Below are positions 1 through 52,951 of a stretch of 52,951 nt of DNA, one piece after another. The notes under the pieces are model-generated. The model was not told where the DNA came from, ran no database searches, and saw only the letters and a program-made list of their open reading frames with translations. Both the position numbers and the translations under genes were made by a program. The stretch is from a virus: IMG/VR virus record IMGVR_UViG_3300038660_000404, positions 1-52,951 of that record; one strand, 5' to 3'. The first letter of the stretch is position 1, and the number at the start of each line of letters is the position of its first letter.

Positions 1-402
1 TCAATTTTCGGACGTGCTGATGTCCTCAAACACTGCATTTGCCTGCTCATCCCACGGCAAGGCTGAAATTTTGATCAGGTTCAATAACGTCACTGCGGGT
101 ACGTCGCGCTTGTAAACAATGCGTCGAAGAACATCGGGCGCGAGATAGGCCAGCCGCATTCGGCGGCTGACTTGCCGCTCGGAAAGTTTGACGGCAATTG
201 CCAGATCACGGACGGTTCCGAATTCGCCTGCCTCCATGCGCCGCCGCCAGGACCAGGCGCGGCCGATGGCGTGTAGGACATGCGGATCCTGTGTCTGGTC
301 TTCGCTTGGCAAGTAATTGGCGGGCGGCATAATTTTTGGCCGCCCATTTTTCTTGCGAAGTTTGAGGGGTACAAAGATCTGGATGGTGTCGGACGCGCCC
401 AT
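1..402 (-). CDS. Small HTH protein of the serine-recombinase module
   Basis: A 133-aa basic protein whose stop codon lies at the left edge of the window. Residues about 63-95 (TVRDLAIAVKLSERQVSRR and following) read as a helix-turn-helix of ParB/sigma-like type, followed by an APDVLRRI segment. I recall such proteins directly downstream of alphaproteobacterial serine recombinases. It follows the recombinase with a one-base overlap of stop and start, so it is the last visible gene of the leftward operon. It may help recombination directionality or regulation, but that is inference; no function is proven by the sequence. Confidence 0.8.
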   Translation of the reverse strand: MGASDTIQIFVPLKLRKKNGRPKIMPPANYLPSEDQTQDPHVLHAIGRAWSWRRRMEAGEFGTVRDLAIAVKLSERQVSRRMRLAYLAPDVLRRIVYKRDVPAVTLLNLIKISALPWDEQANAVFEDISTSEN

Positions 403-1724
403 TATTCTGCGGCCTCAAGCTTGCGTGGAACCATCAGGTCCCGCATGACACCTGCGATGCCGTCGGTGCGCAGGTCGATAATGAGCCCCTCGGCAGTCAC
501 GGTCACGCGCCGGACTAGTAGCTGAATGAGACGGGCTTGCTCTGCCGGAAAGAGCTGGTCCCAAAGCTGCGGAAACTGCTGGAAGGCGGCGATTGCGTCA
601 GCCTCGGGAATGTCATCCCTGTCCAATGCGGCAATGACACTCGCCGTTATTGCCGGTGTCCGAAGCACTCGGCGGATTTCGGCGATGACAGCGCTTTCGA
701 CTGTATCTGCCGGCAAACGACGCGGGATGCCATCATCTGGCGTCTCACGACTTTTCAGCAGGTCCATCGACACATAGTACCGGTACCGGCGACTTCCTTT
801 TTTCGTACTTGACGGCGTCATCGCCGCACCTGTGGCTGTGAAGATTAGGCCCTTCAACAGTGCAGGTGTCTGCGTACGGGTGTTGTTCGCCCGCTTGCGT
901 GGGCTTTCGCCGAAGATGTCATGCACCTGATCCCAAAGCCGCTCATCGATAATTGCGGTATGCTCGCCGGGATAGGCTTTGCCCTTGTGGACAGCCAGGC
1001 CGCGGTAGACGCGGTTATTGAGCATCCGGTACAGGTACCCTTTGTCGATGAGGGTGCCGCGCTTGTTTCGAAAGCCTTCCTTTCTCAAGTTTTTGGCCAG
1101 GATGGTTGCTGAACCGATTTCGACAAAGCGCTTAAAAACCATTTGGACGCGAGCAGCTTCGTCCTCGTTCACCAGCAATTTGCGATCCTTCACGTCATAT
1201 CCGATGGGGACTGGGCCGCCCATCCAGATGCCCTTCATGCGCGAGGCCTTCACTTTGTCGCGGATGCGTTCGGCGGTGACCTCCCGTTCGAACTGAGCAA
1301 ACGACAGCAGGATGTTCAGGGTCAGCCGCCCCATGGAGGTGGTTGTGTTGAACGATTGCGTGACCGACACGAAGGTAACGCCGTTTCGGTCAAAGACCTC
1401 GACCAGCTTGGAAAAGTCCATCAGCGAGCGCGACAACCGATCAATTTTGTAGACGACAACCACGTCGATCAGCCCATCCTCGATATCGGCCAGCAGTTGC
1501 TGCAGGCCTGGGCGTACCAACGTGCCGCCCGAGATCCCGCCATCATCATACTGGTCACGCACCAGCGCCCAGCCTTCCGACTTCTGACTGGCGATATAGG
1601 CCTCGCAGGCTTCCCGCTGCGCATGGAGCGAGTTGAACTCCTGCTCGAGCCCTTCCTCGCTGGATTTGCGCGTGTAGATGGCGCAGCGCAGACGGCGGGC
1701 CGGTTTTGGGGGCGCATCAATCAT
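402..1724 (-). CDS. Large serine recombinase (phage integrase)
   Basis: A 440-aa site-specific recombinase of the resolvase/invertase superfamily, expected to integrate and excise the prophage through a covalent 5'-phosphoserine intermediate. The N-terminal catalytic domain (about 12-150) begins with IYTRKS, where Ser21 is the likely nucleophile, and contains KIDRLSRS near 93-100 with the conserved arginines. A recombinase domain follows (about 165-270, GYLYRMLNNRVYRG). At 440 aa it is shorter than phiC31-type integrases, and I see no clear zinc ribbon. It overlaps the DUF2924 gene by 4 nt (ATGA). The attachment site is not identifiable within the window; I would expect it just left of base 1. 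Confidence 0.95.
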   Translation of the reverse strand: MIDAPPKPARRLRCAIYTRKSSEEGLEQEFNSLHAQREACEAYIASQKSEGWALVRDQYDDGGISGGTLVRPGLQQLLADIEDGLIDVVVVYKIDRLSRSLMDFSKLVEVFDRNGVTFVSVTQSFNTTTSMGRLTLNILLSFAQFEREVTAERIRDKVKASRMKGIWMGGPVPIGYDVKDRKLLVNEDEAARVQMVFKRFVEIGSATILAKNLRKEGFRNKRGTLIDKGYLYRMLNNRVYRGLAVHKGKAYPGEHTAIIDERLWDQVHDIFGESPRKRANNTRTQTPALLKGLIFTATGAAMTPSSTKKGSRRYRYYVSMDLLKSRETPDDGIPRRLPADTVESAVIAEIRRVLRTPAITASVIAALDRDDIPEADAIAAFQQFPQLWDQLFPAEQARLIQLLVRRVTVTAEGLIIDLRTDGIAGVMRDLMVPRKLEAAE

Positions 1725-2176
1725 GCTTCACCCCGCTTTCGCTCACGGAGCCCAAAAAAGCGGTATCCGTTCCAACGCGTGCCGGTGATGGCACGCGCCA
1801 GTGCCGAAAGCGATTTGTAGTGGCGGCCATCCCATTCGAAGCCTTCCTTCAGAACGGTGACCGTGTGGGCAACTCCGTCCCATTCGCGGATCAGCTTCGT
1901 GCCGACCACAGGATTGCGGGGATCCGCAATCTGGGCCTTGCGCGTCAGCGTCCCCTCGACCTCGTCAGCGAGCAGATCGAGCAATCGCCGTGTCTGTTTG
2001 TCAGGGCCGCCGTAGGTCAGCTCCTGAATGCGGTAAGCTAAGCGGCCTTCCAGAAAGCCGCGGCTGTTGTTTGGGGCGGGCGCGTCAAATAGCGCCCGCC
2101 ATTCTGCTTTCAGCTCGTTGACGGTCATGTGCTTTAGCGCCGCCAATCGTGCCAGGACGGGTTCGTGTGTCGTCAT
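1721..2176 (-). CDS. DUF2924 family protein
   Basis: A 151-aa protein matching DUF2924: an N-terminal LAALKHMTVNELKAEWR segment, a middle FLEGRLAYRIQEL helix and a C-terminal WDGRHYKSLSALARAITGT segment resembling the small DNA- or substrate-binding fold shared by family members. The family is known from phages and mobile elements next to serine recombinases; its molecular role is not established. It is translationally coupled to both neighbours by ATGA overlaps, so co-expression with the integrase is likely. Confidence 0.9.
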   Translation of the reverse strand: MTTHEPVLARLAALKHMTVNELKAEWRALFDAPAPNNSRGFLEGRLAYRIQELTYGGPDKQTRRLLDLLADEVEGTLTRKAQIADPRNPVVGTKLIREWDGVAHTVTVLKEGFEWDGRHYKSLSALARAITGTRWNGYRFFGLRERKRGEA

Positions 2177-2376
2177 GCGGATCTCCTCTGAGTTGGACCC
2201 GCAGTACCGCTCTGTTCTGGTCGGAAGTGTAGCGAACTATCTCTACTTTCGGCGAACGTATCGTGGTGATCGCGCTGCACCAGGCGCACCACAGCTGTCG
2301 CGAGCAGACCGTTCAGCTCATTGCGGCGTTCATGCCCCGTCATGCGGTCGGGGTGATGGGGGTTGCAATGGTTCAT
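2173..2376 (-). CDS. Small conserved protein of the integration module
   Basis: A 67-aa protein starting MNHCNPHHPDRM. The ATG at 2376 is chosen because it overlaps the stop of the upstream small gene (ATGA) and because small proteins of this pattern, with an HPDRMT-ERxxE start and a C-terminal DSSLHF-PEQSG segment, are familiar to me beside DUF2924/serine-recombinase modules. The frame is open upstream to 2466, but that part overlaps the neighbouring gene. Function unknown. Possibly metal-binding through the His/Cys-rich N-terminus, which is only a guess. Confidence 0.75.
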   Translation of the reverse strand: MNHCNPHHPDRMTGHERRNELNGLLATAVVRLVQRDHHDTFAESRDSSLHFRPEQSGTAGPTQRRSA

Positions 2377-2552
2377 GTTTTTTCTCGTGGCTCTGCTTTT
2401 TGATGTTCTCTCACAATGATTTTCTGCAAGCGCGCAGCGATGGCATCGCGGTCTTTCGCTTGCCAACGTCGCCGGTAGAGGTCGCGCTCGAGGATGTCTT
2501 CAGCGTCCTGCTCAAGGCGCTTTTCAAGTCGCGCATTTGTATTGGGGATCAT
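2373..2552 (-). CDS. Short charged hypothetical protein
   Basis: A 59-aa gene read directly from the sequence. It starts ATG at 2552, inside the stop of the upstream gene (ATGA), and its own TGA overlaps the next ATG at 2376. The product is almost wholly charged and helical (MIPNTNARLEKRLEQDAED..., then RRRWQAKDRDAIAARLQ), so it could form a coiled coil. The perfect stop/start overlap on both sides inside an unbroken chain of such overlaps is the main reason to call it real. Function unknown. Confidence 0.7.
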   Translation of the reverse strand: MIPNTNARLEKRLEQDAEDILERDLYRRRWQAKDRDAIAARLQKIIVREHQKAEPREKT

Positions 2553-2875
2553 TGCTGGATTTCCTTATCTGCCTGTGGCGCGATCTGGTGCTGCAGTTCA
2601 CCTTCCTCAGAAAGCGTGATGATGATCAGGTCGCTGGGCAGCTGTCGCCAGAGCAAGACGGTTGCCACAGATTCCTCGTTGCCCGAGCGTTCTGCGGTAT
2701 TGCACCATTCCAACACGCGGCCGATTGTGTCGGGCAGATCATCCGGTGCGCGCGCGTTGATTTTTCCGATGACATTGGCAATTTCATCCTCGTGCCAATC
2801 AATACCGATTTCACGGCACCAACTTACGATGTCATTCCACAAATCAGGGGCATCGCGGCGCAAGCTTTTGTTCAT
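2549..2875 (-). CDS. Hypothetical phage early protein
   Basis: A 108-aa acidic protein (MNKSLRRDAPDLWNDIVSW...). The start at 2875 is preferred over the longer frame to 2920 because a good Shine-Dalgarno (AAGGAGAG) lies six bases upstream. No domain recognised. It sits between the DUF1367-like gene and the short charged gene in the leftward operon, overlapping the latter by 4 nt. Confidence 0.75.
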   Translation of the reverse strand: MNKSLRRDAPDLWNDIVSWCREIGIDWHEDEIANVIGKINARAPDDLPDTIGRVLEWCNTAERSGNEESVATVLLWRQLPSDLIIITLSEEGELQHQIAPQADKEIQQ

Positions 2876-2897
2876 GTTTTCTCTCCTTGAAGCGTGA

Positions 2898-3422
2898 TTA
2901 GGCCGGTGACGTGACGGCATCTTCTTTTCCGCGCAGCATGTGGCTGGCGACCAAAATCTTCTCGATCTCCGGCCAATGGTCGCTGGCCTCTATCCACGGG
3001 ACGAGGTGGTCACGGACATAGGTCATCGTGTCGTCCATGAAGGCGGAGAATTCATCCCCGTCCATTGAGGCGAAGCTGATCGACACCGGTCGCGCGACGA
3101 TCGCGATCGCACCCTCCGGGATGTTGTGCCTGGCCCGTTCCGACCGCGTCATATTGCGGTTCCGGGTGCGTCCGGTTGCCACCAGCAGGTCGTCTTTGAT
3201 GTTCTCCGCCGTCCATTCGGCGCTGGTCGGTCCATCGTTCAGGGCCTTGGCCACGTAGGTCAAAAAGGCCCAGAACAGGCGGTGCTGCTTGCCGTTGCGC
3301 GGCCGCGTGGGTTCGATCTTGTAGAGCGCGCCAAACTTGAGCTTCTCGATCGCCAGCTGACCCGCTTTTGAGGATGGGACCAGCATATGGTCAAACCGGT
3401 GCACAAAAAACGCATAAGCCAT
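2898..3422 (-). CDS. DUF1367-like phage protein
   Basis: A 174-aa protein starting MAYAFFVHRFDH; the ATG at 3422 overlaps the upstream stop by one base (TGATG). Two stretches resemble DUF1367 family proteins: a RPRNGKQHRLFWAFL segment near residues 40-55 and SISFASMDGDEF near 115-127. DUF1367 proteins are found in phage recombination regions, and some relatives are compared to NinB-type recombination proteins, so a role near RecT is plausible. The assignment rests on motif resemblance from memory, not on a search. Confidence 0.7.
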   Translation of the reverse strand: MAYAFFVHRFDHMLVPSSKAGQLAIEKLKFGALYKIEPTRPRNGKQHRLFWAFLTYVAKALNDGPTSAEWTAENIKDDLLVATGRTRNRNMTRSERARHNIPEGAIAIVARPVSISFASMDGDEFSAFMDDTMTYVRDHLVPWIEASDHWPEIEKILVASHMLRGKEDAVTSPA

Positions 3423-3616
3423 CACACCAACCCCACTTTTGTCGCAAGCCACTCCGGCAAGGCGACCGTTTTGACACCAGGGTTGTTGGTCGCACTCACC
3501 TCGACCAAGGCGAGGGGCAGCCAGACTGCCGCGTCGCTGTCGCCGGTGTGCACCAGGACCGCGCGCTCCGTGAGGGCGACAATTTCCACGTCGATATAGG
3601 TAAGCGCGTCATTCAT
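3422..3616 (-). CDS. Small hypothetical early protein
   Basis: A 64-aa beta-rich protein (MNDALTYIDVEIVALTERAVLVHTG...). The pattern of short strands with a WLPLALVEV segment is typical of small single-domain phage proteins in this kind of operon. No family assigned. It overlaps the LexA-like gene upstream by 4 nt and the DUF1367-like gene downstream by one base. Confidence 0.75.
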   Translation of the reverse strand: MNDALTYIDVEIVALTERAVLVHTGDSDAAVWLPLALVEVSATNNPGVKTVALPEWLATKVGLV

Positions 3617-3849
3617 GATCTTTTGATCCTTTCCCGTGGTGGCATCCGCAGCACCTCGATTGCGCGCGACCTGTGGCGGAGGCGGCGGATGAAGCCGCGC
3701 TCTTCAAGCGCATCGAGCAGGCGATGGATATTGGACTTGCTGGCGACATTCAGGGCGTCGGCCATCTCCTCGAATGAGGGGGCGTATCCGTGTTCTTCAG
3801 TGTATTTTGCGAGGAACACCCAGCAGTCGTTCTGGCGCGGCGTCAGCAT
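3613..3849 (-). CDS. LexA-type winged-helix protein without protease domain
   Basis: A 78-aa protein starting MLTPRQNDCWVFL at 3849. Residues 1-65 match the LexA DNA-binding domain pattern: TPRQ, YAPSFEEMADAL (helix 2), SKSNIHRLLDALEERGFIRR (recognition helix and turn). There is no autocleavage domain, so it is a stand-alone DNA-binding module, probably an early regulator. The much longer frame reaching 4134 is rejected because the extension is arginine/proline-rich and lies within the upstream gene. The start overlaps the upstream gene's end by 7 nt. Confidence 0.8.
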   Translation of the reverse strand: MLTPRQNDCWVFLAKYTEEHGYAPSFEEMADALNVASKSNIHRLLDALEERGFIRRLRHRSRAIEVLRMPPRERIKRS

Positions 3850-4229
3850 CGCTCCGCCTCCCGGTCCGGATGGCCCAGCAAGCCGCCGTCTCTGATCCAT
3901 CCGGTCAGGTGCTCCCGGCTGCCAAAGCATCCGCCGGGGGCATAGTTGTGCAGGAACATCGCGTATCCGAACAGGCCCGCGCGGTTTGGGTCGTCTGCCC
4001 GGCGGCAGGCCTCGAAATAGTCGCCCACAATGATCGCCTGAATGAACGATCCGGGCCGCACGCCCAAAAGGACATACCGCACCATGCCCGCGTGCATGTG
4101 ACGTGGGAGCCATCGGTCCAGCCCTGTGCCCCATTCCGAGCGGGTGATCCGATCGTAGGTGCCCGCTGGGTCAGCCTCAATGTCCAAGGCGATCTGGTGG
4201 CGGTCGATCTCTTGCGTCTGTGCCGTCAT
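3843..4229 (-). CDS. Hypothetical phage protein
   Basis: A 128-aa protein with a well-formed composition (MTAQTQEIDRHQIALDIEADP..., RYVLLGVRPGSFIQAII, FGYAMFLHNYAPGG). It resembles small hypothetical proteins seen in alphaproteobacterial phage early regions, with repeated aromatic residues suggesting a compact globular fold. No catalytic motif is visible. It overlaps the recT stop by 4 nt, so it is likely co-translated with RecT. Confidence 0.8.
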   Translation of the reverse strand: MTAQTQEIDRHQIALDIEADPAGTYDRITRSEWGTGLDRWLPRHMHAGMVRYVLLGVRPGSFIQAIIVGDYFEACRRADDPNRAGLFGYAMFLHNYAPGGCFGSREHLTGWIRDGGLLGHPDREAERC

Positions 4230-5380
4230 GCTCCACCCCTCCCAGCATTGGTCGCAGCGATGTTGATGTCAGCCTGTGCCTGCTCCGAGAGCGTCGCGAT
4301 CTGGTCCTGCCAAAGCGACATGACGGCGTCGGCGGCGTCTGCGCTGTCGGCTTCCGCCAGATCGGACATGATCCGCGCAATTAAGCCCGCCGATGCTTCC
4401 TCGGCCATGTCGCGCTCTGCCGTCTTGGGGTCTGGCTTCTTCTCGGGCAGGGGCTTCTGTTCGGCCGCCGCTGGCTTGGCCTGCTTTTGGACTGGCGTCG
4501 GCTCTTCCTCGCCCTTCGCATCGTCCGCCTTCTCATCCGCGCCCTGATCCGCGTCCAACTCAGTGGCCTCACCATCGATCGTGCGGTTGTCCTCGTCGTC
4601 CGGGGTCGCGTCGAGCTGCTCGGCCGGGTTTATCGCGAAGGCCGCGAAGTCCGCCTTGCCGCCGTCGACCGTCAGCGCATCGCGGAATTCCACCGAGAGC
4701 GGCAGGTATTTCGCCAGTGCCCGGATGGCGGTCTTTTTCGCCATCTCGTCTTCATGGCTTTTCCACGGGTTGCGATCCGTCGCGCCAAACTTCACGGCCG
4801 TCTGCCAGCCCTGCGACCCATCCCTGATCTTCATGACTTTGGCCCAAGGCAGGACCACGTAGGCGTGCCCGCCGTCGCGGAATTTGGCGATGGCGTAGGC
4901 GTGGCGCTTGTCGCCCTCCTGTGCGCCGGGGATATGGCGCAGCCGCGCTTCGGTGCCTTCCTCGTATTCCCAGACCTCGTCGTCAGAATAGTGGATGTTG
5001 GCGGAGATCGACGTGATGTGTCCGGACCGGCGCGCAAGATCGATCAGGCCCTTATAGCCGACGACCAGCTGGACCTCGGTGATCTTTTTACGGTTGTTCC
5101 TAAACGGGATCAGATAGGCGTGGCCCATGATCGTGTTCGGCTCCAGCCCGAGCCCCGCACAGGTCATCAGCCCGCCGAGTAAGCTCATGGGATCGCATTC
5201 GCCCAGTTTCGGGGTGGTCCGGATCGCGTTCGCCATCAGCCGCATCATCCGCTCGGGCTTCATATGCGCCGCCGCGACCTGCTGCAGCTGGGTCTTGGCG
5301 GCGTCGTTCCACAGCAGCTCCTTGACGTTGGTTACCTGCGTCAGCGGCTTGGTTTTGATCTTCTCAATAGCGGTGATCAC
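4226..5380 (-). CDS. recT: RecT-family single-strand annealing protein
   Basis: A 384-aa RecT recombinase that would bind single-stranded DNA and anneal complementary strands during phage recombination. Residues about 30-230 carry the family pattern: TTPKLGECDPMSLLGGLM, GLGLEPNTIMGHAYLIPF, VQLVVGYKGLIDLARRSG, and a KKTAIRALAKYLPLS segment near 215-230. The C-terminal 130 residues are acidic and Ala/Lys/Pro-rich (low complexity), longer than in compact RecT proteins. No YqaJ/RecE exonuclease is seen beside it. It overlaps both neighbours by 4 nt. Confidence 0.95.
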   Translation of the reverse strand: MITAIEKIKTKPLTQVTNVKELLWNDAAKTQLQQVAAAHMKPERMMRLMANAIRTTPKLGECDPMSLLGGLMTCAGLGLEPNTIMGHAYLIPFRNNRKKITEVQLVVGYKGLIDLARRSGHITSISANIHYSDDEVWEYEEGTEARLRHIPGAQEGDKRHAYAIAKFRDGGHAYVVLPWAKVMKIRDGSQGWQTAVKFGATDRNPWKSHEDEMAKKTAIRALAKYLPLSVEFRDALTVDGGKADFAAFAINPAEQLDATPDDEDNRTIDGEATELDADQGADEKADDAKGEEEPTPVQKQAKPAAAEQKPLPEKKPDPKTAERDMAEEASAGLIARIMSDLAEADSADAADAVMSLWQDQIATLSEQAQADINIAATNAGRGGA

Positions 5381-6126
5381 AGCTTTTGCTCCTCAATGAT
5401 GTCGATGCCGGGGATGGTGATCTTCGCGCCCTTGGCCGCGCGAATGTCGGCATTGGCGAGGCGCGTGATGCACTCGGCCAGATCGGCGTGGCCGCGGTAG
5501 TGCAGCATCGCCTGATTGATGTTTGTGATCTGGGCGGAGCGGTGGGTGCGCAGGCCGGTCCGGTTGGACCCGGTGCCGGTTGCGGAGCTGACTTTGGCTC
5601 GAGCGGGGGCCGCCGCCACCTTGGCTGCCTCAGCGGCCTCCTTGGCCTTCTCCTCCGCCTCGAGGATCGCTGCGGCATTGCGGTTGCGCTCGGCGATCAG
5701 GCGCTCGCGCTCGGCCTCCTCGGCGGCCTTGCGCGCGGCTTCCTGTTCGGCACGGCGTCGCTCCTCGGCGATCCGCTGCTGTTCCTTGAGGTAGGTTTCG
5801 AGCGGGGCCTTCGCGAGCTTGCCAGCCTTTTCGATGATGTCCTTCACGCGGTTGAAGGCCGTGTCTACATCGCGCCCAGCATCAAGGAACGGCTGCTTTT
5901 CTGCCTTGCGGCGATCCTCGATCTCCTTGAGCTTTGCCCGTGCGGTATCGAGGAAGTCCTTCAGTTCGCCCGCCTTGGTGTCACTCGCGATCTCGACGCC
6001 TGCCCACTCGCTGGCCGCGTCCGCGATCTCGGTCGCCTCTTTGACAAATGCGTCGACCACATCGGCGTCGAACATCGGCCCCTTGTTGTGGCCCACTGCA
6101 GCAGGGGTAAAATCGTCCATATTCAC
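5377..6126 (-). CDS. Coiled-coil protein coupled to RecT
   Basis: A 249-aa protein. Residues about 40-175 are a long charged alpha-helical stretch, including a run rich in E/R/A (RIAEERRRAEQEAARKAAEE), consistent with an extended coiled coil. The C-terminal 60 residues (RTHRSAQITNINQAMLHYRGH...) look globular. Proteins of this type precede recT in several alphaproteobacterial phages as I recall, but their function is unknown. The recT start overlaps its stop by 4 nt, which suggests they act together. Confidence 0.8.
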   Translation of the reverse strand: MNMDDFTPAAVGHNKGPMFDADVVDAFVKEATEIADAASEWAGVEIASDTKAGELKDFLDTARAKLKEIEDRRKAEKQPFLDAGRDVDTAFNRVKDIIEKAGKLAKAPLETYLKEQQRIAEERRRAEQEAARKAAEEAERERLIAERNRNAAAILEAEEKAKEAAEAAKVAAAPARAKVSSATGTGSNRTGLRTHRSAQITNINQAMLHYRGHADLAECITRLANADIRAAKGAKITIPGIDIIEEQKL

Positions 6127-6329
6127 AGTCCCCCTTCGGCCAGAACGGCAACGATCGGCTTGCAGGCGAATGACGGCTTCGGAACATCGACCGCTACGAC
6201 GCTGACGGTTTTGGTTCCGTCCTTGCTGTCGACCTTCACCATGTCACCGGGGTGGAGCGGTTGCGCGCCATCGTAGGTGTATGTGTAGGTGCGGCTGTCC
6301 CGCGGTTGGAATTTGACAGATACAAACAT
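6123..6329 (-). CDS. Small beta-rich hypothetical protein
   Basis: A 68-aa protein (MFVSVKFQPRDSRTYTYTYDG..., LHPGDMVKV, VSVVAVDVPKP). The alternating strands with a PGDMV turn resemble the small barrel seen at the N-terminus of PriA-like proteins, but the likeness is too weak to name. It overlaps the coiled-coil gene by 4 nt within the leftward operon. Confidence 0.75.
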   Translation of the reverse strand: MFVSVKFQPRDSRTYTYTYDGAQPLHPGDMVKVDSKDGTKTVSVVAVDVPKPSFACKPIVAVLAEGGL

Positions 6330-6340
6330 TCAGTTCCCTT

Positions 6341-6721
6341 TCATGGTCTGATTTGACCCGCGCGCAGCCGGATCGGGGCATGGGTCGCCGCCATCTCGGG
6401 ATGGCGACGCTGAAGATCTTGGAGGTCGAGGTATTCAGCTCGGCTGATCGGGTTCTTGCAGATCGACAGCCAGGCCCGAGCGGGATCGCGGCGCTCGCCG
6501 TTCACCTCGCAGACAAGGCGTTCGTCGCTGGTCAGCTCGCCGTTCGCGTCCACATCACGCTGGATGGAAATCGACGCTGGGACGAAGGGACCGCCCTTGA
6601 CCAGCCGGGTGCGATACCAGCCACATTGCGGCTCCCCTTCGTGGATCGCGACCTGCCGACCAGTCAGCGCGGCGCGGTGCCACGCATAGAGCTGCAAAAC
6701 CGAAGTTGGTTGCCGGATCAT
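6341..6721 (-). CDS. Hypothetical early protein
   Basis: A 126-aa protein starting MIRQPTSVLQLYAWHRAAL at 6721. That ATG has AAGGA ten bases upstream; the only longer option is a TTG at 6748 with no ribosome binding site. The middle contains ADxxGE-like and VNGERRDPARAWLSICKNPIS segments. No known family recognised. It lies second in the leftward operon, 23 nt after the small membrane protein. Confidence 0.75.
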   Translation of the reverse strand: MIRQPTSVLQLYAWHRAALTGRQVAIHEGEPQCGWYRTRLVKGGPFVPASISIQRDVDANGELTSDERLVCEVNGERRDPARAWLSICKNPISRAEYLDLQDLQRRHPEMAATHAPIRLRAGQIRP

Positions 6722-6744
6722 AGCTGATGGGTCCTTGAGAAAAA

Positions 6745-6906
6745 TCAATTCAGGCCGAGGCCGTGACCGATCAGGAGCAGCATGTAGCCGGTCGCGAAGA
6801 TCGAAATCGTGCCGATCAGGTCGCCGACAAAGTCGCCCACCGCGCGCCAGTTGATGCGCTGGTGGTCGCCGCTCGGGATTGTGGATTTGGAAAGGTTCGT
6901 GAACAC
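6745..6906 (-). CDS. Small membrane protein, first gene of leftward operon
   Basis: A 53-aa gene read directly from the sequence. It starts with GTG at 6906 behind a very strong Shine-Dalgarno (GGAGGAAC, five bases upstream), and stops at 6745. Residues 1-22 are polar, and about 28-50 (DLIGTISIFATGYMLLLIG) form one transmembrane helix. It is the first gene after the leftward operators at 6938-6983, so it should be expressed as soon as the repressor is removed. Function unknown; superinfection exclusion or membrane signalling are possibilities only. Confidence 0.7.
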   Translation of the reverse strand: MFTNLSKSTIPSGDHQRINWRAVGDFVGDLIGTISIFATGYMLLLIGHGLGLN

Positions 6907-6937
6907 TTGTTCCTCCGTTGTTCTAGGGGGACATTAG

Positions 6938-6983
6938 TTCACAAATAGTGGATAACTCAAGCATAAATTCACATACAGTGGAT
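6938..6983. promoter_or_regulatory. Left operator: two TTCAC-N5-GTGGAT sites
   Basis: Two 16-bp near-palindromes, 6938-6953 (TTCACAAATAGTGGAT) and 6968-6983 (TTCACATACAGTGGAT), share identical half-sites and are spaced 30 bp start to start, about three helical turns. They lie just upstream of the first leftward gene (start 6906). The same motif recurs at 7417-7483 by the repressor. By analogy to lambda OL they should be the repressor/Cro binding sites that control the leftward operon; the binding is inferred. Confidence 0.75.
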
Positions 6984-7149
6984 TTTAATTTTCTATCTAG
7001 ACTGACAGCGCGGCGTGTTGCTAATTTGTTCTCATGATGAAGTGGCGCGAACATGCTGAAGTTGACGTCCGTCTCGACCGAATGATCGAGGTCGCGGACC
7101 TTCTGGACGTTCCGCTGGATCACGTCGTCCAGCACATGGGCTGGTGCGA

Positions 7150-7407
7150 TCAGAGCGACTTCCGCAGGCTCTCTGACAACCCGTCGCTTCTTCCGCGGTA
7201 CACGAAGTCGAGTGTTAGCCCGTAGCGAGTGCAAAGCTCCATCGCGCATTCAATGGGAATGCGGCGTTTGCCCTTCTCCCAGTTGTTGTACTGGGTGGGG
7301 TTGAAGCGATTCTTTTCGGCCCAAGCCTTCTGGCTCTCGCTTGAAAATGCTTGGCGGATGCGCGCAAGGCGCTCACCGATCTCTTGGTATTCTGGTTGGT
7401 CACTCAT
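7150..7407 (-). CDS. XRE-family repressor (CI-like, short form)
   Basis: An 85-aa protein with a HTH_3/XRE domain: ERLARIRQAFSSESQKAWAEKN, then the recognition segment NPTQYNNWEKGKRRIPIECAMEL, ending in a YGLTLDFVYRG segment typical of prophage repressors. It lacks a C-terminal peptidase/dimerisation domain, so SOS-type autocleavage is not expected. It is transcribed leftwards, opposite to the Cro-like gene, with operator-like sites 10 bp before its start codon. No gene is called in the roughly 165 bp between its end and the left operators. Confidence 0.9.
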   Translation of the reverse strand: MSDQPEYQEIGERLARIRQAFSSESQKAWAEKNRFNPTQYNNWEKGKRRIPIECAMELCTRYGLTLDFVYRGRSDGLSESLRKSL

Positions 7408-7416
7408 GACCTACTG

Positions 7417-7483
7417 ATCCACCCAATGTGAATTCCTTTGCAATCTACAAATTGTGGTCTTGTATATATCCACCAAAGGTGAA
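7417..7483. promoter_or_regulatory. Right operator: two perfect and one degenerate site
   Basis: Sites at 7417-7432 (ATCCACCCAATGTGAA) and 7468-7483 (ATCCACCAAAGGTGAA) are the reverse complement of the left-operator motif. A third, degenerate copy lies between them at 7443-7458 (ATCTAC-N5-GTGGT, three mismatches). Starts are spaced 26 and 25 bp. The three sites fill the divergent region between the repressor (start 7407) and the Cro-like gene (start 7495), which is the geometry of lambda OR1-OR2-OR3. Confidence 0.75.
7438..7466 (+). promoter_or_regulatory. Candidate rightward early promoter
   Basis: TTGCAA (7438-7443), a 17-bp spacer and TGTATA (7461-7466), with an overlapping TATATA at 7463-7468, make a plausible sigma-70-like promoter for the Cro-like gene. 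It sits inside the operator array, so repressor bound there would block it. The -10 match is imperfect, and this is a prediction by eye. Confidence 0.4.
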
Positions 7484-7494
7484 TATTACTCCGC

Positions 7495-7800
7495 ATGGAT
7501 AAGGCAAAAATCATCGCAGCCCAGATCGGGCAAAGGAACATCGCGTCCGCTCTGGGGATCGGCGTGACCGCTGTCAACAACGCCGTGGTGCGGGGCAGGT
7601 TCCCCGCCACATGGTTCCCGGTAATTCGCAAGATGTGTGAGGTTGAAGGCATCATCTGCAGCGAGGACGCTTTCAATTTTAAAGCACGGCCTTGCGATCA
7701 TTCCGAAACCTTCTCTTCTTTCGAACCAAATCCTAGCGCGGAGCCTTCAGGGCGAAGGCCTGGTCATACTTCACACATGCGTATCGTTTCGCACTTATGA
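7495..7800 (+). CDS. Cro-like transcriptional regulator
   Basis: A 101-aa protein whose first 60 residues read as a Cro/YdaS-type helix-turn-helix: AAQIGQRNIASALGIGVTAVNNAVVRGRFPATWFPVI has the helix, turn (GIGVTAVNNAV) and following R-G-x-FPxxW pattern typical of prophage antirepressor-side regulators. The C-terminal 40 residues are Ser/Pro-rich and look disordered. It is divergent from the repressor and first in the rightward operon. Its stop overlaps the next start (ATGA). Confidence 0.8.
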   Translation: MDKAKIIAAQIGQRNIASALGIGVTAVNNAVVRGRFPATWFPVIRKMCEVEGIICSEDAFNFKARPCDHSETFSSFEPNPSAEPSGRRPGHTSHMRIVSHL

Positions 7801-8174
7801 AGTCTTCATTTGCAGGAAATAAGGGTTGCGCCGGAATTTTGTCGTTAGCAATCAGCAGCTTGATCGGCTGCACGCGTGGGCGACCGGTCGAAAAGTGGAT
7901 GCACAAGCGTTTTTCTGAATATCGGGGTATTGGTGAGTGGTTCAGCGTTCATCCTGACATGCTTTCAACCGTTCCGCCTGATGTGGTGCCGCGCGTTGAG
8001 AAGCTGGTGACACGCCGTGACGTCCGCTTGTCGCTCAAAGAGCGATTTCTTGCGGTTGAAATGCAGCGCGAAGGACTGGGGCTTTCGTTAACCGAAGCGC
8101 TCGTGTTGCTGGTAGCGCATATGGCCGATTTGGAAGCGCTGACCGCGTTGGGAATGATCGGCGGTGGGGCATGA
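7797..8174 (+). CDS. GIY-YIG (T5orf172)-like remnant protein
   Basis: A 125-aa protein. Residues about 30-55 (PVEKWMHKRFSEYRGIGEWF) match the C-terminal signature H-x-RF-x(6-9)-GEWF of T5orf172-type GIY-YIG proteins, but the GIY and YIG motifs and the rest of the nuclease N-terminus are absent. The C-terminal 60 residues are a separate helical region. It may be a truncated domain reused as a small early protein. The start at 7797 overlaps the Cro-like stop. Confidence in a real gene is fair, in any activity low. Confidence 0.65.
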   Translation: MKSSFAGNKGCAGILSLAISSLIGCTRGRPVEKWMHKRFSEYRGIGEWFSVHPDMLSTVPPDVVPRVEKLVTRRDVRLSLKERFLAVEMQREGLGLSLTEALVLLVAHMADLEALTALGMIGGGA

Positions 8175-8842
8175 ATACGCACAGCGCAATCCCTGAACGC
8201 CTGCCGGTTTCGACAATCCGCGCCGATGGCGGCACCCAATCCCGCGCGCAACTCTATCGAAGTATCGTTTCTGATTATGCCGGCCTGATCGCAGGCGGTG
8301 CAGTATTCCCCCCGATCATCGGTTTTCACGATGGCTCTGATTATTGGCTGGCAGACGGGTTTCACCGCCACGCCGCGCACATTTCTCTTGGCCTCGCCGA
8401 GATCGATGTTGTTATCCGGCAAGGGGCGCTCCGCGATGCGATCCTCTACAGCGTGGGTGCTAATTCGAGCCACGGTCTGCGCTGCACCAATGAGGACAAG
8501 CGCCGTGCTGTATTGAAATTACTGAACGATCAAGAGTGGGGCCAGTGGCCGGATACGGCTGTTGCCAACCAATGCGGCGTGGGCCGAAATTACGTTCACA
8601 AAATGCGTGGCGAAGTCACTTGTATTCCGAGTGCAAGTGAACCCGCCGAGCCAGTGTACCGGAAATACACTGATCGATACGGCAAGCCAAAGGGCAAGCG
8701 CGGCTACCTCTGGGCGTGCTCAGACCATCGACCTGACGGCGAGAGCCGCCGCGAGGAGCGGGTCGAGGCCTGTTACGGCCACGGCAAACCAAAACCAGAC
8801 ATTACCCCCACCACCGCAGCAGAGAAAGGACCACAGGAATGA
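8171..8842 (+). CDS. ParB-like nuclease-fold protein with HTH
   Basis: A 223-aa protein. Residues about 10-90 form a ParB/Srx-like fold with the key ADGFHRHAA box (D-G-x-H-R) near 76-84. Next comes NSSHGLRCTNEDKRRAVLKLL, then a helix-turn-helix (WPDTAVANQCGVGRNYVHKMR) near 130-150, and a basic C-terminal tail (KPKGKRGYLWACSDHRPDG). Such single-gene ParB-like proteins are known from phages and plasmids, where they bind DNA and may regulate or cut it. It lies in the early operon with ATGA overlaps on both sides. Confidence 0.85.
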   Translation: MNTHSAIPERLPVSTIRADGGTQSRAQLYRSIVSDYAGLIAGGAVFPPIIGFHDGSDYWLADGFHRHAAHISLGLAEIDVVIRQGALRDAILYSVGANSSHGLRCTNEDKRRAVLKLLNDQEWGQWPDTAVANQCGVGRNYVHKMRGEVTCIPSASEPAEPVYRKYTDRYGKPKGKRGYLWACSDHRPDGESRREERVEACYGHGKPKPDITPTTAAEKGPQE

Positions 8843-9180
8843 GCTACCCCACAAACCAGAACAACTTCAGCATCTCGCTAGAGCAGCTGCTGTCTGACAT
8901 CGCGAGCGCGGAGGATACGGCGCAGACTATCTCGGAGGCCACCGGCGTCCATCGCTCGAACATCAAGGGCATCCTTGACGACCGCGGCTACCACAAGAAG
9001 GCCTTTGCCGACTTTCGCGCCATGCACGCGATGTCCGACGAGAAGTTTGCGGATTATTGGCGCACCTTCAAAGCCTGTGTCGACGCCTACGACGTGGAAG
9101 CCGAAAGCCGCATTCAAGACCTCCTCGATCGCAAGGGCGAGGAAACCAGCGGCATGCAAGCCGACATGGCGGCCGAATAA
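8839..9180 (+). CDS. Hypothetical early protein
   Basis: A 113-aa, mostly helical acidic protein (ISLEQLLSDIASAEDTAQTISEATGVHRSNIKGIL...). A possible HTH-like stretch (SEATGVHRSNIKGILDD) lies near residues 32-50, and DEKFADYWRTFKACVDAY suggests a helical bundle. No family recognised. It overlaps the ParB-like gene by 4 nt and the RuvC-like gene by 1 nt (TAATG). Confidence 0.75.
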   Translation: MSYPTNQNNFSISLEQLLSDIASAEDTAQTISEATGVHRSNIKGILDDRGYHKKAFADFRAMHAMSDEKFADYWRTFKACVDAYDVEAESRIQDLLDRKGEETSGMQADMAAE

Positions 9181-9716
9181 TGATCATTGCGGCGCTGGAT
9201 TTGGCCACAAAGACCGGCGTCGCGGTTGGCCCGCTCGGGGGCCAGCCGGAGCTGTGGACGTTTGATCTCAAGTCAAAGGGCGAGGCCAAGTTCCACGCAA
9301 CCCGCCTGATGCAAATCCAGGGCCTGGCCCACCGGCTGATCGCGGAGCAGGGTGCCCGGTTCATCGCGATCGAGAAGCCCTTCGTGGCCAGCCACAACAA
9401 CTGGGAGGCGACCCTGCTGACGATCGGGCTCACGGCCAACGTGCTCAGCTGGGCCGAGCGTAAGGGCATCCCGGTCGACATCATCCCGGCCCAGACTGTC
9501 GCCAAGCACTTCACCGGCTCCGGCAAGATGAAGCGCGACGAAAAGAAAGCCGCGATCCTTGCCGAGTGCCGCGCGCGCGGCTGGGAGCCCAAAGACGACA
9601 ATCAGGCGGATGCGGCAGCCCTTTGGGACCTCGCCTGCGCGCGGTTGCTGCCAACTCAAGTCGTGAGTTCAGCGTTGGCTTTAAACGATAAAAAAAGGAG
9701 AGGCCGAGGTGCATAG
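9180..9716 (+). CDS. RuvC-like Holliday-junction resolvase
   Basis: A 178-aa RNase H-fold endonuclease of the RuvC type, expected to cut four-way junctions formed during phage replication and recombination. The acidic residues fit the family: Asp7 in AALDLATKTG, Glu65 in FIAIEKPF, and Asp140/Asp144 in KDDNQADAAALWDLA. The start ATG at 9180 shares a base with the upstream stop; the longer frame from 9057 is arginine-rich shadow sequence. It pairs naturally with the recombination and replication genes around it. Confidence 0.88.
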   Translation: MIIAALDLATKTGVAVGPLGGQPELWTFDLKSKGEAKFHATRLMQIQGLAHRLIAEQGARFIAIEKPFVASHNNWEATLLTIGLTANVLSWAERKGIPVDIIPAQTVAKHFTGSGKMKRDEKKAAILAECRARGWEPKDDNQADAAALWDLACARLLPTQVVSSALALNDKKRRGRGA

Positions 9717-10638
9717 CTTTGACCCCAATATAGCGCAACGCGTCGGGATCAGTGCGGCGGTGATTTACCAAAACATCTTTTGGTGGTGCCAGAAAAACGC
9801 CGCGAACGAGCGCAATATCATCGATGGACTGGCGTGGTCGTACAACAGTGTTCGGGCCTTCACGACGCTGTTTCCCTACCTGACCGCAAAGCAGGTTCGC
9901 ACAGCGCTGACGGTGCTGGAAGACGAAGGTCTCATTTTGGTCGCCAACCACAATGTGGATCCGCGCGACCGGACAAAATGGTATGCTATTTGCGTTCAAA
10001 ATGCTGTGCCGGATCCGGCAAATGGCTCTGCCCCACAGGGCAAAGCGGTCTGCCCTCCAGGGCAAAGCACATTTGCCCCACAGGGCAAACCATTACCAGT
10101 TAGTAAACCAGATATAAACACAGATGGTAAACCTTATGATCACCGCGATGCGGCGATCGCATCGACGCCGCAGGAATTTGAACTTGCTCAAGACGAATTG
10201 GTCCCAGTCGATGCCAACCCGCCATCCAGAGCCATAAAGCGATCTGCGCACCCAATCGCTGGCGGATTGCACGAATCCTGCGAAAGCCTGAACGACGAGT
10301 TCGAACGGGTCTGGGCGCATTTCCCGCGGAAGGTTGGCAAGGGTGCAGCACGCGCAGAATGGGTCAAGGCCCGGCGTAAGGCGAGCTATGCGGCGATCAC
10401 TGGCCCTCTTGGTTTTTGGATCAAACTTCAGAGCGGCACACCCACCGACAAAATCCCACATTTCCGGACTTGGCTGCATCAGGAGCGCTGGACGGATGAC
10501 CAGACCCATGCCCGGAACAGGGCTGAGACGACATCCGACCGGCTCGACCGGCTCGGCGAGATTTCCACGGATACCGGGTGCGATCAGATCGCCGGTCCAC
10601 AGCGCAAACTTCCAGAAATTGAGTTGAGGTTCGACTGA
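9709..10638 (+). CDS. Winged-helix phage replication initiator (lambda O-like role)
   Basis: A 309-aa protein starting with GTG at 9709 behind AAGGAG. The N-terminal domain (about 1-100) is a winged helix of the phage replisome organiser type: ISAAVIYQNIFWWCQKN, then YLTAKQVRTALTVLEDEGLI. A linker (about 105-170) encodes the repeats reported separately. The C-terminal part contains FERVWAHFPRKVGKGAARAEW, typical of phage replication proteins. Like lambda O, it probably binds origin iterons inside its own gene and recruits the host helicase via a partner, perhaps the next gene. The replication role is inferred from domain layout. Confidence 0.85.
   Translation: MHSFDPNIAQRVGISAAVIYQNIFWWCQKNAANERNIIDGLAWSYNSVRAFTTLFPYLTAKQVRTALTVLEDEGLILVANHNVDPRDRTKWYAICVQNAVPDPANGSAPQGKAVCPPGQSTFAPQGKPLPVSKPDINTDGKPYDHRDAAIASTPQEFELAQDELVPVDANPPSRAIKRSAHPIAGGLHESCESLNDEFERVWAHFPRKVGKGAARAEWVKARRKASYAAITGPLGFWIKLQSGTPTDKIPHFRTWLHQERWTDDQTHARNRAETTSDRLDRLGEISTDTGCDQIAGPQRKLPEIELRFD
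10027..10090 (+). repeat. Three iteron-like repeats: candidate phage origin
   Basis: Three 19-bp copies at 10027-10045, 10049-10067 and 10072-10090 share TSTGCCC-N4-GGGCAAA (copy 3 begins TTTG). Each is also an inverted repeat of TGCCC/GGGCA. Starts are 22 and 23 bp apart, about two helical turns. Copy 2 is read in a different codon frame from copies 1 and 3, so the repetition is at DNA level, not protein level. A relatively AT-rich stretch (10091-10140) follows. This matches the lambda arrangement of iterons plus unwinding element within gene O. Confidence 0.65.
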
Positions 10639-11339
10639 TGTACGGATTGACCTACGAGCAGCGCAAACGTGCGGTCTTTGAATTTCTTTACTGCAAAGAC
10701 GGGGGGCTTCTGCGCCGATACCGCGCCCCGGAGCACCTCTCGGACGACGCGATGCGCGACGAGGTCAATCTGCTGGTCGAGGACATCAACCAGCTGATCC
10801 CGAACGAGCAGACCGAAAGCAACCTCCGGCTGCTGTTCGCGGAGATCAACGGCGCGATCCGCCGACGCCATGGCGCGCAGGGCTGGCCACCGGCGAAGAT
10901 CTTCATTGCCGCCACCGAGGACGCGGTTGCCGAGGCCGCGAAGAAGAAGGCCGCCAGCGCGCCAGCGGGTGCGTCAAGCTTTGATCCCTACGAGATCACG
11001 TCGGCGAAGATGCGGGCAGGGGAGCCGGTGTCTGAGGGCTATCTTTGGGGCCGCGAGGCGGTTCAGCTTATCGCCCGGGGCCTGATCGACCAGACCACGA
11101 TGGAGGGGTACCGGACCGGGGCCTTCACCGCGCTCCAGGAGCAATACGGCGAGGACCATGCCGTTCGCTGGGAGGCCGAGGCGAAGGCCCGGCATCAATC
11201 TGCGAGAGAGGCTTACCACGCCCGCAAGGACGACGGTCGCCCAATCGACCCTGAAATCCTGCGCCGGATGCAAGCGGACCTCGACGCAGTCGCCGGGGCA
11301 ATGGATCGCCGTTCTAACGCGATGCGTCGGTCGGCTTAA
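10638..11339 (+). CDS. Hypothetical protein, possible replication partner
   Basis: A 233-aa protein. N-terminal half: RKRAVFEFLYCKDGGLLRRYRAPEHLSDDAM and NLRLLFAEINGAIRRRHGAQGWPPAKIFI look helical. A linker is Ala/Lys-rich, and the C-terminal half (GEPVSEGYLWGREAVQLIARGLID, EAEAKARHQSAREAYHAR) is helical. Its place right after the initiator gene is where lambda carries its helicase loader P, but I see no Walker motif and no clear family. The start ATG follows the initiator stop by a one-base overlap. Confidence 0.75.
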   Translation: MYGLTYEQRKRAVFEFLYCKDGGLLRRYRAPEHLSDDAMRDEVNLLVEDINQLIPNEQTESNLRLLFAEINGAIRRRHGAQGWPPAKIFIAATEDAVAEAAKKKAASAPAGASSFDPYEITSAKMRAGEPVSEGYLWGREAVQLIARGLIDQTTMEGYRTGAFTALQEQYGEDHAVRWEAEAKARHQSAREAYHARKDDGRPIDPEILRRMQADLDAVAGAMDRRSNAMRRSA

Positions 11340-11353
11340 ACAGGAGGGGCGTC

Positions 11354-11569
11354 ATGACAAGACTGGTCTCAAGCATCTACCACAAAGGCCCCAGCGAGTT
11401 TGAGGCCGAGCGTCGGCAGCGGCAGGTCCGTGAACAGAGCGGAAAGGCCTGGCGTGAGCGCGGCATCGCCATGATCCCGGTTGATGATTTGGTCAGTGAT
11501 TGGGACCGGCAGGCGGTGACCAATATCGCCAACCGGCTCTATGGGAGGCGCTTGGATGCCAAAGATTGA
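11354..11569 (+). CDS. Small hypothetical early protein
   Basis: A 71-aa basic protein (MTRLVSSIYHKGPSEFEAERR...). It has GGAGGGGC-type ribosome binding sequence about 8 nt before the ATG. A short VDDLVSDWDRQAVTNIANRLYG segment could be a small helical domain. No family recognised. It overlaps the next gene by 14 nt. Confidence 0.7.
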   Translation: MTRLVSSIYHKGPSEFEAERRQRQVREQSGKAWRERGIAMIPVDDLVSDWDRQAVTNIANRLYGRRLDAKD

Positions 11570-12044
11570 CCTGCGCCAGATTGAGCAGCCGACATGGACG
11601 CCAGAGCTGGTCCGCGACCGGATGATCGAGGCGGTCCGCTGGGCGCGCTACAATGGCGGCCCGACGGGTCCGGCACCTTTGCGCTCCATGATGCCAAAAT
11701 TTGAGCCAACGCTTGCGGACCACCTCGCCGAAGGCTGGGGCATTCCGGAAAAGGCCGAAGGGGTGGACGAAGCCAGCAGGGTGCTGCGCATCCCGCTTTC
11801 GCCAAAGCGCGTCGATGAGATGATCTGGGTCCTTGATTGGTGCCGGTTGTACCTTGCTGGCGATCGCCCCGGGGACGCCGTGATCCTGAACCTCTGGCTG
11901 CGGTGCCGGGTCTACAAGGGCAACTTCGGTGCCACTCTTAAGCGCCGCGGCTTCGCGCTTTCCCGCCAGCATGCTTACCGGATGCGCGACCGCGCACTGT
12001 CACATATATCGCAACGCCTTGATGGGGAGGGCTTTCAGCCATGA
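11556..12044 (+). CDS. DUF6362-like phage protein
   Basis: A 162-aa protein. The start ATG at 11556 (MPKIDLRQIEQPTW) follows GGGAGG. The stretch MIEAVRWARYNGGPTGPAPL and LADHLAEGWGI fit what I recall as DUF6362, and the C-terminal KRRGFALSRQHAYRMRDRALSHI is helical and basic, resembling a DNA-binding HTH end. Possibly a late regulator acting in the position of lambda Q/antiterminators, but this is only positional inference. Confidence 0.7.
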   Translation: MPKIDLRQIEQPTWTPELVRDRMIEAVRWARYNGGPTGPAPLRSMMPKFEPTLADHLAEGWGIPEKAEGVDEASRVLRIPLSPKRVDEMIWVLDWCRLYLAGDRPGDAVILNLWLRCRVYKGNFGATLKRRGFALSRQHAYRMRDRALSHISQRLDGEGFQP

Positions 12045-12469
12045 CAAAGCGCAGGGACAACATGCGGCGCCTCAACAACGACCCTGAATTTGCAGCTGCC
12101 CGGGATGAGCGGGCGCGCGCGCGGTTCTCGGCCGACAACACTCGGCTGCAGCGGCTTGCCAATATCGCAAAACGCGGCTGCGACGTGCCGCCCCGGCTTG
12201 AAGCGGAGTGGAAGGCGCTCAAGCAGATGAAGATCGCCAACCGTGAGGCGGCAGGGATGCTCAATATCGCGTGGCTCGGCGATCCTGAGGACGCGGCCGA
12301 TGCTCGCTGGGCATCCCGCCGTGCATGTCATGTCGTCGACGAACTGATCGACCTGATCGAGACCGATCGCATGGTCGATCCCGACTTTGCCTATGAGCTG
12401 ATAGAAAGGGGCAAGCGCATCAAACGCATCCTCGAATGGAACACTGAAACCGACGGGACAAAACGATGA
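12041..12469 (+). CDS. Hypothetical phage protein
   Basis: A 142-aa charged, helical protein (FAAARDERARARFSADN..., RRACHVVDELIDLIETDRMVDPDFAYELI). It overlaps the DUF6362-like gene and the DUF6378-type fragment by 4 nt each, so the three form one translational unit. No enzyme motif visible. Confidence 0.75.
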   Translation: MTKRRDNMRRLNNDPEFAAARDERARARFSADNTRLQRLANIAKRGCDVPPRLEAEWKALKQMKIANREAAGMLNIAWLGDPEDAADARWASRRACHVVDELIDLIETDRMVDPDFAYELIERGKRIKRILEWNTETDGTKR

Positions 12470-12618
12470 AGCGCGCAGAAACCCTTGCCACCGCCACGGA
12501 GTACGTCACCCAAGATCGGGCCGCCATGCATGGCGATGCGGTGGACAGCTTTGTAGAGCTGGGGCGCGTGTGGGGCACCCGACTGAGTGTGGCGTTGACA
12601 GTGTATGAGGAAACATAG
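12466..12618 (+). pseudogene. Truncated DUF6378-type gene
   Basis: A 50-codon frame (MKRAETLATATEYVTQDRAA, then MHGDAVDSFVELGRVWG) that matches the first half of DUF6378 proteins as I know them, normally about 90-130 aa. The expected C-terminal half (a segment like DVAVMMxLLKIAR and a DNWxDxAGY end) is missing: the frame stops at TAG 12616 and unrelated minus-strand sequence follows. The break coincides with the end of the rightward operon, suggesting a deletion/insertion junction. It might still be translated, since it is ATGA-coupled to the gene upstream. Confidence 0.6.
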
Positions 12619-12652
12619 CCATTGTGGGCCATGTTGTGAGAAACTCTACCCT

Positions 12653-13030
12653 CTACTGATCGGTGGGAGATCCATCGCCGCTGATCATTCTGTGGTCGAT
12701 TTCAGGCTCACCCCACTTGTTCGCAACGCCCATCCAGCGTTCGATCTCGGCCTGAAGCTTAGGATCATCGGCGCAGAGATGAAATGTATAAAGGCGGTTG
12801 ACGATATCGCGCATCAGGTTGCGCATTTCATCCTCATCGATCTGTGAAACTTCCAACCAGGGAATGCGCCGCCCATCGGCGTCCACGACGAAGACATCAG
12901 AGTAGTCGCCAGTTCGGGTGACGGGCGACAGGCCGGCATGCAGTGTTTCCAGCTGTGTATTGCGCACACACAGCATTGCCATGATCTTGGCAAGCCTGGC
13001 TGCAACGCGTTTTTCGTCCTCCGGGGTCAT
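12653..13030 (-). CDS. Hypothetical minus-strand orphan gene
   Basis: A 125-aa acidic protein (MTPEDEKRVAARLAKIMAML..., DVFVVDADGRRIPWLEV, DEDEMRNLMRDIVNRLY). It is the only gene on the minus strand between the early and late rightward blocks and has no operon partner, which fits a moron-type insertion. No family recognised. The start at 13030 is the first in-frame ATG of the open stretch. Confidence 0.65.
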   Translation of the reverse strand: MTPEDEKRVAARLAKIMAMLCVRNTQLETLHAGLSPVTRTGDYSDVFVVDADGRRIPWLEVSQIDEDEMRNLMRDIVNRLYTFHLCADDPKLQAEIERWMGVANKWGEPEIDHRMISGDGSPTDQ

Positions 13031-13478
13031 GCTCTCAGACTAGCGGCTTTGCGGTGCCGATGCCATCAATTTGACTGCGGCTCTGTCCTTGCATCGACAG
13101 ACACGCGCTTGGTTGCGCAGCACAGCGTAGTCGCTGAGCATCCGGACACCCATCTTAACCTACCGCAGCGGTGAGTTCACAGCCGGGACAACCGCAAAGA
13201 TCGATAAACGGACGAACCGGCCTGCGTTTGTCACATCAGTATTGTCAGGAGCCCGATTTTGCCTGTTGGTATCGGTATATGTTTGTTTCACAGGGATATT
13301 TGCACAAATCGCAAACAAGCCGATCGTTAGGATCGCGAACGCATCCTTTGACCGACACGGTCAAAATCGGCTACATCTCGTGTGCGGCGGCCAATAGCGC
13401 CTGCAGCCAGAAAAAACCCACACATTGCAGCATCGAAATTCACCCAGCAAAATAGGCTGGGGCAGGGGGAGTGGCATC
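13031..13478. other. Intergenic region of about 450 bp
   Basis: No convincing gene is seen. The 94-codon plus-strand frame at 13171-13455 has poor composition. The segment is less GC-rich than its surroundings and separates the minus-strand orphan from the Z-like gene, so it probably holds promoters for both. It contains the 19-bp palindrome at 13347-13365 described separately. Confidence 0.5.
13347..13365. promoter_or_regulatory. 19-bp palindrome TTTGACC-N5-GGTCAAA
   Basis: A perfect 7-bp inverted repeat with a 5-bp spacer (TTTGACCGACACGGTCAAA). It lies about 115 bp upstream of the Z-like gene. The left arm includes TTGACC, a fair -35 box, and TACATC follows about 17-18 bp later, so it may be an operator overlapping a promoter. 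The half-sites differ from the repressor sites at 6938-7483, so a different regulator would be involved. Confidence 0.45.
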
Positions 13479-14015
13479 GTGAATGTGATCATCCGCGACC
13501 TCGACCAGACCCGTGTGCATTTCGAGGCAGCAGTCCAGCGCGTCGGGGAGCAGGAAGCCAACCGCGCCTTCAACCGCGCGCTCAACAGCGAGGGCGACAA
13601 GGTGCGCACCGCAGTCCGCCGCGCCCTGCGCCAACAGACAGGCACCAAGGCCGCACTCATCAACCGCGAGACGCGGGTCCTCCGGTCGACCTTTTCCAAC
13701 CTCGTCTACACCATTGAGGCCCGCGGTGACTACCTGGGCCTGTCGCATTTCAGCCCGCGCCAGTTCGGCTACGGTGTGCGTGCCAAGCCCTGGGGGCGGT
13801 GGCAGCGTTTCGACAGCGCCTTCCTGATTGGCAGCCTTGGCAACAACGCCTTTGTCCGCGAGACCGCAGCACGCTTTCCGATCAAGAAGATGTTTGGCCC
13901 GGCGATCCCGAAGGAGATGGTCCAGCACGAGACCAAGCGAGCCTTCGAGGAAACTCAACCCGACGTCCTGACCGAAGCCCTGCGCCAGCTGCAACGGATC
14001 ATCGAGGGCCGCTGA
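13479..14015 (+). CDS. Lambda Z-like minor tail / virion protein
   Basis: A 178-aa protein starting with GTG at 13479 behind GGGGGAG. The N-terminal NRAFNRALNSEGDKVRTAVRRALRQQTGTK segment has the pattern of prophage minor tail protein Z (GPZ) and HK97-gp10-like proteins: an early helix with conserved N/R and a T-x-x-R-x-A-L-x-x-Q-T-G core. Z-type proteins link head and tail or finish the tail end. Its location, several kilobases before the terminase and far from the other tail genes, is unusual. The product name is moderately certain. Confidence 0.7.
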   Translation: MNVIIRDLDQTRVHFEAAVQRVGEQEANRAFNRALNSEGDKVRTAVRRALRQQTGTKAALINRETRVLRSTFSNLVYTIEARGDYLGLSHFSPRQFGYGVRAKPWGRWQRFDSAFLIGSLGNNAFVRETAARFPIKKMFGPAIPKEMVQHETKRAFEETQPDVLTEALRQLQRIIEGR

Positions 14016-14159
14016 TAAGCGCCCAGAGGCCCACGTCCACAGCGCCACGGAGCGGGCCGTAGAGAGCGGACAGCACGCGCTTTACCAGGACCTTAACGCC
14101 AGGCCAAAGGCGGGCCACAGCAAGCCTCTGCGCACCTCGTAGACCCCACCCCTTGGGTC

Positions 14160-14173
14160 CCCTCCGGAGAGGG
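14160..14173. other. Small hairpin in a gene-free 218-bp gap
   Basis: CCCTC-CGGA-GAGGG forms a 5-bp stem with a 4-nt loop, embedded in a C/G-rich segment (14130-14205) between the Z-like gene and the methyltransferase. No T-run follows, so it is not a standard terminator. The gap 14016-14233 otherwise shows no gene; the frame open through it is an unconvincing extension of the methyltransferase. Confidence 0.3.
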
Positions 14174-14233
14174 CTGACGTGCGGGGCCGCCGCTGCGCGG
14201 TATTTGCGTGTTTTTATTTCTTTCAAATATCCG

Positions 14234-15544
14234 ATGGAGTTTGTTTTGCCCCCAAGTTCAGATGCCCCTTCCGGTCGACTTGATGCTGCCCGCTGGCCTG
14301 CCTCGAAGATTGAGATGTGGCCGGTTGCAGACCTCACGCCCTACGTCAAAAATGCCCGCACGCATCCTCAAGAGCAGGTTGATCAGATCGCGGCGTCGAT
14401 GGAGCGGTTCGGCTTTACGATCCCGATGCTTGTCGCTGAGAACGGCACGATCATCGCTGGCCACGGACGGCTGATGGCTGCGGCGCAGCTTGGCATGGCC
14501 GAGGTCCCGGTGATGGTGGCGCGGGGCTGGTCTGATGAGGACCGGCGGTTTTACACGCTGGCTGACAACCGGCTGGCGGAGACGTCGGAGTGGGACCCGG
14601 AGACGCTGCAGGTTGAGTGGGATGAGTTGAACGCGCTCGGGCTTGGCGATGATCTGTCGATGATCGGGTTCTCCGATGAGGACCTGAAGGACATTCTGCC
14701 TGCCGCGCTGCTTGAGGTGACGGGCGGTCTGACGGACCCGGATGATGTGCCGGAGGTCGACGAGGCCCAGCCGATCAGCCAGCCCGGCGATGTCTGGATC
14801 CTCGGCAAGCACCGGCTGCTCTGCGGCGATAGCACTGTGGCCACCGATGTGGAAAAGGTGCTGGGCGATGTGACGCCGCTGCTGATGTGCACAGATCCAC
14901 CCTACGGAGTTGAGTACGACCCGAGCTGGCGCAACCAGGTGGGGGCGGCCAAGACCAAACGTACCGGCAAGGTGCTGAATGATGATCGGGCCGATTGGCG
15001 CGAAGCCTGGGCGCTGTTTCCGGGTGACGTGGCCTATGTCTGGCATGGCGCGCTGCACGCAGGAGAGGTCGCGGAAAGCCTAGAGGCGGCTGGCTTCACG
15101 ATCCGCTCGCAGATCATCTGGGCCAAGGAGCGGCTGGTGCTCAGCCGGGGCGATTATCACTGGCAACATGAGCCGGCCTGGTACGCTGTCAAAAAGACCG
15201 GCAAGGGTCACTGGGCGGGCGATCGCAAGCAGACGACGCTGTGGCAAATCCCCAGCAAGGATCAGGATGCCAAGACGGTACACGGAACACAAAAGCCGGT
15301 CGAATGCATGCGTCGGCCGATCGAGAACAACTCGAGCCCCGGACAGGCGGTTTATGAGCCCTTCATGGGCTCAGGGACCACGCTGATCGCAGCGGAAATG
15401 TCAGGACGCGTCTGCTTCGGCATCGAGTTGAACCCGGCTTACGTCGATGTGGCGGTGGAGAGGTGGCAGAACTTCACCGGCGAGGACGCCGTTCTGTCCG
15501 GCTCGGACGAGACCTTCAACAAAATTAAGAACAAAGACGATTGA
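14234..15544 (+). CDS. ParB-like domain / N6-adenine DNA methyltransferase fusion
   Basis: A 436-aa protein that should methylate adenine-N6 (or less likely cytosine-N4) in DNA. Residues about 28-120 are a ParB-like domain (VADLTPYVKNARTHP, GTIIAGHGRLMAA). The catalytic domain (about 185-420) has the DPPY motif at 221-224 before the SAM-binding FMGSGTT at 377-383, the beta-class order. FGIELNPAYVDVAVERW closes it. Such fusions are frequent in phages and may modify phage DNA against host restriction. ATG 14234 is chosen although its ribosome binding site is poor; ATG 14315 is an alternative. Confidence 0.92.
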   Translation: MEFVLPPSSDAPSGRLDAARWPASKIEMWPVADLTPYVKNARTHPQEQVDQIAASMERFGFTIPMLVAENGTIIAGHGRLMAAAQLGMAEVPVMVARGWSDEDRRFYTLADNRLAETSEWDPETLQVEWDELNALGLGDDLSMIGFSDEDLKDILPAALLEVTGGLTDPDDVPEVDEAQPISQPGDVWILGKHRLLCGDSTVATDVEKVLGDVTPLLMCTDPPYGVEYDPSWRNQVGAAKTKRTGKVLNDDRADWREAWALFPGDVAYVWHGALHAGEVAESLEAAGFTIRSQIIWAKERLVLSRGDYHWQHEPAWYAVKKTGKGHWAGDRKQTTLWQIPSKDQDAKTVHGTQKPVECMRRPIENNSSPGQAVYEPFMGSGTTLIAAEMSGRVCFGIELNPAYVDVAVERWQNFTGEDAVLSGSDETFNKIKNKDD

Positions 15545-15547
15545 GGC

Positions 15548-16729
15548 ATGAATGACCTGGCTTTACATCCCTCCGGACGCGTTTCCGGATCCCCAGACGC
15601 TTGCCTCTTCGGCCTCTCGCTGTGCTCCGGTGCAGGCGGGCTCGACCTCGGGCTCACCATCGCCATCCCTGGATATCGAACTTTGGGCTATGTCGAACGG
15701 GAGACCTACGCCGCAGCCACTCTCGTGGCGCGGATGGAAGACGCGGCCTTGGATCAAGCGGTTGTCTGGGACGACGTTGGAACCTTCGACGGCCGACCGT
15801 GGCGCGGCGTGGTGGATATCCTCTCGGCCGGGTACCCTTGCCAGCCATTTTCGGTCGCGGGCAAACGGCTCGGCACCGAGGACCCGCGCCACCTCTGGCC
15901 GCATGTCGCGCGCATCATCGGTGAATGCGAGCCGCCCTTCGTGTTCCTCGAGAATGTCGCCCATCATCTCCGCCTCGGCTTCCCCGAAGTCGCCAGCGGA
16001 CTGGTCAGCATGGGCTACAAACTTGCGGCAGGCCTCTTTACGGCGGCGGAAGTCGGTGCGCCGCACAAACGCGAGCGGCTGTTCATCCTTGCCATCCGCG
16101 AGGGGGACGCGCTGGCCGACCCCGCGCGCCTGCTCTGGGACCCGGTCGAGTGGCGGCAACCGGACGGAGATGATGCGGCTCTGGCCGACGCCCCGCGCCA
16201 GCGCCAACGAGAACCGGCAGACGAAACCGACGCCGTCGCAAGAAGCGGGCAAGCATGGGATGAACTTGGCAACGACGGCCGCGATGTGGCCCACGCCGCA
16301 AACCGACAGCTTTCGGAGCCGGGGCGGAGACCGAAAGCACGAGAAGGGTCTGGACAGTATGGCGCGGGATTGGCCGACGCCCATGGCGAACGACGGCAAC
16401 AAGCCGAGCGCGGGCAACCGCAAGACGGCGGATCTGACCCATGCCAGCCGCCTGTGGATGACGCCGACGGCGCGGGATCACAAGGACGGCGCGACGACAT
16501 TGGCGAACACGCCGGTGAACGGCCTGCTTGGCCGCCAAGTCCTGGTGATGAAGGTGGCTGGGAGCGATACCTCCGATGCGCGCCGGACCTTGAACCCAGC
16601 ATTCGTCGAGGCGCTGATGGGCTGGCCCACCGGGTGGACCGGCTTCGCCTCTGTGGCAACGGTGTGGTCCCCTTGGTTGCAGCGCATGCGCTGCGAACTT
16701 TGGCGGCTGAACTGCTGGCCGATAGATGA
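15548..16729 (+). CDS. C5-cytosine DNA methyltransferase (frame 1)
   Basis: A 393-aa enzyme that transfers a methyl group from SAM to C5 of cytosine. Motifs in order: I LCSGAGGLDLGL (25-36); IV AGYPCQPFSVAGK with the catalytic Cys98; VI FVFLENV (Glu135); VIII GAPHKRERLFILA (170-182); X RLRLCGNGVVPL (365-376). The stretch 205-335 is the expected variable target-recognition region, but its third-position G/C bias is weak (hand count 18/30 codons at 16370-16459, against 28/30 in the +1 frame). The GAGG ribosome binding site is only one base from this ATG. The whole gene is overlapped by another open frame. Confidence 0.9.
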   Translation: MNDLALHPSGRVSGSPDACLFGLSLCSGAGGLDLGLTIAIPGYRTLGYVERETYAAATLVARMEDAALDQAVVWDDVGTFDGRPWRGVVDILSAGYPCQPFSVAGKRLGTEDPRHLWPHVARIIGECEPPFVFLENVAHHLRLGFPEVASGLVSMGYKLAAGLFTAAEVGAPHKRERLFILAIREGDALADPARLLWDPVEWRQPDGDDAALADAPRQRQREPADETDAVARSGQAWDELGNDGRDVAHAANRQLSEPGRRPKAREGSGQYGAGLADAHGERRQQAERGQPQDGGSDPCQPPVDDADGAGSQGRRDDIGEHAGERPAWPPSPGDEGGWERYLRCAPDLEPSIRRGADGLAHRVDRLRLCGNGVVPLVAAHALRTLAAELLADR

Positions 16730-16742
16730 GGAGGTTGGCTGA
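15552..16742 (+). CDS. Overlapping second-frame protein with W-P-T-P repeats
   Basis: A 396-aa frame, +1 to the methyltransferase, open from an ATG four bases after the methyltransferase ATG to 13 bases past its stop. GAGG (15543-15546) is five bases upstream, a better spacing than for frame 1. The second half carries repeated WPTP units (RLWPTPRAS, AMWPTPQTD, DWPTPMAND, LWMTPTARDHKDG) and ends LNPAFVEALMGWPTGWTGF, a signature I know from phage methyltransferase-associated proteins. Codon usage there fits this frame best. It could be a true dual-coded protein, the C-terminal part of a frameshift product, or a conserved shadow. Function unknown. Confidence 0.5.
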   Translation: MTWLYIPPDAFPDPQTLASSASRCAPVQAGSTSGSPSPSLDIELWAMSNGRPTPQPLSWRGWKTRPWIKRLSGTTLEPSTADRGAAWWISSRPGTLASHFRSRANGSAPRTRATSGRMSRASSVNASRPSCSSRMSPIISASASPKSPADWSAWATNLRQASLRRRKSVRRTNASGCSSLPSARGTRWPTPRACSGTRSSGGNRTEMMRLWPTPRASANENRQTKPTPSQEAGKHGMNLATTAAMWPTPQTDSFRSRGGDRKHEKGLDSMARDWPTPMANDGNKPSAGNRKTADLTHASRLWMTPTARDHKDGATTLANTPVNGLLGRQVLVMKVAGSDTSDARRTLNPAFVEALMGWPTGWTGFASVATVWSPWLQRMRCELWRLNCWPIDEEVG

Positions 16743-16772
16743 AACGCCTGTCTGCAACGGGCGCTCGATGGA

Positions 16773-17084
16773 TCAAGGTTGCCAATCGCTCCGACGGCCA
16801 TGCCGGACATGGAGCACCTGCACGACCCCGTCGATTACGGAATAGTAAATCCGCCAACGGGTCGCCCGCCCATAAAGCGCACGACGGACAGCCAAGTCGA
16901 AATCCTGCGATTCAGGGGCCCTCGGATGTGCTTCCGGCATGGCCCCAAGCGCGAGGATCAAATTCCGGATGCCCGCACGCCATTCGTCCGCAGCCCTCGG
17001 GTTGCGGTCGCGCAGCCAGACCCATGATGCTGTCAGATCATCCGCCGCATTCGGCGTGATGATCACCGGCAGCGGTGCGGTCAT
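16773..17084 (-). CDS. ParE/RelE-family toxin
   Basis: A 103-aa protein of the ParE/RelE toxin superfamily: ITPNAADDLTASWVWL at the N-terminus, AGIRNLILALGAMPEAHPRAPES in the middle, and RRALYGRATRWRIYYSVIDGVVQVLHVRHGRR at the C-terminus, the family's typical basic end. ParE members poison gyrase and RelE members cut mRNA; the sequence does not settle which. Its ATG overlaps the antitoxin stop (ATGA), so toxin translation depends on antitoxin translation. It is convergent with the methyltransferase genes. Confidence 0.9.
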   Translation of the reverse strand: MTAPLPVIITPNAADDLTASWVWLRDRNPRAADEWRAGIRNLILALGAMPEAHPRAPESQDFDLAVRRALYGRATRWRIYYSVIDGVVQVLHVRHGRRSDWQP

Positions 17085-17356
17085 TTCGTCAGTTTGAGTT
17101 CATCAAAGAAACGGCCAGCCTCCGTGCCTTCACCGGCCAGTGCCTGCGTCAGACCCTTGCGGATGCCTGCGACGGTCTCGGCATAGTCAAGCTGGTCCTG
17201 CATCTCCTGCCACGCGGCAGCATCCATCACAACGACGGAGGGCTTGCCATTGACGGTCAGGATCTGCGGCCGTCCGCTTTCCTTGATATGCGCGATCATG
17301 CGCGCCGAATCCCGCTTGAACTCGGTCAGCGGGCTGATGTCTTTGGTGATGTTCAT
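17081..17356 (-). CDS. Phd/YefM-family antitoxin
   Basis: A 91-aa antitoxin starting MNITKDISPLTEFKRDS at 17356 behind GGGAGG. Residues 1-50 have the Phd/YefM DNA-binding pattern (a first FKRD segment, then GRPQILTVNGKPSVVVMDAAAW), and the C-terminal 40 residues are the toxin-binding helix. It should neutralise the downstream ParE-like toxin and repress its own promoter; a palindrome that could be its operator lies at 17374-17412. The pair may stabilise the prophage. Confidence 0.92.
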   Translation of the reverse strand: MNITKDISPLTEFKRDSARMIAHIKESGRPQILTVNGKPSVVVMDAAAWQEMQDQLDYAETVAGIRKGLTQALAGEGTEAGRFFDELKLTK

Positions 17357-17373
17357 GGCTGGCCTCCCGACGC

Positions 17374-17412
17374 GCATCTAATTCGGTGCGAATATAGCGT
17401 TAATTTAGATGC
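17374..17412. promoter_or_regulatory. Inverted repeat upstream of the antitoxin (candidate operator)
   Basis: GCATCTAA at 17374-17381 and TTAGATGC at 17405-17412 form a perfect 8-bp inverted repeat; extended by the flanking T/A bases, the arms are GCATCTAATT and AATTTAGATGC. It lies 18 bp upstream of the antitoxin start in an AT-rich gap, where Phd/YefM proteins normally autoregulate. Confidence 0.6.
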
Positions 17413-17431
17413 ACGTCGAGATGCTTAGCGA

Positions 17432-18193
17432 TCAATCTCGGATGGCGTAGACGCGGCCTCTGCCCTCGACCTTCTCGGAGGTAATCGTCAGGCCAAGCTT
17501 TTTCTTGAGGGCGCCGGACATCGCACCCCGTATTGTGTGACCCAGCCACTGGGTTTCTTTTGCGATCTCATCAATCGTCGCGCCGTCAGGCGCGCTGAGC
17601 ATGCTGATGAGCGTCGCCTGTTTTGTACCATCGCGCGGCGTGCGCGTCTTGGGCGCTGCCTTATCAATTGGTTCGGCCGCCGCGTCCTCGAGCTCAATGC
17701 CAATGGCGGCAAGCCCTGCATTCGTGGCGATCAGCGTGACGCCGTGGCTATCGCCAGTCTCGCGCCAAATGGGCTCGCCCTTGCGCGTGTCGGCGTCGGC
17801 CTCTTCGATAAGCCCTTTGGCGATCATAGCGCTGACCACCTTGGCGGCAGCGCCGCCGCGCAGGCTGTCGGGCAGCGGCAGGGCGATGTGATCAGGCCGT
17901 TGTGCTGCGGCGCTGAGGATCAGGGCTTGGGTGTCGGAAAGCGTGGTCATCGGAAGTTTGCCTTTCTCCTGCGACAGAAACGGTGCGGTGTTCAGGATCG
18001 GCCGGGGGTCAGCTCCAGCGATTTCGCATGCCATCGCGAGCGAAGGGCAGATGCGAGGATCGCCGGAGAGGGTGGTGCCGTGGACGTGGAATTCCCAGAC
18101 TGGCCCGTGGCCGTAGTCTTCGCAGGAAGCCCAGATCTGGGTCCGGGATCCGTTGGCGTCAAAGATCAGGAACATGCGCATCGTTTCCGTCAT
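17432..18193 (-). CDS. DUF3489 protein with N-terminal extension
   Basis: A 253-aa protein. The C-terminal 170 residues match DUF3489: TLSDTQALILSAAAQRP and LPLPDSLRGGAAAKVV (wHTH-like), and the conserved end KQATLISMLSAPDGATIDEIAKE, GHTIRGAMSGALKKKLGL. The first 80 residues (MFLIFDANGSRTQIWASCEDYG...) are an unrecognised domain. They are read in the same frame with strongly G/C-rich third positions, so I keep them. Starts at 18193, 18181 and 18175 are possible (GGAAA precedes the last two); a DUF3489-only start would be 17950. Probably a DNA-binding regulator. Confidence 0.75.
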   Translation of the reverse strand: MTETMRMFLIFDANGSRTQIWASCEDYGHGPVWEFHVHGTTLSGDPRICPSLAMACEIAGADPRPILNTAPFLSQEKGKLPMTTLSDTQALILSAAAQRPDHIALPLPDSLRGGAAAKVVSAMIAKGLIEEADADTRKGEPIWRETGDSHGVTLIATNAGLAAIGIELEDAAAEPIDKAAPKTRTPRDGTKQATLISMLSAPDGATIDEIAKETQWLGHTIRGAMSGALKKKLGLTITSEKVEGRGRVYAIRD

Positions 18194-18230
18194 CGGGGCA
18201 ACGCGGGATGCGCGCCCTTCTACGATGGCA

Positions 18231-18250
18231 AGCCCGCCTGTTGGCGGGCT
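18231..18250. terminator. Stem-loop between minus-strand genes
   Basis: AGCCCGCC-TGTT-GGCGGGCT is a perfect 8-bp GC-rich stem with a 4-nt loop between the 98-aa gene and the DUF3489 gene. No T-run follows on either strand, so it may be an attenuator or an RNA-stabilising hairpin rather than a full terminator. Confidence 0.35.
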
Positions 18251-18269
18251 GCGTTCGGGAGGCGTTTGT

Positions 18270-18539
18270 TCACTCCGCGTGTTCGCCCTCGCCAAAGGCG
18301 CTGTCGGTGATGCGCTTCAGCAGACTGGCGTAATGGTCGAGGGTGCCGACGTCGCCCCAGTTGATCTCGTCAGGATGGCTGTTGAAGTGGTCCTCGCTGA
18401 GCGCCTGCAGGCGGCCGAGCATTTCGTCGATCTCGGTCTTCTTGCCGAGGAAGGTGTTCAAGGCCGCCTCCTTGTTCCGCGCAGCCTTTGCGGCGCGCAG
18501 CTTGTGGCGGGGCGTGGTGATCGGGTTCAGGCGGGTCAT
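18270..18539 (-). CDS. Small hypothetical phage protein
   Basis: An 89-aa protein (MTRLNPITTPRHKLRAAKAA..., EIDEMLGRLQALSEDHF, INWGDVGTLDHYASLLKRI). The basic N-terminus and acidic helical C-terminus suggest a nucleic-acid or protein-binding adaptor. Both ATG 18539 (AAGGA eight bases upstream) and ATG 18566 (AGGA upstream, adding MQLTPRNQA) are possible; I favour 18539 from recalled relatives. Part of the minus-strand accessory block. Confidence 0.75.
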   Translation of the reverse strand: MTRLNPITTPRHKLRAAKAARNKEAALNTFLGKKTEIDEMLGRLQALSEDHFNSHPDEINWGDVGTLDHYASLLKRITDSAFGEGEHAE

Positions 18540-18641
18540 GGCTTGGTTCCTTGGGGTGAGTTGCATGGTTTTCCTGCCACCATATTCGTTCTTTGATGCT
18601 GATTAACGTAGTAAAATCAGAGCCATACTATTGCTTTCTGA

Positions 18642-18926
18642 TCATTCGGAGCGGTCGGTGGCGTCCACCCATGCGCCATCCTGCCAGACATAAAGATGGC
18701 ACAACTCACAAGTCGGGCGCGGCAGGACGCGTGGCGCGCGCGGCGGGTCAAAGCAGTCCAGCGCATCGGCCCGAACCTGTCGGATTTCACGGGCAGCAAG
18801 GATGTCTTCTGGCGTCCAGCGCGCCAGCGCGGGCAGCATGTGGGCCGGGTAGCCGTCGTAATGTATGTAGACGTGGGCCCATTCCTCGGGTCCGGTCTGG
18901 ATGGCGATCTGTGCACGTGTGCTCAT
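18642..18926 (-). CDS. Small hypothetical phage protein
   Basis: A 94-aa protein starting MSTRAQIAIQTGPEEWAHVY, with HYDGYPAHMLPALARWTPEDILAA, and a CELCHLYVWQDGAW end in which a C-x-x-C pair could bind metal. Proteins beginning MSTRAxI with a YxHxDGYP motif are familiar as phage and plasmid hypotheticals. Function unknown. Confidence 0.8.
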   Translation of the reverse strand: MSTRAQIAIQTGPEEWAHVYIHYDGYPAHMLPALARWTPEDILAAREIRQVRADALDCFDPPRAPRVLPRPTCELCHLYVWQDGAWVDATDRSE

Positions 18927-18937
18927 AATGCTCTCCC

Positions 18938-19156
18938 TCAGATCAGCTGCAAATCAGCCAGCGTGGCACAGGCCGCCGCCAGCTGGCTGGTGGGCAGTTC
19001 GATCTTCAGATGCGAGATCACGTCCGAGGCTGCGGCGGCAATGCCGTCTTCGCGCAACGCGGCCTCAATGGCGGCGGCCACGGCGTCCGGGCGGGAGCGG
19101 TCGAACTGATGGGGCAAAGCGGCGTGGTCGATGCGGATGGTGGTGATAGCGGTCAT
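18938..19156 (-). CDS. Small hypothetical protein
   Basis: A 72-aa, alanine-rich helical protein (MTAITTIRIDHAALPHQFDRS...). It stands 11 bp upstream of the 94-aa gene in the same direction, consistent with an operon. No family recognised. Confidence 0.7.
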   Translation of the reverse strand: MTAITTIRIDHAALPHQFDRSRPDAVAAAIEAALREDGIAAAASDVISHLKIELPTSQLAAACATLADLQLI

Positions 19157-19167
19157 GGTGTGGCCTT

Positions 19168-19350
19168 TCAGGTTTGTTGTTCAATCAGGGCGAGGATCGC
19201 GCAGGCCATTCCGCCAAGGTATTCGCTGCGGCGAAACACGATGTCGTCAATGTGGCTGGCGTCATCGATACTCGGATCGACTGCCAAGCTTTCCGCGTGG
19301 TGCGGCAGGAGGCGCGCGGCCTCGGCGTTGTAGCGTTCTGCGATTGTCAT
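19168..19350 (-). CDS. Small hypothetical protein
   Basis: A 60-aa protein (MTIAERYNAEAARLLPHHAE..., IDDIVFRRSEYLGGMACAIL). It has GGAG ahead of its ATG (GGAGAAAAAACC) and lies 11 bp upstream of the next gene. The C-terminal YLGGMACAILALIEQ is a hydrophobic helix but too short and mixed to be a sure membrane segment. Confidence 0.65.
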   Translation of the reverse strand: MTIAERYNAEAARLLPHHAESLAVDPSIDDASHIDDIVFRRSEYLGGMACAILALIEQQT

Positions 19351-19403
19351 GGTTTTTTCTCCGGGGCTGGTGCGTCGCGGGGTGCGGCGCTTTCTGTAAT
19401 CAT
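19347..19403 (-). CDS. Possible 18-aa leader peptide
   Basis: ATG at 19403 opens an 18-codon frame (MITESAAPRDAPAPEKKP) whose TGA overlaps the following ATG at 19350 (ATGA). It would be the first frame of the leftward accessory block. No good ribosome binding site precedes it, so it may be chance. Confidence 0.3.
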   Translation of the reverse strand: MITESAAPRDAPAPEKKP

Positions 19404-19463
19404 GTTCGCTCTACCGCAGGTACTTATCAACTTAAATAGAAGCAAAAACAGAGACTTAATCGC

Positions 19464-19967
19464 ATGGCAGACGAGGGAGAAAAGCCGAGGGGCAACATTG
19501 TTACGGTCACTCAGGCCGCTGCTCTTTGCGGCCGCAGCACGCAGTGGGTCCACCAGCTGGCAAAGGGCGGCTACATCACCAAAGAGGGGCACGGCAGCTA
19601 CACCCTGGTGTCGCTCGTGCGGGGCGTGATCGCCTATTACGAGGACCTTCAGTCCAAGAACAGCAAGACGGCCTCCGCCAGCCGCGCGACGGACGCACGG
19701 ACGCGCGAGATTGAGCTGCGGATCAAGGAGCGCAGCCGGGAGCTGATCCCGATCGAAGATGCGCGGGCAGAAATCGCTGACTGGACCTCCGCTTTCCGTG
19801 CTGAGCTTCAAGGCCTTGCCGCTCGGTTCACGCGCGACATGCAGGAGCGCCGCAGGCTTGAGCAGGAAATAGATGGCGCACTCGAACGACTTTCTCGGCG
19901 GACCAGCGAAGCAGAGCAGGCTCTCGCGTCTGGTGAAGGAGCTGTTGCGGCCGAGCCAGAAGCGTGA
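19464..19967 (+). CDS. Terminase small subunit (Nu1-like)
   Basis: A 167-aa DNA-packaging protein. The N-terminal segment VTVTQAAALCGRSTQWVHQLAKGGYI is the winged-helix/MerR-like DNA-binding fold of Nu1-type small terminases, and the rest is a long charged helix (ELRIKERSRELIPIEDARAEIADW) for oligomerisation and TerL contact. It should recognise the packaging site. A 60-bp AT-rich divergent gap precedes it and probably holds the late promoter. The large-subunit gene begins 95 nt before its end. Confidence 0.88.
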   Translation: MADEGEKPRGNIVTVTQAAALCGRSTQWVHQLAKGGYITKEGHGSYTLVSLVRGVIAYYEDLQSKNSKTASASRATDARTREIELRIKERSRELIPIEDARAEIADWTSAFRAELQGLAARFTRDMQERRRLEQEIDGALERLSRRTSEAEQALASGEGAVAAEPEA

Positions 19968-22900
19968 TCCGGCGGACTGGGCCGCCGACAACCGCGTCTA
20001 TCCGGAGACGGCGGGCATCCCAGGCCCGCGTGACCCATGGCTGACGCCGTATATGATCCCGTGGTCCTCGGCGGTTCATCGGGGTGGTTATCGCCGCATC
20101 GTGGCTGTGACCTCGGCGCAGTCGGGCAAGACCGACAGCATGCTCGACATCATCGGGGCCCGGCTTGACCAGCGTCCAGCGCCGATCATCTACGTCGGCC
20201 CGACCAAAGAGTTTCTCACGGACCAATTCGAGCCCCGCCTGATGGGTCTGCTTGATGAGGCCGAGAGCCTGAAGAACAAGGTCATGCGCGGGCGGCGCAT
20301 GAAAAAGACCCTCAAGCATGTGGCTGGCGTTCGCGTTCGCCTTGCGCATGCAGGTTCGTCCTCGGCCCTGAAATCAGACCCGGCCGCACTCGCCCTGATC
20401 GACGAGTTTGACGAGATGATGGCGAACGTCAGGGGCCAAGGCGACGTGCTCGGGCTCGTGGAGGCCCGTGGCGAGACCTACGCCGACTTCGTGACCGCGA
20501 TCACCAGCACACCAGCGAGAGGTCTTGTGGAAATCGAGTTGAACGATGATAGCGGGCTTGAGTTTTGGTCGCGATCCGAACCGGCTGATTTGGAAAGCCC
20601 GATCTGGAAGCTGTTTCAGGAGGGCACGCGGCATCACTGGGCGTGGCCCTGCAAGCACTGCTCGGAATACTTCATCCCGCGCTTCAAGCAGCTGCACTGG
20701 CCGGACCGGGCGACACCTTCGGTGGCCAAGCGATCGGCTTCGCTGTTCTGCCCACGCTGCGGCGGGATCCACACCGAAGAGGACAAGGCATGGATGAATG
20801 CTCGGGGTGCAATGGTGGCACCCGGGCAGAGTGTTGAGCTGCGCAACGACGCCCCGCACGTAACAGGTGCGCCAGAGGACAACTCGACCCTGTCAATGTG
20901 GACCTCGGGCCTGTGCTCGCCCTTCGTGTCATGGGGCCAGCGGGCAGAGACCTATCTGACAGCGCTGCAATCGGGCGATCACGACCGCATCCAGACGGCG
21001 ATGAACGCCAGCTTCGGCGAATGCTACGCCATGATGGCTTCGGGAGACGTGCCGGAATGGCAGGAAATCATGGAGCGGCGGCTGCCGTATCAGCCCGGGC
21101 AGGTCCCTTTGGGCGGCCTGCGAGTGGTGATGGGCGTCGACGTGCAGAAGTTCAGCCTTGTCTATGTGATCCGGGCTTTTGGGGCTCGGGGATCGTCGTG
21201 GATGGTTGATAACGGCCAGCTATATGGCCCCACCGAGGACGATGATGTCTGGTCCGCACTGGCCGATCTTATGTTGCAGCCGATTGGCGGAATGCAGATC
21301 GAAAAGGTGTTCATCGACAGTGGCTTCCGGCCTGACAAGCCGGAGCAAGGCAACGAGCACAAGGTCTACGAGTTCTGCCGCCGCTACAGCTGGCTGTGCT
21401 CCCCGACCAAGGGCAAGGATATCCAGAGCCCGCCCTACAAGGTCTCGAAGATCGAGGTCAAACCGGACGGCAAGCGGGCGCTTTACTCGATCGACCTCGT
21501 GACGCTGTCGTCGGACTTTTTCAAGTCGCTGGTGATCTCGCGCATCCGCACGCCCATGGACGTGCCGGGTGCTTTCTATGTCCACGAACAGGTCTCAGAA
21601 GATTATTGCAGGCAATTGACCTCGGAGGCCCGGGTGGTCGTGGAGGGCAAGCCGGTCTGGGTGAAGCGCAGCCGGAACAACCATTTCCTCGATTGTTTCG
21701 ACCCCGAGACCGAGCTTCTGACCGAAGATGGCTGGATGCGTGTCGAGGACGCGGTTTCTTACGTGGGCCGCTTCGCAACGGTCAATCTGGACAGCGATGT
21801 GATCGAGTATCAGGGCGCGACCAAATCAGTCTCGCGCTGGCATTCGGGTGAGATGGTCCAGATCAAAGGTCGGGCAGTGGACCTTCTTGTGACGCCTAAC
21901 CACCGGATGGTGACGCAGCGCAGGAACCCTGTGGACAATACCCCTCGCATAACTTTGGCGAAGGATTTGACCATTTGGCACACGCTCAAACGGTCCTCGA
22001 ATTGGGTAGGTGAGCGACACGATGTCGTGACCCTGCCTGAGTTATCACTCAAGGCGACCAATTGGCGAGAGTTGAGTGAGCCAGAGCGATCTTTCAATGC
22101 CGGAGACTGGTGTGAGTTTCTTGGCTGGTACATCTGCGGCGGGCATACCACCCACCAAGGCAACTATGCCAGGGTTGTTATCTCGCAGGGCCCTGGTGAA
22201 AAGGCAGACCGCATTGCGGCTCTGCTTGATCGGATGGGGCTCGAATATAGCATCCATGGTGGGCGACAGTTCGTCATTTCATCGCGGCAGATCGCGGCGG
22301 CATTGGCTGACTGTGCAGGCGAGGATGGTCGTTGCTACTCTAGGCGCGTTCCGGGTTTTGTCCGACGTGCGAGCAGCGACCTGATCGACCGGTTCCTTGA
22401 TGCCGCCATCCTAGGCGATGGGTGGGTTCAGAATGGGTATCGTGCCTATGCGACGGTCAGCGCCAAGCTGGCTGACGATATGCAGGAGCTTTTTATCAAG
22501 GCCGGACGGAGCGCAAATATCATCCGACGCGATGCCAAGCCTTACTCCATCAACGGACGGACCTCGCCCAACACAGTCGACCAGTATCACGTCTCTGAAA
22601 TTCGTGCGCCTGCCGCCTCGTTGCGTCGAGCAGATAACGCTCCGATTTTCAGAAACGTCGCCTACTCTGGGATGGTGTATTGCGTGACCGTGCCAAACGG
22701 AACGCTGATAGCGCGCCGAAATGGCAAGGCCATCATAGTTGGCAACTGCGAGGCGCTTTGCGCAGCCATCGGCTACGCATTCAACGTTCAGCGGATCCCG
22801 GAAGGCATCGAGCGCAAGACTTCCATCGAGGCGGCGGTGCCCGAGGGGCATGACCAGAAACTGGCACCGATGTCAGACCCACCAGATACGTCGTTGGTCT

Positions 22901-22980
22901 CGCAATCGCCCAAGCTGCGTAACGGCAGCGGCGCTCTGCGCAGGCGATTTGCACGCCAAGGCAGCCGGTTGAACAGGTAA
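19873..22980 (+). CDS. Terminase large subunit (GpA type) interrupted by an intein
   Basis: A 1035-aa precursor. The N-extein (1-607) is a GpA/TerL packaging motor: Walker A SAQSGKTD at 81-88, Walker B ALIDEFDE at 174-181, a zinc-ribbon-like pair CKHC...CPRC near 264-292, and nuclease-domain segments GVDVQ and FIDSGFRPD. An intein occupies 608-958. The C-extein (959-1035) begins CEALCAAIGYAF. Spliced, the protein would be about 684 aa, normal for GpA. The insertion point is within the conserved LD-C segment near the nuclease active site. The start ATG overlaps terS by 95 nt and has AGGAAATAG before it. Confidence 0.93.
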   Translation: MAHSNDFLGGPAKQSRLSRLVKELLRPSQKRDPADWAADNRVYPETAGIPGPRDPWLTPYMIPWSSAVHRGGYRRIVAVTSAQSGKTDSMLDIIGARLDQRPAPIIYVGPTKEFLTDQFEPRLMGLLDEAESLKNKVMRGRRMKKTLKHVAGVRVRLAHAGSSSALKSDPAALALIDEFDEMMANVRGQGDVLGLVEARGETYADFVTAITSTPARGLVEIELNDDSGLEFWSRSEPADLESPIWKLFQEGTRHHWAWPCKHCSEYFIPRFKQLHWPDRATPSVAKRSASLFCPRCGGIHTEEDKAWMNARGAMVAPGQSVELRNDAPHVTGAPEDNSTLSMWTSGLCSPFVSWGQRAETYLTALQSGDHDRIQTAMNASFGECYAMMASGDVPEWQEIMERRLPYQPGQVPLGGLRVVMGVDVQKFSLVYVIRAFGARGSSWMVDNGQLYGPTEDDDVWSALADLMLQPIGGMQIEKVFIDSGFRPDKPEQGNEHKVYEFCRRYSWLCSPTKGKDIQSPPYKVSKIEVKPDGKRALYSIDLVTLSSDFFKSLVISRIRTPMDVPGAFYVHEQVSEDYCRQLTSEARVVVEGKPVWVKRSRNNHFLDCFDPETELLTEDGWMRVEDAVSYVGRFATVNLDSDVIEYQGATKSVSRWHSGEMVQIKGRAVDLLVTPNHRMVTQRRNPVDNTPRITLAKDLTIWHTLKRSSNWVGERHDVVTLPELSLKATNWRELSEPERSFNAGDWCEFLGWYICGGHTTHQGNYARVVISQGPGEKADRIAALLDRMGLEYSIHGGRQFVISSRQIAAALADCAGEDGRCYSRRVPGFVRRASSDLIDRFLDAAILGDGWVQNGYRAYATVSAKLADDMQELFIKAGRSANIIRRDAKPYSINGRTSPNTVDQYHVSEIRAPAASLRRADNAPIFRNVAYSGMVYCVTVPNGTLIARRNGKAIIVGNCEALCAAIGYAFNVQRIPEGIERKTSIEAAVPEGHDQKLAPMSDPPDTSLVSQSPKLRNGSGALRRRFARQGSRLNR
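21694..22746 (+). mobile_element. Intein with LAGLIDADG-like domain in TerL
   Basis: A 351-aa in-frame protein-splicing element. Block A CFDPETELLTEDGWMRV with Cys1; block B LLVTPNHRMV (T-x-x-H); blocks F/G YSGMVYCVTVPNGTL and the end IIVGN followed by Cys+1. The penultimate residue is Gly, not the usual His. A homing-endonuclease region shows two dodecapeptide-like motifs: FLGWYICGG, in which the catalytic acid is replaced by Gly, and FLDAAILGDG, which keeps it. So splicing is plausible but endonuclease activity is doubtful. Confidence 0.9.
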
Positions 22981-22985
22981 CGCAT

Positions 22986-24596
22986 ATGTCGATGATCGGA
23001 AGGCTGAAACACCTGCTGGCCGAGGCGCTGCCTCAACCGGCAGGGCCTGAGGGGATGACCCTCCCTAAACCCTCGGGCAAATACATGCGCGGTGGGCGCG
23101 GTGTCACTTTTGCGGGCTGGAAACCGGCGCTGCGGGAAAGCCAGGATGATATTGGCGAGGCCTGGGACGATGCGGCCGCGCGGGTGGGCGACCTCTTGCA
23201 CAACAGCGGCTGGTTGGCCGGGGCCATGGAGCAATGCGTCGCCAACACCGTGGGCACCGGGCTACAGCTGAAGGCGCTGCCGGAAAATGAAACCTTCGGT
23301 ATGACGCCAGCCCAAGCATCTGACTGGGCGAAAACGGTGGAGCGCCGGTTCGAACTTTGGTCCCGCAACGCGCAGGAATGTGACATTCAGGGCCTGCGGA
23401 CCTTTGGCCAGATGCAGGCGGCGGCGTTTCGATCGTGGCTGGTCACCGGTGAAATCCTCGCGGAACTGCCCTGGCGCAAGCGGCCTTGGAACCGCTACGG
23501 CACCAAGGTACGACTGCTGCCACCGCAGCGGCTCTCGCGCAAGACGGAAAGCATGAGGCGGCTGATCAACGGGGTCTACACGGATGCCGATGGCATGCCC
23601 GTGGGCTACCGCGCGATCCGCAAGGACCTGTTCCGGCATGACGTGGAATACGATGTGCGCGCCCGCGACCGGGCAGGGCGGCCGCGCGTCATTCATATCT
23701 TTGAAGGCGCGCCTGGCACACACCGGGGCATCTCGCCTCTGGTCCCCGCGCTGCAGGTCGCCCGCCAGTTCGACCAGCTGGCGGATGCCACGCTGATGGC
23801 AGCGATTGTGCAAACGCTGTTTGCAGTGACCATCACCTCGGACGAGCCGACGGAACAGGTGCTGCAGGGGCTTCTGACGCCCCAGGAGCAGGCGCAGATG
23901 CTGGCGCAAGGCATCTCGCCAATGGAGGCCTATATCGAGATGGTGGCGGGCTATTACGACGGCAGCACGCTGGATGTGGGGATCAACGGCCGCTTGGCGC
24001 ATCTGTTTCCGGGACAGGAGCTGAAGTTCCACACCAGCAACCATCCATCGTCGGATTACGCGGCCTTTGCGATGCATCTGCTGCGCGAACTCGCGCGGTG
24101 TCTGGGGCTGACCTATGAAAGTGCGACGGGCGACAATGTGGGGGCCACCTATTCCTCGCTGCAAGCGGCGACCACGGAGATCTTTGCCATCACAAAAGCC
24201 CGGCGGCGCAACATCATGGCGCCATTCTGCCAGCCGATCTTTGAGGCCTGGCTCGAGGAAGAGATCGAGGCGGGCAGCCTGCCGTTTCCGGGTGGGATTG
24301 CCGGTTTTATGGCCAATCGCACGGCTGCGTGCCGGGCGGAATGGCGGGGTGACCCACGTCCGCAGGCCGATGATCTGAAAAAAGCCAAGGCCCACGAGGT
24401 CTGGAAGCGCCTTGGTGTCATGTCGGATGCGATGATCTGTACCGATCTCGGGGCCGATGTGGACGACGTTTACCAGCAACTGGCGCAGGAACAGGCGCTG
24501 CGGGCCGAATATGGGCTGCCCGAGCCGCAGATGATGGGCGCGCAGGGCGGTGGTCCTACAGCTGCTGACGACACAAGCGATGAGGCAGACGCATGA
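22986..24596 (+). CDS. Portal protein (lambda family)
   Basis: A 536-aa portal forming the dodecameric ring through which DNA enters the head. Family traits: GDLLHNSGWLAGAMEQCVANTVGTGLQL near 67-95, HIFEGAPGTHRGISPLVPAL near 237-256, and YSSLQAATTEIFAITKARRR near 385-410. The acidic Gly/Ala tail is common. It follows TerL by 5 nt and overlaps the next gene by 4 nt, as in lambda-like head operons. Confidence 0.95.
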   Translation: MSMIGRLKHLLAEALPQPAGPEGMTLPKPSGKYMRGGRGVTFAGWKPALRESQDDIGEAWDDAAARVGDLLHNSGWLAGAMEQCVANTVGTGLQLKALPENETFGMTPAQASDWAKTVERRFELWSRNAQECDIQGLRTFGQMQAAAFRSWLVTGEILAELPWRKRPWNRYGTKVRLLPPQRLSRKTESMRRLINGVYTDADGMPVGYRAIRKDLFRHDVEYDVRARDRAGRPRVIHIFEGAPGTHRGISPLVPALQVARQFDQLADATLMAAIVQTLFAVTITSDEPTEQVLQGLLTPQEQAQMLAQGISPMEAYIEMVAGYYDGSTLDVGINGRLAHLFPGQELKFHTSNHPSSDYAAFAMHLLRELARCLGLTYESATGDNVGATYSSLQAATTEIFAITKARRRNIMAPFCQPIFEAWLEEEIEAGSLPFPGGIAGFMANRTAACRAEWRGDPRPQADDLKKAKAHEVWKRLGVMSDAMICTDLGADVDDVYQQLAQEQALRAEYGLPEPQMMGAQGGGPTAADDTSDEADA

Positions 24597-24853
24597 CGAT
24601 CAGCATTGATGAGGCTAATCCCTGCGGGGCGGCCGCCAACCTGCGGCAGGTCTATGTCCGGCTTGTGGCGGGAGAAGGTGCCATGGAGGTGCGGTTCCGG
24701 GCGGGATCAAACGGGGTGGAGCGGTCGGTGACCTATCACCGGGCATATCCCGACCGGCTCTTGGCCGTCATTCGCGGCTTTGAAGGACAATGCGCCCAGC
24801 AGCAGGGCCGTGGCCCGCGGCGCTTTGCGCTTGGAACAGGAGGGGTGAGGTGA
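24593..24853 (+). CDS. Small head-module protein
   Basis: An 86-aa protein (MTISIDEANPCGAAANLRQVY..., VRFRAGSNGVERSVTYHRAYPDRLLAVIRGFE). It sits where lambda has gpW, between portal and protease, but I do not see the gpW pattern, so the joining role is only positional. ATGA overlap with the portal and GTGA overlap with the protease gene indicate translational coupling. Confidence 0.75.
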   Translation: MTISIDEANPCGAAANLRQVYVRLVAGEGAMEVRFRAGSNGVERSVTYHRAYPDRLLAVIRGFEGQCAQQQGRGPRRFALGTGGVR

Positions 24854-26214
24854 CGGAACCACCGGAAATCGTTCAAAGCCTGGTGGGGCCAACGCTTGCA
24901 CAAATTGCAGGGCGCGTGCTGAACCGGCCGCTGCTGCTGCACCCGGACAAGGCTGATCTGATCCTGCATGTGCTGCAGGGCCGGATTGGCATCGAGCCAT
25001 TGGTGGCTCCGGACCCGCAATCAAACCGCTTTGTCGGCAGTCACCGCCGCGATAATGGCAGCGTCAGCTCAATGCGGGTTGCAAACGGCGTCGCCATCCT
25101 GCCCATCGTCGGCAGCCTTGTGAACCGCGGTGCCTGGATCGGAGCCAATTCGGGGCTGGTCTCCTATGAGGGCATTGCCGCGCAGCTGCGCGAGGCGCAA
25201 GCAGATCCGGATGTGCGGGCGATCCTCTTGGATATCGACAGCCCCGGCGGTGAGGCGACCGGCATGTTTTCGACAGCCAACCTCGTTCGCACTGTGAACG
25301 AGGTGAAGCCGGTTCTGGCCTTCATCAATGATGTGGCCGCCTCGGCCGCCTATGGCATCGCCAGTGCGGCGCGCGAAATTGTCGTCTCGCCCACCTCCAT
25401 GGTCGGCTCCATCGGTGTGGTGCTGACCCATCTGGACCGCTCTGGGGAACTGGAAGATCGCGGCGTGAAGCCGACGCTCATTCATGCCGGGGCGCACAAG
25501 GTTGATGGCCACCCGTTCGGACCGCTGTCGGACGCGGTGCGCGCTGATCTGCAAGCCGAGGTCCTCAAAATCTACGACCAGTTTGTCGGGTTGGTCGCAG
25601 AAGGGCGTGCTGGCCGGATCAGCGCCGCCGCGATCCGCGCCACGGAAGCCCGGACCTATCTTGGCGCGGATGCCATTGCCCAGGGTCTCGCCGATCGCGT
25701 GGCGAGCCTGGACGAGGTTATCGCCACGCTTTCGCAACCGCCCTCCGGGGCAATTCCCCAGAGAAAGGGAGGACCCATGACCAATTCGACAAAATCCCAG
25801 ACACCTATGGAGGCCGATACTGCGGTGGCTTCAGCCGCATCGGTTCCCGGTATCAGCCCAGCTGATCTAAAAGCAGCTGTCGATGCAGCCCGCACTGAGG
25901 CGCGTACCGCCGGTGTCACCGCTGGCAAAGCCGAGGCCACGGCGCGGATCAAGTCCATCCTGACAGCGCCCGAGGCCGAAGGCCGAGAGGCGCAAGCGCT
26001 GGTGTTGGCGCTTGAGACCGAGATGACAGCTGTGGATGCCGCGAAAGTTATGACGGCATCCCCCAAGGCATCGGTCCGCACGACGATTGCCGACCGGGCC
26101 GCACAGGAGACTGAGCTCGGGGCTGAAACCCCGGCCGATCAACGCAACCGCGCCGAGCGCAGTGTGGCCGGGTGGTCGAAAGCCATCACCCACGCCAATG
26201 CGCGCTTTGGCTGA
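24850..26214 (+). CDS. Head maturation protease (S49/SppA type) with scaffold tail
   Basis: A 454-aa ClpP-fold peptidase starting with GTG 24850 behind AGGAGGGG. Residues about 75-290 are the S49 domain: AILLDIDSPGGEATG, the Ser165 nucleophile in NDVAASAAYGIASAA, and SMVGSIGVVLTH. From about 310 onward it is a helical Ala/Glu-rich scaffold (DLKAAVDAARTEARTAGVTAG). As with lambda gene C, the C-terminal region probably also exists as a separate scaffold from the internal start at 25777. It processes the portal or scaffold during capsid assembly. Confidence 0.93.
   Translation: MTEPPEIVQSLVGPTLAQIAGRVLNRPLLLHPDKADLILHVLQGRIGIEPLVAPDPQSNRFVGSHRRDNGSVSSMRVANGVAILPIVGSLVNRGAWIGANSGLVSYEGIAAQLREAQADPDVRAILLDIDSPGGEATGMFSTANLVRTVNEVKPVLAFINDVAASAAYGIASAAREIVVSPTSMVGSIGVVLTHLDRSGELEDRGVKPTLIHAGAHKVDGHPFGPLSDAVRADLQAEVLKIYDQFVGLVAEGRAGRISAAAIRATEARTYLGADAIAQGLADRVASLDEVIATLSQPPSGAIPQRKGGPMTNSTKSQTPMEADTAVASAASVPGISPADLKAAVDAARTEARTAGVTAGKAEATARIKSILTAPEAEGREAQALVLALETEMTAVDAAKVMTASPKASVRTTIADRAAQETELGAETPADQRNRAERSVAGWSKAITHANARFG
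25777..26214 (+). CDS. Nested scaffold protein (Nu3-like) from an internal start
   Basis: An in-frame ATG at 25777 (MTNSTKSQTPMEADTAV) has an excellent ribosome binding site (AAAGGGAGG, about five bases away), unusual inside a gene. It would give a 145-aa helical scaffold identical to the protease C-terminus, which is how lambda makes Nu3 from gene C. Direct proof of the second product is lacking. Confidence 0.7.
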   Translation: MTNSTKSQTPMEADTAVASAASVPGISPADLKAAVDAARTEARTAGVTAGKAEATARIKSILTAPEAEGREAQALVLALETEMTAVDAAKVMTASPKASVRTTIADRAAQETELGAETPADQRNRAERSVAGWSKAITHANARFG

Positions 26215-26230
26215 ATAAGGGAGAAGGACC

Positions 26231-26602
26231 ATGACTGTTCTCACAGAAGGCCGGCATCCCGGCGAATTCCTGATGACCGAGGCCAATGGGCAGCGCTCGC
26301 GGGAGAACATCACCATCGCCAGCGGTGCGGGCATCATTGCCCCCGGCACGGTGCTGGGCAAAATCACCGCCAGCGGCAAATACCTGGCCAGCGCTGTCGG
26401 TGCCACTGATGGCAGCCATACCGCAGTGGCCATCGCGCTCTATGGCTGTGATGCCACGGCAAGTGATGTTGCGGTTGCCGGCATCACTCGGGACGCCGAG
26501 GTCAACGGCAAGATCCTGACCTACCATCCTGACCGGGATCAGCCTGCCGAACAGGTCGCTGCCCAAGCTGATCTCGCGGGTGTCGGCATTATCGTGCGCT
26601 GA
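26231..26602 (+). CDS. Head decoration protein (gpD-like)
   Basis: A 123-aa capsid-stabilising protein. The TEGRHPGEFLMTEANGQRSRE start, the GTVLGKI segment and the DAEVNGKIL end correspond to the HDPD/gpD family, which forms trimeric spikes on the expanded capsid. AAGGGAGAAGG precedes the ATG. Located between scaffold and capsid genes, exactly as in lambda. Confidence 0.9.
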   Translation: MTVLTEGRHPGEFLMTEANGQRSRENITIASGAGIIAPGTVLGKITASGKYLASAVGATDGSHTAVAIALYGCDATASDVAVAGITRDAEVNGKILTYHPDRDQPAEQVAAQADLAGVGIIVR

Positions 26603-26740
26603 GCGCGTGGGACTTTCGCGGTGCGCTAACGCCGCGCCCTGACGTTCACACATTTCAAATCTGATCTCCCGCGCCCTCAGGCCACGGGCCGATCCCGCGT
26701 GGCCAGTCACTGGCGCGCCGACGCAATAAAGGACCCCCCC

Positions 26741-27772
26741 ATGTCGATCCTCAACATCTTCAGTCAGGACGCGTTCAGCGTCATGCGCCTCACGGATGCG
26801 CTTCGTGAGATCAAATACACGCCCTCCCGCATCGGTCAGATGGGGCTGTTTCAAACGACCAGCATCGACACGCTGGATATCGCGATCGAGAAGGACAAGG
26901 AACAAAACCGCATGCTGGTCTCGGCCAGCCCCCGCGGTGGCCCGGGCCAGACCTTTGGCAAATCGAAACGCGCCATGCGGATGCTCAAGGTGCCGCACTT
27001 CCAGGTCGACGATGCGATCTATGCCGACGAGGTGCAGCAGGTCCGCGCCTTCGGCCAGGAAGTGGCTGTCGAACGGTTACAGCAGAAGATTGCGGACCGC
27101 GCAGCCGAGGCCAGCCAGTTCTTCGCGCTGACCGAGGAATACCACCGGCTGAACATCCTCAAGACCGGCCAGCTTCTGGACGCTGACGGCTCGGTCCTCT
27201 TTGACTACTTCACCGAATTTGGCGAAAACCAGCAGGCCGTGGTCGACTTTGATCTCGACAACGCGAGTGCCACCGATGGGGCGCTGCGCAAGAAATGCGC
27301 TGGTGTCATCCGCCAAATGGCGGGCATTCTCGACGGGCTGCCGTATACGAGCGTCATCGCGCTGTGTGGCGACGCGTTCTTCGACGACCTGATCGGCCAC
27401 AAGGAAGTCCGCGAGACCTACAAGGGCTATGCCGATGCGGCCTCGCTGCGCAACGCCTACATCAATTCCGGCAATTCCGGCATCTACGGCGCGTTCGAGT
27501 TTGGCGGCATCACTTGGATGAACTACCGCGGTGGTCAGAATGTCGGGATTGAGACCGACAAGTGCCATCTCGTGCCGATGGGCGTGCCCGGGCTGTTCCG
27601 CACGGTCTATGCCCCGGCTGATTACATCGAGACGGTCAACACGCCGGGCCAGCGGCTCTATGGCAAGCAGTGGGAAATGCAGAACGGCAAGGGTGTGAAC
27701 CTCGAGTTCCAGATGAACGCCCTGCAATACTGCACCCGCCCGCGCGTGCTGATCCCCGGCAAGCGCACCTGA
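26741..27772 (+). CDS. Major capsid protein (lambda gpE family)
   Basis: A 343-aa capsid subunit. The start at 26741 (MSILNIFSQDAFSVMRLT) follows AAAGGA. Conserved features include IGQMGLFQTTSIDTLDIAIE near 30-50, KVPHFQVDDAIYADEVQQVRAFG near 83-105, and the closing NALQYCTRPRVLIPG. Longer starts are rejected because the leader contains a hairpin (GGCCACG/CGTGGCC at about 26679-26704) and poor coding signal. High expression is expected from the position. Confidence 0.93.
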   Translation: MSILNIFSQDAFSVMRLTDALREIKYTPSRIGQMGLFQTTSIDTLDIAIEKDKEQNRMLVSASPRGGPGQTFGKSKRAMRMLKVPHFQVDDAIYADEVQQVRAFGQEVAVERLQQKIADRAAEASQFFALTEEYHRLNILKTGQLLDADGSVLFDYFTEFGENQQAVVDFDLDNASATDGALRKKCAGVIRQMAGILDGLPYTSVIALCGDAFFDDLIGHKEVRETYKGYADAASLRNAYINSGNSGIYGAFEFGGITWMNYRGGQNVGIETDKCHLVPMGVPGLFRTVYAPADYIETVNTPGQRLYGKQWEMQNGKGVNLEFQMNALQYCTRPRVLIPGKRT

Positions 27773-27809
27773 TTGGTGCGTGAGGCCGCCCGCTGAAAGG
27801 ACCTGAGCC

Positions 27810-28226
27810 GTGGCTTCTATGTTTGACGATCTCGACGCCGCTCTGTCGGGCGCGATCAAGGGCACCTTCGCGGAGGTCGCGGTCCACCGGCCGCGCGTTT
27901 CGGTCCAATATGTCGAGCGCGCGGCCGATCCTGACCGGCCGCAACACCTCATCTATGGGGTGTTTTCCGCTGGCCCTGCAGATGACGGGTTGAAGGGGAT
28001 AGCCCGGGGCTCGGACTTCTCGGGGACGACGCGTGTGGCATCGGCCAGCGCCGAGTTCTGGATCGCCAAGGCCGAGGTCGATGCGCTGACCGCTCTTCCG
28101 GCCAAGGGCGATACAATCAGACTCACCAGCCGGGCTGGCAGCCCGACCTATGCGGTCTCCTCAGTCCAGCACACGGATATGGGCGATCTGAACCTTATCC
28201 TCGTTTGGGAGGACCTGCCGTCATGA
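27810..28226 (+). CDS. Head-tail connector-type protein (lambda FII-like position)
   Basis: A 138-aa protein starting with GTG 27810 behind AAGGA. The composition and the WIAKAEVDALTALPAKGDTIRLT and NLILVWEDLPS segments resemble ATP-independent head completion / FII-like joining proteins of lambdoid heads. The assignment is mainly positional: it follows the capsid gene and precedes the first tail genes. The overlap with the next gene is ATGA. Confidence 0.65.
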   Translation: MASMFDDLDAALSGAIKGTFAEVAVHRPRVSVQYVERAADPDRPQHLIYGVFSAGPADDGLKGIARGSDFSGTTRVASASAEFWIAKAEVDALTALPAKGDTIRLTSRAGSPTYAVSSVQHTDMGDLNLILVWEDLPS

Positions 28227-29017
28227 GCCTGACCCGCCTTGCCATGCGCCTCGCGGCCGCCCGTGCGCTGCTCGACCGGACGCTGGCCGGGCCGCGGGTC
28301 TTCGACAGCGCGGTCGACCCGATTGACCAGACCATTGCAGAGACGCGCCAGCCGCTGATCGTGCTCACCACCGACGAGCACGAGCTTGAGGTGACGGGGC
28401 GCGACCTGACAAGCGGCAACCATCGTTGCGAGCTGGTGATCGAGATTGCCATTGCATCCCGGGTCGAAGTGCCCGCGTCTGATGGGGACGGCGGTCAAAT
28501 CACCATTGCCATTCCGCACACGGACGAAGGGATGGAGCTGACGCTCGACATCATGGAGCATCAGGTGGTCCGCGCCCTGAACCGCGACGACAATGCGTGG
28601 TCGCGTGTCTGGATGATGCTGGTCCCCCGGATCACGCGCAGCCTTTCCCGGCGCGGCGCATCGGCCGAAAACGGCGTGCGCTTTGCTGCACGGCAGCTGG
28701 TCTTGAGCTGCGATCTGGTGGAAACCCCGGTTTCTGGCGGCACGATCGCGCCAAACAGCGCCTGGGGGGATGCGCTGGCTCTTATGGAGGCCGATCCCAT
28801 ACTGGCCAATATCGCAAGCCTACTGCGCGCGGAGATGGATGGCACACCACTTGCCGATTGGCGCCGGGCTGCGGAAACCCTTGGTGTCCCGCTGGAGGTG
28901 GCAAACCAGATCGGCATCGGGCCGGTCGCAGACCTCGATGCGGACCCACAACCGCTCGCGGACATCACGTTTCTGGATTTTGACCAGACTGTCGTATTCG
29001 AGCCGCAAGGGTCATAG
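28223..29017 (+). CDS. Head/tail completion or tail terminator-type protein
   Basis: A 264-aa protein starting MSLTRLAMRLAAARALLD. The N-terminal half (TRQPLIVLTTDEHELEVTGRD, HRCELVIEIAIAS) has the strand pattern of tail terminator proteins (lambda U / P2 S-like), while the C-terminal part (LDADPQPLADITFLDF) is acidic. It stands between the FII-like gene and baseplate gene V. No firm family assignment. Confidence 0.6.
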   Translation: MSLTRLAMRLAAARALLDRTLAGPRVFDSAVDPIDQTIAETRQPLIVLTTDEHELEVTGRDLTSGNHRCELVIEIAIASRVEVPASDGDGGQITIAIPHTDEGMELTLDIMEHQVVRALNRDDNAWSRVWMMLVPRITRSLSRRGASAENGVRFAARQLVLSCDLVETPVSGGTIAPNSAWGDALALMEADPILANIASLLRAEMDGTPLADWRRAAETLGVPLEVANQIGIGPVADLDADPQPLADITFLDFDQTVVFEPQGS

Positions 29018-29019
29018 GC

Positions 29020-29607
29020 ATGGCGATCCGCGAAATCGTCGAGCTTGTTGCGCGTGTGACCGATTTGGAGCGCCGTGTCGCAGGCGTCATGCGGCATGGC
29101 ACGGTGGCGGAGGTCGATCCTGCCCGGCAACGGGTCCGGCTGGATTTTGGCCCGGCACATGGCCGGGACGGGCAGTTCCTTTCCCCGTGGGTGCCCTATG
29201 CCCAGTTCTCGGGCGCCCTGCGCGTCCACACGCCGCCCACGGTTGGGCAGCAATTCACGGCCATGTCGCCCACGGGCGACTTCCAACAGGCCGTGGCAGT
29301 GCCGCTGACCCACCACGCCAGCAACCTGAGCCCGTCGGAAGCGGCAGATCAGAACGTCATGACCTACGGGAACGTGATCATGACGCTGGCAGACGATCTC
29401 GTTCGCAGCGAAGTCAGCGGGCTGACCTTTGAGCTCACCAGCGCACAGGCGCAGATCACGGTTGGCGACGTGACCTTCAGGGTCTCTCGCGCTGGCGTGG
29501 AGATCACCGGCGGCACGGTCACGCACGATGGGAAGAATATCGGCTCCACCCACATTCATGGCGGGGTCCGCACAGGGCCGTCCACGACCGGCGAGCCTGC
29601 CAACTGA
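29020..29607 (+). CDS. Baseplate spike protein (P2 gpV-like)
   Basis: A 195-aa central spike. The N-terminal OB-fold (about 15-95: VMRHGTVAEVDPARQRVRLDFG) is followed by a beta-helix (DDLVRSEVSGLTFELTSAQAQITVGDVTF) and the tip STHIHGG, whose H-x-H is the iron-binding apex known in gpV. It punctures the outer membrane on contraction. First gene of the P2-type tail module. Confidence 0.93.
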   Translation: MAIREIVELVARVTDLERRVAGVMRHGTVAEVDPARQRVRLDFGPAHGRDGQFLSPWVPYAQFSGALRVHTPPTVGQQFTAMSPTGDFQQAVAVPLTHHASNLSPSEAADQNVMTYGNVIMTLADDLVRSEVSGLTFELTSAQAQITVGDVTFRVSRAGVEITGGTVTHDGKNIGSTHIHGGVRTGPSTTGEPAN

Positions 29608-29624
29608 ACCGAAGGGAAAGATCA

Positions 29625-29885
29625 ATGCGGCGTTACGCTATCACCGAGAAGGCCGGGCGCTTCGTCGCCGGGCAGAACAACACCGGGGTCGGGACAGTCC
29701 TGACCTTGACTGCCAAGCAGGCGGAGCATGAACTGCGGCTTGGAACATTGCGGCCGCTGGATGTGCCCGGCTCCGAGTCCGAGGGTGGCAAGACTGCGCC
29801 CGCCAGCAAGGCGAGGAAAGTTGCCAAGGGCGACCCCAAGCCAACTACGGATGATGACGCTGGCGAAGGCGCTGGTGACGAATAA
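29625..29885 (+). CDS. Small tail-module hypothetical protein
   Basis: An 86-aa protein (MRRYAITEKAGRFVAGQNNTG..., LTAKQAEHELRLGTLRPL) with a highly charged, probably disordered C-terminus. It has GAAGGG before its ATG. Proteins of this type sit between V and W genes in several P2-like tails; function unknown. Confidence 0.75.
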   Translation: MRRYAITEKAGRFVAGQNNTGVGTVLTLTAKQAEHELRLGTLRPLDVPGSESEGGKTAPASKARKVAKGDPKPTTDDDAGEGAGDE

Positions 29886-29905
29886 GGGCCAGGGAGGGCT
29901 AACCG

Positions 29906-30331
29906 GTGGCCACGCGCAGCATAAACCCATCCGTCGGCCTCAACGCCGCCACCGGCGGTGTGATTGAGGGCTGGCCACACGTGGCCCAGAGCCTGCAGGA
30001 CATCTTCACCACGCGGTTTGGCGCCCGTATCATGCGCGAATGGTATGGATCATTTGTGCCCAACCTGCTGGGGCGCACGATCACGCCCAATGATTTCACA
30101 CCGTGGTTTGCTGCGGTGACCTCTGCGATCGAGCAATTCGAGCCGCGATACCGCGTGACCCGCATTCAGATCGTTGAGGTGACCCGCGATGGACGGCTGC
30201 ATTTCTTCCTCGAGGGCGAGTACCGCCCGCGCGCCACCTATGGCGACTTCACGGTCGAAGGCGCGCGCCGCATCAATGCCTATGCCAACCCGGACGGGGT
30301 GCTGATCGAGGAACGCGAGGCCCAACCATGA
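29906..30331 (+). CDS. Baseplate wedge protein (P2 gpW / T4 gp25-like)
   Basis: A 141-aa protein starting with GTG behind AGGGAGGG. GWPHVAQSLQDIFTTRFGARIMREWYGS and the C-terminal FLEGEYRPR segment fit the GPW/gp25 family, which is a wedge component that also nucleates the sheath. Its stop overlaps the J start (ATGA). Confidence 0.92.
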   Translation: MATRSINPSVGLNAATGGVIEGWPHVAQSLQDIFTTRFGARIMREWYGSFVPNLLGRTITPNDFTPWFAAVTSAIEQFEPRYRVTRIQIVEVTRDGRLHFFLEGEYRPRATYGDFTVEGARRINAYANPDGVLIEEREAQP

Positions 30332-31215
30332 GCCGTTTCACCGCCATCAACCTTTCCGGTCTGACGCCGCCGGACGTGATCGAGACGCTGGATTACGACA
30401 CGATCGTCACCGAGATGTGCGATGATCTGGTCGCGCGGTTTCCGGCCATCGCAGGCGTCATTGATCTCGAAAGCGAGCCCGCGCGCAAACTGATTGAGGC
30501 ATTCGCCTATCGCGAGATGCTCCTACGCGGGCGGATCAATGATGCGGCCCGTTCGGTTTTACTGGCCTCAGCCTATGGCAGCAACCTCGATCATCTGGCC
30601 GCACTGTTCGCCACGCAGCGGATGCAGGTCGAGGACACAACGGGCGTGCTGGTCGCGGAAGACGATGATCGCCTGCGCCGTCGCGTGCAGCTGGCCCCGG
30701 AGGCCTTTTCTGTGGCAGGGCCGGAGGGGGCGTATGTCTATCATGCGCTCACCGCGGCCCCTTGGGCACGCGATGCCACGGCGATCATGACGACGCCCGG
30801 CCGGGTGCGTGTCACCATCCTGCGGGCGGGACCTGATCCGGTTCCCAGCCTTACGGAACGCGAAACCGTGCGCCTGTCGCTGATCGACAATGATGTGCGG
30901 CCGCTGACGGACATGGTTGAAGTCTTGGGGCCACGCGTGCAGCGCGCGGACATCACGGCCAAACTGACCCTTTATCCAGGCCCAGACGGCAATGTGGTGC
31001 GCGACCGGGCCCTGTCAGCCTTATCTGACTGGGTGGAAACCAACCGGATGCTGGGCATGAACCTGCGCCGCTCGGCAATCTTTTCGAAGCTGCATGTCGA
31101 GGGGGTGCATTCGGTGGATCTTGTTACGCCCGCTGCAGATCTCGTCCTAGGGCCGACCGAGGTTTACGCGATCGATGCTATCACCGTGACGGTCGCCACA
31201 CTCCGCGATGAATAG
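30328..31215 (+). CDS. Baseplate assembly protein J
   Basis: A 295-aa gpJ-family protein that forms the wedge arms. Recognisable parts: DYDTIVTEMCDDLVARFP, a FAYREMLLRGRINDAARSVLLASAYGSNLDHLAAL segment near 58-92, and the late RRSAIFSKLHVEGVHSVDLVTP. Follows W and precedes I, as in P2. Confidence 0.94.
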   Translation: MSRFTAINLSGLTPPDVIETLDYDTIVTEMCDDLVARFPAIAGVIDLESEPARKLIEAFAYREMLLRGRINDAARSVLLASAYGSNLDHLAALFATQRMQVEDTTGVLVAEDDDRLRRRVQLAPEAFSVAGPEGAYVYHALTAAPWARDATAIMTTPGRVRVTILRAGPDPVPSLTERETVRLSLIDNDVRPLTDMVEVLGPRVQRADITAKLTLYPGPDGNVVRDRALSALSDWVETNRMLGMNLRRSAIFSKLHVEGVHSVDLVTPAADLVLGPTEVYAIDAITVTVATLRDE

Positions 31216-31226
31216 GATCCCCGTCC

Positions 31227-32486
31227 ATGACCCGCGAGACCCTGCTGCCGGACAACCGCACGGCCTTCGAGGAGGCGACCGATCTCACTGGCGCACGCAG
31301 TGCCTATTTGCCCATCGGGTTGCGTCCGCTGGTGCAACCGCATCAGATCCCGAGCAGCCATCTGCCTTGGCTCGCTTGGGGCCTGTCTGTCGATCTGTGG
31401 GACAGGGACTGGCCGGAGGAAAAGAAACGCGCACGTACCGCGCGGTCACTGCCGTTCCATGCGATCAAGGGGACCCAGACCGCCATCGCGCAAGCGCTCG
31501 CCGTGATGGGGGCCGAGGCGCGGCGGTTCATCGTGCCGCCCGCCAAGACCTATCTGTCGAAGGCGCTGACGGAGACGGAACGCAGCGCCTATCTCGATCG
31601 CTTCGCACAGCTCAGGGTCTATCCGTTCATCGCCCGGGGTGTTTCCGGCCGGAACACCCGATATCTGTCGGCGCCAGACGGCCCGGGCACCGCCTTTGCC
31701 GGGCCCAACAACCCGGTCTCGGTGCAAGGCACGCGCTATGTGCGTACCGCAAAGCTGCATGATCGTGGCCGCGAAACGACCCTGACGCTCCGCACGGTCA
31801 CGCCAGAACGCGTTGGGGAGTTCAACGCGATTGCCTATGACGAGGTGGTTCTCCCCCCCAAACCTACGGCGGCCATCCATCTGAACGCCGCGCCCCAAAC
31901 CCGCGCGTTTCTAATCGACGATATGGGGGTGCGCCAACGCATCGTCCGCATCCCGCGGGCCACGAGCTACAGCTACCGGCTGGGCCGCGAGCAATACACA
32001 ACCGTACTGCCAAAAGGTGAGCTGATCGATGTGCGGCCCCAGCAGGTGGCGCAGCAGCACCCGCGCCAGTTTGGAGCGATTTTCCCCGGCGTGCCGTGCC
32101 AGCATGTTTCCGGCACCTTTCTGCCCGAGACGATATCCTGGCAGTATCTCTATGAGCGCTGGCACATCCATGACCTGGCCCGCGTGCTCGAAGAGCGCAA
32201 GCGGTCAACCCATCTTGGCTACACCCGCCTTGGAATGCCGCCGTACCACGCCGAGGTGCTCACCCGCATCACAGGGCGGCGGTATCCACGCACGGCGGGC
32301 CGTTTCGTCAATGGCTATATCGTGGCTGCCAGCACCAAGCCGGTCGCGGATGCGCGCGAGGCGGTGATGGTCGCCAAATCGCTGCGGGACAAGGTCCTGA
32401 TCAACACCAAGACCTGGCGCGTGCCGCGACCGGGCGACCGCCGTGCAGTGGGCGATATCACGCTCGGCGCACTAACAGAGGTTTGA
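31227..32486 (+). CDS. Tail protein I
   Basis: A 419-aa protein. The N-terminal 200 residues match the phage tail protein I family (LPWLAWGLSVDLWDRDWPEEKKRA, FHAIKGTQTAIAQAL). The remaining half (from about 210) is an extra region not present in P2 gpI, perhaps an attachment platform for the large fibre protein that follows. AGGA lies nine bases before the ATG. Confidence 0.9.
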   Translation: MTRETLLPDNRTAFEEATDLTGARSAYLPIGLRPLVQPHQIPSSHLPWLAWGLSVDLWDRDWPEEKKRARTARSLPFHAIKGTQTAIAQALAVMGAEARRFIVPPAKTYLSKALTETERSAYLDRFAQLRVYPFIARGVSGRNTRYLSAPDGPGTAFAGPNNPVSVQGTRYVRTAKLHDRGRETTLTLRTVTPERVGEFNAIAYDEVVLPPKPTAAIHLNAAPQTRAFLIDDMGVRQRIVRIPRATSYSYRLGREQYTTVLPKGELIDVRPQQVAQQHPRQFGAIFPGVPCQHVSGTFLPETISWQYLYERWHIHDLARVLEERKRSTHLGYTRLGMPPYHAEVLTRITGRRYPRTAGRFVNGYIVAASTKPVADAREAVMVAKSLRDKVLINTKTWRVPRPGDRRAVGDITLGALTEV

Positions 32487-32489
32487 GAC

Positions 32490-34796
32490 ATGGAAAGAAC
32501 CGTCATCTACCGCGATCGGCAGGAGCTGCAATCCGCCGATCTCAACAACATGCAGGATTTTGCCCGCACCTCGATGGATCACATCGTTCGAGATGCGGTG
32601 GAAAGCGGCAAGGCCTATTCAGGCTTTTCCGCCACCAAGACGGCTGCAACGGAAATCACGCTCTCTGCAGGCCGACTTTATGCAGGCGGGGCCGTCTATG
32701 CGCGCGGCGAGGACATCATCGTTGATCTCTTCAACGTCCTGCCGCTGGTGACCCGCAAGCGCGTGGCAATCGTCAGCTTTGGTCAGGAGGTCGAGACGGA
32801 TATCCAGCCCCGCGACTTCCTGATCGATGCCCAGACCGGCACCACCGAGCCGCAATCGGTGGCGATGGAGTCTTTGCGTCGCGCGGAAATCTCAACCGTG
32901 GCGGGCACCGAAGGGCCGGACCCGAGCTATCCCGCCACGGATGCCAATGTGACAGTGATCGCCTATGTGCTGCTGGACACCACCGGCGTTGTGGCGATCG
33001 AGCAGTGGCAGGCGACGCAGCTGCCGAACCTGCGCAATGTTGCCAACCGCACGATTGCGCTGGAGCGCTGGCGCGGCCAGATCAGCGGCCAGGTCGATAC
33101 GCTGCGCACGGATCTGTCGGCGCTGGCCGACCGGCTGGCGGGCTATGCGACCAAGGCCGAGATTGTGGAATTGACGGAGCAGCTCGACGAGTTGCGCACC
33201 GAGGTCTATGCGCCGGGGGCCTATATCTACTACGGCACCAACCATTTCCTGACGGCTGATGGCTCAAATGTCGACCACCCTGATTTTGACGCGGTGGTCG
33301 AGGAAGGCATCCGGTTTCCACGGGCGGGCTCCGAGACCTCGGAACTGGCGCTGCTGAACCCCAACAACGTCTATATCGCCAATACCAGCGGGTTCGTGCT
33401 GCCCAAATACGCCCATGGCATCCGGCTTGATCTGACGGGCTATGCCTCCGAGACGCGGCTGGCGCAGTACACCTTCGAGACCACGGATATTCGCCAGCTC
33501 ACACGCGCCCGCACGCGGCGGCGTTATGGCAACTCCATGGTGGTCTGCACCAACAGCCGCTGGTGGCGCCAGGGCACCTATGATCTGGCAGGCAATATCT
33601 TCCGCCGGGATGGAGAGACCTGGGAGGTCACCAACGGCCTGCCAGACCGCATGCCCAATGGCGCGCGCGTGCCGAATGGCAATGTGCACTGGATCCGGGT
33701 CCGCCGCTTTTGGATCGACACCTATGAGGAGCAATATTGGGACCGGGTCACAACCACGGCCACGATCAACGGCCAGCAGGTGGCGCAGACCTTCCTGAAC
33801 TCGCAGGACGGCTGGTTGAGCCAGGTTGGGCTTTACTTCTCGCGAAAGGCCGCCGCGGGGGATGTCACACTGCTGGTGACCGAGACCGCCTTTGGCATGC
33901 CTGACCTGTCCCGCGTGATCTCGCGCACGACGCTGCCAGTGTCGGATATTCAGGTGGGGGCGATCTCGACGGAGGTGGGCCTGCCATCGCTGGTGGAGAG
34001 CAAACTGCCGATCACGCCAACCTTCCTGACGGCCGGACGGCGCTATGCCATCGTGCTGGTCACCACCGGTGATCATTATGTCGCCATGACCAATACCGAC
34101 AACGGGGTGGTGCAGGGCACGTTCTTTGTCTCGACCGACGGCGCGTTCTTCGCGGGTAATCTGGTCGATGACATGAAAATGCGGCTCTACTTTGCGCGGT
34201 TCGAGCGCACACGGCTCTCAGTCGAGTTGACAGCGCTGCAGCTGGCAGGCGGCATTCTCGATCTCGATGTGCTGCATGAGGGTGTGACGCCACCTGCCTG
34301 TCGCACCGATATCGAGGTGCAGGTCAACGGGGCGTGGGTGGCGCTGGATGGTGATACCAGCGGCCCGGACCTCTCGGGTCTGCCAGGCATCTTGCCGCTG
34401 CGGATGACGCTCACGGGCACCACCGACCTGATGCCGGGCTTCGGGCTTGCTGGCTCGCAGATGGTGGCAACGCGCCCCAAGACGGCGTTCACCTGGGTGT
34501 CGGATGAGCGCACGCTCGGCTCGCCCACAACCAGCGTCAAGGTGGTGACCGACCTGCAGCATTTTGAAGAGGTGAACCACGATTGCACCGTGACGCTCAT
34601 GACTGGCGCGGCGCTGGACGGGGTGGAGGCAGCCGATGTGGTTGAGGATGTGGTGCTGGCCGATGGGACGGTGCGGCGGACCTCGATCTTCAATGTAACC
34701 TCGGTCAGCACCTACGCGGTCAAGATCATCGGCTCAACTGTGAGTGCGGCAGTGCCGTTTCTGGTCAGTGAGTTGATCGAATACGCCCAGACCTGA
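32490..34796 (+). CDS. Large baseplate/fibre protein (DUF4815-like)
   Basis: A 768-aa structural protein in the place of P2 gpH. The N-terminus (VIYRDRQELQSADLNNMQDFA) resembles DUF4815 phage proteins. A heptad-like helix lies near 195-235 (RGQISGQVDTLRTDLSALAD, AEIVELTEQLDELRTEV). The rest is beta-rich with WxxGTYDLAG-like segments. It probably connects the baseplate to fibres. The family name is from memory. Confidence 0.75.
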   Translation: MERTVIYRDRQELQSADLNNMQDFARTSMDHIVRDAVESGKAYSGFSATKTAATEITLSAGRLYAGGAVYARGEDIIVDLFNVLPLVTRKRVAIVSFGQEVETDIQPRDFLIDAQTGTTEPQSVAMESLRRAEISTVAGTEGPDPSYPATDANVTVIAYVLLDTTGVVAIEQWQATQLPNLRNVANRTIALERWRGQISGQVDTLRTDLSALADRLAGYATKAEIVELTEQLDELRTEVYAPGAYIYYGTNHFLTADGSNVDHPDFDAVVEEGIRFPRAGSETSELALLNPNNVYIANTSGFVLPKYAHGIRLDLTGYASETRLAQYTFETTDIRQLTRARTRRRYGNSMVVCTNSRWWRQGTYDLAGNIFRRDGETWEVTNGLPDRMPNGARVPNGNVHWIRVRRFWIDTYEEQYWDRVTTTATINGQQVAQTFLNSQDGWLSQVGLYFSRKAAAGDVTLLVTETAFGMPDLSRVISRTTLPVSDIQVGAISTEVGLPSLVESKLPITPTFLTAGRRYAIVLVTTGDHYVAMTNTDNGVVQGTFFVSTDGAFFAGNLVDDMKMRLYFARFERTRLSVELTALQLAGGILDLDVLHEGVTPPACRTDIEVQVNGAWVALDGDTSGPDLSGLPGILPLRMTLTGTTDLMPGFGLAGSQMVATRPKTAFTWVSDERTLGSPTTSVKVVTDLQHFEEVNHDCTVTLMTGAALDGVEAADVVEDVVLADGTVRRTSIFNVTSVSTYAVKIIGSTVSAAVPFLVSELIEYAQT

Positions 34797-34848
34797 TCGA
34801 GCCGCGCGTAATCTATCCCGCTCAGACCAAAGCCAGGAGACAGCCCCA

Positions 34849-35019
34849 ATGCCATCAAAACCCACCCATTACCGGGTGACGGTGAACCGTCCCCTTGAAT
34901 TTGCCGGGGCCCGGTTCCGGCCAGGCGCGCGCTATACGGTGACGGCTGCCATTTTTGATAGTCTGACCACCGAGCATCCCGAGGCGATCGCCACATCCGA
35001 GCCGCTGAAGAAAGGGTGA
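34849..35019 (+). CDS. Small hypothetical tail protein
   Basis: A 56-aa gene read from the sequence: ATG 34849 behind AGGAG, stop 35017-35019. The product (MPSKPTHYRVTVNRPLEFAG, then FRPGARYTVTAAIFDSL) is a compact beta-rich basic protein similar in style to the 86-aa protein at 29625. Function unknown. Confidence 0.7.
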   Translation: MPSKPTHYRVTVNRPLEFAGARFRPGARYTVTAAIFDSLTTEHPEAIATSEPLKKG

Positions 35020-35023
35020 CGCC

Positions 35024-35830
35024 ATGCTGAGGTTTGAAGATCTGCGGGTGCGGGACAATCAGGACCTCGACCGGGATTTCTTCAATCGCCGTTATCGCTT
35101 GATTGCTGAAAGCCTCGGCGATCTCGACGCGCAGCTGGCACGCATTCGTGGTGCCACCGACAATCTGGTGGCCCTTGGGCTTGCCCGGGTCAACGAGGTT
35201 CTTGGACCGGCTCTCGCGGCGGCTCAAGCTGCAGCGGAAAACGGCTTTCTGGTAGCGACCTCCTCAACGCCGCTCACTGTCTCAGTGGGCCTACAGACCA
35301 CCTTCGAGATCGACGACACACCTGCGCGGGCGCTCTTTGCGCCTACGCCATATGTCGTGCTGACGCGTGACGTCGACGACAGCCTGAACGACTGGGCGGT
35401 GTTCCGGGTCGATAGCTACGCCCGCGCCAATGGTGGGCTGGCGGGCGAAGTGGTGGCCGTCAACGGCGATATCGGTGCGGCGGTGCACGGTGATTGGGTG
35501 ATTTCTGCCAGCGCGGGCCTTGCAGCTTCCGTGATTGAAACGGCCGCTGCGGTCTCGAGCGCCCTGGCGCTTGCCCAGCAGGCGGCACAGGATGCGGCTG
35601 CCGCGGCAGATATTGCAGAAAGCGTTCTGGCCAATGGCCCGGTGTCGTCCGTGAATGGCCAAGCCGGGGAAGTGGCGCTTGGGATCGGCGATATTCCAAA
35701 CCTTACGGCGCAGCTGGCCAGCAAAGCGGCCAGTAGCCATGGCCATACGATTGCGCAGGTCTCCAACCTGCAATCAACGCTGACGGCGCTGCAAGGCCGG
35801 ATCGATCTGGTCGATGGGGGGACGTATTGA
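35024..35830 (+). CDS. Tail fibre-like protein
   Basis: A 268-aa protein. An N-terminal helical part (LDRDFFNRRYRLIAESLGDLD) and a globular middle are followed by an Ala-rich helix (about 170-200) and the NGQAGEVALGIGDIPNLTAQLASK...HGHTIAQVSNLQ end, a repeat type common in phage fibres (NGxxGxVxLxxxDI, LQxxLxxL). Probably a short fibre or fibre adaptor. Confidence 0.8.
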   Translation: MLRFEDLRVRDNQDLDRDFFNRRYRLIAESLGDLDAQLARIRGATDNLVALGLARVNEVLGPALAAAQAAAENGFLVATSSTPLTVSVGLQTTFEIDDTPARALFAPTPYVVLTRDVDDSLNDWAVFRVDSYARANGGLAGEVVAVNGDIGAAVHGDWVISASAGLAASVIETAAAVSSALALAQQAAQDAAAAADIAESVLANGPVSSVNGQAGEVALGIGDIPNLTAQLASKAASSHGHTIAQVSNLQSTLTALQGRIDLVDGGTY

Positions 35831-35844
35831 TGGAGGCAGGCACC

Positions 35845-36069
35845 ATGCGATCCGCCCTGACACAGATGAGCACCAAGCTGGGCATCACCGACGTGCGCGA
35901 TGTGCAGGTGGGTGAGGTTGTCGATGACGGTGCGGGCGGGTTTGTCCGCGCGATCCGGGTCTTTGGGGAGCCCGCAGGGTCCGCGGGCCCGGCGCTGATC
36001 CTCGAGGTCCAGATCCAGTCCGACACGAAAACTGACCTCGATATCACGACGCCGACGCTGTCGTTCTGA
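35845..36069 (+). CDS. Small hypothetical tail protein
   Basis: A 74-aa protein (MRSALTQMSTKLGITDVRDVQ, then GGFVRAIRVFGEP and LILEVQIQSD). ATG 35845 is preferred because GGAGG lies eight bases upstream; ATG 35830 overlapping the previous stop is possible. Function unknown. A 115-bp gap without a gene follows before the sheath. Confidence 0.7.
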   Translation: MRSALTQMSTKLGITDVRDVQVGEVVDDGAGGFVRAIRVFGEPAGSAGPALILEVQIQSDTKTDLDITTPTLSF

Positions 36070-36184
36070 GTTTGTGCCAGAGCGCGAAACGCGCCTGCAA
36101 CGCCCGCTTTCAATGACCCAATTGCCAATGCCCTGCGCACCTGACGGTCGCGTGGGGTTTATGGCTATTCAAGGAGACCTTCTC

Positions 36185-37432
36185 ATGTCTGACCCGACCT
36201 TCGGGATTTCCATCACGCGGATCGATACTGAGCCGCGCCCGCCCGTCTGGAGTGATATGTCCGTCGTGGGCCTGATCGGCACGGCGCCCGATGCCGATGC
36301 TGCGATGTTCCCGGCGGACACGCCGGTTTTTCTCTATTCTGACGACGCGACCAAGCTGACAGCGCTTGGTGCAACTGGCACGTTGCGCGATGCGGTCACG
36401 CTGATCAACGCGCAGCTCGGCGAGTTCCAGGTGGCCGCCAAGGTCGTGGTCGTCCGCGTTGTGGAGGGCGCCGATACGGACGCGACCATCGCCAATATCG
36501 TCGGCGACGGCGTCTCGACCGGCCTGCAGGCGTTCATCACCGCAGGTCCCGAACTGGGCATCATTCCGCGCCTCATCTGTGCTCCGGGCTATACCAGCCA
36601 GCGCGGTCTCGGCGAGGCCAACCCGGTCTGCGCAGCCCTGCCTGCGATCTGCGAAAAACTTCTGGCGCATGCGGTCGTGGATGGCCCGGCGACCACCGAG
36701 CAGGATGCCATTGATTGGCGCGAGACGATTGCCTCGCAGCGCCTGATCCCGGTCGACCCTGCAGTGAAGGTGTTTGCCGGTGGGGTTTCGGTCGTTCAGC
36801 CGCTGTCGCCCGCAGTGATCGGCATCGGCGTGCGCCGTGACCACGAAAAACAGGGCCGCCCGTTCCACAGCTGGGCCAACCAGCCAGTGCAGGGCATTGT
36901 TGGGCCGTCGCGCCCGATCAACTTCTCGCTTACCGATGGCGCGATTGAAGGCCAGCGCTTGCTGTCGGCTAATGTCGGCGTGCTCCTGCGCGGTGAAATG
37001 GGCGTGGAGAGCGCCATCGGCCAGGGCGGGTTCATCTTCGTGGGCACCGACAACGCGGGCGAGGATGATCTCTGGCGGTTTTATAACGTTACCCGGGGGC
37101 GCGATTTCATCCACCTGATGCTGCTTCGGACCCTGCGGTTCTATCTCGGGCGGTTCAACATCACGGGCCAGACCATTCAGGCGATCCTGAACACGATGGA
37201 AACCGGCCTGCGAAACCTCAAGGCCGATGGCGACATCCTCGGCTTCGAGATGAAGTTCACGCGCGATCAAAACACGCCCGAGGAACTGCGCCAGGGCCGC
37301 TTCACGGTCAGCTTTGCCGCCGAGGAAGCACCGGTGCTGCGCTATCTCGGTATTCAGTCCGCGCGCTACCGCCCGGCGCTTGATGCGCTGCTCGATGATC
37401 TGCTCGCGCAGGTCGGCACCATCACCGGCTGA
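36185..37432 (+). CDS. Tail sheath protein (P2 FI-like)
   Basis: A 415-aa contractile sheath subunit. The start at 36185 (MSDPTFGISITRIDTEPRPP) follows AAGGAG. Family traits: DMSVVGLIGTAPDAD near 20-35, the middle PRLICAPGYTSQR, and the C-terminal LRTLRFYLGRFNITGQT and RFTVSFAAEEAPVLRYL. It shows that the tail is contractile (myovirus). Confidence 0.95.
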   Translation: MSDPTFGISITRIDTEPRPPVWSDMSVVGLIGTAPDADAAMFPADTPVFLYSDDATKLTALGATGTLRDAVTLINAQLGEFQVAAKVVVVRVVEGADTDATIANIVGDGVSTGLQAFITAGPELGIIPRLICAPGYTSQRGLGEANPVCAALPAICEKLLAHAVVDGPATTEQDAIDWRETIASQRLIPVDPAVKVFAGGVSVVQPLSPAVIGIGVRRDHEKQGRPFHSWANQPVQGIVGPSRPINFSLTDGAIEGQRLLSANVGVLLRGEMGVESAIGQGGFIFVGTDNAGEDDLWRFYNVTRGRDFIHLMLLRTLRFYLGRFNITGQTIQAILNTMETGLRNLKADGDILGFEMKFTRDQNTPEELRQGRFTVSFAAEEAPVLRYLGIQSARYRPALDALLDDLLAQVGTITG

Positions 37433-37470
37433 CCGGCCAAAAACTTGTCCGACATTCAGGAGACGCTCCC

Positions 37471-38007
37471 ATGAGCAATATTTACGTGATGGAGGCCGCA
37501 AACCTGTTTTGCGGCGATGAGAACCCCACGGCCTCCAAGCACCTGACGCTGACCGAGTTGCAGCTGCCCAACCTGCAGGAAATCACCCAGGACCATCATC
37601 CGGGTGGCTCGCGCGTGCAGATCGAGGTGGCACTTGGCATTCAGAAGCTCGAGGCCAGCTTCAAGCTGGCGGGCTGGGATCCGGACCTGCTGACGCAATT
37701 TGGTCTGGGTGCCACGGCGCGCAAGAAGTTCACCGCTTACGGTTCGGTGCGCGATAAGCGCAACGGCGTGGCCATCGAAGCCAAGGCGGTGCTGGAGGGG
37801 CGTTTGGGCACGGCCAACCCGGAGGCGTTTCAGCGTGGCGAAATGCAGGGCTTTGACTACGCCATCAACGAAATCCTGCATTACGAGCTCTATTTTGAGG
37901 GGGCCGAGAAATATTACTGGGATTTCTTCACCACCGATTGGCGCGTCAACGGCACATCGCAAAACGCAGACGAGCGCGCGATCTTGCGCCTTCCCAATGG
38001 CTTTTGA
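37471..38007 (+). CDS. Tail tube protein (P2 FII-like)
   Basis: A 178-aa major tail tube protein. The N-terminal MSNIYVMEAANLFCGDE, the HHPGGSRVQIEVALGIQKLEASF segment and the C-terminal YAINEILHYELYFEGAEKYYWD match the FII family. Follows the sheath as in P2. GGAGACG precedes the ATG. Confidence 0.95.
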   Translation: MSNIYVMEAANLFCGDENPTASKHLTLTELQLPNLQEITQDHHPGGSRVQIEVALGIQKLEASFKLAGWDPDLLTQFGLGATARKKFTAYGSVRDKRNGVAIEAKAVLEGRLGTANPEAFQRGEMQGFDYAINEILHYELYFEGAEKYYWDFFTTDWRVNGTSQNADERAILRLPNGF

Positions 38008-38015
38008 GGTGATCC

Positions 38016-38333
38016 ATGTCTGACCCCAAGACGAAAACAGTCGCTCTTTCGGTGCCGGTGACCTTCGAGGGCCGCGAAATCACCGAGATCCGCATTGCCA
38101 AGCCCAAGGTCAAGGACCTCAAGCGGATGAATGCCGCACTGGACGGCATCACCGATCGTCTGGACCAGGGCATTGTCATGGCCTCGGCTCTGACGGGCTA
38201 TCCGGTCGAGATGATCGAGGATCTGGACACTGACGACTTCACCACGCTGTCGGAGGTGATTGCGGATTTTTTCCCCAAGGGCACGGCTTCGCCTCCTGGC
38301 GATCGGTCGTTGCCGAAACCGCCCACTGGCTAA
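38016..38333 (+). CDS. Tail assembly chaperone gpE (zero-frame product)
   Basis: A 105-aa protein of the P2 gpE / DUF-type tail chaperone family (VPVTFEGREITEIRIAKPKVKDLKRM, TDDFTTLSEVIADFF). Such proteins coat the tape measure during tube assembly. The last 22 residues after the slippery site (PKGTASPPGDRSLPKPPTG) look like a short zero-frame tail. The tape-measure gene follows. Confidence 0.88.
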   Translation: MSDPKTKTVALSVPVTFEGREITEIRIAKPKVKDLKRMNAALDGITDRLDQGIVMASALTGYPVEMIEDLDTDDFTTLSEVIADFFPKGTASPPGDRSLPKPPTG

Positions 38334-38431
38334 ACACGCCGCTCACGGCCTTTGAGGAAATGGACTGGGTAGAGGTGGTGCTGTGGCACGCCGAGGCCCG
38401 GCGTCTCGCGCGGGCGGCGAAGATGAGGTGA
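38016..38431 (+). CDS. gpE-E' frameshift fusion
   Basis: A -1 ribosomal frameshift at T-TTT-TTC (38267-38273) would continue translation as PQGHGFASWRSVVAETAHWL, then TAFEEMDWVEVVLWHAEARRL, stopping at 38429-38431, four bases before the tape-measure ATG. The shifted tail has the W-x-E-x-x-x-W-H-x-x-A-R pattern of gpE'. Most phages of P2 and lambda types make such a fusion. Product about 138 aa. Predicted, not shown. Confidence 0.75.
38267..38273 (+). other. -1 frameshift slippery heptamer TTTTTTC
   Basis: Read in the gpE frame as GA[T TTT TTC], so both tRNAs can slip back one base and re-pair. It lies 67 nt before the gpE zero-frame stop and opens the E' frame. The downstream GC-rich sequence could fold, but I cannot assess a pseudoknot by eye. 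Confidence 0.75.
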
Positions 38432-38434
38432 TCC

Positions 38435-41400
38435 ATGACACAGCTCACGTCCCAACTGGTCATCGAACTGCTGGACCGGGTGACCAGCCCGGCGCGCCGG
38501 GCGGCCAATGCGCTTGCGGGCATCTCGAACACCGTCCGCGAGACCAATGGCCAGCCCATCACCTTCGGGGACCGCCTGAACGCGGCCATCACCCGCAACA
38601 ACCGTGCGCTTGCTGACGCGCGTGGTGGGCTGGTGGATGCGGTGGCCAGCTTTTACGCCCTGCGCGGCGCGATCGGCGCGCCAATCCAGGCCGCGTCGGA
38701 ATTTGAAAGCGCCATGGCCGATGTGGCCAAGGTGGTGGACTTTCCAAGCCCTGCAGCCTTTGCGCAGTTCCAGCAGGATCTCTTTGCGCTGTCGCGCGAC
38801 ATTCCCATCGCGGTGACGGGGCTTGCGGAGATTGCCGCGGCGGCGGGTCAGGCCGGAATTGCCGGGCAGGACCTGATCCGCTTTACCGATGCCGCTGCCC
38901 GGATTGGGGTGGCGTTTGATATCAGCGCCGAGCAGGCGGGTGGCTCGATGGCCAACCTGATGACGGCCCTCGGGCTGACCATTGATGAGACGGTGTCGCT
39001 GGCTGATGCGATGAACCATCTGTCGAACAACCAGGCGTCAACCGCTGCTGATATTCTCGACGTGGTCCAGCGCGTCGGCGCGCAGGCGACCATGTTTGGC
39101 TTCACGGCTGAGCAAACGTCGGCCTTCGCCTCCGCGATGCTGGCAGCAGGCTCGACCAGCGAGGTTGCTGCGACATCCTTCCGAAACATGGGGGCGGCGC
39201 TCACAAAGGGCGAGGCAGCCACCGCCGGACAACGCCGGGCCCTACAGGCGCTTGGACTGGACGCAGAAGAAACTGCCCGGTCCATGCAGGAAAACGCGGT
39301 TGAGACCACGATCGACGTGCTGCGCCGCATTGGCCAGTTGCCTGCCGAGCAGCGCGCGGCGATCTCGTCGCAGCTCTTTGGCAATGAGGCCCGTGCGCTC
39401 GGACCGCTGCTGACCAACCTTGGCCTTGTCGAGGACACGCTCGGCATGGTGGGGGATCGCGCCAATTACGCAGGCTCGGCTTTTGCAGAGTTTGCTGCCC
39501 GCAACAACACGTTCCAAGCCAATATGCAACGGTTCCAGAACGTTCTGACCGAGTTGCAGATCAATATCGGCAATGCGCTCATGCCCGCAATCACGCAGCT
39601 TGCCGAAGCCGTCACGCCGCTGATCACCCGTCTGGCCGACCTGGCAAATGCCTATCCCGACGTGACGCTGGCCGTGGTCGGGGCCACCGCAGCGGTGATC
39701 GCCTTCAAAGGTGCGATGGCGGCGCTGCGCTTTGCCGGGCTTCTGGGGCGTGGGGGTGTCTTGTCGCTGATTGCAGCCGGTTATAATTCCATCGGTCGGG
39801 CGGCCATCGGGGCGCGCACGGCGGCAAGTTCCATGATCGGATTGCAATCTGCGCTGGCGGCGATGTCTGGCCAGCCGCTTGGCACCATCGGACGCCTGGT
39901 GGCGGGTTTGAAAGGCATTGCGCTGGCGGTTCCCGGTGTCGCCGCCCTGTCATCGGGTATTGCGGCGATAGGCGCGGCCGTGGCCACGATCTCTGCTCCG
40001 GTCTGGGGCACGTTTGCGGTGGTTGCGGCCGCTGTGGCTGCGGCTGGCATTGCCATCTGGCGGTATTGGGACCGGATCAGCGCGATCTTCACTGGCGTGG
40101 GCCAGGCCATCGGGGAGGCGTTGCAACCGGGGCTGGACTGGGTCGGCGAAAAGCTGTCCTTTCTGACGCCACTGGTCGATGGGTTCGGTGCAGCCTGGGG
40201 TTGGGTGCGCGAAAAGCTGTCGGGTCTTGGCGACATGCTCTCGGGGCTGTTCACCCGTGAGACCTTGTCCGAGGAAGACGTCGCTCGGATCACTGAACGG
40301 GCGCGGGAAGTCACTGAGAATATCATCGGCTGGTTTGCTGGCCTGCCGGCCCAGATCGGTGAAGCCGCTGGCGCATTGGTCGAGGCTGGTCGCAGTCTGA
40401 TCCAGTCGATCTGGGACGGGGCCCGTGAGCGGTTTGGGGAATTCATCGACTGGGTTGCTGGCATTCCGGGCCGTATCATCGACGCGATTGGCAGCATTGA
40501 TCTGTCCAGCCTGATCAGCTTTGGCGAGCCGCCGCGTTGGCTGCGCTGGATGATGGGGGAAGAGGAGATCACACTACCGGAGATCCCGGTGCCGCGGGGC
40601 CTGGCGGAGCTTGATCATTTGCCGACCGATCAAAGAGCGGCCGCTGAGACGCTGTGGGCGGCGCGGATTGCCGGTAATCTGCCGACACCGGCGTATCTGC
40701 AGGACCTGTCAGACTACGCCGTACACTTGCGCGGTGAAATGGCCGGGGTTCAGGCGCAGATCGACCAGATTGATCAAAACGGGCCGATGGGCGACAGCCT
40801 GGCCGCTCCCTTGATGGCCAACCTTGGACGGTTGCAGGAAGAACTGGTTGGGGTCGAAGCAGATCTCGATGCGGGTCGTGTCCGCGCGGATGAGGTGACA
40901 GAGGCACTACGCATACTCGGGGAAACGGAGACCACGCCCAAGATCGACACTGCCTCCATCGACCGAGCACTCGCCCGCGTACGCGCGCTCCGCGCTGAAA
41001 TGGCTGCCGCGGAAGGCAGTGCGGTGGGACCCGTGCCATCAGTGCCGGAGATTGACGGTGCCCGTGCAGGTGGTGGCGCAGTCAGCCGGAACAGCACCTA
41101 TCTGGTGGGTGAGGAGGGGCCAGAGCTGGTCACGCCGTCGCGGTCAGGCTTCGTGAACACCTTTGGCGCAATACAAGATGTGGTTGCAGCAATCCAGCGA
41201 CTGCCGTCAGCGGTTGCGGCTGTCCAGTCAATCGGGCCGCAGCTGGTCACACCACCGTCCGTCGTATCTGCGCCAGAGGAAAGCGAGATGCCACCGCCTC
41301 GGAGCAGCGTAGCGGATGCGGTCGATACACCGGCGGCGGCGCAAAGGGCACCGCGCGCCGCCTTCCCGAAAATCGACGTGCAGATCAGTATCGCGCCGAC

Positions 41401-41524
41401 CATCCACACCACAGAGCGCGTCGATCCTGCGCAGCTCTCCCGCGACATCGGCGAGCAGATGCGCAGCGAACTGCGCGAGGCTTTCCGGGGCGTGTTTGCC
41501 GATACAGGGATGAGGTTTGCGTGA
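38435..41524 (+). CDS. Tail tape measure protein
   Basis: A 1029-aa protein that sets tail length. The first 350 residues are TP901-type (SEFESAMADVAKVVDFPSPAAF, LFALSRDIPIAVTGLAEIAAAAGQAGI, FGFTAEQTSAFASAMLAAG). A hydrophobic, membrane-inserting region lies near 410-545 (LAVVGATAAVIAFKGAMAAL, GTFAVVAAAVAAAGIAIW), followed by amphipathic repeats. The VSRNSTYLVGEEGPELVTPS segment near 885-905 is common at tape-measure ends. The next gene overlaps by 4 nt. Confidence 0.95.
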   Translation: MTQLTSQLVIELLDRVTSPARRAANALAGISNTVRETNGQPITFGDRLNAAITRNNRALADARGGLVDAVASFYALRGAIGAPIQAASEFESAMADVAKVVDFPSPAAFAQFQQDLFALSRDIPIAVTGLAEIAAAAGQAGIAGQDLIRFTDAAARIGVAFDISAEQAGGSMANLMTALGLTIDETVSLADAMNHLSNNQASTAADILDVVQRVGAQATMFGFTAEQTSAFASAMLAAGSTSEVAATSFRNMGAALTKGEAATAGQRRALQALGLDAEETARSMQENAVETTIDVLRRIGQLPAEQRAAISSQLFGNEARALGPLLTNLGLVEDTLGMVGDRANYAGSAFAEFAARNNTFQANMQRFQNVLTELQINIGNALMPAITQLAEAVTPLITRLADLANAYPDVTLAVVGATAAVIAFKGAMAALRFAGLLGRGGVLSLIAAGYNSIGRAAIGARTAASSMIGLQSALAAMSGQPLGTIGRLVAGLKGIALAVPGVAALSSGIAAIGAAVATISAPVWGTFAVVAAAVAAAGIAIWRYWDRISAIFTGVGQAIGEALQPGLDWVGEKLSFLTPLVDGFGAAWGWVREKLSGLGDMLSGLFTRETLSEEDVARITERAREVTENIIGWFAGLPAQIGEAAGALVEAGRSLIQSIWDGARERFGEFIDWVAGIPGRIIDAIGSIDLSSLISFGEPPRWLRWMMGEEEITLPEIPVPRGLAELDHLPTDQRAAAETLWAARIAGNLPTPAYLQDLSDYAVHLRGEMAGVQAQIDQIDQNGPMGDSLAAPLMANLGRLQEELVGVEADLDAGRVRADEVTEALRILGETETTPKIDTASIDRALARVRALRAEMAAAEGSAVGPVPSVPEIDGARAGGGAVSRNSTYLVGEEGPELVTPSRSGFVNTFGAIQDVVAAIQRLPSAVAAVQSIGPQLVTPPSVVSAPEESEMPPPRSSVADAVDTPAAAQRAPRAAFPKIDVQISIAPTIHTTERVDPAQLSRDIGEQMRSELREAFRGVFADTGMRFA

Positions 41525-41958
41525 TGCTGATGATGCTGGGTCCAGTTCAGTTCGAGGTGATCCCCTTTAATACGAACACCTACGGCCATGGCCACGAAGC
41601 CGGTTTTGCCGAGAAGCCGGTCCTTGGGACGCGGCCACCACTGGAGTTCGTGGGCGAAGGCCCGGAAAGCTGGACCATCAAGGCCAAGCTATATCCGGAA
41701 AAGTTCGGTGGGCTGGGCCAGTTGCAGACGCTCTATCAGGCCCGGGCGTCGGGACGGCCGCAATACCTGATGCGCGGCGACGGCGCGGTGATGGGCTGGG
41801 TGGTCATTCTCGATGTGCAGGAGCGCTCGACCTATCTTGACCCCAAAGGCGTCGGTAAGATCATTGATGTGGATATCAGCGTCAAACGCTGCGGCAGCCC
41901 ATCCTCAGCCAGTTTCTTTTCGCTGCTGGCGGATATTTTCCTTTGGGCCACGCGGTGA
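41521..41958 (+). CDS. Tail protein U (P2 gpU-like)
   Basis: A 145-aa protein (MLMMLGPVQFEVIPFNTNTY..., LGTRPPLEFVGEGPESWTIKAKLYPE, WVVILDVQERSTYLDPKGVGKII). The ExxGEGPExxxxxxxLxPxxFGG pattern is typical of gpU, which caps or organises the tube end. Its TGA overlaps the GTG at 41955. Confidence 0.93.
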   Translation: MMLMMLGPVQFEVIPFNTNTYGHGHEAGFAEKPVLGTRPPLEFVGEGPESWTIKAKLYPEKFGGLGQLQTLYQARASGRPQYLMRGDGAVMGWVVILDVQERSTYLDPKGVGKIIDVDISVKRCGSPSSASFFSLLADIFLWATR

Positions 41959-41975
41959 GCGCCATGAGGACCTCC

Positions 41976-42206
41976 ATGACCAACCCAGTCACCGAAACCG
42001 TGACCATTGAAGGCGACGGGCTGACCGTCTCCCTGATCGTCTGGCGGCGTTTCCACCGGCCGATGCCCGGTCTGGTGGAGCAGATTTACGACCTGAACCC
42101 CGGTCTGGCCGATCTTGGCCAGACCCTGCCGGTCGGGACCCGCTTTGAGATGCCGATCCAGATCCCGCGTGCGCAGCAGGTGCTGGACCCGATCCGGCTT
42201 TGGTAA
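41976..42206 (+). CDS. Tail protein X (P2 gpX-like, LysM fold)
   Basis: A 76-aa protein (MTNPVTETVTIEGDGLTVSL). The LVEQIYDLNPGLADLGQTLPVGTRFEMP segment is the LysM-like core of gpX: N-P-x-L then L-P-x-G-x-x-F-x-x-P. ATG 41976 (AGGA six bases upstream) is preferred; GTG 41955 overlapping the U stop is an alternative. Confidence 0.9.
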   Translation: MTNPVTETVTIEGDGLTVSLIVWRRFHRPMPGLVEQIYDLNPGLADLGQTLPVGTRFEMPIQIPRAQQVLDPIRLW

Positions 42207-42218
42207 GGAGGCTCGCCT

Positions 42219-43229
42219 ATGTCCAAACGCGCGCTGTTCAACGTGACGGTGGCGGGCAGCAATATCACCACGGCGCTCATGCCGGTGCTGATTGGTCTGC
42301 GGGTGTCGGACAAAGTGGGCACACATACCGACAGTGCCGATCTGGAAATCGACGACACGGAAGCCCGGATCATTCTGCCGCAAAAGGGGGCTGATGTGGT
42401 GATTGCACTGGGTTGGGAAAGTGCGGGCCTGCGGGTGGTGTTTCGCGGCACCGTGGATGAGGTCAAATCCTCTGGCAACCGGGGTGGGGGGCGTCGGTTG
42501 ATGATCGTCGCAAAGGGCATGGACACCACAGGGCCTGCAAAGGAAGGCCAGCAGCGCCATTGGGACAACCAGACCATCGAGACGATCCTGGGCGATGCGG
42601 CCCGCCATGCCGGTATCACAACGGTTGAGGTCGACCCTGACCTGCGTGGGTTGCGGCGGACTTATTTCGAGATGCGCGACGAAAGCTTCATCGCCATGGG
42701 TGAACGGCTGGCCCGCGAGGTGGGTGGCAACTTTCGGATCGTCGGCAACACCGCAATCCTGTCCAAGCGCAACGGGACCTATCAGGCGTTTGTTCTGGCC
42801 CGGTGGGGCGATAATCTGCAAAGCTGGGATATCGCCCCGCAGCTGGGGCGGCCGCAGTTCAGCACAGTTCGCGCAAGGTGGTACGACATGGTCGCCGCAC
42901 GGTGGGACTTGGCAGAGCGCGCCACCGATCTCGATGTGCGCGCGCTGCATGCGTTTCGCTTTGCCAAACCGGATGCGGTGGAGACCACCCAGCAGACCGA
43001 CAGCGATGCCGCCACCGCCGAACGGGACGCAGGCGAGGGCACGGTCACGATCGAGGGTGATCCCGCTGCGATCCCGGACGGGCTGTGCATCATCGCAGGC
43101 ACGCGCCCCGGCGTCGATGGCGCCTACCGCATCGAGGCAGTCACCCACACGCTGACGCGCGCGGGCGGGTTCGTGACGACGCTGGAGCTCAAACAGCCGC
43201 AGGACGGCGTGGGTTCTGACGACCGCTAG
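42219..43229 (+). CDS. Tail protein D (late control D, baseplate hub)
   Basis: A 336-aa gpD-family hub (T4 gp27-like) protein. Recognised parts: LRVSDKVGTHTDSADLEIDDTE near 27-50, FRGTVDEV, the FEMRDESFIAMGERLAREVGGNF segment near 150-172 and the closing THTLTRAGGFVTTLELK. It closes the P2-ordered tail block V-W-J-I...U-X-D. TAAGGAGG precedes the ATG. Confidence 0.95.
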   Translation: MSKRALFNVTVAGSNITTALMPVLIGLRVSDKVGTHTDSADLEIDDTEARIILPQKGADVVIALGWESAGLRVVFRGTVDEVKSSGNRGGGRRLMIVAKGMDTTGPAKEGQQRHWDNQTIETILGDAARHAGITTVEVDPDLRGLRRTYFEMRDESFIAMGERLAREVGGNFRIVGNTAILSKRNGTYQAFVLARWGDNLQSWDIAPQLGRPQFSTVRARWYDMVAARWDLAERATDLDVRALHAFRFAKPDAVETTQQTDSDAATAERDAGEGTVTIEGDPAAIPDGLCIIAGTRPGVDGAYRIEAVTHTLTRAGGFVTTLELKQPQDGVGSDDR

Positions 43230-43278
43230 CGCCGCGCGGACCTGGCAGAACCAACATATGGCAAGAAGGCGGAAGCCC

Positions 43279-43623
43279 ATGACGGATAGTGATCTGCGAT
43301 CTGAAATCGCAGCGATACGCAGCACGTTGCGCCATATTGAGGCCGAGCTGACCGACGCTAAAGAGCATCGCAAGGAGACCTCGGCCTTGGTGCAGGACTT
43401 CATCACGCGGCTGGTACGTCTGGAAACCGGCGGCGCGGCCCTGAGCGGTTTGCCAAAGCAGGTCCGTCAGAACGAGGTCTCCAATATTGCGCAAGAGGCG
43501 CGGCACCAGGCCCATCAAGAAGCAACCGAGGCAATGCGCAAAACCGTGCTGGCTGGCTTCGCAATCGCCGGAACCATCTCGTCGATCATCGGCCTGCTCG
43601 CCTCCTGGTTCATCCTGACTTGA
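43279..43623 (+). CDS. Coiled-coil protein with C-terminal TM (XhlA-like, lysis)
   Basis: A 114-aa protein: an N-terminal helical part (SDLRSEIAAIRSTLRHIEAEL), a middle charged region, and one C-terminal transmembrane helix (about 90-113, VLAGFAIAGTISSIIGLLAS). This layout matches XhlA/hemolysin-like accessory holins and some phage holins. It is the first gene of the lysis cassette. Start 43279 (MTDSDL) or 43258 (MARRRK) are both possible. Confidence 0.75.
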   Translation: MTDSDLRSEIAAIRSTLRHIEAELTDAKEHRKETSALVQDFITRLVRLETGGAALSGLPKQVRQNEVSNIAQEARHQAHQEATEAMRKTVLAGFAIAGTISSIIGLLASWFILT

Positions 43624-43719
43624 CGCAGCGCTGATCGCGCCACGCCCACCGCCTCCCCTGAAACCCTGAACTTTGCATACCGCGCGCGCCTGCAGGCGGC
43701 TTTGCGCATGGAGATCGCT

Positions 43720-44652
43720 ATGACCCCTTTTGATATCGCCAAGACCTATATCGGGACCGTTGAAGGCCCGGGGCCCGAGAACAACCCCGCCATCATGGAA
43801 ATGTACGCCTCGGTCGGCCATGACTGGGTGGAGCATGACTCTGTGGCCTGGTGCGCCGCTTTCGTCGGCCACTGCCTTGAAACGGCGGGGCTGCGGTCAA
43901 CGCGGAAACTAACGGCGCGCTCCTATCTGGACTGGGGCATACCGGTGACGGTGGACGATGCCCAGCCGGGCGACATTGGCGTGATCCCACGCGGCAGTTC
44001 CAGCTGGCAGGGGCATGTCTTCTTCATCGACCGCATCGAGGGCGCCTGGGTCTGGGGGCTCGGTGGCAACCAGTCCGATGCGGTGAACATCAAGCGCTAT
44101 CCGGTCTCCAAGCTGCTTGGGGTGCGTCGGGCGGGGAACGTGGCCCCGGCCGTCACCCTGTCCGTTCGCGATGTGCAAACGCGGCTGCGCGGGCTGGGCT
44201 ATCACGAAGTCGGCAAAGCCGATGGCTTCATGGGGCCGCGCACGCGTAGCGCAATCCTTGCCTTCAGGGATGATAACAGTCTGCCGCTGGTGCCGATCAT
44301 CGATGTGGCGCTGACCGAGGCGCTGCCCAATGCCCGGCCTCGGGCTGTTGCGCCGGCGCGCGCAGCCGGGGCTCCGACTGAAAGCCGGATCGTGACCGCT
44401 GCCAACGCCCAGATCGGGCTTGGGGTCGTGGGGGCTGTCGGCACTGCCGGATCGCAGATCGCCCCCGCTGTCGCCGAGGCCGAAAACGCCCGGGCGCTGG
44501 CGGATCGGGTGTTTGGCATCCTTGGGCTGGAGGGCTGGCTTTCGGCAACCCTGCCGTGGGTTGGTGCTGCCGTGTTCGTCGGGGTCATCATCTACGCCGT
44601 GAAGGCGCGCAGCGCCCGGATTGACGATCACCGCATCGGGAAAACGCCGTGA
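43720..44652 (+). CDS. Endolysin with CHAP-type and PG-binding domains
   Basis: A 310-aa murein hydrolase of the TIGR02594 type. The CHAP-like catalytic part (1-130) has Cys45 in SVAWCAAFVGHC and the His in SSWQGHVFFIDR. A peptidoglycan-binding domain follows (about 145-195, VQTRLRGLGYHEVGKADGFMG). The C-terminus holds a hydrophobic helix (about 280-300, LPWVGAAVFVGVIIYAVKA) that could anchor the enzyme or act as a holin. GGAG lies seven bases before ATG 43720. Confidence 0.9.
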   Translation: MTPFDIAKTYIGTVEGPGPENNPAIMEMYASVGHDWVEHDSVAWCAAFVGHCLETAGLRSTRKLTARSYLDWGIPVTVDDAQPGDIGVIPRGSSSWQGHVFFIDRIEGAWVWGLGGNQSDAVNIKRYPVSKLLGVRRAGNVAPAVTLSVRDVQTRLRGLGYHEVGKADGFMGPRTRSAILAFRDDNSLPLVPIIDVALTEALPNARPRAVAPARAAGAPTESRIVTAANAQIGLGVVGAVGTAGSQIAPAVAEAENARALADRVFGILGLEGWLSATLPWVGAAVFVGVIIYAVKARSARIDDHRIGKTP

Positions 44653-44900
44653 TGGGCGGGTTCATCACAATGGCGCTCTCGGGGCTTGGTCGACGCACCG
44701 CTTTCTGGGGCGCGCTGGCCGCCGCACTCGGTTTTGCGATCTTGGCCCTGATCCGACACGGTCGCCATCAAGCCGAGGCCGATCTGGCGATCCGCCGGGC
44801 CGACGCGCGGGTGCGTGCGATGCAGACATCAAAGGAGACCCGCCATGAAGTTCGCAACGCTGACCTTGGCGATCGGGCTGACCGCTGGATGCGCGATTGA
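44652..44900 (+). CDS. i-spanin-like inner-membrane protein
   Basis: An 82-aa protein (MGGFITMALSGLGRR). One N-terminal transmembrane helix (about 18-36, AFWGALAAALGFAILALIR) precedes a charged periplasmic helix (HQAEADLAIRRADARVRAM), the standard Rz layout. The lipoprotein gene starts inside it at 44845. The start shares a base with the endolysin stop (TGATG). Confidence 0.78.
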   Translation: MGGFITMALSGLGRRTAFWGALAAALGFAILALIRHGRHQAEADLAIRRADARVRAMQTSKETRHEVRNADLGDRADRWMRD

Positions 44901-45039
44901 GCCTCGCTGGGTGCATGACGACTGCGATTGGGCAGAGCCAATCCGCCCGTCGCGTGGGGACGTCCTGACCGACGAAACCTTGGCGCAGATTGTTGCGCAT
45001 AACGAAATCGGGGAGCGCCTCTGCGGATGGCGTCCTTGA
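44845..45039 (+). CDS. o-spanin-like outer-membrane lipoprotein
   Basis: A 64-aa protein with a lipoprotein signal (MKFATLTLAIGLTAGC, lipobox L-T-A-G|C at about 13-16). The mature part is short (IEPRWVHDDCDWAEPIRPS). AAAGGAGA precedes the ATG, which lies 56 nt inside the i-spanin gene in another frame. Rz1-type partners are encoded just this way, so the two should form the spanin complex that disrupts the outer membrane. Confidence 0.82.
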   Translation: MKFATLTLAIGLTAGCAIEPRWVHDDCDWAEPIRPSRGDVLTDETLAQIVAHNEIGERLCGWRP

Positions 45040-45063
45040 TGACACGCGGCGGGAGGGGGAGCA

Positions 45064-45534
45064 GTGGACCCGACAGACCATCACTTGCTTCCGGATGCCT
45101 GGACGCTGGTGGCCTTCAACGCTTCGACCGCCCTGATCGTCACTCCTATTGGTGCACGCCTGAGGGGGCAGTTTGCGGGTGATGACGCCCCGCCGCCGAT
45201 CAGCGATTTTGGCGGGTTTGCTATTCGGGGCATGCGGCTTGTCCGCGGCATTGCACCGTTTCAGGCGCTCTGGCTCCGGGCTGAAGGCTCGCCCGTGACC
45301 GTCAGCGTTTACAAGGGGAACAGCATGTCCGGTGTTGTCTATTTTGGGAAATCGCCATTCCGACCGCGCGCGCTTGGGCCTGTGGAGATCGAAGTGCCTT
45401 ATGTTCCGCAGACCCTCGACGGCGGGGGGCCGGACACCGACTACACTGGGCTTGCCGTGATCGACTGCGGTGGCCCGGTCACAGACCCGGCCTCGCGCAC
45501 GATTGATGGGCGCAGCGCAGGAGAGACGCCATGA
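45064..45534 (+). CDS. Hypothetical tail-associated protein
   Basis: A 156-aa protein starting with GTG 45064 behind GGGAGGGGGAG. It is beta-rich (DAWTLVAFNASTALIVTPIG, ALWLRAEGSPVTVSVYKGNS) with Pro/Gly turns, suggesting a small virion or fibre protein. No family recognised. Its stop overlaps the fibre gene start (ATGA). Confidence 0.75.
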   Translation: MDPTDHHLLPDAWTLVAFNASTALIVTPIGARLRGQFAGDDAPPPISDFGGFAIRGMRLVRGIAPFQALWLRAEGSPVTVSVYKGNSMSGVVYFGKSPFRPRALGPVEIEVPYVPQTLDGGGPDTDYTGLAVIDCGGPVTDPASRTIDGRSAGETP

Positions 45535-46235
45535 GCACCGTATTTGCGAAAATCCAACTGCGCCGGGGAACGGCGGCTGAATGGGCCGCGGCAAACCCGA
45601 TCCTCGATGAAGGCGAGCTCGGCTTTGAAATCGACACCGGGATCACCAAGGTTGGCGACGGCCTGACGGCATACGCGGACCTGCCAGCCTACGCGACCTA
45701 TGATCAGATGATCGCGGCGCAAAAGGCGATTGAGGCAGGCCAGGCGCTGTTGGCGACATTTGGCACCCAGTTGATAGCCGCGCAAAATGCTGCAACCACT
45801 TCTGTCGCCAAGGCGTCTGAAGCCCTTGTGTCAGCTGGCAATGCCAAGGGCTCGGAAGATGCTGCTGAGGTCAGCGCATCGCAGGCCGCGCAAAGCAAGA
45901 TCGACGCCGCGGCATCCGCCGGCCAGGCCGCCGCCTCCGAGGGCGCCTCGGCTGACTCCCAGCAGGCCGCAGCGGCATCGCAGGCCGCCGCCCTTGCCAG
46001 CGAGCAGGCCGCCGCCACGAGCGAGGCCAACGCCGCCGCCAGCAAAACTGCCGCCGCCGCTGCCGCCGCCGTGGTCGAGCCCCTCGCCGACGAGATCGAG
46101 GTGATAGCGAACAACATCGGCACCGTGCAGGACGCCGCCGGCCCGCTCACCGACATCCAGACCGCCATGCTCGAAATGGCGACCGCCTTCACCAATTCGC
46201 AGACGCGGTATGTGTCCGCCGTCGCCTTCTCGTAA
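45531..46235 (+). CDS. Tail fibre protein with Mtd-like N-terminal domain
   Basis: A 234-aa protein. Residues 1-50 (KIQLRRGTAAEWAAANPILD, then GELGFEIDTGITKVGDG) match the major tropism determinant N-terminal type repeat. Residues about 85-180 are an extreme Ala/Ser-rich trimerising helix (QAAALASEQAAATSEANAAA). It likely forms the shaft connecting later receptor-binding modules to the baseplate. Confidence 0.85.
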   Translation: MSTVFAKIQLRRGTAAEWAAANPILDEGELGFEIDTGITKVGDGLTAYADLPAYATYDQMIAAQKAIEAGQALLATFGTQLIAAQNAATTSVAKASEALVSAGNAKGSEDAAEVSASQAAQSKIDAAASAGQAAASEGASADSQQAAAASQAAALASEQAAATSEANAAASKTAAAAAAAVVEPLADEIEVIANNIGTVQDAAGPLTDIQTAMLEMATAFTNSQTRYVSAVAFS

Positions 46236-46247
46236 GGAGCCCCGCCC

Positions 46248-48803
46248 ATGACCGTTGAACAGCAAGTCGACGCCCTCGCGACCTCGGTGGACGACCTTAA
46301 GGCCGCCGTCGTCACGAAGAAGGCCACCCTCGATGCCTCCGTCGTGGACGCGCAGTCCGCCACCGCACAGGCGCAGGCCGCCAAGGCCAACGCGCTTTCG
46401 GCGCGGGATCAGGCCGGGGCCTTCAAGGATGCCGCCTACACCGCCGCGCAGTCGGCCGCTTCGGCCGTCGCCTATCAGGACCTCACCGCGCTGGCCGCCG
46501 AGAAGGCCGTCACGGCGGTCGACGTGTTCATCTACGACACCTCGAAGGACAGCGACGGTGGCGCGTGGCGGCATCGCTGCGCCGGGACCTCGTGGTTCAA
46601 CGAGCCGCTGAACACCGCGGCCCGTGGTGCACGGCGCGAATTCCCTGCGGTGGCCGTCATTGTCGCCGAGAGCCAGACGGTCACGATCTACGACGGCGAT
46701 GATCCGACGCTGCCGATGTGGATGGTTTTCACCCCGTCTGCTGCTGCGGCAACTCCGCAGATTTGGCGCGGCGGTCGGTCGGCAACCTCTTTGCGCGCGC
46801 TGAACGGGATCGTGTGCCTCGGTGTCGGCACGGACGGTCAGGGCGGCGTTGTTCTTATGGACCTCCTCGCAGATAGCATGTCCCGTTATTCTTCCGATAC
46901 GCACACTGGCGGCATCCCTGTTTCTCGGCGCAACGAAGCCGTCACTACGCCGGTACTCTCATCGCAGCGTATCCTCAACGCCATCGTCAACGACGTCGCG
47001 ATGACCGTCCTGACCGATGCGCCTATCTCCACGACGACTGTGCTCCCGGTGCCTACGATTGCATTGGCGTGTGGCCAGAGTGGTCAGCCGAACGGCGGCC
47101 TTTCCATCATTCACAACGACGGACTAATCGTCGATTTGCTCGCCACTTCTGGGGCTGGCGGTTACGCCTGTTTCGCGGTGGACTTTTCCGATGATGGTCG
47201 CCTCATCGTTTCGCACAGTTGGTCTGGTGGGCAACATGCCAGCCTCATCGTCTTGGACGCGTTGCCCCGAGCCGACATAAACAATCCGTTCGGTGCCCCG
47301 TCTAACTGGGGTGGCAGGGTTTACAATGTTGCATCGTTCCCAAGGCTGGCTCCGACCGCGTCCTCCTCGGACTTTTATGTTCGGCGGCTCGGGGCGTCTG
47401 ATGGCAAAGTCGCGCTGCTGCGAGGGTTTCAAGATACCCGTTTCGGCGGCATCACCTTGCTGTCAGAAACCCCAAACCAGCAGGCAAACGGCATGGCCGC
47501 GATGATCCACAAGGATTTCACCAGCGGCTGGCTGCCCGGCGCGATCCGCGGTGCCTTCCTTGCAGATACGGACGACACCGATCTCGTCGGGGCGCAACTG
47601 CTCGCGAACGGATCGTTCGAAAGCGACCTTTCAAGCTGGACCGTGAACCAAGCCACCGCTTGGGTGTCCGGTGCGATGCGGCTTGAAAGCGATGGCAACC
47701 CTGATCCCAACTCTTACTCCGAGATCATCTCGGTTCGCCCCGGCGCGATCTATGAGATCGAAATGCTTCTATCGAACCCCGACATCGTTTCGCGCCAGAC
47801 CTACATCCGCCTTTCCACGACCGGCACACCCGCCGGCGCCATCAACCCGTATATCGGCGGAATGGGTCAGGCTGTGGCGGCCGGGGCTACCGTCACCCGC
47901 AAAACGCTAACGCAGGTCCCCGCAGGCGTGACGAGCGTCCGGGTGTCGACCTCCCTGTCCGTCGCAGCCGGACAGGCTGGGGCGCGCATCGATGTCCGCG
48001 ATGTTGCGGTTCGAGAGGTGGTCGCGGACAGGTCTGTCGGGAACGGAAGCTTGACGATCAACGGCACGATCACCCGGGCGCCGGTCGCCACGGGCGCGGA
48101 GCTGGTCGCCTACAGCGGGTTCTCGGGCGACAACTTCCTTGAGCAGCCCTACAACGCGGCCCTCGACTTCGGGACCGGCGACTTCTGCGTGATGGGATGG
48201 ATGTTCATGCCATCGGTGGTCACGTCGGTCCCCTTTTCAAAAGGCCCTGTCGGTGGGAACCCGCCGCCGTATTTCGAGGTGCAAGTGGCCGGAGGTGAGG
48301 TGCGCTGGGTCGGGACTGCTGGTGCGGGCGCCAAAGCGTTTGGGCCGGCGGTTGCGGGCAGGTGGGCGCACGTTTGCTATACCCGAACCGCCGGCGTCGG
48401 TCGCGCTTACATGAACGGCGTCCTGAACGAAACCGAGGCGGACACCAGCAACTACAACCACAGCGGCACCGACGTTCTCCGCTTCGGCCTTCGGCAGGAC
48501 AACTTCGGCGCATTCAACGGCTCCCTCGCCCTTTGGCGCATCTCCGCGACCGTACCCACCGCCGACCAAATCCGACGCATCTACGATGACGAGAAGCCGC
48601 TGTTCCAAGAGAACGCCGCCTGCACGCTTTACGGCGCGTCGGACGTGGTGACGGCCCTCGCCCACGATCCAGACACCGGGCTGCTGCACGTTGGCACCTC
48701 CGCAGGCCGGTCGGTGTTCAAGGGCCTGCGCCGGGTGGCGAACACGACGGTCCCTGTCGGCGCAGCCATCGCGGCCGCCGGTGGCATGGTCGTCGACGAG
48801 TAA
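46248..48803 (+). CDS. Large tail fibre/receptor-binding protein A
   Basis: An 851-aa protein. The N-terminal 75 residues are a helical shaft, followed by a module KAVTAVDVFIYDTSKDSDGG...REFPAVAVIV near 85-150 and a beta-propeller-like region (about 170-440). Next is a carbohydrate-binding-like domain (LLANGSFESDLSSWTVNQAT, about 460-600) and a LamG/concanavalin-like domain (about 620-780: LDFGTGDFCVMGWMF, WAHVCYTRT, RAYMNGVL). The C-terminal 70 residues recur in the next gene. It probably binds surface polysaccharide. Confidence 0.82.
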   Translation: MTVEQQVDALATSVDDLKAAVVTKKATLDASVVDAQSATAQAQAAKANALSARDQAGAFKDAAYTAAQSAASAVAYQDLTALAAEKAVTAVDVFIYDTSKDSDGGAWRHRCAGTSWFNEPLNTAARGARREFPAVAVIVAESQTVTIYDGDDPTLPMWMVFTPSAAAATPQIWRGGRSATSLRALNGIVCLGVGTDGQGGVVLMDLLADSMSRYSSDTHTGGIPVSRRNEAVTTPVLSSQRILNAIVNDVAMTVLTDAPISTTTVLPVPTIALACGQSGQPNGGLSIIHNDGLIVDLLATSGAGGYACFAVDFSDDGRLIVSHSWSGGQHASLIVLDALPRADINNPFGAPSNWGGRVYNVASFPRLAPTASSSDFYVRRLGASDGKVALLRGFQDTRFGGITLLSETPNQQANGMAAMIHKDFTSGWLPGAIRGAFLADTDDTDLVGAQLLANGSFESDLSSWTVNQATAWVSGAMRLESDGNPDPNSYSEIISVRPGAIYEIEMLLSNPDIVSRQTYIRLSTTGTPAGAINPYIGGMGQAVAAGATVTRKTLTQVPAGVTSVRVSTSLSVAAGQAGARIDVRDVAVREVVADRSVGNGSLTINGTITRAPVATGAELVAYSGFSGDNFLEQPYNAALDFGTGDFCVMGWMFMPSVVTSVPFSKGPVGGNPPPYFEVQVAGGEVRWVGTAGAGAKAFGPAVAGRWAHVCYTRTAGVGRAYMNGVLNETEADTSNYNHSGTDVLRFGLRQDNFGAFNGSLALWRISATVPTADQIRRIYDDEKPLFQENAACTLYGASDVVTALAHDPDTGLLHVGTSAGRSVFKGLRRVANTTVPVGAAIAAAGGMVVDE

Positions 48804-48871
48804 ACCGGGCGGGGCGGCACTGACCGTGCTGTGTCACCCCCAATCCATCTCCCCCCATCGAGGACCAAGAC

Positions 48872-51301
48872 ATGACCCTGATGAGCTCGATCTCGAGGTT
48901 GACCACATCGGTCGACCAGCTGGCCGGTGAGGCGAACGTCACAAAGGCGCAGCTGTACGCGAAGGCCGCGCAGGCTGATGCCGAGGTTGTCGCCACGCAG
49001 GTCGAGCAGGCAGCGACCGAGGTGGCTCGGGGCGAGGCGGCAGCGCACGCGACCGACGCCGCCATCCACCTTGCAACCGTGAAAGCCGACGTGACCTATC
49101 AGGGCATCGGGGCGATCCTCTCGGAGAAGGCCGTGACCGCTGTGGAGGTGTTCGTCTACGACACAAGCCTCGACAGTGACGGTGGGGCATGGCGCAAACG
49201 GTGCCAACACACGAGCTGGTATAACGAGCCGCTCAACACCGCCACGCGCGGGACGCGGCGCGAGTTCCCAGCTGTTGCTATGATCGTCTGCGTTGGTAAC
49301 CAGCTTCTTATCTATGACGGTGATGACCCGACGCTGCCGATGTGGATGATTTTTCAGGCATCCGTGAACCTGAACATGCTCGGAAGCGGCGGCGCTGGCC
49401 GCGCGGAAGCCTTGAACGGGACGGTTGTCGTCGTCGGCTCGGGCTCCTTCGGAAACCACTACGCGTTCCATTTCCTGCGCGATGAGGGCGGACGGCACAC
49501 GGCATCGAATACTTTCGGAAAAACATATTCCGGCAACATAGCGGAACGAAACGCGGGCAAGGGATTCAACGGCGTTCCTATGGCTCTGATCCGCGGGGAG
49601 CCGAGCCGCGACGTTTCGCTCATTGTTCTGGCCGATGCGCCAATCGACCCGGCGACGGGCCTGCCAATCCCGACGATCTTTGCTGCCACCAATGCTGGTG
49701 TCAGCGTGATCCGCCACGATGGGACAGTCGCGAACAGCGCCCAGACCGGGAACAGCCTCCGCGTCGAGGCGACCAAAGATGCCTTGTGGTATGGGATTGA
49801 GACGGCCCTCTACGTTGCGACATGGGACCAGATCGCAGCGGGCAGCGGCTTCGGTGTTTTGGCAGCTGTCAATTTTGGACCCACACCCATAACCTCGCCA
49901 GTTCGATTTCACCAATTTTCTGTGGGTGATGACTTTCTTGCTGCCGGTTCTGGAACGGCGATCAACGGAACGGTGCAGGGCTTCGCAAAGTTCAGGGGCA
50001 GCGCGTCCACTATGGGCACTTCGATGCTTGCTCTTGTAACTTCGCGTTACAACACCGGCTTGCTTCCCGGCGCAATCCGTGGCGCTTTTCTTTCGGACAC
50101 TGACGACACCGATCTGATTGGGTCTGGAGAATTGGTGACGAACGGGACGTTTGATACTGATACGGATTGGTGGAATGCGAACGACGGCGCATCGCTTTCG
50201 GTTGTTTCCGGTAGGCTTCGGATAACCTGTGACGTGTCCTATCGTTATGCCTACCAAGTCCTTAATACGCAGGTGGGAAAAACCTACAACCTGATGCTGG
50301 ACGGTTTTGTTGGAACCACAAGTTTCGATGTTTTCTTGGGCACAAGTATTGGGGCTGGAACGCTTGGGACCTCCGGTACTCGCTCCACTGAAGGATTGGT
50401 CGGTATAAGTTTCACAGCCACCTCGTCCACAACATTTCTGCATCTGCGTGCACGGAACGAGACGAATTCAAGCGACGTATATGTCGAGTTTGACAACATC
50501 TCTGTACGCCTTGCCGACACCGACCGCTCCGTCGCCAAAAAGGGTTTGACCATCAACGGGACGATCACGCGAGCCCCGATCGCTCCGGGGGCGGAGCTGG
50601 TGGCCTATAGTGGGTTCTCTGGGGTAAACTATCTAGAACAGCCCTACAATCCTGCGCTGGACTTCGGGACCGGAGACTTCTGTTACATGGGGTGGGTGAA
50701 CTACGCTGGATCAAACCAGCGATCAATCTTTGTTCGGCAAGACCCGGTTACGGGTTTTTACGTAACTATTCTGAGAGCAAATAACCTCAGCGTTAGTTTT
50801 ACTTTTAACAACGGGTTAGGTGGCCTCAGCACAGCCGCTGGCACTCTTGCACTCGGGTGGTCTTTTGTTACTGCTCTGCGCAAAAACGGTGTCGTGCAGA
50901 TATACATAAATGGGCGTTTTGTGCAGTCTGCGCTCTACACTGGCGATGTAAGCCGATCGGGTGCTCACCTAACCGTTGGAGCTTGGATATACCCGGGGGC
51001 ACCGCAAGCTTTCGGTGATCCTCTCGCCTTACTTCGCATCTCCGCCACTGCGCCGACCCCGGACCAAATCCGCAAAATCTACGAGGACGAGCGGAAGCTG
51101 TTCATGCCGGGGGCGCAATGCACACTGTTCGGCACTTCGGATGCCGTGACAGCGCTAGCGCATGACCCCAAGACGAACCTGTTGCATGTGGGCACCAGCC
51201 AAGGCCGCAGCGTATTCGACGGCCTCGTCCGTGTGGCCAATACCGAAACCCCCGTCACGACCGCGATCTCGGCGGTGGGTGGCATGATCGCGGAGCAGTG
51301 A
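48872..51301 (+). CDS. Large tail fibre/receptor-binding protein B (paralogue of A)
   Basis: An 809-aa paralogue of protein A. It shares the KAVTAVEVFVYDTSLDSDGG module, the YNTGLLPGAIRGAFLSDTDDT segment, the TINGTITRAPIAPGAELVAY and LDFGTGDFCYMGW parts, and the ISATAPTPDQIRKIYEDE...GGMIAEQ end. The propeller-like middle, CBM-like and LamG-like cores have diverged strongly, and the LamG core (about 50700-50960) is visibly less GC-rich than the surroundings. This looks like duplication followed by module exchange, giving a second receptor specificity. Confidence 0.82.
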   Translation: MTLMSSISRLTTSVDQLAGEANVTKAQLYAKAAQADAEVVATQVEQAATEVARGEAAAHATDAAIHLATVKADVTYQGIGAILSEKAVTAVEVFVYDTSLDSDGGAWRKRCQHTSWYNEPLNTATRGTRREFPAVAMIVCVGNQLLIYDGDDPTLPMWMIFQASVNLNMLGSGGAGRAEALNGTVVVVGSGSFGNHYAFHFLRDEGGRHTASNTFGKTYSGNIAERNAGKGFNGVPMALIRGEPSRDVSLIVLADAPIDPATGLPIPTIFAATNAGVSVIRHDGTVANSAQTGNSLRVEATKDALWYGIETALYVATWDQIAAGSGFGVLAAVNFGPTPITSPVRFHQFSVGDDFLAAGSGTAINGTVQGFAKFRGSASTMGTSMLALVTSRYNTGLLPGAIRGAFLSDTDDTDLIGSGELVTNGTFDTDTDWWNANDGASLSVVSGRLRITCDVSYRYAYQVLNTQVGKTYNLMLDGFVGTTSFDVFLGTSIGAGTLGTSGTRSTEGLVGISFTATSSTTFLHLRARNETNSSDVYVEFDNISVRLADTDRSVAKKGLTINGTITRAPIAPGAELVAYSGFSGVNYLEQPYNPALDFGTGDFCYMGWVNYAGSNQRSIFVRQDPVTGFYVTILRANNLSVSFTFNNGLGGLSTAAGTLALGWSFVTALRKNGVVQIYINGRFVQSALYTGDVSRSGAHLTVGAWIYPGAPQAFGDPLALLRISATAPTPDQIRKIYEDERKLFMPGAQCTLFGTSDAVTALAHDPKTNLLHVGTSQGRSVFDGLVRVANTETPVTTAISAVGGMIAEQ

Positions 51302-51305
51302 AACC

Positions 51306-51605
51306 ATGACTGTGAACATCGAGAAACCGGCCCTGAACCTTCGTGAGGAACTTTCAATGCTCAGGGCGAAGGTCGCCGCTGGCGTCGCGCAGGAGGCCTT
51401 CTGGTTTTCTGGCACTGGCGCACTGACTGCCTTCGCGCTGCCGCGGGGATGGAAACCCAAGTTCGTCTACGTGGACGGCGCGCTAAAGCGGCCTGGCACC
51501 GGCGAGGACTATACCGTCAGCTACGACGGCTTCATCTATTCGCTGATTTTCGCGGTAGCTCCGGCCACGGTGGACGTGGGCGTAATCTGCGTGCGGGAGG
51601 TCTGA
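51306..51605 (+). CDS. Small fibre-associated protein
   Basis: A 99-aa protein. A short N-terminal helix (LNLREELSMLRAKVAAGVAQ) is followed by a compact beta domain (ALPRGWKPKFVYVDGALKRP, then EDYTVSYDGFIYSLIF). The GWKP...VDG...RPGTGEDYTV pattern occurs near phage fibre genes as I recall. Perhaps a fibre tip or chaperone. Four-base gap after fibre B. Confidence 0.75.
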   Translation: MTVNIEKPALNLREELSMLRAKVAAGVAQEAFWFSGTGALTAFALPRGWKPKFVYVDGALKRPGTGEDYTVSYDGFIYSLIFAVAPATVDVGVICVREV

Positions 51606-51608
51606 TCC

Positions 51609-52232
51609 ATGACGGTATTCATCCAGAAGGGCGATGCGCCCCTGAGCGTGCGGCAGGCGACCAAGCGCGGCATGTCTTTTGTCGCGTCCGATCTTGCCCT
51701 GGCGGGCGCGCGCAGGGGTGATGAGGAATTATTGCGCGTTATCCCGCACGACAATTTGCCCGCCAGGCTCTTGGATGTTGTGCAGGCACTTGGGCACGTC
51801 TCCTACGAGGCCTTCGCTCTGGGCTGGGAAGCCGACAACTTCGTCAACGGGGAGCACAACCTGTTCAACCACCAGCTCGTGGCTTACCGGGCAGCGCAGG
51901 CACGTCTGGTGCGTTATCGGCTGGCCGTCGGGCGGGCCGAGATCACCGCAGAGCAGCAGGCGCTCGACGAGCAGGGGCAGCCCGTGTTCAACCAGACGAC
52001 CGGCGAGCCGGTGATGGAGGGCGTGGTCGTGCAGGCTGTGGTCGATCCGCTTCCTGAAGAGATCGAGCAGCTGGTTTACGAAGAGACGACCGGTGAGCAA
52101 ACCGGGACGATAATGGTGCCAAACCCGGAGGTCGTCCGAGACGATGCCGAGCGCGCTGCGGCTCAGGCCGTTATTGACAGCACGCCGGTCGACGTCATCG
52201 CATTTGCCGAAGCCCACGAGGTGGGACCATGA
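51609..52232 (+). CDS. Hypothetical fibre-region protein
   Basis: A 207-aa protein (MTVFIQKGDAPLSVRQATKRG), then a helical middle (VSYEAFALGWEADNFVNGEHN, YRAAQARLVRYRLAVGRAEI) and an acidic end. The composition resembles tail-fibre assembly or packing proteins placed after fibre genes, but no family can be named. Overlaps the last gene by 4 nt. Confidence 0.7.
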   Translation: MTVFIQKGDAPLSVRQATKRGMSFVASDLALAGARRGDEELLRVIPHDNLPARLLDVVQALGHVSYEAFALGWEADNFVNGEHNLFNHQLVAYRAAQARLVRYRLAVGRAEITAEQQALDEQGQPVFNQTTGEPVMEGVVVQAVVDPLPEEIEQLVYEETTGEQTGTIMVPNPEVVRDDAERAAAQAVIDSTPVDVIAFAEAHEVGP

Positions 52233-52951
52233 CGTCAAAGCTGCTCAGCAAACGCTCCGCCGTGCCCGGAAAGGTGCCAACAACGGCACAGATCGATCTC
52301 GGGGAATTGGCCATCAACACCCGCGATGGCAAACTCTATCTCAAACGCGATAACGGCAACGGCACTTTCACAATCGTGGAGTTGGGAACCGTCCGTTCCG
52401 TGGCGGGCAAGACGGGGGAGGTCATCCTGACCGCAACAGATGTTGGCCTTGGGCAGGTGAACAACACGGCCGATCGGGACAAGCCGGTCTCCACCGCCAT
52501 GCAGAGCGCGCTGGAGGCCATGGTCAGTGGCAGCCGCCGTGTTGAAACTGGCATTGGCCTCACGGGCGGCGGTGATCTCGCTGCCAATCGCACCATCGCT
52601 GCAGATATCGCGAGTTTGGCCGAGGCGCGCGCTGGTGCTGCAGTCGAAAAGCTCATGAGCGCCGCCTCGGTCGAGCAGCATATGCTGGCCAATGCAATTG
52701 GCTGGGGCCAATCTTGGTCACAGGTCAACCGACAGGGTGGTGCCGAATACCTCAATGAAACCGGCCGTCCGATCCTGATCTCCTATCATGACACATCTTC
52801 TTCCCAGTGCAGGTTGTCCGGCGCCGCCCCGGGCGCGGGTTGGACCGTGATTGCCGCCGCCCGATACGGTGTCAGCGCAACAGTCATCATTCCAGCAGGC
52901 TGGCGGTATACGTTCAGTTACACGCCGGATTATGTTGCGATATTATTGTGA
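52229..52951 (+). CDS. Tail fibre protein
   Basis: A 240-aa protein that ends exactly at the window edge (TGA 52949-52951). The N-terminal LSKRSAVPGKVPTTAQIDLG, then GELAINTRDGKLYLKRD is the Mtd/hyphal-fibre repeat; next is VRSVAGKTGEVILTATDVGL (fibre GxTGxVxL repeat), then GIGLTGGGDLAANRTIAAD, all common in short phage fibres. The C-terminal 75 residues could be a receptor-binding tip. Confidence 0.85.
   Translation: MTSKLLSKRSAVPGKVPTTAQIDLGELAINTRDGKLYLKRDNGNGTFTIVELGTVRSVAGKTGEVILTATDVGLGQVNNTADRDKPVSTAMQSALEAMVSGSRRVETGIGLTGGGDLAANRTIAADIASLAEARAGAAVEKLMSAASVEQHMLANAIGWGQSWSQVNRQGGAEYLNETGRPILISYHDTSSSQCRLSGAAPGAGWTVIAAARYGVSATVIIPAGWRYTFSYTPDYVAILL

Follow-up and report, generated by a model that had tools for sequence, protein, structure and literature searches.

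Replication origins that lie inside the gene of their own initiator are already known from phage lambda, from oriL of phage SPP1 and from RepA_N plasmids. In lambda, dimers of the O protein are described as binding repeats and opening an adjacent 40-bp A+T-rich region (PMC5043065), and according to the accounts of lambda (PMC5043065, PMC7466680) and of Rep from plasmid pSK41 (PMC5703833) the initiator fills phased sites, the AT-rich block opens and the helicase is loaded. The pSK41 rep gene is described as having four Rep boxes in its central part and as encoding a protein with DnaD-like domains, in which the linker encoded by the ori is dispensable (PMC5703833). SPP1 oriL is reported to consist of gp38-binding repeats together with an AT-rich unwinding element, both within gene 38 (PMC6316719). 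In the Bartonella ROR, palindromes and a GC dip in a gene upstream of a phage helicase were read as a lambda-like in-gene origin (PMC3610622), and in Francisella phage KIRK an origin was proposed from repeats in an AT-rich region inside a replication gene (PMC7924643).

The window, that is the whole stretch of DNA analysed, comprises 52,951 bp (positions 1-52,951 of the IMG/VR virus record IMGVR_UViG_3300038660_000404). Among its products are a serine-recombinase integrase, RecT, ParB-like and RuvC-like proteins, a terminase and a portal, and the source is therefore probably a temperate tailed phage. Two adjacent genes, 14153-15544 and 15548-16729, match DNA methyltransferase families and in the former the match is joined to a ParB-like N-terminal part. 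The gene at 9709-10638 (plus strand, GTG start) had been read as a replication initiator gene, and its product does match PHROG replication-initiation families (11233, 270, 428 and 6493), the best being phrog_11233 at 1.6e-29. No Pfam family was matched at 0.001, and the RepA_N domain (pfam06970 in PMC5703833), sought in the product by sequence at the same threshold, was not found, the resemblance to that group being one of fold only.

Three palindromic sites of 18 bp with the consensus TYTGCCC-N4-GGGCAAA are located on the plus strand of this gene, at 10027-10044 (TCTGCCCCACAGGGCAAA), 10049-10066 (TCTGCCCTCCAGGGCAAA) and 10072-10089 (TTTGCCCCACAGGGCAAA, with arms that form a perfect palindrome), the second base being C, C and T in copies 1-3. 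The original prediction was of three 19-bp copies of TSTGCCC-N4-GGGCAAA, each an inverted repeat; the number of copies and their palindromic nature stand, whereas the length and the S (here Y) had to be corrected. The start positions bear out the predicted spacing of 22 and 23 bp, and the offsets from the GTG at 9709 (318, 340 and 363) place copies 1 and 3 in the same reading frame and copy 2 in another, as had been claimed. A candidate degenerate fourth iteron (TGTGCCggatCCGGCAAA, 10005-10022, plus strand) with three mismatches to TTTGCCCN4GGGCAAA is found 22 bp before copy 1 and keeps the phase of the array. When searching the 52,951 bp for exact TGCCCN4GGGCA only three sites appeared, all of them the iterons. 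The locally AT-rich stretch that was expected after the copies is visible as a fall to 37% GC at 10080-10139 (60-nt windows), and contains three tandem AT-rich 12-mers on the plus strand (10095-10130; individually 10095-10106, 10107-10118 and 10119-10130) that resemble ACCAGATAnTAA and form a candidate unwinding element. The AT content at third codon positions is 0.94 in this block and 0.35 elsewhere in the gene.

Chance expectation was addressed with a de novo detector of phased palindromes, which is given no motif and looks for three copies with arms of 6 nt, a spacer of 3-7 and a spacing of 20-25 (maximum score 36). The initiator gene scored 34, the highest value in the whole window, while dinucleotide shuffles of the gene (n=40) scored 29 or less. 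Random synonymous recodings of the gene contained three perfect sites in 4 cases out of 20,000, and when 400 synonymous recodings were scored by the detector the best reached 33 and none 34. The same detector recovered the annotated iterons of lambda de novo, with a score of 33.

An AlphaFold2 model of the product (ma02015ac6b62) proposes a confident winged helix at residues 1-95, a low-confidence linker at about 98-180 and a helical C-terminal part at 194-285, and it is this linker, predicted to be disordered, that is encoded by the array and the AT-rich block. The model thus agrees with the lambda-like placement suggested earlier, between a DNA-binding and a C-terminal domain. A fold look-up among solved structures gave initiator N-domain entries as its top four (4pql, 4pt7, 5kbj and 4pta; Z 9.2-10.4, next entry 8.7), with weak Foldseek E-values (best 0.034). 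We take these four entries to be RepA_N plasmid initiators, which would fit PMC5703833. A lambda O structure was absent among the fold entries listed, which excludes nothing, and the winged-helix profile run against the sequences of solved structures gave a chance match only, none credible. The predicted recognition helix, according to the alignment and the structure model, comprises residues 60-72 (9886-9924, plus strand), and its K61 and R64 are invariant in 23 aligned relatives, which were picked by their DNA sites.

A search of IMG/VR with DNA only, for two adjacent sites, revealed 53 loci. Including the window, 54 ORFs cover the DNA-found sites and match phrog_428 in 46 cases, phrog_11233 in 45 and phrog_678 ('O-like') in 34, the last being a family to which the window product has no match at 0.001; a few of the script-picked ORFs are non-initiators or cut (e.g. 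L020, L023 and L037). The spacings in these loci, which are not independent, were 21 (5), 22 (38), 23 (16), 24 (3) and 25 bp (2), 56 of the 64 not being multiples of 3. DNA-only matches, to the array or to the 12-mers treated below, fall mostly in phage initiator genes.

Relatives were also collected by protein only, with a winged-helix search, giving 125 loci (80 of 141 viral relatives and 45 genome loci) in 40 clusters at 90% winged-helix identity; this set is biased towards the recognition helix, since the peptide patterns cover a portion of it and the query alignment was built from loci picked by their DNA. A near-perfect site (at least 9 of 10 core bases) is present in the gene in 34 of the 40 clusters (111 of 125 loci), two or more are present in 21, all of which span at least two reading frames, and the density is 69 sites in 29,391 bp of genes vs 9 in 161,201 bp of flanks. 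The detector score is at least 29 in 35 clusters, with the array 266-327 nt from the start of the match. Homologues that keep the linker and lose the DNA repeats, the case named beforehand as speaking against the prediction, are thus not the rule. Scores were below 29 in five clusters (L086, L115, L153, L196 and L205), among them L115 with a score of 28 and a still recognisable TTGCCC array, and L196 and L205 with short open frames. In the nearest independent relative, L131/L034, 36 of 86 linker residues are identical to those of the window, and the same kind of sites is found, partly in other frames.

Two further observations were made among these relatives. L131/L034 and the window share 80–90% identity in the neighbouring proteins, but their initiator winged helices agree in just 59 of 95 residues, a pattern that would fit an exchange of initiator and origin or their fast evolution as a unit. 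An initiator of close similarity that carries the same array is found on genome contigs of many Rhodobacteraceae species (among them L162-L193, the L162 cluster having 36 members), which suggests a widespread prophage or a conserved element.

In all 35 clusters scoring at least 29 the sequence is AT-rich right after the array, the excess lying in the first 45 bp past it (means of 0.695 and 0.709 in 30-nt windows starting 0 and 15 nt past the array, gene 0.508), and the AT-rich block of lambda is found at the same offset. The block consists mostly of tandem 12-mers close to ACCAGATAnTAA; at a lag of 12 the identity reaches 0.537 within the block, compared with 0.279 in the rest of the gene and 0.444 in the block after synonymous recoding, 12 is the best lag in 29 of the 35 clusters, and third-codon-position AT is 0.904 vs 0.463. 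As the 12-mers are all read in the same frame, the pattern could partly reflect the peptide. In the 12-mer analyses the array end of L162, L188 and L206 was shifted 21 nt by hand, and L291, L296 and L318 were left out of the set with other half-sites.

DNA-only searching with a tandem of ACCAGWTNNTAA gave 77 loci, 69 of them in an ORF with the winged helix of this initiator family, although some ORFs look unrelated (e.g. L352, L357, L362, L370 and L406). The 170 nt upstream scored at least 29 in 46 of 76 cases vs 1 of 203 control windows, and TTGCCC was among the many half-sites there (24 of those scoring at least 27). With a tandem of ACAGAGAYTACN at least 120 loci were found; 19 of 80 listed ORFs have the winged helix of this family, the others being by eye mostly other phage replication proteins, among the matches listed, and the upstream score was at least 29 in 57 of 75 cases vs 1 of 221 controls, again among the matches listed, where the ACAGAGA scan covered 80 loci. 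Other phages, too, have 12-mers resembling those at 10095-10130 after arrays whose half-sites are unrelated. The 12-mer could not be extended to lambda, as a model trained on the TTTGCCC clusters ranks the lambda block at 0.45 of its windows. Of 32 genes that have other half-sites (lambda among them), the same model ranked the block in the top 5% in 13, mostly kin of the same winged-helix family.

Synonymous change was analysed in relatives, the window's own close relatives being too few for a test on the window alone. In seven partly overlapping sets (34, 10, 6, 5, 16, 15 and 7 unique sequences) it amounts to 0.038-0.127 in the array, 0.029-0.088 in the next 15 codons and 0.221-0.368 in the rest, a drop of about 2.4- to 6-fold and 4- to 8.6-fold, respectively. 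No window elsewhere falls below the array in three of the sets; in the other four, such windows occur in 9/218, 11/204, 4/172 and 5/168 cases. In the L162 set (34 unique prophage genes) each comparable codon pair carries on average 0.045 synonymous differences within the array and 0.00 within the codons at 390-419, vs 0.208 and 0.242 on the two sides. There is therefore DNA-level constraint on the array and the following codons in these relatives.

The half-sites vary among relatives while their place after the winged helix is kept. A genome set was collected by match to PHROG families or to the winged-helix profile, from genomes of two phyla (those of Clostridium L200 and Chromobacterium L202) and from five genomes in which earlier loci lie. 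Of its 119 loci (L207-L325), 18 were dropped because the genes overlapped or were duplicates; the 101 that remain include many short or unrelated HTH proteins. Scores of at least 30 that also exceed the locus' own 20 shuffles were found in 31 loci, scores of at least 31 in 24, with 21 different consensus half-sites, and in the flanks a score of at least 30 was reached in 4 of 196. Among named phage homologues found by protein only (21 of 124 matching records), 14 of the 21 score at least 29; their arrays lie 286-377 nt into the gene, and TTTGTC, TCGCCG, TGTGCA, TTCACA and TGGTCA are examples of their half-sites; for one of the 14, from Bacteroides BF698P1, the score was reached by 1 of 30 shuffles and by 0 of 30 in a second run. 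A recognition-helix code, striking by eye, was rejected: the Mantel correlation between half-site and recognition helix (r 0.18, p 0.02) leaves no signal past winged-helix relatedness (partial Mantel p 0.21; n 25, protein-selected, with L236 left out as a near-copy of L235). Pairs of TCCGCN4GCGGA (19 loci), intended as a control pattern, were likewise discarded as a poor null, about eight of the ORFs (L062, L068, L071, L073, L074, L075, L078 and L080) being by eye winged-helix replication proteins with arrays. TCCGC-type arrays in initiators such as L062, L071, L073 and L080 were thus met by way of this control.

The segment is best read, with a probability of roughly 0.88, as a lambda-type replication origin within the initiator gene of a temperate phage, bound by the product of that gene. 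Repeated palindromes in the gene, an adjoining AT-rich element, an interdomain placement in the model and selection on the DNA, seen in relatives and by recoding of the window gene, were all found, and relatives keep the sites despite a changed linker, so the earlier lambda-like reading holds at the level of sequence. The anatomy was computed on the window and the constraint on relatives, while the link between such sites and initiator genes was computed across phages. GC skew, suggested as a check, gave no usable origin signal and no switch at 10 kb, gene direction being a confounder. We infer that the N-terminal winged helix binds, probably as dimers, the three or four 18-bp iterons in its own gene, and that these, about two helical turns apart, let the initiator assemble along the array. 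Such an assembly would strain and open the adjacent block of tandem 12-mers, where the C-terminal part may recruit the replicative helicase and replication would start.

Palindromic phased sites can serve as operators, and as these sites lie within a gene that needs transcription the array might instead be autoregulatory, with the initiator or a repressor controlling transcription through the gene only and the origin located elsewhere. This is improbable, as the sites lie more than 300 bp inside the coding region, right before an AT-rich block that is constrained in relatives, and no further exact site occurs in the window. Even less probable is binding by another phage protein, such as the product of 8171-8842, which matches phrog_1033 (ParB-like) and is encoded upstream in the same gene run, the array then being a parS-like cluster. 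parS sites are palindromes, but a relative of the ParB-like protein was found in only 4 of 178 loci (flanks being short), each of them closely related to the window, whereas the array is frequent among the remaining loci, and arrays with several different half-sites reside in initiator genes. That the APQGK/CPPGQ motifs were selected as peptide, with the DNA similarity a by-product, is the least probable of all. Similarity among the three peptides speaks for it, as do the repeats that relatives encode in one frame of their AT block and the part of the 12-nt period that survives recoding of the block (0.444 vs 0.537). Against it, the copies occupy different frames, both in the window and in every one of the 21 clusters with two or more near-perfect sites, recoding hardly ever keeps the three sites, synonymous change is suppressed and the linker is predicted to be disordered, in line with the earlier claim that the repetition does not stem from protein repeats.

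Going beyond the origin reading of this locus, a tentative proposal, which we consider possible but somewhat doubtful, is that in-gene origins of phages are two-part and modular. A variable palindromic array would be read by the initiator's own winged helix and followed by a more widely shared tandem 12-mer unwinding element, CAGA[TG]AnTA[AC]n[AC]; because the 12-mer follows half-sites that are unrelated and occurs in initiators whose DNA-binding domains differ, it would probably be read single-stranded by a partner common to them, be it the C-terminal domain, a helicase loader or a host factor. The linker peptides LPxRA, CPxGQ, APxGK, NKPD and TEIT would then be by-products of origin DNA, so that recurrent linker peptides are explained as DNA signals, and many phage and prophage origins could be called from sequence. 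For this uncultured phage a likely replication origin is placed to about 130 bp, and a cheap rule suggests itself, namely to inspect the linker of winged-helix phage initiator genes for an origin. Studies of DNA recognition and origin melting would also have dozens of natural pairs of origin and initiator at hand, whose half-sites differ. Phage replication modules have reportedly been reviewed by Weigel and Seitz; the open-access literature searched yielded no overview of either these arrays or the 12-mer, which is weak evidence of absence.

Compared with the described systems, the locus comes close to lambda O/ori-lambda, where four palindromic 18-bp iterons, with spacings of 20, 24 and 23 bp and distributed over three reading frames, are likewise located in the initiator gene and followed by an AT-rich block. 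Lambda differs in having a half-site of TCCCT where the window has TTTGCCC and an AT block in which no 12-mer of the window type stands out; the window product has matches to several PHROG initiator families but to no Pfam model. The likeness to RepA_N plasmid initiators such as pSK41 Rep lies in the winged-helix N domain, which ranks first in the fold look-up, but these belong to plasmids and not phages and the identity in the aligned domain is about 8–11%. SPP1, with direct repeats and a second origin, oriR, can be likened to the window by its description (PMC6316719), as can the Bartonella ROR, a domesticated remnant with an inferred origin (PMC3610622), and Francisella KIRK, where the origin is a proposal (PMC7924643). 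The window would thus be an added member of the known in-gene kind with a half-site of its own; less expected is the apparent breadth of the layout, seen in many phages of distant kinship, with many half-sites and a shared 12-mer block, and least expected of all would be the 12-mer as an unwinding repeat.

Follow-up and report, generated by a model that had tools for sequence, protein, structure and literature searches.

Lee, Kam and Shaw reportedly found in 1995 that the small polypeptide of M.EcoHK31I is encoded within the large one, in a different reading frame. M.EcoHK31I (YGGCCR) is a two-polypeptide C5 enzyme, in which the large subunit contains motifs I–VIII and X and is assigned the recognition domain, and the small subunit contains motif IX (PMC3404938). 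M.AquI (CYCGRG) is a split C5-methyltransferase whose two polypeptides constitute one enzyme, and its small subunit contains motifs IX and X (PMC3404938).

The DNA analyzed here is a 53-kb virus record (52,951 nucleotides, the whole of which is called the window). ATGs at 15548 and 15552 open two overlapping frames, whose products are designated alpha (frame 0) and beta (+1 frame). As in M.EcoHK31I, alpha has motifs I–VIII and X, and motif IX is found on the second polypeptide. As is said of M.EcoHK31I, the second polypeptide lies out of frame within the first; beta is placed exactly at +1 in 161 of 162 more distant loci. Unlike in M.EcoHK31I, the recognition boxes are found in beta and evolve in the beta frame, and alpha is predicted to be disordered there. 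Besides, the start of beta adjoins that of alpha and its frame covers the gene from end to end; the likeness drawn here is one of description. Unlike in M.AquI, motif X remains in alpha and the frames fully overlap; the phages Charm and TaylorSipht resemble the arrangement of M.AquI. One-frame actinophage enzymes (Mycobacterium phage Rita gp76, PHROG 363/116/1008) have the catalytic domain, the TP boxes and motifs IX and X in common with this locus, but all motifs are there in one frame and one protein.

Overlapping ORFs are also found in Paenibacillus phage Tadhana (54/55) and Xanthomonas phage PhiXhv-28, where the records annotate both ORFs as DNA methyltransferase, and no functional interpretation was seen in these records. 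Tadhana differs in that beta opens inside alpha. A phage methylase gene with a mobile homing-endonuclease insertion also hides a second ORF out of frame; that ORF belongs to a mobile insertion and uses the third frame, whereas beta would be part of the enzyme itself. The first-pass annotation knew of no description of such a system. M.EcoHK31I and the doubly annotated records stand against this, although no general description of overlapping phage methyltransferases was found in the literature searched. Judged from sequence, the overlap class appears to be a widespread variant of two-polypeptide C5 enzymes akin to M.EcoHK31I, and not without precedent. The reading preferred here, with a probability of roughly 0.8, is that one C5-cytosine DNA methyltransferase is encoded as two polypeptides by fully overlapping frames.

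The two frames and their predicted products

The features of the locus are as follows.

15543–15572, + strand: dual start region, with GAGG, the alpha ATG (15548), the beta ATG (15552) and the beta N-terminus MTWLYIP (15552–15572); the N-terminal peptide of beta starts MTWLYIPPDAFPDPQ...
15548–16729, + strand: alpha ORF, frame 0, 393 codons; putative catalytic subunit with motifs I–VIII and X and a long linker replacing the target-recognition domain
15552–16742, + strand: beta ORF, +1 frame, 396 codons; putative recognition boxes and motif IX
15614–15652, + strand: alpha motif I (LSLCSGAGGLDLG), AdoMet site, conserved in the alpha alignment
15836–15844, + strand: alpha motif IV, Pro-Cys-Gln with the catalytic cysteine; P97, C98 and Q99 invariant
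15950–15958, + strand: alpha motif VI, Glu-Asn-Val; E135, N136 and V137 invariant or nearly so
16055–16078, + strand: alpha motif VIII region (GAPHKRER); R177 invariant, R175 nearly so
16113–16466, + strand: putative recognition region of beta, with WPTP at 16113, 16182, 16287 and 16371 and WMTP at 16455
16148–16507, + strand: alpha linker with LADA boxes, open and apparently unconstrained; shadow of the beta recognition region
16590–16637, + strand: beta motif IX (LNPAFVEALMGWPTGW), overlapping the alpha codons that precede motif X
16640–16684, + strand: alpha motif X (RLRLCGNGVVPLVAA), containing GNGVVPL; G370, N371, G372 and V373 invariant

Two ATGs four bases apart and frames of 393 and 396 codons had been reported in the first-pass annotation, and the ends at 16729 and 16742 confirm them. 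GAGG (15543–15546) was rightly placed 1 nt from the alpha ATG and 5 nt from the beta ATG. The G/C content at third positions, counted by hand in that annotation, holds on recount: it is 25/30 for alpha and 20/29 for beta at 15809–15898, and 18/30 for alpha and 28/30 for beta at 16370–16460. It is also correct that the LADA boxes of alpha and the WPTP boxes of beta are the same DNA.

The gene immediately upstream (14225–15544, + strand) encodes ParB_N plus an N6/N4 methyltransferase and ends 3 nt before the alpha ATG, placing two methyltransferases in tandem. Directly downstream is a convergent gene for a ParE-type toxin (16773–17084, − strand), paired with a Phd/YefM antitoxin (17081–17377, − strand). 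The terminase large subunit GpA (19873–22980, + strand) contains an apparent intein; the insert is flanked by Cys, shows a LAGLIDADG-like match (PF14528) and follows the GpA nuclease region.

Residues 23–188 of alpha match PF00145 in Pfam (9e-32), and alpha matches PHROG 363 (2e-56). Motifs I, IV (PCQ), VI (ENV), VIII and X of C5-methyltransferases are all present in order. Alpha had been thought to hold every C5 motif, but the recognition domain and motif IX expected between motifs VIII and X are absent from the alpha polypeptide, both in its sequence and in its AF2 model, and are present in the beta frame. AF2 models residues 21–195 and 330–392 mostly with confidence, and residues 201–320 as disordered (pLDDT about 30). 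By Foldseek, alpha matches the large domain of M.HhaI (E 2e-14). The predicted disorder falls exactly where the recognition domain should sit.

Beta matches PHROG 1008 (8e-19). It has no family match in Pfam or NCBIfam and none outside phage PHROGs, and no solved structure in PDB was matched by sequence. In its motif IX, F351, L355, M356 and W358 are invariant in 78 betas. The AF2 model of beta alone is poorly folded (pTM 0.23); the confident parts are the motif IX helix (pLDDT 91), the C-terminal helix and one helix at 151–172, and the N half is Ser/Arg-rich with mostly low confidence. Such a poor fold in isolation would fit what is expected of an obligate partner, yet it is no proof of one. 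At about residues 20–180, the deep conservation of beta is no greater than the constraint on alpha itself demands.

The profile of beta aligns to residues 199–350 of the one-frame Rita enzyme (probability 97.4%, E 1.4e-11), and that of alpha to residues 2–159 (E 4e-35). The single frame of Rita contains motifs IV, VI and VIII, several LPTP boxes, and motifs IX and X, in that order. Based on this alignment, the WPTP boxes of beta can be considered to correspond to the recognition region and to be homologous to the LPTP boxes of Rita. In split relatives, the segment equivalent to that of beta sits directly before motif X.

A form of beta with 389 open codons recurs in bacterial genomes, where the match skips roughly positions 182–225 of the profile. 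It is seen at six loci, and several genomes contain 3–6 beta matches. The skipped positions suggest that the number of recognition boxes may vary.

Openness and selection in the two frames

The case for dual coding rests on comparative evidence; the window alone would not suffice, as its end-to-end +1 frame is not significant by synonymous shuffling at this high GC content (P = 0.10). Two scans of viral contigs yielded 160 close loci, many being the same contigs reached twice, and an ungapped set from these loci gives 67 close homologues. Both frames are open in 67/67 of them, and the third frame in 0/67. The first-pass annotation had proposed comparing the openness of the beta frame with simulations. 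In 71 of 82 non-redundant overlap genes it exceeds the synonymous-shuffle null at P ≤ 0.05 (median P 0), and the +2 frame of the same genes shows no excess over the shuffles (median P 0.57). In AT-richer phages a long open frame comes less cheaply; in one of them, C75C1 (GC 0.48), the open stretch of beta measures 1383 nt, and the 99.9th percentile of the null is 981 nt.

Codons that would interrupt the other frame are avoided. T at the beta wobble position before AA, AG or GA, which would stop alpha, is seen at 0 of 2266 sites (10–16% in control genes). NTG followed by A would end beta; in the catalytic half it is seen at 0 of 99 (55–70% in controls). The counts are not independent trials, since the sequences are related and have sites in common. 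The openness of alpha through the beta half is under selection.

Codon-position diversity among the 67 homologues changes along the gene. Up to about 16088, the third position (wobble) of alpha is the most variable. At 16130–16540, the first position of alpha, which is the wobble position of beta, becomes the most variable (0.19–0.30 versus 0.02–0.06 at the third position of alpha). Diversity is low at all codon positions at 16540–16640, spanning motif IX, where selection acts on both frames, and the alpha-frame signature returns after 16640, over motif X. The coding signal is switched from alpha to beta near 16100–16130, and the movement between frames described in the first-pass annotation is real. 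At about 16088–16548, amino acid identity is 0.90–0.94 for beta, 0.72–0.77 for alpha and 0.70–0.77 for the unused third frame. Since alpha is here close to the unused frame, its LADA stretch appears to be unconstrained in sequence, and together with the AF2 model it behaves as a disordered linker.

In the catalytic half, divergence at four-fold sites of alpha is 0.07–0.15; the genes that flank it in these loci show 0.34. Exceptions are the start segment (0.25) and one 90-nt patch (15824–15914, 0.33), where synonymous divergence is free between two constrained blocks. The patch implies a possibly loose stretch of beta around residues 92–121.

A test of per-frame constraint in homologous loci had also been proposed, and beta-frame constraint beyond that of alpha is indeed found at 16130–16540 and over the first ~7 residues of beta. 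True dual coding, one of the explanations first offered for the locus, is strongly supported by openness and per-frame constraint across the homologues.

Start codons, initiation and alternative explanations

The beta ATG is kept in 67/67 close homologues and 79/79 bacterial loci. GAGG at 15543–15546 is not conserved in relatives, and no Shine-Dalgarno sequence is conserved in the family of the window (22/79 bacterial loci). At 15561–15574, the wobble columns of beta vary and those of alpha are nearly fixed. The first 20 residues of beta in the diverse set likewise show beta-frame constraint (0.46 at the third position versus 0.26 and 0.19). Trp3 and Pro7 (numbering of the window) are invariant in 78 diverse betas. 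In the diverse set, beta starts with M-W-L-[YF]-[VIL]-P, for example MWLYVP (MTWLYIP in the window), and its start codon lies between alpha starts, typically as (A/G/T)TG-A-ATG-TGG. NTGTGG is found in 60/76 diverse loci and an alpha start at −4 in 51/76, and the window has ATGAATG.

Two adjacent start codons in different frames, as in ambiguous starts of the AUGUG type, are thus found here. In E. coli, both ORFs that share an overlapping AUGUG start can be translated, and the outcome depends on where the Shine-Dalgarno sequence lies (Kohl 2022, PMC9841429). The conserved start and the beta-frame constraint at the N-terminus indicate that beta is most simply a separate polypeptide made from its own ATG. 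The co-start mechanism would not be universal, since the beta frame opens only inside alpha in 34 of 83 non-redundant overlap genes, such as those of Tadhana (1676–2380) and N15 (gene 58).

Those 34 genes, with the Ser/Arg-rich and mostly low-confidence N half of beta, would suit a functional beta that starts internally, as in Paenibacillus phages, with dual coding real but the first ~180 codons untranslated here. This is unlikely, as relatives keep both the beta ATG and MTWLYIP/MWLYVP, where the codon signature is that of the beta frame, and through the N half the beta frame is open in 67/67, stops are avoided and synonymous divergence is reduced. Fusion of the two halves by a +1 shift had also been offered for this locus. 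Near 16090–16130, either the ribosome would shift by +1 in a programmed manner or the transcript would slip, which joins the catalytic half of alpha to the recognition half of beta and leaves unshifted alpha as a second product. The coding signal does pass into the +1 frame there, and five consecutive G lie close to the switch in the window. However, GGGGG is found in only 25/67 close homologues and no shared slip motif was seen in the diverse relatives. As far as 540 nt upstream, next to the conserved ATG, the first residues of beta are under selection in their own frame, and the avoidance of +1 stops in the alpha half would be needless for a shift in mid-gene. Such a fusion is disfavoured and very unlikely.

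If both proteins are made, beta could be a separate regulator or adaptor and not the recognition half of the enzyme, and its lack of a family match outside phage PHROGs and of a known structure or activity leaves room for this. It is highly improbable, since the alignment places beta on the recognition region and motif IX of a one-frame methyltransferase, split relatives have that segment directly before motif X, and alpha is without these parts. That frame 2 owes its openness to chance in GC-rich DNA, and that its signatures are a shadow of alpha, has a practically negligible probability. The shuffles of the window alone would agree with it, but the comparative data refute it: at 16130–16540 it is alpha, far less conserved than beta, that is the apparent shadow. 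Chance openness from GC content is ruled out by the shuffles and the stop-context tests.

For the enzyme of two polypeptides from overlapping frames, we infer translation of both proteins, their assembly, and the activity, specificity and role of the product along the following lines. Alpha would make up the large catalytic domain, which motif X rejoins at the C-terminus; between motifs VIII and X it would supply no more than a disordered linker, in which no stop can be tolerated. Beta, from the ATG 4 nt downstream, would carry the target-recognition boxes and motif IX, and might dock onto alpha, completing the enzyme as its small domain. The two start codons nearly coincide, and a single ribosome-binding region probably serves initiation at both. 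Methylation of phage DNA is the most likely task of the enzyme, by which host restriction could be evaded.

Distribution, origin and meaning of the overlap

A profile scan of bacterial genomes returned 80 loci, nearly all alphaproteobacterial. In one alphaproteobacterial family, 57 of 298 genomes have a beta match, mostly uninterrupted. A scan with beta of a Synechococcus phage returned 79 viral loci, with alpha identity mostly 34–75%. In 157 of the 162 more distant loci, the two frames stay open for 800 nt or more. The five exceptions have beta at +2, a truncated or fragmentary beta, a shortened alpha, or a shorter beta near the contig end. Scans from alpha-type or one-frame proteins do not presuppose beta, and they also recover the overlap (70/80 loci for Paenibacillus alpha, 29/77 for Rita). 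The scans with phiKX1 beta and N15 alpha returned few loci. By sequence comparison, the architecture is conserved in several hundred phage and prophage genes, and it spans phages of Proteobacteria, Cyanobacteria, Firmicutes and Bacteroidetes, with gene 58 of coliphage N15 included.

In a tree of the catalytic domain with 106 rows, the overlap state needs only two changes. One-frame genes and most split genes are grouped in one clade, of the type of the mycobacteriophages Rita and Charm. Four loci (L165, L329, L446 and L450) are split forms in which motifs IX and X are both in +1. L446 and L450 are placed as sisters of the overlap gene L447, and a recent transition is possible. An ancient frame switch, one of the origins first proposed for this locus, is plausible, since one-frame and split relatives exist; it could have occurred in either direction.

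Most genomes show only one of the two proteins in annotation, and the choice is inconsistent between records. Alpha is annotated in the Synechococcus, N15 and Klebsiella records, and beta in the Acidovorax record, where it is named methyltransferase. Gene 58 of coliphage N15 (L339, 1212–2207), annotated as cytosine methylase, contains a hidden +1 frame with motif IX, open at 1405–2130, and is a convenient laboratory test case. In Klebsiella phage KpV2811 (L164, 2111–3472), the beta frame reaches the downstream endonuclease VII gene (3014–3472) without a stop, and a beta-endonuclease fusion is therefore possible.

It can be regarded as likely that phages have a large and ancient class of C5-methyltransferases whose members require two subunits, where the +1 frame encodes the entire recognition half over the full length of the catalytic gene and translation of both begins at a conserved double start codon. 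Many 'single-gene' enzymes, including N15 gp58, would then be half-enzymes with an unannotated partner. It is rare for both products of an overlap of ~1.2 kb to be conserved, and few such cases lend themselves so well to testing. If this is true, many annotations of phage methyltransferases miss half of the enzyme, and specificity assigned from alpha alone would be wrong. Heterologous expression from a recoded (codon-optimised) gene would silently destroy beta. The LADA-rich tracts of methyltransferases in databases would be the out-of-frame shadow of a recognition domain.
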